Assembly: GCA_001829505.1 (NCBI GenBank)
Contig: MIBK01000022.1
Span: forward strand, 1 to 11,373
Length of the DNA stretch: 11,373 nt
Reading direction: 5' to 3'
Origin: Spirochaetes bacterium RBG_16_67_19
Lineage (GTDB): Bacteria > Spirochaetota > Spirochaetia > SZUA-6 > DRHE01
The notes under the pieces are model-generated. The model saw only the letters and a program-made list of their open reading frames with translations. It had not been told where the DNA came from and ran no database searches. Below are positions 1 to 11,373 of this stretch, piece after piece (position 1 is the stretch's first letter; every line of letters begins with the position of its first letter). The position numbers and the translations under genes are program-made.

Positions 1-27
1 GCGCAGGTACTACAATGCGAATTCCTA

Positions 28-56
28 TTGACAAGAACCCGTCTCTTTGCTAAAAT
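28..56 (+). promoter_or_regulatory. Sigma70-type promoter of the sugar operon
   Basis: A perfect -35 hexamer TTGACA (28-33) is separated by exactly 17 bases from the -10 hexamer TAAAAT (51-56, 5 of 6 consensus). TG at 48-49 also gives an extended -10 (TGCTAAAAT). Transcription should start near 62-64, leaving a leader of about 64 bases before the GntR gene at 127. A promoter this close to consensus in a catabolic operon implies strong expression unless a repressor blocks it, which fits the GntR-family gene just downstream. Seen directly; activity is inferred. Confidence 0.8.
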
Positions 57-82
57 GTCATAACATTATTATATTATACACT
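57..82 (+). promoter_or_regulatory. AT-rich tract with imperfect palindrome at the transcription start, possible GntR operator
   Basis: Directly after the -10 box lies a strikingly AT-rich stretch in otherwise GC-rich DNA. Bases 67-78 (TATTATATTATA) form an inverted repeat in which 5 of 6 pairs match, centred between 72 and 73. This position, over or just after the predicted start site, is where a repressor would block RNA polymerase. Operators of the HutC subfamily are often short AT-rich palindromes, but this one is imperfect and lacks a clear GT...AC border. The operator role is inferred; the low base complexity could make the symmetry accidental. Confidence 0.3.
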
Positions 83-113
83 TCCAAGAGCGCGATTTGG
101 TTTCGTGGTGCGC

Positions 114-118
114 AGGAG
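114..118 (+). promoter_or_regulatory. Ribosome binding site fixing the GntR start at 127
   Basis: AGGAG sits 8 bases before the ATG at 127. An in-frame TTG at 97 has no comparable site upstream, and the residues it would add do not look like GntR sequence, so 127 is preferred. Confidence 0.8.
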
Positions 119-126
119 CGAGGTCC

Positions 127-873
127 ATGGACGTCGAAAAACTGAACCCTCATAGCAAGCTGCCTCTCTACCAGCAGCTTTACGAGCTGCTGGAGGCCAA
201 GATCCGCACCCAGCAGTGGAAGCCGGGGGACATGATCCCTCCGGAATCGGACTTGATCGCCACCTACCAGGTGAGCCGCATCACAGTACGCAAGGTGCTG
301 GACATCCTTGTCAAGGAAGGGCAGATCAAGCGCGAGCGGGGACGCGGCAGCTTCGTGGCCCCGCCGAAGCTGGAGCACGGAATGACCCGCATCATCAGCT
401 TCACCGACGACATGAAGCAGCGCGGTTACACGCCCGGAACGCGCATCCTATTCGTCGACCTAGTGCCGGCTTCGTCCAATATCGCCCGCTTCCTCAAGGT
501 GCCCGAGGGGGAGGAACTGGCCTATATCTCCAGGCTCCGCCTGGCCGACGATGAGCCGATGTGCATCGAGGAGTCCTTTCTCGTCCATCGCTACTTCCCG
601 GGCATCACCAAGTACGACCTGGCCAAGAACTCGTTGCGGGAGATCAAGCAGAAGAAGTATGGAATACGCTGGTCGCGGGCCGAGCAGACGATTCAGGCCA
701 TCAGCGCGCCCCCGGAAATCGCCCGTTCCCTGTCCATCCGCGCCAATACCCCTTTGCTGTACATCGAGCGGGTGACCTTCTCCCAAGACAACATCCCCAT
801 GGAATACCTGAGGGTCTACTACCGCGCCGACCGCTACGCCCTGCACAACGAACTGGTGGGCGGCGCCGGATAG
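127..873 (+). CDS. GntR/HutC-family transcriptional regulator with UTRA domain
   Basis: This 248-residue protein has the layout and length of the HutC subfamily of GntR repressors. A winged helix-turn-helix spans about residues 12-78; its recognition region VSRITVRKVLDIL is at 49-61 and the wing RGRGSFV at 71-77. A UTRA ligand-binding domain spans about 95-240, with the family-typical PMCIEESFLVHRYFPG (144-159) and PLLYIERVTF (209-218). UTRA domains bind small metabolites, often sugar phosphates or amino-acid derivatives, and release DNA. Being the first gene of the operon, with the isomerase SD overlapping its stop codon region, it is most likely an autoregulated local repressor induced by a pathway intermediate. 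The ligand cannot be read from the sequence. Family assignment is firm; the regulatory target is inferred from position. Confidence 0.93.
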   Translation: MDVEKLNPHSKLPLYQQLYELLEAKIRTQQWKPGDMIPPESDLIATYQVSRITVRKVLDILVKEGQIKRERGRGSFVAPPKLEHGMTRIISFTDDMKQRGYTPGTRILFVDLVPASSNIARFLKVPEGEELAYISRLRLADDEPMCIEESFLVHRYFPGITKYDLAKNSLREIKQKKYGIRWSRAEQTIQAISAPPEIARSLSIRANTPLLYIERVTFSQDNIPMEYLRVYYRADRYALHNELVGGAG

Positions 874-880
874 AAGGAGG
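874..880 (+). promoter_or_regulatory. Strong Shine-Dalgarno for the GTG-started isomerase
   Basis: AAGGAGG begins at the base after the GntR stop codon (TAG 871-873) and lies 6 bases before the GTG at 887. It selects the GTG as start and couples the isomerase closely to the regulator. Confidence 0.85.
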
Positions 881-886
881 AAAATC

Positions 887-2317
887 GTGGATCGTCAAAA
901 GCTGCTGCTGGGGGTCGCCCCCACGCGCAGGTTCGTTTTCTCCGCGGAAGACGCGGCGCGCTACAAGGCGCGCGTGGAGCAGAAGCTGCGCGACTGGCGA
1001 ATCGAGTTCGTCGGCATCGACCCCGTCAATCCGGAGGGAATGCTCTTCGAGCGCGGGCATGCGACAGCCGCCGTGGAGCTGTTCAAGCGGGCGGGGGTGG
1101 ACGCCGTGTTCTGCCCGCACGTGAATTTCGGAACCGAGGAGGTCGTGGCCCAGCTGGCGCGGGAGCTCGGCAAGCCTTTCCTGCTGTGGGGGCCCCGCGA
1201 CGAAGCCCCGCTGCCGGATGGCAACCGCCTGCGCGACACCCAATGCGGGCTGTTCGCCACGGCGAACGTGCTGAAAAAGTACCGAGTTCCCTTCTCCTAC
1301 ATCGTGAACTCCCGGCTGGAGGACCCGGTGTTCGAGCGCGGCCTGCGGACCTTCCTGTCAGCCGTTGCCGCGGCCAGGGCCTTTCGGGGAGCGCGCATCG
1401 GCCAGGTGAGCACCCGGCCTCCCAACTTCTACACGATGATCATCAACGAGCAGGACCTGCTGCTGCGCTGGGGAATCGAGATGGTGCCCCTGGACCTGGT
1501 GCGCCTGGTCGACGGGGTCAAGAAGATCGCCGCCGCCGATCCGCGAGCCAAAAAAGAGGCCGAGGCCATCGGCGCGCGCGCCGACCGCCGCAACGTCCAG
1601 GACGACGCGCTGCTGCGGATCGCGGCCTTGAAGCTGTTCCTGCACGATTGGGCGGAGCGGGAGGAGCTCACGGCGATCGCCTTCAAGTGCCACGACGACC
1701 TGCCCGACTACCTGGGAATCTATCCCTGCTGGGTCAATGGGGAGCTGGCGACCATGAATGTCCCGGTGACCTGCGAAACGGACATCCACGGCGCCCTCAC
1801 CGCGGCGATGCTGCAGGCCGCGGCGCGCTGGGGCACGCCGCCATTTTTCGCGGACCTCACCCAGCGCCATCCGACGAATGACAACGCGGAGCTGCTCTGG
1901 CATTGCGGGAACTTTCCCATGGCCCTGGCCGCCGGGGAGGGACCGCGCTTCCTTGGAACCCACTTCGTCATCCCGCCCCACCGTCCCGGAACGGGTAACT
2001 TCGCCATCAAGGGAGGGGAGGTCACCATCGCCCGCTTCGACGGCCTGGATGGGGAATACTCCCTGATGATGGGCCAGGCCCGCAGCACCCCGGGGCCCTA
2101 TACCCTGGGCACCTACCTGTGGGTGGAAATGAACGACTGGCCGGCCTGGGAGCAGCGGATCATACGCGGTCCGTACGTGCACCACGTCGCCGGCATCCAC
2201 GGCAGCTACGCCCCGGCCCTCTATGAAGCCACCCGCTATCTACCGGGGGTGAGGCCGGATCCGGTCGAGCCCACCGCCGGGCAGATCGAGGCCTATCTGC
2301 GGGGCGCCGGCTCATGA
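887..2317 (+). CDS. L-fucose/L-arabinose isomerase-family protein (aldose-ketose isomerase)
   Basis: This 476-residue cytoplasmic enzyme belongs to the FucI/AraA-like isomerase superfamily, metal-dependent enzymes that interconvert free aldoses and ketoses through an enediol. It is shorter than E. coli FucI (about 590 residues) and close to the compact FucI-like group. The segment CETDIHGALTAAM (296-308) carries the probable metal-binding Glu297. FFADLTQ (320-326) carries Asp323. LWHCGNFP (337-344) carries His339, and the C-terminal YVHHVAGIHG (430-439) supplies His432/His433. This Glu/acid/His/His spacing resembles the AraA and FucI active sites. The GTG start is supported by AAGGAGG 6 bases upstream. 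It probably performs the first step of the operon's pathway, aldose to ketose. The substrate is unknown: the family covers L-fucose, D-arabinose and L-arabinose, and from memory also sulfoquinovose isomerases. Family confidence is high; substrate confidence is low. Confidence 0.87.
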   Translation: MDRQKLLLGVAPTRRFVFSAEDAARYKARVEQKLRDWRIEFVGIDPVNPEGMLFERGHATAAVELFKRAGVDAVFCPHVNFGTEEVVAQLARELGKPFLLWGPRDEAPLPDGNRLRDTQCGLFATANVLKKYRVPFSYIVNSRLEDPVFERGLRTFLSAVAAARAFRGARIGQVSTRPPNFYTMIINEQDLLLRWGIEMVPLDLVRLVDGVKKIAAADPRAKKEAEAIGARADRRNVQDDALLRIAALKLFLHDWAEREELTAIAFKCHDDLPDYLGIYPCWVNGELATMNVPVTCETDIHGALTAAMLQAAARWGTPPFFADLTQRHPTNDNAELLWHCGNFPMALAAGEGPRFLGTHFVIPPHRPGTGNFAIKGGEVTIARFDGLDGEYSLMMGQARSTPGPYTLGTYLWVEMNDWPAWEQRIIRGPYVHHVAGIHGSYAPALYEATRYLPGVRPDPVEPTAGQIEAYLRGAGS

Positions 2318-2328
2318 AAGGAAAACAG

Positions 2329-3153
2329 ATGCCGCAATCACCCGATTACCGCGCCCTGGCCAGGCAGGTGAGGCTGGATGTGCTGGAGATGACCGCTCGG
2401 CAGGGCGGACATCCGACCAGCTGCTTCTCCACCGTGGAAATCCTGCTCGCCCTGTACTTCGGCGGGATCCTGCGCTATCGGGCGAAGGAGCCGGAGTGGC
2501 CGGAGCGCGACCGCTTCATTCTCAGCAAGGGGCACGCTGCACCCGCTCTTTACGCGATTCTGGCCCGCGCCGGCTACTTTCCCCTGTCGGAGCTGGAGCG
2601 CTTCCGCACAATGGATTCCCCGTACCATGGTCATCCCAAGCAGAATGCTTCCTTAGGGATCGAAGTGACCAGCGGCTCCCTGGGGCAGGGACTGTCCTTC
2701 GGCCTGGGCACCGTGCTGGCCGCCCGCCTGGCGAAGCGGGACTCGCGGGCCTACGTGCTGACCGGCGACGGGGAGCTGCAGGAAGGGCAGGTCTGGGAGG
2801 CGGCGATGGCCGCCGGGCACTTCAAGGCGGACCATCTCACTGCCATCGTCGATTACAACAAGTACCAGCAGACCGGCCCCATCGAGCGGGAAATGGCCCT
2901 GGAGCCGCTCGCCGACAAATGGCGCGCCTTCGGCTGGCAGGTGTTGGAGGCGGACGGCCATGACGCGGCCGAAGTCGCCCGGCGCCTGGAAGCCGCCCGC
3001 GCCACGAGCGGCCGGCCACAGGTGCTGATCGCGCACACGGTAAAGGGCAAGGGGGTCTCCTTCATGGAGAAGGACTTCGCCTTCCATGCCAAAGCACCCA
3101 GCGGGGAGCAGCTCGAGCAGGCCAGGGAGGAATTGCAGAATGCGTATAGGTGA
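2329..3153 (+). CDS. Transketolase, N-terminal (TPP-binding) subunit
   Basis: This 274-residue protein is the pyrophosphate-binding half of a split transketolase. The thiamine diphosphate motif starts at GDG (146-148) and ends at Asn177 (VDYNKYQQ). Other family marks are RQGGHPTS (His28), SKGHAAPALY (His69), YHGHP (99-103) and SLGQGL (117-122). With the next gene it should form the active heterotetramer that moves a two-carbon ketol unit from a ketose (phosphate) to an aldose phosphate. Two starts are possible. ATG 2314 overlaps the isomerase stop (ATGA) but has no SD. ATG 2329 has AAAGGA 6 bases upstream and is chosen; the longer form would add only MKGKQ. Split transketolases are common in catabolic operons (for example apulose-4-phosphate and sulfoglycolytic transketolases), so the donor here need not be a standard pentose-phosphate sugar. 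Confidence 0.92.
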   Translation: MPQSPDYRALARQVRLDVLEMTARQGGHPTSCFSTVEILLALYFGGILRYRAKEPEWPERDRFILSKGHAAPALYAILARAGYFPLSELERFRTMDSPYHGHPKQNASLGIEVTSGSLGQGLSFGLGTVLAARLAKRDSRAYVLTGDGELQEGQVWEAAMAAGHFKADHLTAIVDYNKYQQTGPIEREMALEPLADKWRAFGWQVLEADGHDAAEVARRLEAARATSGRPQVLIAHTVKGKGVSFMEKDFAFHAKAPSGEQLEQAREELQNAYR

Positions 3154-4120
3154 GAAGGCGGGCCTGCCCGCCGGGACAAAACAGATGCGCGATGCGTTCG
3201 GCGAAGCTCTCGTGGAGCTGGCCCGGGCTGACGCGCGGGTGGTGGCCCTGGACGGGGACCTGTCCAGCTCCACGGGCATGGGAGCAATGCGCAAGGCCTT
3301 CCCCGAGCGCTTCTTCAACATCGGCATTGCCGAGTCCAACCTGGTCGGGGTCAGCGCGGGTTTCGCCGCCAGCGGCTACATTCCCTTCGTCGGCAGCCTG
3401 CCCTCTTTCCTGCTCAGCAATGCCTACGACCAGCTCCGCCTGCAGGTGGCCATTGCCGGGCTTAGCGTGAAGCTCCTGGGCAGCCACGCGGGAATTTCCA
3501 CGGGGCGGGAAGGGCCTACCTCGATGAGCATCGAGGATCTCGCCCTGACCTCCGCGCTGCCCGGCTTCACGATTCTGGTCCCCAGCGACCAGACCTCGAT
3601 GGCCGCGGCGGTTTTCGCCGCCGCCGAGCACAAGGGGCCGGTGTACATCCGCTCGAGCCGTGGCGCCTTCGCCCAGGTTTATGCCGACGGCAAGTGCCGC
3701 CTGGCTATCGGCCAGGCCAACCTGGTTCGCCCCGGAGGCGACGTCAGCCTCCTGGCCTGCGGAATGATGACCGGGGTGGCCCTGGACGCGGCCGCCCTGC
3801 TGGCAGAGAAGGGCTGCCAGGCCCGGGTGCTGGACATGCTCAGCCTGAACCCCCTGGACCGCCCGGCGATCGCGGCCGCGGCGCGCGAAACCGGAGCGAT
3901 CGTCACCGCGGAAGAGCATCTGGTGCGCGGCGGCCTGGGCTCCTCCGTGGCCCTGATCGTGGCGGAAGAGCACCCGGTGCCGGTCCGCTTCGTGGGAATA
4001 CGGGACACGTACATGGAATCCGCGTCGGTGGAGGAGCTGATGAGCCGTCATCGGCTCACCGCCCAGGACATCGTCCGGGCCGCGGAGGAAGCGATCGCGG
4101 CCAAAAGGAAGGGGGAATAG
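3140..4120 (+). CDS. Transketolase, C-terminal subunit
   Basis: This 326-residue protein carries the pyrimidine-binding domain (about 10-180) and the C-terminal transketolase domain (about 195-320), matching the usual length for the second half of a split enzyme. The catalytic glutamate that activates the thiamine ring is Glu65 in NIGIAESNLVG (60-70). GSHAGISTGREGPTSMSIED (114-133) and VYIRSSRG (168-175) are substrate- and cofactor-side loops, and EEHLVRGGLGS (258-268) is the typical C-domain motif. The start at 3140 has GGGAGG 9 bases upstream and overlaps the end of the N subunit by 14 bases, which suggests translational coupling and equal production of the two subunits. An open frame continues upstream to 3086 but has no SD there. 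The sugar donor is unknown. Confidence 0.92.
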   Translation: MRIGEKAGLPAGTKQMRDAFGEALVELARADARVVALDGDLSSSTGMGAMRKAFPERFFNIGIAESNLVGVSAGFAASGYIPFVGSLPSFLLSNAYDQLRLQVAIAGLSVKLLGSHAGISTGREGPTSMSIEDLALTSALPGFTILVPSDQTSMAAAVFAAAEHKGPVYIRSSRGAFAQVYADGKCRLAIGQANLVRPGGDVSLLACGMMTGVALDAAALLAEKGCQARVLDMLSLNPLDRPAIAAAARETGAIVTAEEHLVRGGLGSSVALIVAEEHPVPVRFVGIRDTYMESASVEELMSRHRLTAQDIVRAAEEAIAAKRKGE

Positions 4121-5410
4121 ATGCTGCGCCAGGATCTGCTGCAGCTGGAAAGTCAGGGCCGGCGCATCCGGGTCGCGGTGAGCGGCGCGGGCTGGATCGG
4201 CGGCGGTTTCGTCACCCAGGTCGCGCGCATGAAGGGGATGGCCGTGAACCTGCTGGCGGACACGGATACAGCCCTGGCCCGCCAGGTGCTGGAATCCACG
4301 GGCCTGCCGGCGGGGAGGATCGTCGAGACGGAGAGTGTCTCGGCTGCCAGCGACGCCCTGGCCAAGGGGAAGGCTGTCGTCACCAGCTCCTACAGCCTGG
4401 CCGCGCAGCTGCGGGACGTGGACATCGTGGTGGATGTCACCCCGTCGCCGGCGATCGGGGCGGAAACGGCCTTCTCCTGCATCCAGCACGGCAAGAACGT
4501 GGTGCTGGTGAACATCGAAGCGGACGTCACCGTGGGACGCATCTTGAAGAAGCTCGCGGACCAGGCGGGGGTTCTCTATACCGTGTCCAACGGCGATGAG
4601 CCTGGCTGCCTCATGGAGCTGTGGGAGTACGTGAACACCCTCGGCTTCCAGCCCATCGCCATCGGCAAGGGGAAGAACAACGCGCTGAACGTGCAGGCCA
4701 CCCCGGAGACCGTCGCCGAGTCGGCCCGCAGGGACGGCAAGGATCCCTACCAGATCGCCTCCTACGTTGATGGAACGAAAACGATGTTCGAGATGACCTG
4801 CGTGGCCAACGCCACGGGTTGTCTGCCGATAAAGCGCGGCATGGTGGGGCCGGAGGCCGATCGCCGGACCGTGAACGACATCTTCGCCCTGCGCGAGGAC
4901 GGCGGGATCTGCCCCTTCCCCGGGGTCGTGGACTTCGTGCAGGGCAGCGACATGTCGGGAGGGGTCTTCCTGACGGTGCGCGTCGACAATGCCCGCCTGG
5001 CCGGGGACCTGAAATACCTGAAAGCGGGCAAAGGCAAGTACACGACCTTCTTCCGCCCTTACCACCTTTGGTTCATCGAGGCGCCTCTATCGGTGGCGCG
5101 TGCGCACCTCTACCGGGAGCCCTGGCTCGTGCCCCTGGATCATCCGGTGGTGGAGGTTCTCACCATCGCCAAGAAGGACCTGGCTCCCGGTGATGCTCTC
5201 GACGACTTCGGAGGGTACACCTTCCACGGAAGCATGGACCGGGCGGCGGAAGCGGAAAAACTGGAGGCATTGCCGGTAGGGCTGGCGCCGGGAGCGAAGC
5301 TCGTCCGGCCCGTGGCCAAGGGAGCGGTAATCTGCTGGGCGGACGTCCAGCTAAACGAATCCAGCACGGTCGTCAAGCTGAGGCGGCAGCAGGATGCGCG
5401 CCCGCAGTAG
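4121..5410 (+). CDS. COG4091 / DXR-like (DRL) family NAD(P)-dependent oxidoreductase with C-terminal SAF domain
   Basis: This 429-residue protein is of the type often labelled 'predicted homoserine dehydrogenase with SAF domain'. An N-terminal Rossmann fold binds NAD(P): SGAGWIGGG (21-29), then LLADTD (44-49) after strand 2. Family blocks follow: GKNVVLVNIEADVTVGR (124-140), SNGDEPG (156-162), IGKGKNN (181-187), SYVDGTKTMFEM (214-225) and FFRPYHLWFIEAPLS (310-324). A SAF-like domain spans about 343-421, including KKDLAPGDALDDFGGYT (351-367) and VAKGAVICWADVQL (398-411). From memory, the characterised member is the Brucella DXR-like enzyme (DRL/DXR-II), which converts 1-deoxyxylulose 5-phosphate to the branched 2-C-methylerythritol 4-phosphate. 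Many homologues have unknown roles. Here it starts at the base after the transketolase stop, with AAGGAAGGGGG upstream, inside a sugar operon. A role in oxidising or rearranging a sugar or polyol phosphate is more likely than isoprenoid or amino-acid synthesis. Family assignment is strong; the reaction is inferred. Confidence 0.85.
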   Translation: MLRQDLLQLESQGRRIRVAVSGAGWIGGGFVTQVARMKGMAVNLLADTDTALARQVLESTGLPAGRIVETESVSAASDALAKGKAVVTSSYSLAAQLRDVDIVVDVTPSPAIGAETAFSCIQHGKNVVLVNIEADVTVGRILKKLADQAGVLYTVSNGDEPGCLMELWEYVNTLGFQPIAIGKGKNNALNVQATPETVAESARRDGKDPYQIASYVDGTKTMFEMTCVANATGCLPIKRGMVGPEADRRTVNDIFALREDGGICPFPGVVDFVQGSDMSGGVFLTVRVDNARLAGDLKYLKAGKGKYTTFFRPYHLWFIEAPLSVARAHLYREPWLVPLDHPVVEVLTIAKKDLAPGDALDDFGGYTFHGSMDRAAEAEKLEALPVGLAPGAKLVRPVAKGAVICWADVQLNESSTVVKLRRQQDARPQ

Positions 5411-5455
5411 CGCCGCGGGGACGGGAGAAACAAACACTCGTGAAAGGAGCAGGCA

Positions 5456-6418
5456 ATGCGCATTGGCGTGTTCACTGTGCTGTTCCAGAATCTGAAGTTC
5501 GAAGAGGCCCTGGAGAAGATAGCCGCGGCCGGCCTTTCCGCCGTGGAAATCGGCACGGGCGGGTATCCCGGCAGCCATCACTGCCCGCTGGAGGAGCTGC
5601 TTGCCAGCGCGGCGGCACGGAAGGCCTATCTGGAGGCGGTGCGCCGGCGAGGGCTCGCCATCAGCGCCTTCAGCTGTCATTACGAGCCGCTGAGCCCCGA
5701 TCCGGCCCTGGCTGCGGAATCCGACCGGGTGTTTCGCCAGACCGTCGAGCTGGCGGCCCTGCTGGAAGTGCCGGTGGTCAACGTGGCTTCCGGCCTGCCG
5801 GCCGGACGGGCGGGGGATCTGAGCCCCAGCTGGGTGACCTGCCCCTGGCCGCCCCACAACCTGAGCATGCTCGACTACCAGTGGAACCAGGTGGCTATTC
5901 CCTATTGGCGGAAAGCGGGAAGCTATGCCCAGGAGCACGGAGTGAAGATCGCGGTGGAGATGCACCCCGGATTCCTGGTGTACAACGTCGAGACGCTGCT
6001 GCGGCTGCGCCAGGCCGTGGGACCCGTGCTGGGCTGCAACCTGGATCCCAGCCACCTGTTCTGGAACGGCGTGGATGTCCCGACCGCGATCCGCGCCCTC
6101 GGAGACTGCATCTTCCACGTTCACGGCAAGGACTGCCAGGTGGACTCCGGGAACGTGGCGGTCAACGGCTGCAACGACGGGAAGCCCTATACGGACATCC
6201 CGACCAGGGCCTGGACCTTCCGCAGCATAGGGTATGGACATGACGAGAAGGTCTGGAAGGACATCATGAGCGCTCTACGCCTGGTCGGCTACGACTACGT
6301 GATCTCCATCGAGCACGAGGACCCCCTGATGTCCATCGAGGAGGGTCTTTCCAAGAGCATCGCTCTGCTGGCCAACGTGGTGATGAAGGAAAAGCCCGGG
6401 CGGATGTTTTGGGCCTGA
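5456..6418 (+). CDS. Sugar phosphate isomerase/epimerase (xylose isomerase-like TIM barrel)
   Basis: This 320-residue COG1082/AP_endonuc_2-type TIM-barrel protein starts at strand beta-1 (MRIGVFTVLF). Typical elements are AVEIGTGGYPG (29-39), VVNVASG (107-113) and a set of probable divalent-metal ligands at barrel strand ends: Glu168 in VEMHPG (167-172), Asp197 and His200 in LDPSHLFW (196-203), His221/His223 in FHVHGKD (220-226), and Glu286 in SIEHEDP (284-290). Relatives are ketose 3-epimerases and aldose-ketose isomerases, with some dehydratases. In this operon it could reset C3 of a ketose so that it fits the 3,4-threo requirement of transketolase, or isomerise the aldose left after C2 transfer. 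AAAGGAG at 5443-5449, 6 bases before the ATG, sets the start. A 45-base gap separates it from the oxidoreductase, the largest in the operon, with no terminator or promoter visible. The fold is certain; the reaction is not. Confidence 0.85.
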   Translation: MRIGVFTVLFQNLKFEEALEKIAAAGLSAVEIGTGGYPGSHHCPLEELLASAAARKAYLEAVRRRGLAISAFSCHYEPLSPDPALAAESDRVFRQTVELAALLEVPVVNVASGLPAGRAGDLSPSWVTCPWPPHNLSMLDYQWNQVAIPYWRKAGSYAQEHGVKIAVEMHPGFLVYNVETLLRLRQAVGPVLGCNLDPSHLFWNGVDVPTAIRALGDCIFHVHGKDCQVDSGNVAVNGCNDGKPYTDIPTRAWTFRSIGYGHDEKVWKDIMSALRLVGYDYVISIEHEDPLMSIEEGLSKSIALLANVVMKEKPGRMFWA

Positions 6419-6432
6419 GGCCGGGCGCCCCC

Positions 6433-6437
6433 AGGAG
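6433..6437 (+). promoter_or_regulatory. Ribosome binding site for the TTG-started kinase
   Basis: AGGAG lies 6 bases before TTG 6444. No ATG or GTG lies in frame near the N-terminal strand of the PfkB fold, and the strand itself (TIVCLGELLMD) begins at the next codon, so TTG is very likely the real start. Confidence 0.75.
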
Positions 6438-6443
6438 CAGGCC

Positions 6444-7427
6444 TTGACGATCGTATGCCTGGGCGAGCTGTTGATGGACCTGTTCCCCGCGGAACAGGGG
6501 GCGGAGCTCGCCGCCGTTTCCGCTTTCCTGCCGGTCCCGGGCGGTGCCCCCGCCAACGTCGCCGTGGCGGCGGCGAGGCTGGGGGCCGACGCGGCTTTCA
6601 TGGGCAAGGTCGGCGACGACGGCTTCGGCCGGCGCCTGGCCTCGGTTCTCACGGAGAACGCCGTCGATACCCGCGGGCTGCGCTTCGACCAGGAAGCCCG
6701 GACGACCCTCAACTTCCTGACCCTGCCCACCCCTAACTCCTACGAGTGCCTCTTCTATCGCGGGGCCGATGCCCTGTTCAGCCCGCAAGACATCGACGCC
6801 GGGCTGCTGCGGGAAACGGCGATCTTCCATTTCGGCTCGGTGAGCCTGAGCGAGGAACCCTGCAGGAGCGCGACCCTCGAGGCCGCCCGCCTGGCTCGGG
6901 AGGCGGGAGCCCTGGTTTCTTTCGACGTGAACTACCGGCCCACGCTCTGGCGCGAGCCGGCCGAGGCGCCGCCCCAGATCAGGAAGGCGGCCGCGGCTGC
7001 CGATCTGCTCAAGGTGAACGAGTCGGAGCTGCGGTTGCTGGCGGGCGGCGACGACCCGGAATCAAGCGGCGGCGCGCTCCTGGACCTCGGGCCTGCGATC
7101 CTGATCGTCACCCTCGGGGAGCAGGGATGCGCTCTGGTGAGGCGGTCCGGCTGCGCCCGCTACGCCGGCTTCCGCCTGCCCGCCGTGGACGCCACAGGCT
7201 GCGGGGACGCCTTCGTGGGCGCCTGGCTCGTGGAAGCCGCCTCCCTGCTGGGACCTTTCGCGAAGGACCGGGCCGCGCAGCTGGCCGGTCTGTCGGAGCA
7301 GAGCCTGGCGGCCGTATGCCGTTTCGCCAACGCGGCGGGAGCGTTGACGGCCACGAAGAAAGGAGTCATTCCCGCGCTGCCGGCGCGCGGCCGAGTGCTG
7401 GAGCTATTGGGCCGGACCCGCGGCTGA
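6444..7427 (+). CDS. PfkB-family carbohydrate kinase (fructokinase/2-keto-sugar kinase-like)
   Basis: This 327-residue ribokinase-fold enzyme phosphorylates a sugar with ATP. The N-terminal strand CLGELLMD (5-12) carries the sugar-contacting acid. The first PfkB signature is GGAPANVAVAAARLG (33-47), with GKVGDDGFG (54-62). DVNYRPTLWR (161-170) and LLKVNESE (188-195) are fructokinase-like, and the ATP/anion-hole motif DATGCGDAF (249-257) provides the catalytic base Asp255. Cys replaces the commoner Ala or Gly in the GxGD motif, a variant also seen in fructokinases. It lies 25 bases after the epimerase and uses a TTG start with AGGAG, which may lower its output relative to the other genes. It is the last gene of the operon and the only kinase, so it probably makes the phosphoketose that the transketolase uses. 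Family certain; substrate open. Confidence 0.9.
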   Translation: MTIVCLGELLMDLFPAEQGAELAAVSAFLPVPGGAPANVAVAAARLGADAAFMGKVGDDGFGRRLASVLTENAVDTRGLRFDQEARTTLNFLTLPTPNSYECLFYRGADALFSPQDIDAGLLRETAIFHFGSVSLSEEPCRSATLEAARLAREAGALVSFDVNYRPTLWREPAEAPPQIRKAAAAADLLKVNESELRLLAGGDDPESSGGALLDLGPAILIVTLGEQGCALVRRSGCARYAGFRLPAVDATGCGDAFVGAWLVEAASLLGPFAKDRAAQLAGLSEQSLAAVCRFANAAGALTATKKGVIPALPARGRVLELLGRTRG

Positions 7428-7429
7428 AG

Positions 7430-7459
7430 CCCGGCGGCGGTCCCCGCAGGTTTGCCGGG
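7430..7459 (+). terminator. GC-rich hairpin at the operon end, weak terminator candidate
   Basis: Three bases after the kinase stop, CCCGGC (7430-7435) pairs with GCCGGG (7454-7459). Inside it, GCGG (7437-7440) pairs with CCGC (7444-7447) around a three-base loop. The structure is stable and well placed, but no run of T follows, so it is not a canonical intrinsic terminator. Its 3' arm overlaps the -35 box of the next promoter. Confidence 0.3.
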
Positions 7460-7480
7460 AGCCCGCTCCTGCTCTATAAT
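7452..7480 (+). promoter_or_regulatory. Sigma70-type promoter for the YihY-MFS-acyltransferase operon
   Basis: TTGCCG (7452-7457, 4 of 6 consensus) and a perfect TATAAT (7475-7480) are separated by exactly 17 bases. The site lies in the 67-base gap between the kinase and the YihY-like gene, where a new transcription unit would be expected. The predicted start near 7486-7488 leaves only about 8 bases before the ATG at 7495. Seen directly; activity inferred. Confidence 0.65.
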
Positions 7481-7494
7481 GGGCCGGAGCGAGA

Positions 7495-8760
7495 ATGCGG
7501 ATGACCGAGCGCATGACCAAGCGGGAGCCTGCCCGCGCCCCCGCTGCGGCGGTGCAGTTCTTCAAGACGCTGTTCGCCGAGTACCAGCGCGACCAATGCC
7601 TGGCCCGCGCCGGAGGCCTGGCCTTCGCCACCCTGCTGGCCCTGGTGCCCCTGCTGGCCCTGATGTTTTCACTCTTCTCCGCCCTGGGCTCGTTCAGCGG
7701 CCTGCTGGAGCGCTTCGAGGCCTTCCTGCTCACCCAACTGGTGCCCGCCAGCCAGGAGGAGATCATGGCCTACGTGCAGCGCTTCGTGCGCAACTCGCGG
7801 GCGCTGGGGGTAGCGGGCCTGCTGTTCTTCCTGGCCACGGCCGTGTTCCTGCTGAACGCGGTGCAGAACTCCTTCAACGCCGTCTGGGGCAGCCGGCCCC
7901 GGCGCAACTCGCTGCACCGCCTGGCCACCTATGCCTCCATCCTGATCGTCGGCAGCTTTTTGCTCAGCATCGGCCTGAACCTGTTCGGCGTGGCCCGCTC
8001 GCTGGTCGGTGGGCCGGCGGTGGCCGAGCTGGGCAGGAGCCTGTCATTCCCCACGGCGGTGGCCCCCTCCGTGTTCATCTTCCTGGCCCTGCTGCTGATG
8101 ATCGCCCTGCTGCCTTCCGGCCGGGTGCGCTTCGGCAGCGCCCTGGTCGGGGCGGCGGCCGGGTTGGTGCTCTGGGAGCTGGCCCGCCGGCTGTTCTTCC
8201 TGTGGATCACCTACGTGCTGCGCATGTCCGTGATGTACGGCTCCCTGGCGGCGGTGCCGATCTTCCTGATCTGGCTGTACGTGGCCTGGTCCGTGGTGCT
8301 GCTGGCCCTGGAGATCGCCTACCTGCATCAGCACCGGCGCTCCGCCTGGCTGGGGCGCCCGCCCCGGGAGCTCAGCCCGGCGGACCGCCTGCTGCTGGGC
8401 CTGGAGGTCTTCCTGGACATCGCGGGCCGTTTCTACCGGGGGGAGAAGGCACCCAGCCGGGAGCAGATCGCCCAGCGGCTGGACGCCTCTCCGCTCGAGG
8501 TGAACGTTTACACCGACCTTCTGCTGGCCAACGGCCTGGTGACCTTCGCCGGGCCGTCGGGCGAGCTGCTGATGCCGGCCCGCTCCCTGGACGGCATTCG
8601 CCTGCAGACCCTCATGGCCTGCCTGTTCCGGGGTTCGGCGCGGCCGACGCGCCGCGGAGGGGCGGCGCTGGGCCTGTACGAAGCGGTGACCGGCGCGGCG
8701 GACGGTTTGCTGGCGGAGCGCTCGGTCCTGGACTTCATCAAAGCGGGGTACAAACCATGA
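7495..8760 (+). CDS. YihY/BrkB-family inner-membrane protein with C-terminal cytoplasmic extension
   Basis: This 421-residue polytopic protein belongs to the YihY / virulence-factor BrkB family. After a basic cytoplasmic N-terminus come the family segment RAGGLAFATLLALVPLLAL (38-56) and hydrophobic helices at about 40-62, 102-122, 144-166, 186-207, 213-236 and 248-275. The family hallmark YGSLAAVPIFLIWLYVAWSV (248-267) is intact. The last 130 or so residues are hydrophilic; about 296-365 look like a winged-helix-type module (REQIAQRLDASPLEVN, TDLLLANGLVT), a tail found in the longer family members. The family was once wrongly called ribonuclease BN, and its real function is unsettled. ATG 7495 follows GGAG with 5-base spacing; ATGs at 7501 and 7513 are alternatives. 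The gene ends in an ATGA overlap with the MFS gene. Confidence 0.88.
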   Translation: MRMTERMTKREPARAPAAAVQFFKTLFAEYQRDQCLARAGGLAFATLLALVPLLALMFSLFSALGSFSGLLERFEAFLLTQLVPASQEEIMAYVQRFVRNSRALGVAGLLFFLATAVFLLNAVQNSFNAVWGSRPRRNSLHRLATYASILIVGSFLLSIGLNLFGVARSLVGGPAVAELGRSLSFPTAVAPSVFIFLALLLMIALLPSGRVRFGSALVGAAAGLVLWELARRLFFLWITYVLRMSVMYGSLAAVPIFLIWLYVAWSVVLLALEIAYLHQHRRSAWLGRPPRELSPADRLLLGLEVFLDIAGRFYRGEKAPSREQIAQRLDASPLEVNVYTDLLLANGLVTFAGPSGELLMPARSLDGIRLQTLMACLFRGSARPTRRGGAALGLYEAVTGAADGLLAERSVLDFIKAGYKP

Positions 8761-9920
8761 AAAGTCCGTACCGCTGGCTGGTGCTCGCGGTCTTCATGCT
8801 GGTGATTTTCATCAACCAGGCGTCGTGGATCACCTTCGCCCCGATTACCGGCGAAGCGGCCCGGCACTACGCCACCTCCGACCTGGTCATCGGCCTGCTG
8901 TCGATGGTGTTCATGATCGTCTACGTGCTGCTGGCCATCCCCTCGGCCTGGGTGATCGACAGCCGGAGTTTCCGGCTGGCCGTCGGGGTGGGGGCCCTGC
9001 TCACGGCCGCCGGCGCGCTGGCCCGGGGCGCGTTCGCCTCCAACCTGGCCCTGGTGTTCGTCGCTCAGCTGGGCATCGCGGTGGGGCAGCCGCTGATCCT
9101 GGGCTCGATCACGCGCCTGGCGGCCTGCTGGTTCCCCGTCGAGGAGAGGGCCACGGCCGCCGGCCTGGCCACGCTCTCCATCTACCTGGGCATCCTGGCG
9201 GCGATGATCCTGACCCCGATGCTGACGCTGCGCTACGGGATGCGGGGAATGCTGCTGGCCTACGGCTTCGTGGCCACCGCGGCGGCGGTGATCTTCCTGG
9301 CCGCGGCCAGGGAGCGCGCCCCGGATTCGGCGAGCCTACCCATGTTCGAAGGACTGAAAGCCATGCTGCGCAACCGGGACTTTCTCCTGCTGCTGGTCAT
9401 TTTTTTCATCGGGTTGGGCCTGTTCAACGGGGTCACCACCTGGATCGAGGCGATCGTGCGGCCCCGTGGTTTCAACAGCGCCCAGGCCGGCCTGCTGGGC
9501 GGCGCCATGCTGATCGGCGGCATCCTCGGCGCGGTGATCGTGCCCCTGGTTTCCGACGGCCTGCGCCGGCGCAAGCCGTTCATCATCCTGGCCCTGTTCG
9601 GCCTGCTGCCCGGGCTGGCCGGCCTGGCCTTCGCCAGGACCTCCTGGCTGCTGCTGGCCTCCGGCTTCTGGTTCGGCTTCTTCCTGCTGGCCGCGGGCCC
9701 GGTGGGCTTCCAGTACGGGGCGGAGCTGACCCGGCCGGCTCCGGAGGGCACCTCCAACAGCCTGCTGGTGGTCATGGGGCAGATTTCAGGCATCCTCTTC
9801 ATTTTCGCCATGGATGCCCTGCCGGGAACCATGACCGCCTCGCTGCTGGCCCTGATGGCCCTGAGCGTGGGCGCCGGCGTGCTGGCCTGCCTGCTGCGGG
9901 AGTCGCCGATCCGGGGATGA
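8757..9920 (+). CDS. MFS transporter, FLVCR-like
   Basis: This 387-residue integral membrane protein has twelve predicted helices, split into halves by a charged loop at about 183-207. Helix 1 begins at WLVLAVFMLVIFI (7-19). The stretch GQPLILGSITRLAACWFP (110-127) followed by ERATAAGL (130-137) resembles the FLVCR-like branch of the major facilitator superfamily, whose members have been linked to haem or small organic cation transport. The substrate cannot be inferred here. Its start codon overlaps the YihY-like stop (ATGA), with only a weak GGGG site upstream, so translation is probably coupled. Its own stop overlaps the next start in the same way. It has a separate promoter from the sugar operon, so treating it as that pathway's importer would be a guess. 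Confidence 0.87.
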   Translation: MKSPYRWLVLAVFMLVIFINQASWITFAPITGEAARHYATSDLVIGLLSMVFMIVYVLLAIPSAWVIDSRSFRLAVGVGALLTAAGALARGAFASNLALVFVAQLGIAVGQPLILGSITRLAACWFPVEERATAAGLATLSIYLGILAAMILTPMLTLRYGMRGMLLAYGFVATAAAVIFLAAARERAPDSASLPMFEGLKAMLRNRDFLLLLVIFFIGLGLFNGVTTWIEAIVRPRGFNSAQAGLLGGAMLIGGILGAVIVPLVSDGLRRRKPFIILALFGLLPGLAGLAFARTSWLLLASGFWFGFFLLAAGPVGFQYGAELTRPAPEGTSNSLLVVMGQISGILFIFAMDALPGTMTASLLALMALSVGAGVLACLLRESPIRG

Positions 9921-10663
9921 AGCCCAAGTACCGGGCGGTGCCCTTCTCGCTTCTCCGCCGGGCGGCGGCGGCCAGCGCCGCGGTGGCCGCGAAGCGCTCC
10001 ACCATCCACAGCCTAACCGAAGTGGACATCACCGAGCCGCGCCGCATCCTGCGCGAGCAGAAGCTCTCCCTGACCGCTTATGTGGTCGCCTGCCTGGCCC
10101 GGGCGGTGGCCGAAAACCCCCTGCTCAACAGCCTCCGCAAGGGCCGCCGGCTCATCCTGCTGGAGGACGTGACGGTGGCCGTGCTGATCGAGCGGGAGCT
10201 GCAGGGCGAGCGGGTGCCGGAACCTGTGGGAATTCAGAGGGCGCAGGCCAAGAGCTTCCGGCAGATCCATGAGGAAATCCGCGAGCACCAGCGCCACCCG
10301 CCCGACCGCCTGGGCAGCCTGTCCGGACTGAGCTGGGTGACCCTGCTGCCCAGTTTTCTTCTGCGCGCCTTCATGCGCCTGGGTTCCCGCAGCATCCGCC
10401 TGGCGGACCGCTACGGGGTTGTTGCTGTCACCGCGGTCGGCATGTTCGGCGAGGGGGCGCTGTGGTTTCTCCCGCTGAGCTCGGCCACCGTGGTGGTCAC
10501 GGTGGGCAGCATTGTCCAGCGGGAAGGGCGGGAGCACCTGTGCCTGACCGTGTCCTTCGACCACGCGATCGTGGACGGGGCCCCGGCCGCGCGCTTCATG
10601 CGCAGGCTGGCGGAGCTGATCCGCGGCGGCCAGCTGCTGGCCGGAGACGGGCAGCAACCCTGA
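9917..10663 (+). CDS. Stand-alone 2-oxo-acid dehydrogenase acyltransferase (E2 catalytic domain) protein
   Basis: This 248-residue protein aligns along its full length with the catalytic domain of dihydrolipoamide acyltransferases and chloramphenicol acetyltransferase-like folds. The active-site signature DHAIVDGAPAARFMRRL (215-231) holds His216 and Asp220-Gly221, the HxxxDG motif. AVTAVGMFGEG (170-180) and VVVTVGSIVQ (192-201) match core strands, and STIHSLTEVDITEPRRI (28-44) matches the N-terminal part of the fold. There is no lipoyl domain and no peripheral subunit-binding domain, and no E1 or E3 gene nearby, so it cannot be a normal pyruvate-dehydrogenase E2. It may transfer an acyl group from CoA to an unknown acceptor. 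It begins in an ATGA overlap with the MFS gene, which suggests coupled function. The gene ends 12 bases before the convergent gene. Fold confident; reaction unknown. Confidence 0.82.
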   Translation: MKPKYRAVPFSLLRRAAAASAAVAAKRSTIHSLTEVDITEPRRILREQKLSLTAYVVACLARAVAENPLLNSLRKGRRLILLEDVTVAVLIERELQGERVPEPVGIQRAQAKSFRQIHEEIREHQRHPPDRLGSLSGLSWVTLLPSFLLRAFMRLGSRSIRLADRYGVVAVTAVGMFGEGALWFLPLSSATVVVTVGSIVQREGREHLCLTVSFDHAIVDGAPAARFMRRLAELIRGGQLLAGDGQQP

Positions 10664-10675
10664 GCGCGGCCGCGG

Positions 10676-11373
10676 CTACTTGGCGGCCAGGAGCCGGGCG
10701 GCCTTGGCCAGCCAGGCCTTGCCCATGGTGCCTTTGAACTGCGGGAAGCGCCTCAGCTGCTCCCTCATGTCGCGGACCACCTCCCCGGCCTGGTCGCGCA
10801 ATCCCCGGGAGACCAGGCAGGCGGCGTACCAGTAGCCGGCCTCCAAACCACGGTCCCCTTCGTACAGGCCGCGGTAGGCCTCCAGCGCGTTGACGGACCC
10901 GCTCTCCGCCCGGGCCCGCACCAGCAGCAGCCGGTCCGACACGGCTTCCAGCCTGCCCTCGGAGGAGAGGCGCTCCAGCAGGGGCAGGGCATCGGCGCCC
11001 CGGCCGCTGGCCAGCAGGGCGCGGGCCAGGCTGCGGCGCAGCTCCGGGTCGCTGGTGTGCACGCCCGCCAGGCAGGGCTGGAGAACTTCCACCGCCTTGT
11101 GCGGCTCCTCCGCGGCCAGGTACTCCTCGGCCAGGTCCAGGCGGTTGCGCACGGTGTCCTGCATGCTGATCAGGGATTCCAGCTCGCGACGGCGACTCAA
11201 ACCGATGGCCTTGGCCACGGCGGTGCCGGCGACGCGCGCGGCGCGGCTCTTGCCGATTCCGGGCAGCACCTCGACGATGAGGAAGGCCAGCCCTCCGACC
11301 AGGGGCACGAAGATCAGCAGGAAAATCCAGAGCGTGTTTCTGCCATCAGCAGGAGCTGCAGCGCCAGGGGCAC
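10676..11373 (-). CDS. Membrane-anchored TPR protein with PLDc_N-like N-terminus, 5' part cut by the window and probably frameshifted
   Basis: Read on the minus strand, the frame stays open from the window edge to the TAG at 10678-10676. A single hydrophobic helix (about 11341-11270, from GRNTLWIF through VEVLPG) resembles the PLDc_N segment that precedes TPR repeats in a family of bacterial membrane proteins. About four helix-turn-helix repeats follow, for example RLDLAEEYLAAEEPHKAVEV, LRRSLARALLASGRGADAL and GYWYAACLVSRGLRDQAGEV. TPRs bind other proteins, so an envelope scaffold role is possible. A GTG at 11308 is an in-frame start option but lies inside the hydrophobic helix, so it is unlikely. 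The in-frame codons 11371-11348 encode mostly Ala/Pro with poor GC3, while the frame starting at 11373 reads hydrophobic PLALQLLLMA with GC-ending codons. This suggests a one-base shift at about 11340-11350. Family moderately sure; function unknown. Confidence 0.65.
   Translation of the reverse strand, partial: APGAAAPADGRNTLWIFLLIFVPLVGGLAFLIVEVLPGIGKSRAARVAGTAVAKAIGLSRRRELESLISMQDTVRNRLDLAEEYLAAEEPHKAVEVLQPCLAGVHTSDPELRRSLARALLASGRGADALPLLERLSSEGRLEAVSDRLLLVRARAESGSVNALEAYRGLYEGDRGLEAGYWYAACLVSRGLRDQAGEVVRDMREQLRRFPQFKGTMGKAWLAKAARLLAAK

Follow-up and report, generated by a model that had tools for sequence, protein, structure and literature searches.

Gene content and regulation of the operon

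The window, that is, the whole stretch of DNA analyzed here, comprises 11,373 nucleotides and coincides with an entire contig. Seven co-directional genes occupy positions 127-7427 of its forward strand with almost no gaps, and both their open reading frames and their domain matches confirm the gene list and families given by an earlier sequence-only reading. Because no overlap between adjacent genes exceeds 14 bases and no gap exceeds 45 bases, the seven genes likely constitute a single transcription unit, inside which there is no transporter gene.

The first gene (127..873) encodes a GntR/HutC-type regulator with a UTRA domain, both domains being matched. Upstream of it, a sigma-70-type promoter-like site (28..56, forward strand; TTGACA-17-TAAAAT, with a TG before the second hexamer) agrees with the consensus at 11 of 12 positions, a consensus match only. 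The probable operator, AATGTCATAACATT (54..67), is a palindrome of the form AATGT-N4-ACATT that overlaps the -10 hexamer (51-56). With at most one mismatch, the palindrome is present upstream of orthologous GntR genes in 12 of 22 regions (the window included; 9 perfect), against an expectation of 0.34 regions; L012 was left out of this count for its short upstream region, and L002, L003, and L029 represent the same site in near kin. The exact palindrome occurs once in the 3.8 Mb host assembly, compared to two sites for a control pattern, and the exact-pattern search returned no further regulon members there. The pairing of GntR and UTRA domains with a palindromic site near the regulator's own gene suggests an operon that is GntR-repressed and self-regulated through this putative operator. 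The promoter scan gave three sites across the window versus 1.0 ± 0.8 in shuffles, so the case for the strong promoter assigned previously depends chiefly on the overlapping conserved operator.

The isomerase, transketolase, kinase, and TIM-barrel genes

The second gene (887..2317, forward strand, GTG start) encodes a FucI/AraA-type aldose-ketose isomerase, a candidate D-apiose isomerase. It scores 23.6 bits against Pfam Fucose_iso_C, under the cut-off of 29.3, and among NCBIfam models the sulfoquinovose isomerase SftI alone reaches E ≤ 0.001, at 119 bits versus a cut-off of 700. A structure model of the protein was left unused (mean pLDDT 55.8, with residues 293-476 below 50). Isomerases 42-46% identical to it adjoin a split transketolase and an FGGY kinase in four loci (L112, L113, L129, and L130); the kinase of L112 is 39% identical to that of the E. 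coli apiose cluster, and L130 additionally carries a PF13204 apiosidase-family gene. The identity to the Rahnella/Klebsiella isomerase encoded beside aptA/aptB is 28.6%, the two proteins belonging to separate clades. For the closest isomerases (55-58%), none of the four loci read (L111 plus L106-L108, which are on short contigs) showed a transketolase gene. The next relative (48%, L110) adjoins a class II aldolase; two rows of the isomerase tree are labeled aldolase-linked, the neighbor having been scanned for L110 only.

The two following genes encode a split transketolase. The N-terminal, ThDP subunit (2314..3153, forward strand) has the split-chain transketolase 6yak as its best PDB match (E 3.7e-79), and for the C-terminal subunit (3140..4120, forward strand) we propose the ATG at 3140 as the start, the mechanical ORF beginning at 3086. 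They are 43% and 31% identical to E. coli AptA and AptB, respectively, and the window-type and apiose-operon transketolases form separate clades, both with 100/100 support. The last gene (6444..7427, forward strand, TTG start) encodes a PfkB-family sugar kinase (198 bits), not an FGGY kinase like the apulose kinase AplK.

The gene preceding the kinase (5456..6418, forward strand) encodes a xylose-isomerase-like TIM barrel (107 bits) of the group comprising 2zds, 3-keto-glucal hydratase, and ketose 3-epimerases. Its structure model (pLDDT 74.1) matches 2zds, 8ro4, and ketose 3-epimerases, which would be compatible with an epimerase or a hydratase without deciding between them. Relatives of this protein (45-53%) adjoin Gfo/Idh/MocA dehydrogenases in all three loci read (Listeria, Metabacillus, and a Chloroflexota plasmid). 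A myo-inositol pathway was also considered, since the PfkB and TIM-barrel proteins match the IolC and IolE models, in both cases below the cut-offs, and some relatives carry a class II aldolase; it was set aside.

The remaining gene, in the middle of the operon, encodes a DRL-type enzyme. A module of PfkB, the two transketolase subunits (TKN, TKC), DRL, and the TIM barrel recurs in Chloroflexota, as determined from 36 loci, i.e., the window and 35 obtained by searching with a pattern for near relatives of the window protein P0005. TKC is present in 34, TKN in 31, PfkB in 28 (counting L005, at 26% identity), and TIM in 23 of the 36. Absences mean little here, because many contigs end inside the operon and several loci are near kin. 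Conservation in 35 other contigs, well outside the host genome, places the module beyond chance and bears out the proposal of a sugar operon with a DRL-type enzyme at its center. The FucI-type isomerase, on the other hand, is found in only 4 of the 36 loci (one of them, L032, on the other strand), so the predicted co-occurrence of neighbors holds for the five-gene module, while the isomerase is an occasional add-on and the six enzymes do not form one conserved set. The gene order of the window is also atypical, with the isomerase at the usual place of PfkB and PfkB at the end. A pathway lacking an aldolase step, as originally suggested, fits the window, but a class II aldolase follows DRL in 4/36 loci. 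Gfo/Idh genes occur in 10/36 and a xylose/rhamnose-isomerase-like gene in 7/36; no apiosidase was found in the 36 loci or in the host assembly.

The DRL-type enzyme and its relatives

The DRL-type NAD(P)-dependent reductoisomerase-like enzyme (4121..5410, forward strand; DRL_cat 179.9 bits) belongs to a family whose first paper is reportedly that of Sangari in 2010. In DXR-II numbering, transferred by alignment, it retains the equivalents of Lys191, Lys193, Thr229, Arg320, Tyr322, and Glu174, and the first five of these are present in all 31 aligned relatives (of 35; four have no frame of 380 residues). In DXR-II, the Lys/Lys/Thr residues anchor fosmidomycin, according to a 2013 survey (PMC3847144). 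The retention of these together with the Arg, Tyr, and Glu residues makes a sugar phosphate the likely substrate. The position of His250, which the survey reports in all but four DXR-II, is occupied by Val; a His is found there in 1/31 relatives and in 10/10 DXR-II-like plasmid genes. The window-type DRLs (the window gene, 16 of the 35 relatives, and two further genes) form their own clade on the tree (100/100). None of the ten DXR-II-like genes of Rhizobiales, Listeria, Ligilactobacillus, Priestia, and related bacteria falls within either of the two sets (19 and 23 rows) containing the window gene. Next to the window DRL on the tree come four genes, of which three belong to CDP-sugar clusters, and the CDP-sugar DRLs lack Lys191 and Thr229.

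It is hardly credible that the enzyme is an isoprenoid DXR-II that happens to sit in a sugar operon. The host assembly has no match to DXR-I or IspG and has one HMG-CoA reductase, which makes a role in isoprenoid synthesis unlikely, and we reject it for this assembly. Absences and binning carry uncertainty, with the assembly at 84% completeness and 3.9% contamination and the contig no longer than the window. Five other genomes of the host family in the class sample carry both DXR-I and IspG, so that gaps or mis-binning could mislead on this point. Across the 198 genomes of this sample, DRL and the MEP pathway are not linked: DXR-I is present in 19 of the 35 genomes with DRL and in 103 of the 163 others (Fisher p 0.34), and 12 of the 35 have neither DXR-I nor IspG. 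Some Chloroflexota DRLs may nevertheless replace DXR-I, because among genomes with IspG, after removal of G012 and G018 (IspG E 2e-4 and 6e-4), DRL occurs in 4/7 without DXR-I versus 17/118 with it (p 0.015). In those four genomes, however, the DRLs (L047, L051, L055, and L057) are of other types than that of the window. Nor is a host MEP pathway a strict feature of DXR-II, since active DXR-II is reported from Chloroflexus aurantiacus and Finegoldia magna, in which the pathway is given as absent (PMC3847144).

In Rhizobiales, Bacillota, and Chloroflexota, relatives of DRL adjoin genes for polyol uptake, kinases, and pyruvate/acetoin-dehydrogenase-like E1/E2 subunits. This link escaped the sequence-only reading, and because of it we read the DRL step differently. 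E1a, E1b, and E2 occur together in 7 of the 36 window-type loci (E1a is counted in 9, including L031, at a contig end, and L035, on the other strand). They lie in the cluster of 8/10 DXR-II-like plasmid loci examined, which were chosen non-randomly from 111 matching records (L037-L039, L041-L046, and L101); in L037 the E1 genes are 4.5-9 kb away from DRL. Outside the ten are L040, L104, and L105, which are CDP-sugar clusters, and L102 and L103, which have no annotation. A gut-type polyol PTS is found in 6 of the ten, in two cases 10-11 kb from DRL. On a tree of 18 DRL-linked and 27 control E1b rows, with one E1b per locus and L134 dropped as a duplicate of L124, only 3 label changes are needed versus 14.3 in shuffles (0/500 as low). 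Most DRL-linked E1b are thus set apart, while the linked L124, L147, and L148 group with the controls; in the latter two, taken as linked, E1b lies about 5.6 kb from DRL. At E ≤ 1e-50 there are 10 E1b matches in the host assembly; one of them, L153, was placed on the tree and groups there with the controls.

Candidate pathways and their implications

The operon seems to be a case in which an isoprenoid-type enzyme family was recruited to degrade an unusual, probably branched sugar, and it is common to many relatives. Our best single guess, a tentative one, is an operon under GntR repression for the catabolism of a branched C5 sugar and/or its polyol, of the D-apiose type. The isomerase would convert the aldose to a 2-ketose (D-apiose to D-apulose), and PfkB would phosphorylate a primary hydroxyl on the ketose or the branched polyol. 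Glyceraldehyde 3-phosphate would then accept the C2 unit of this ketose phosphate through the split transketolase, so that xylulose 5-phosphate and a triose phosphate are formed. DRL may oxidize and rearrange a branched polyol phosphate to a linear 2-ketose phosphate by reverse reductoisomerase chemistry, yielding xylulose 5-phosphate if it acts on apiitol phosphate and 1-deoxyxylulose 5-phosphate if it acts on the C-methyl homologue; transketolase would act downstream of it. The TIM barrel may epimerize or isomerize a keto-sugar intermediate. In relatives with E1-alpha/E1-beta/E2, a 1-deoxy-ketose phosphate could be cleaved to acetyl-CoA and an aldose phosphate.

The original D-apiose paper is said to be that of Carter in 2018. 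The D-apiose transketolase pathway consists of the isomerase apsI, the kinase aplK, and the split transketolase aptA/aptB, as given in PMC13001218. The window resembles it in joining an isomerase, a kinase, and a two-gene transketolase in one operon, and relatives of its isomerase are found in such operons; it differs in the PfkB kinase, in the transketolase clade, and in the DRL and TIM genes, neither of which is among the annotated genes of the apiose clusters read. The combination was previously thought undescribed, and our searches of an open-access library turned up no account of it, but its isomerase, kinase, and split transketolase follow the D-apiose logic. The branched-sugar reading is supported by the module in 36 loci, by the DXR-II residues retained in DRL, by the isomerase kin in split-transketolase and FGGY operons, by the independence of DRL from the MEP pathway, and by DXR-II-like genes adjoining polyol PTS, kinases, and E1/E2. 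It is weakened by the separate transketolase clade, the closest isomerases without transketolase, the unfound apiosidase, the position of the window DRL outside the DXR-II-like group, and the operon's lack of a transporter. D-apiose as a settled assignment was set aside, given the failed tests for transketolase, kinase, and apiosidase.

Three other pathways have to be weighed against this reading. An ordinary linear-sugar operon, in which isomerase and PfkB yield a ketose phosphate recycled by transketolase while DRL and the TIM barrel serve as dehydrogenase and epimerase for a keto-sugar in the style of glycoside 3-oxidation, appears rather unlikely. It would account for the Gfo/Idh/MocA neighbors of the TIM relatives, for the Gfo/Idh and xylose/rhamnose-isomerase-like genes of the module loci, and for the CDP-sugar clusters of the nearest other DRLs; the Lys/Lys/Thr set kept by the window DRL, which the CDP-sugar enzymes lack in part, points instead to a small phosphorylated substrate. 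A transketolase pathway for sulfoquinovose or a 6-deoxyhexose is improbable. The known sulfo-TK pathway shares the logic of a PF02952 isomerase (SqvD) with a transketolase (SqwGH), as the available portion of PMC9594981 describes, and SftI is the sole NCBIfam match of our isomerase at E ≤ 0.001. Sulfoquinovose, followed up for this match, was set aside, its score being far under the cut-off and none of the ten scanned window proteins matching the families of sulfoquinovosidase, SqvB, SqwI, or the sulfoacetaldehyde enzyme; the same portion of that paper describes no kinase, yet PfkB is part of most module loci.

We also regard as unlikely that the DRL module breaks down 2-C-methyl-D-erythritol or 1-deoxyxylulose, with a kinase or PTS giving MEP, DRL forming DXP by the reversed DXR reaction, and a dedicated E1/E2/E3 complex cleaving DXP, an acetoin homologue, to acetyl-CoA and glyceraldehyde 3-phosphate; the window would be a relative with transketolase replacing the complex. 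The E1a/E1b/E2 trios, the polyol PTS, the clustering of DRL-linked E1b, and the active DXR-II of C. aurantiacus and F. magna argue for it, as does the listing of the Dxr step as reversible in PMC13001223. Against it, DXP offers no obvious task for the transketolase, which nearly all window-type loci encode, the window-type DRL, lacking His250, forms its own clade, the best NCBIfam models of the E1 proteins are pyruvate dehydrogenase E1, and the tree-placed host E1b, like three linked ones, falls among the controls.

The window DRL shares with DXR-II, an alternative MEP synthase, the DRL_cat domain and five active-site residues, and differs in its clade, in the missing His250, in its sugar operon, and in a host with DXR-I and IspG unmatched. 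Some relatives encode a pyruvate/acetoin-dehydrogenase-like complex beside DRL, although such genes are absent from the window. It is conceivable, if rather doubtful, that the DRL/DXR-II family is catabolic at its root. A reversed reductoisomerase would then channel phosphates of branched polyols (2-C-methylerythritol or apiitol) into central metabolism, the C-methyl product going to a dedicated, undescribed E1/E2/E3 complex, a "1-deoxyxylulose-5-phosphate dehydrogenase", and the hydroxymethyl product to transketolase. Both D-apiose, a plant sugar, and 2-C-methylerythritol occur naturally. The patchy distribution of DXR-II has so far no agreed explanation; a 2026 review (PMC13001223) names no defining pattern except overrepresentation among certain pathogens. 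A catabolic root, if true, would explain both this spread and the active DXR-II that the 2013 survey places in bacteria without the MEP pathway, and the operon evidence makes such a role directly testable. It would also mean a bacterial sink for branched sugars or polyols, and an acetoin-dehydrogenase-like complex put to new use.

Organization, conservation and probable self-regulation of the operon

The operon at 127-7427 on the plus strand consists of seven genes, encoding a GntR/UTRA regulator, a FucI-type isomerase, the N- and C-terminal subunits of a split transketolase, a DXR-II-type reductoisomerase-like enzyme (DRL), a xylose-isomerase-like TIM barrel and a PfkB kinase, with neighbouring genes either overlapping or separated by at most 45 bases. 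The window is the whole of contig 22 (11,373 bases) of a 3.8 Mb assembly that is 84% complete and 3.9% contaminated. Downstream, on the strand of the operon, lie genes for a BrkB/YihY-type membrane protein (from 7495) and an MFS transporter (from 8757), which together take up 7495-9920. They are followed by a plus-strand gene (9917-10663, start about 9917) for a 2-oxoacid-dehydrogenase acyltransferase-like protein of about 250 residues, which consists of the acyltransferase catalytic domain alone (54 bits), the domain scan giving no match to a lipoyl domain. Beyond it lies a frame on the minus strand.

The scan for DRL relatives returned 35 contigs, labelled Chloroflexota except for one Atribacteria and one Spirochaetales, and the closest relatives of the window DRL are Chloroflexota by record title. 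Over the 36 loci, window counted, the C- and N-terminal transketolase subunits are found in 34 and 31, PfkB in 28, GntR in 24 and the TIM barrel in 23. Less frequent are ABC transporter parts (19), Gfo/Idh (10), E1a, E1b and E2 genes of pyruvate/acetoin-dehydrogenase type (9, 7 and 7), xylose/rhamnose-isomerase-like genes (7), and the FucI-type isomerase and class II aldolase (4 each); an apiosidase is found in none of the 36. A frequent order is GntR-(isomerase)-PfkB-TKN-TKC-DRL-(E1a-E1b-E2)-TIM, TKN and TKC being the transketolase subunits, from which the window differs in having the isomerase in the usual PfkB slot and PfkB last. The TIM barrel is missing from the Atribacteria locus, and in the Spirochaetales locus the DRL is preceded by a one-piece transketolase. 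In L012 and L016, a uroporphyrinogen-decarboxylase-superfamily gene stands between the DRL and E1a-E1b-E2.

Twelve of the 22 loci with long enough upstream sequence have the palindrome AATGT-N4-ACATT in the 200 bases that precede GntR, allowing one mismatch (nine are perfect; L002, L003 and L029 among the 12 are near kin), compared with 0.34 expected from shuffled sequences; the other 346,603 bases hold eight sites of this kind. In the window, this predicted operator lies at 54-67, overlapping the last bases of the -10 hexamer (51-56). The operon is thus probably self-regulated. The exact palindrome is found nowhere else in the whole assembly, while the backward control pattern has two sites, which argues that the regulator most likely represses this operon alone.

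The DRL active site and the isoprenoid question

Residues 3-426 of the window DRL match the DXR-II structure 3upl (316 bits, E 2.9e-93), and the equivalents of Lys191, Lys193, Thr229, Arg320 and Tyr322 are kept in the window and all 31 aligned relatives. The position of His250 is Val in the window and His in 1 of the 31 relatives, versus 10 of 10 DXR-II-like plasmid genes. Because of its active site, the window DRL may work like DXR-II. However, the likeness in these residues is not matched in the tree, where the window type forms one clade (100/100) and two other forks hold the DXR-II-like genes (Rhizobiales, Listeria, Ligilactobacillus, Priestia and others). The next neighbours of the window-type clade (98/95) are four genes that have lost Lys191, Thr229 and Arg320, three of them in CDP-sugar clusters and the fourth without annotation. 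DRL homologues with changed active-site residues are seen in CDP-sugar (rfbF/SDR/rfbC) clusters of Deinococcus and Paracoccus (L040, L104 and L105), where they may catalyse a reduction or rearrangement in deoxysugar synthesis.

The window DRL is unlikely to serve isoprenoid synthesis in its own genome. The assembly, at its 84% completeness, gave no match to DXR-I or IspG and contains one HMG-CoA reductase; both DXR-I and IspG are present in all five sampled genomes of the family. Among 198 genomes of the class, DXR-I occurs in 19 of 35 with a DRL versus 103 of 163 without (p 0.34), and 12 of the 35 DRL genomes lack both DXR-I and IspG. In IspG-bearing genomes, a DRL is found in 4 of 7 without DXR-I versus 17 of 118 with it (p 0.015), and a subset of other DRLs may replace DXR-I. 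Four genomes, G021 (L057), G074 (L055), G096 (L051) and G155 (L047), combine IspG (partial in G155) and a DRL with no DXR-I match and are candidate cases of a DXR-II truly serving isoprenoid synthesis. A 2013 survey reported active DXR-II from Chloroflexus aurantiacus, which has only the mevalonate pathway, and from Finegoldia magna, which has neither pathway (PMC3847144).

Neighbourhoods of the DRL and TIM-barrel families

Ten DXR-II-like loci were selected from plasmid records. In eight, the cluster includes E1a, E1b and E2, and a gut-type polyol PTS is present in six, in two of these at 10-11 kb from the DRL; other loci contain FGGY or PfkB-type kinases with ABC transporters, or fsa with transketolase. 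Two Chloroflexota loci with other DRL types (L115 and L120) combine an FGGY kinase, a DRL, a zinc alcohol dehydrogenase and a FucI-type isomerase. The DRL-linked E1b proteins cluster together on a tree that includes same-class controls (3 changes versus 14.3 in shuffles, 0 of 500 as low), a statistic inflated by near-copies, and three DRL-linked rows fall among the controls. These neighbourhoods suggest polyol-phosphate catabolism, in which a branched polyol phosphate would be converted to a ketose phosphate. Since DXP and other 1-deoxy-ketose phosphates are homologues of acetoin, an acetoin-dehydrogenase-like complex would be a sensible enzyme for the step after the DRL.

Glu168, Asp197, His223 and Glu286 of the TIM barrel are kept in all 19 orthologues compared, a set that contains the window's own protein and has a mean column identity of 79%. 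The top matches of the fold search are 2zds, a 2-hydroxy-3-keto-glucal hydratase and ketose 3-epimerases, and relatives of 45-53% identity adjoin Gfo/Idh/MocA dehydrogenases in the three loci read (L131-L133). Relatives of the TIM barrel occur in Bacillota and on haloarchaeal plasmids, at 42-53% identity among the matches listed.

D-apiose as a candidate substrate

In the known D-apiose cluster, aptA/aptB and an FGGY kinase are adjoined by a FucI-family isomerase in Rahnella and Klebsiella. In Monoglobus, Listeria and two Chloroflexota genomes, relatives of the window isomerase (42-46% identity) share operons with a split transketolase and an FGGY kinase, and the Listeria operon holds a PF13204 apiosidase-family gene (E 3.6e-93). 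The Monoglobus (L129) and Listeria (L130, 1-15693) operons, of the arrangement LacI-isomerase-split transketolase-glycerol-kinase-like, the latter with a beta-glucoside PTS beside the apiosidase, look like D-apiose operons whose isomerase clade differs from the enterobacterial one. However, D-apiose is only the leading guess for the substrate of the window operon and not an assignment, because the four loci read for the closest isomerase kin (55-58%) contain no transketolase, a class II aldolase adjoins the relative in L110 (48%), and the window transketolase falls outside the apiose-type clade.

The operon is real, conserved and catabolic, and it is built of known parts in a combination for which we found no description in the open-access literature searched. 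Its substrate and the direction of the DRL reaction are inferred. The most interesting part is the evidence for a catabolic life of the DRL/DXR-II family.
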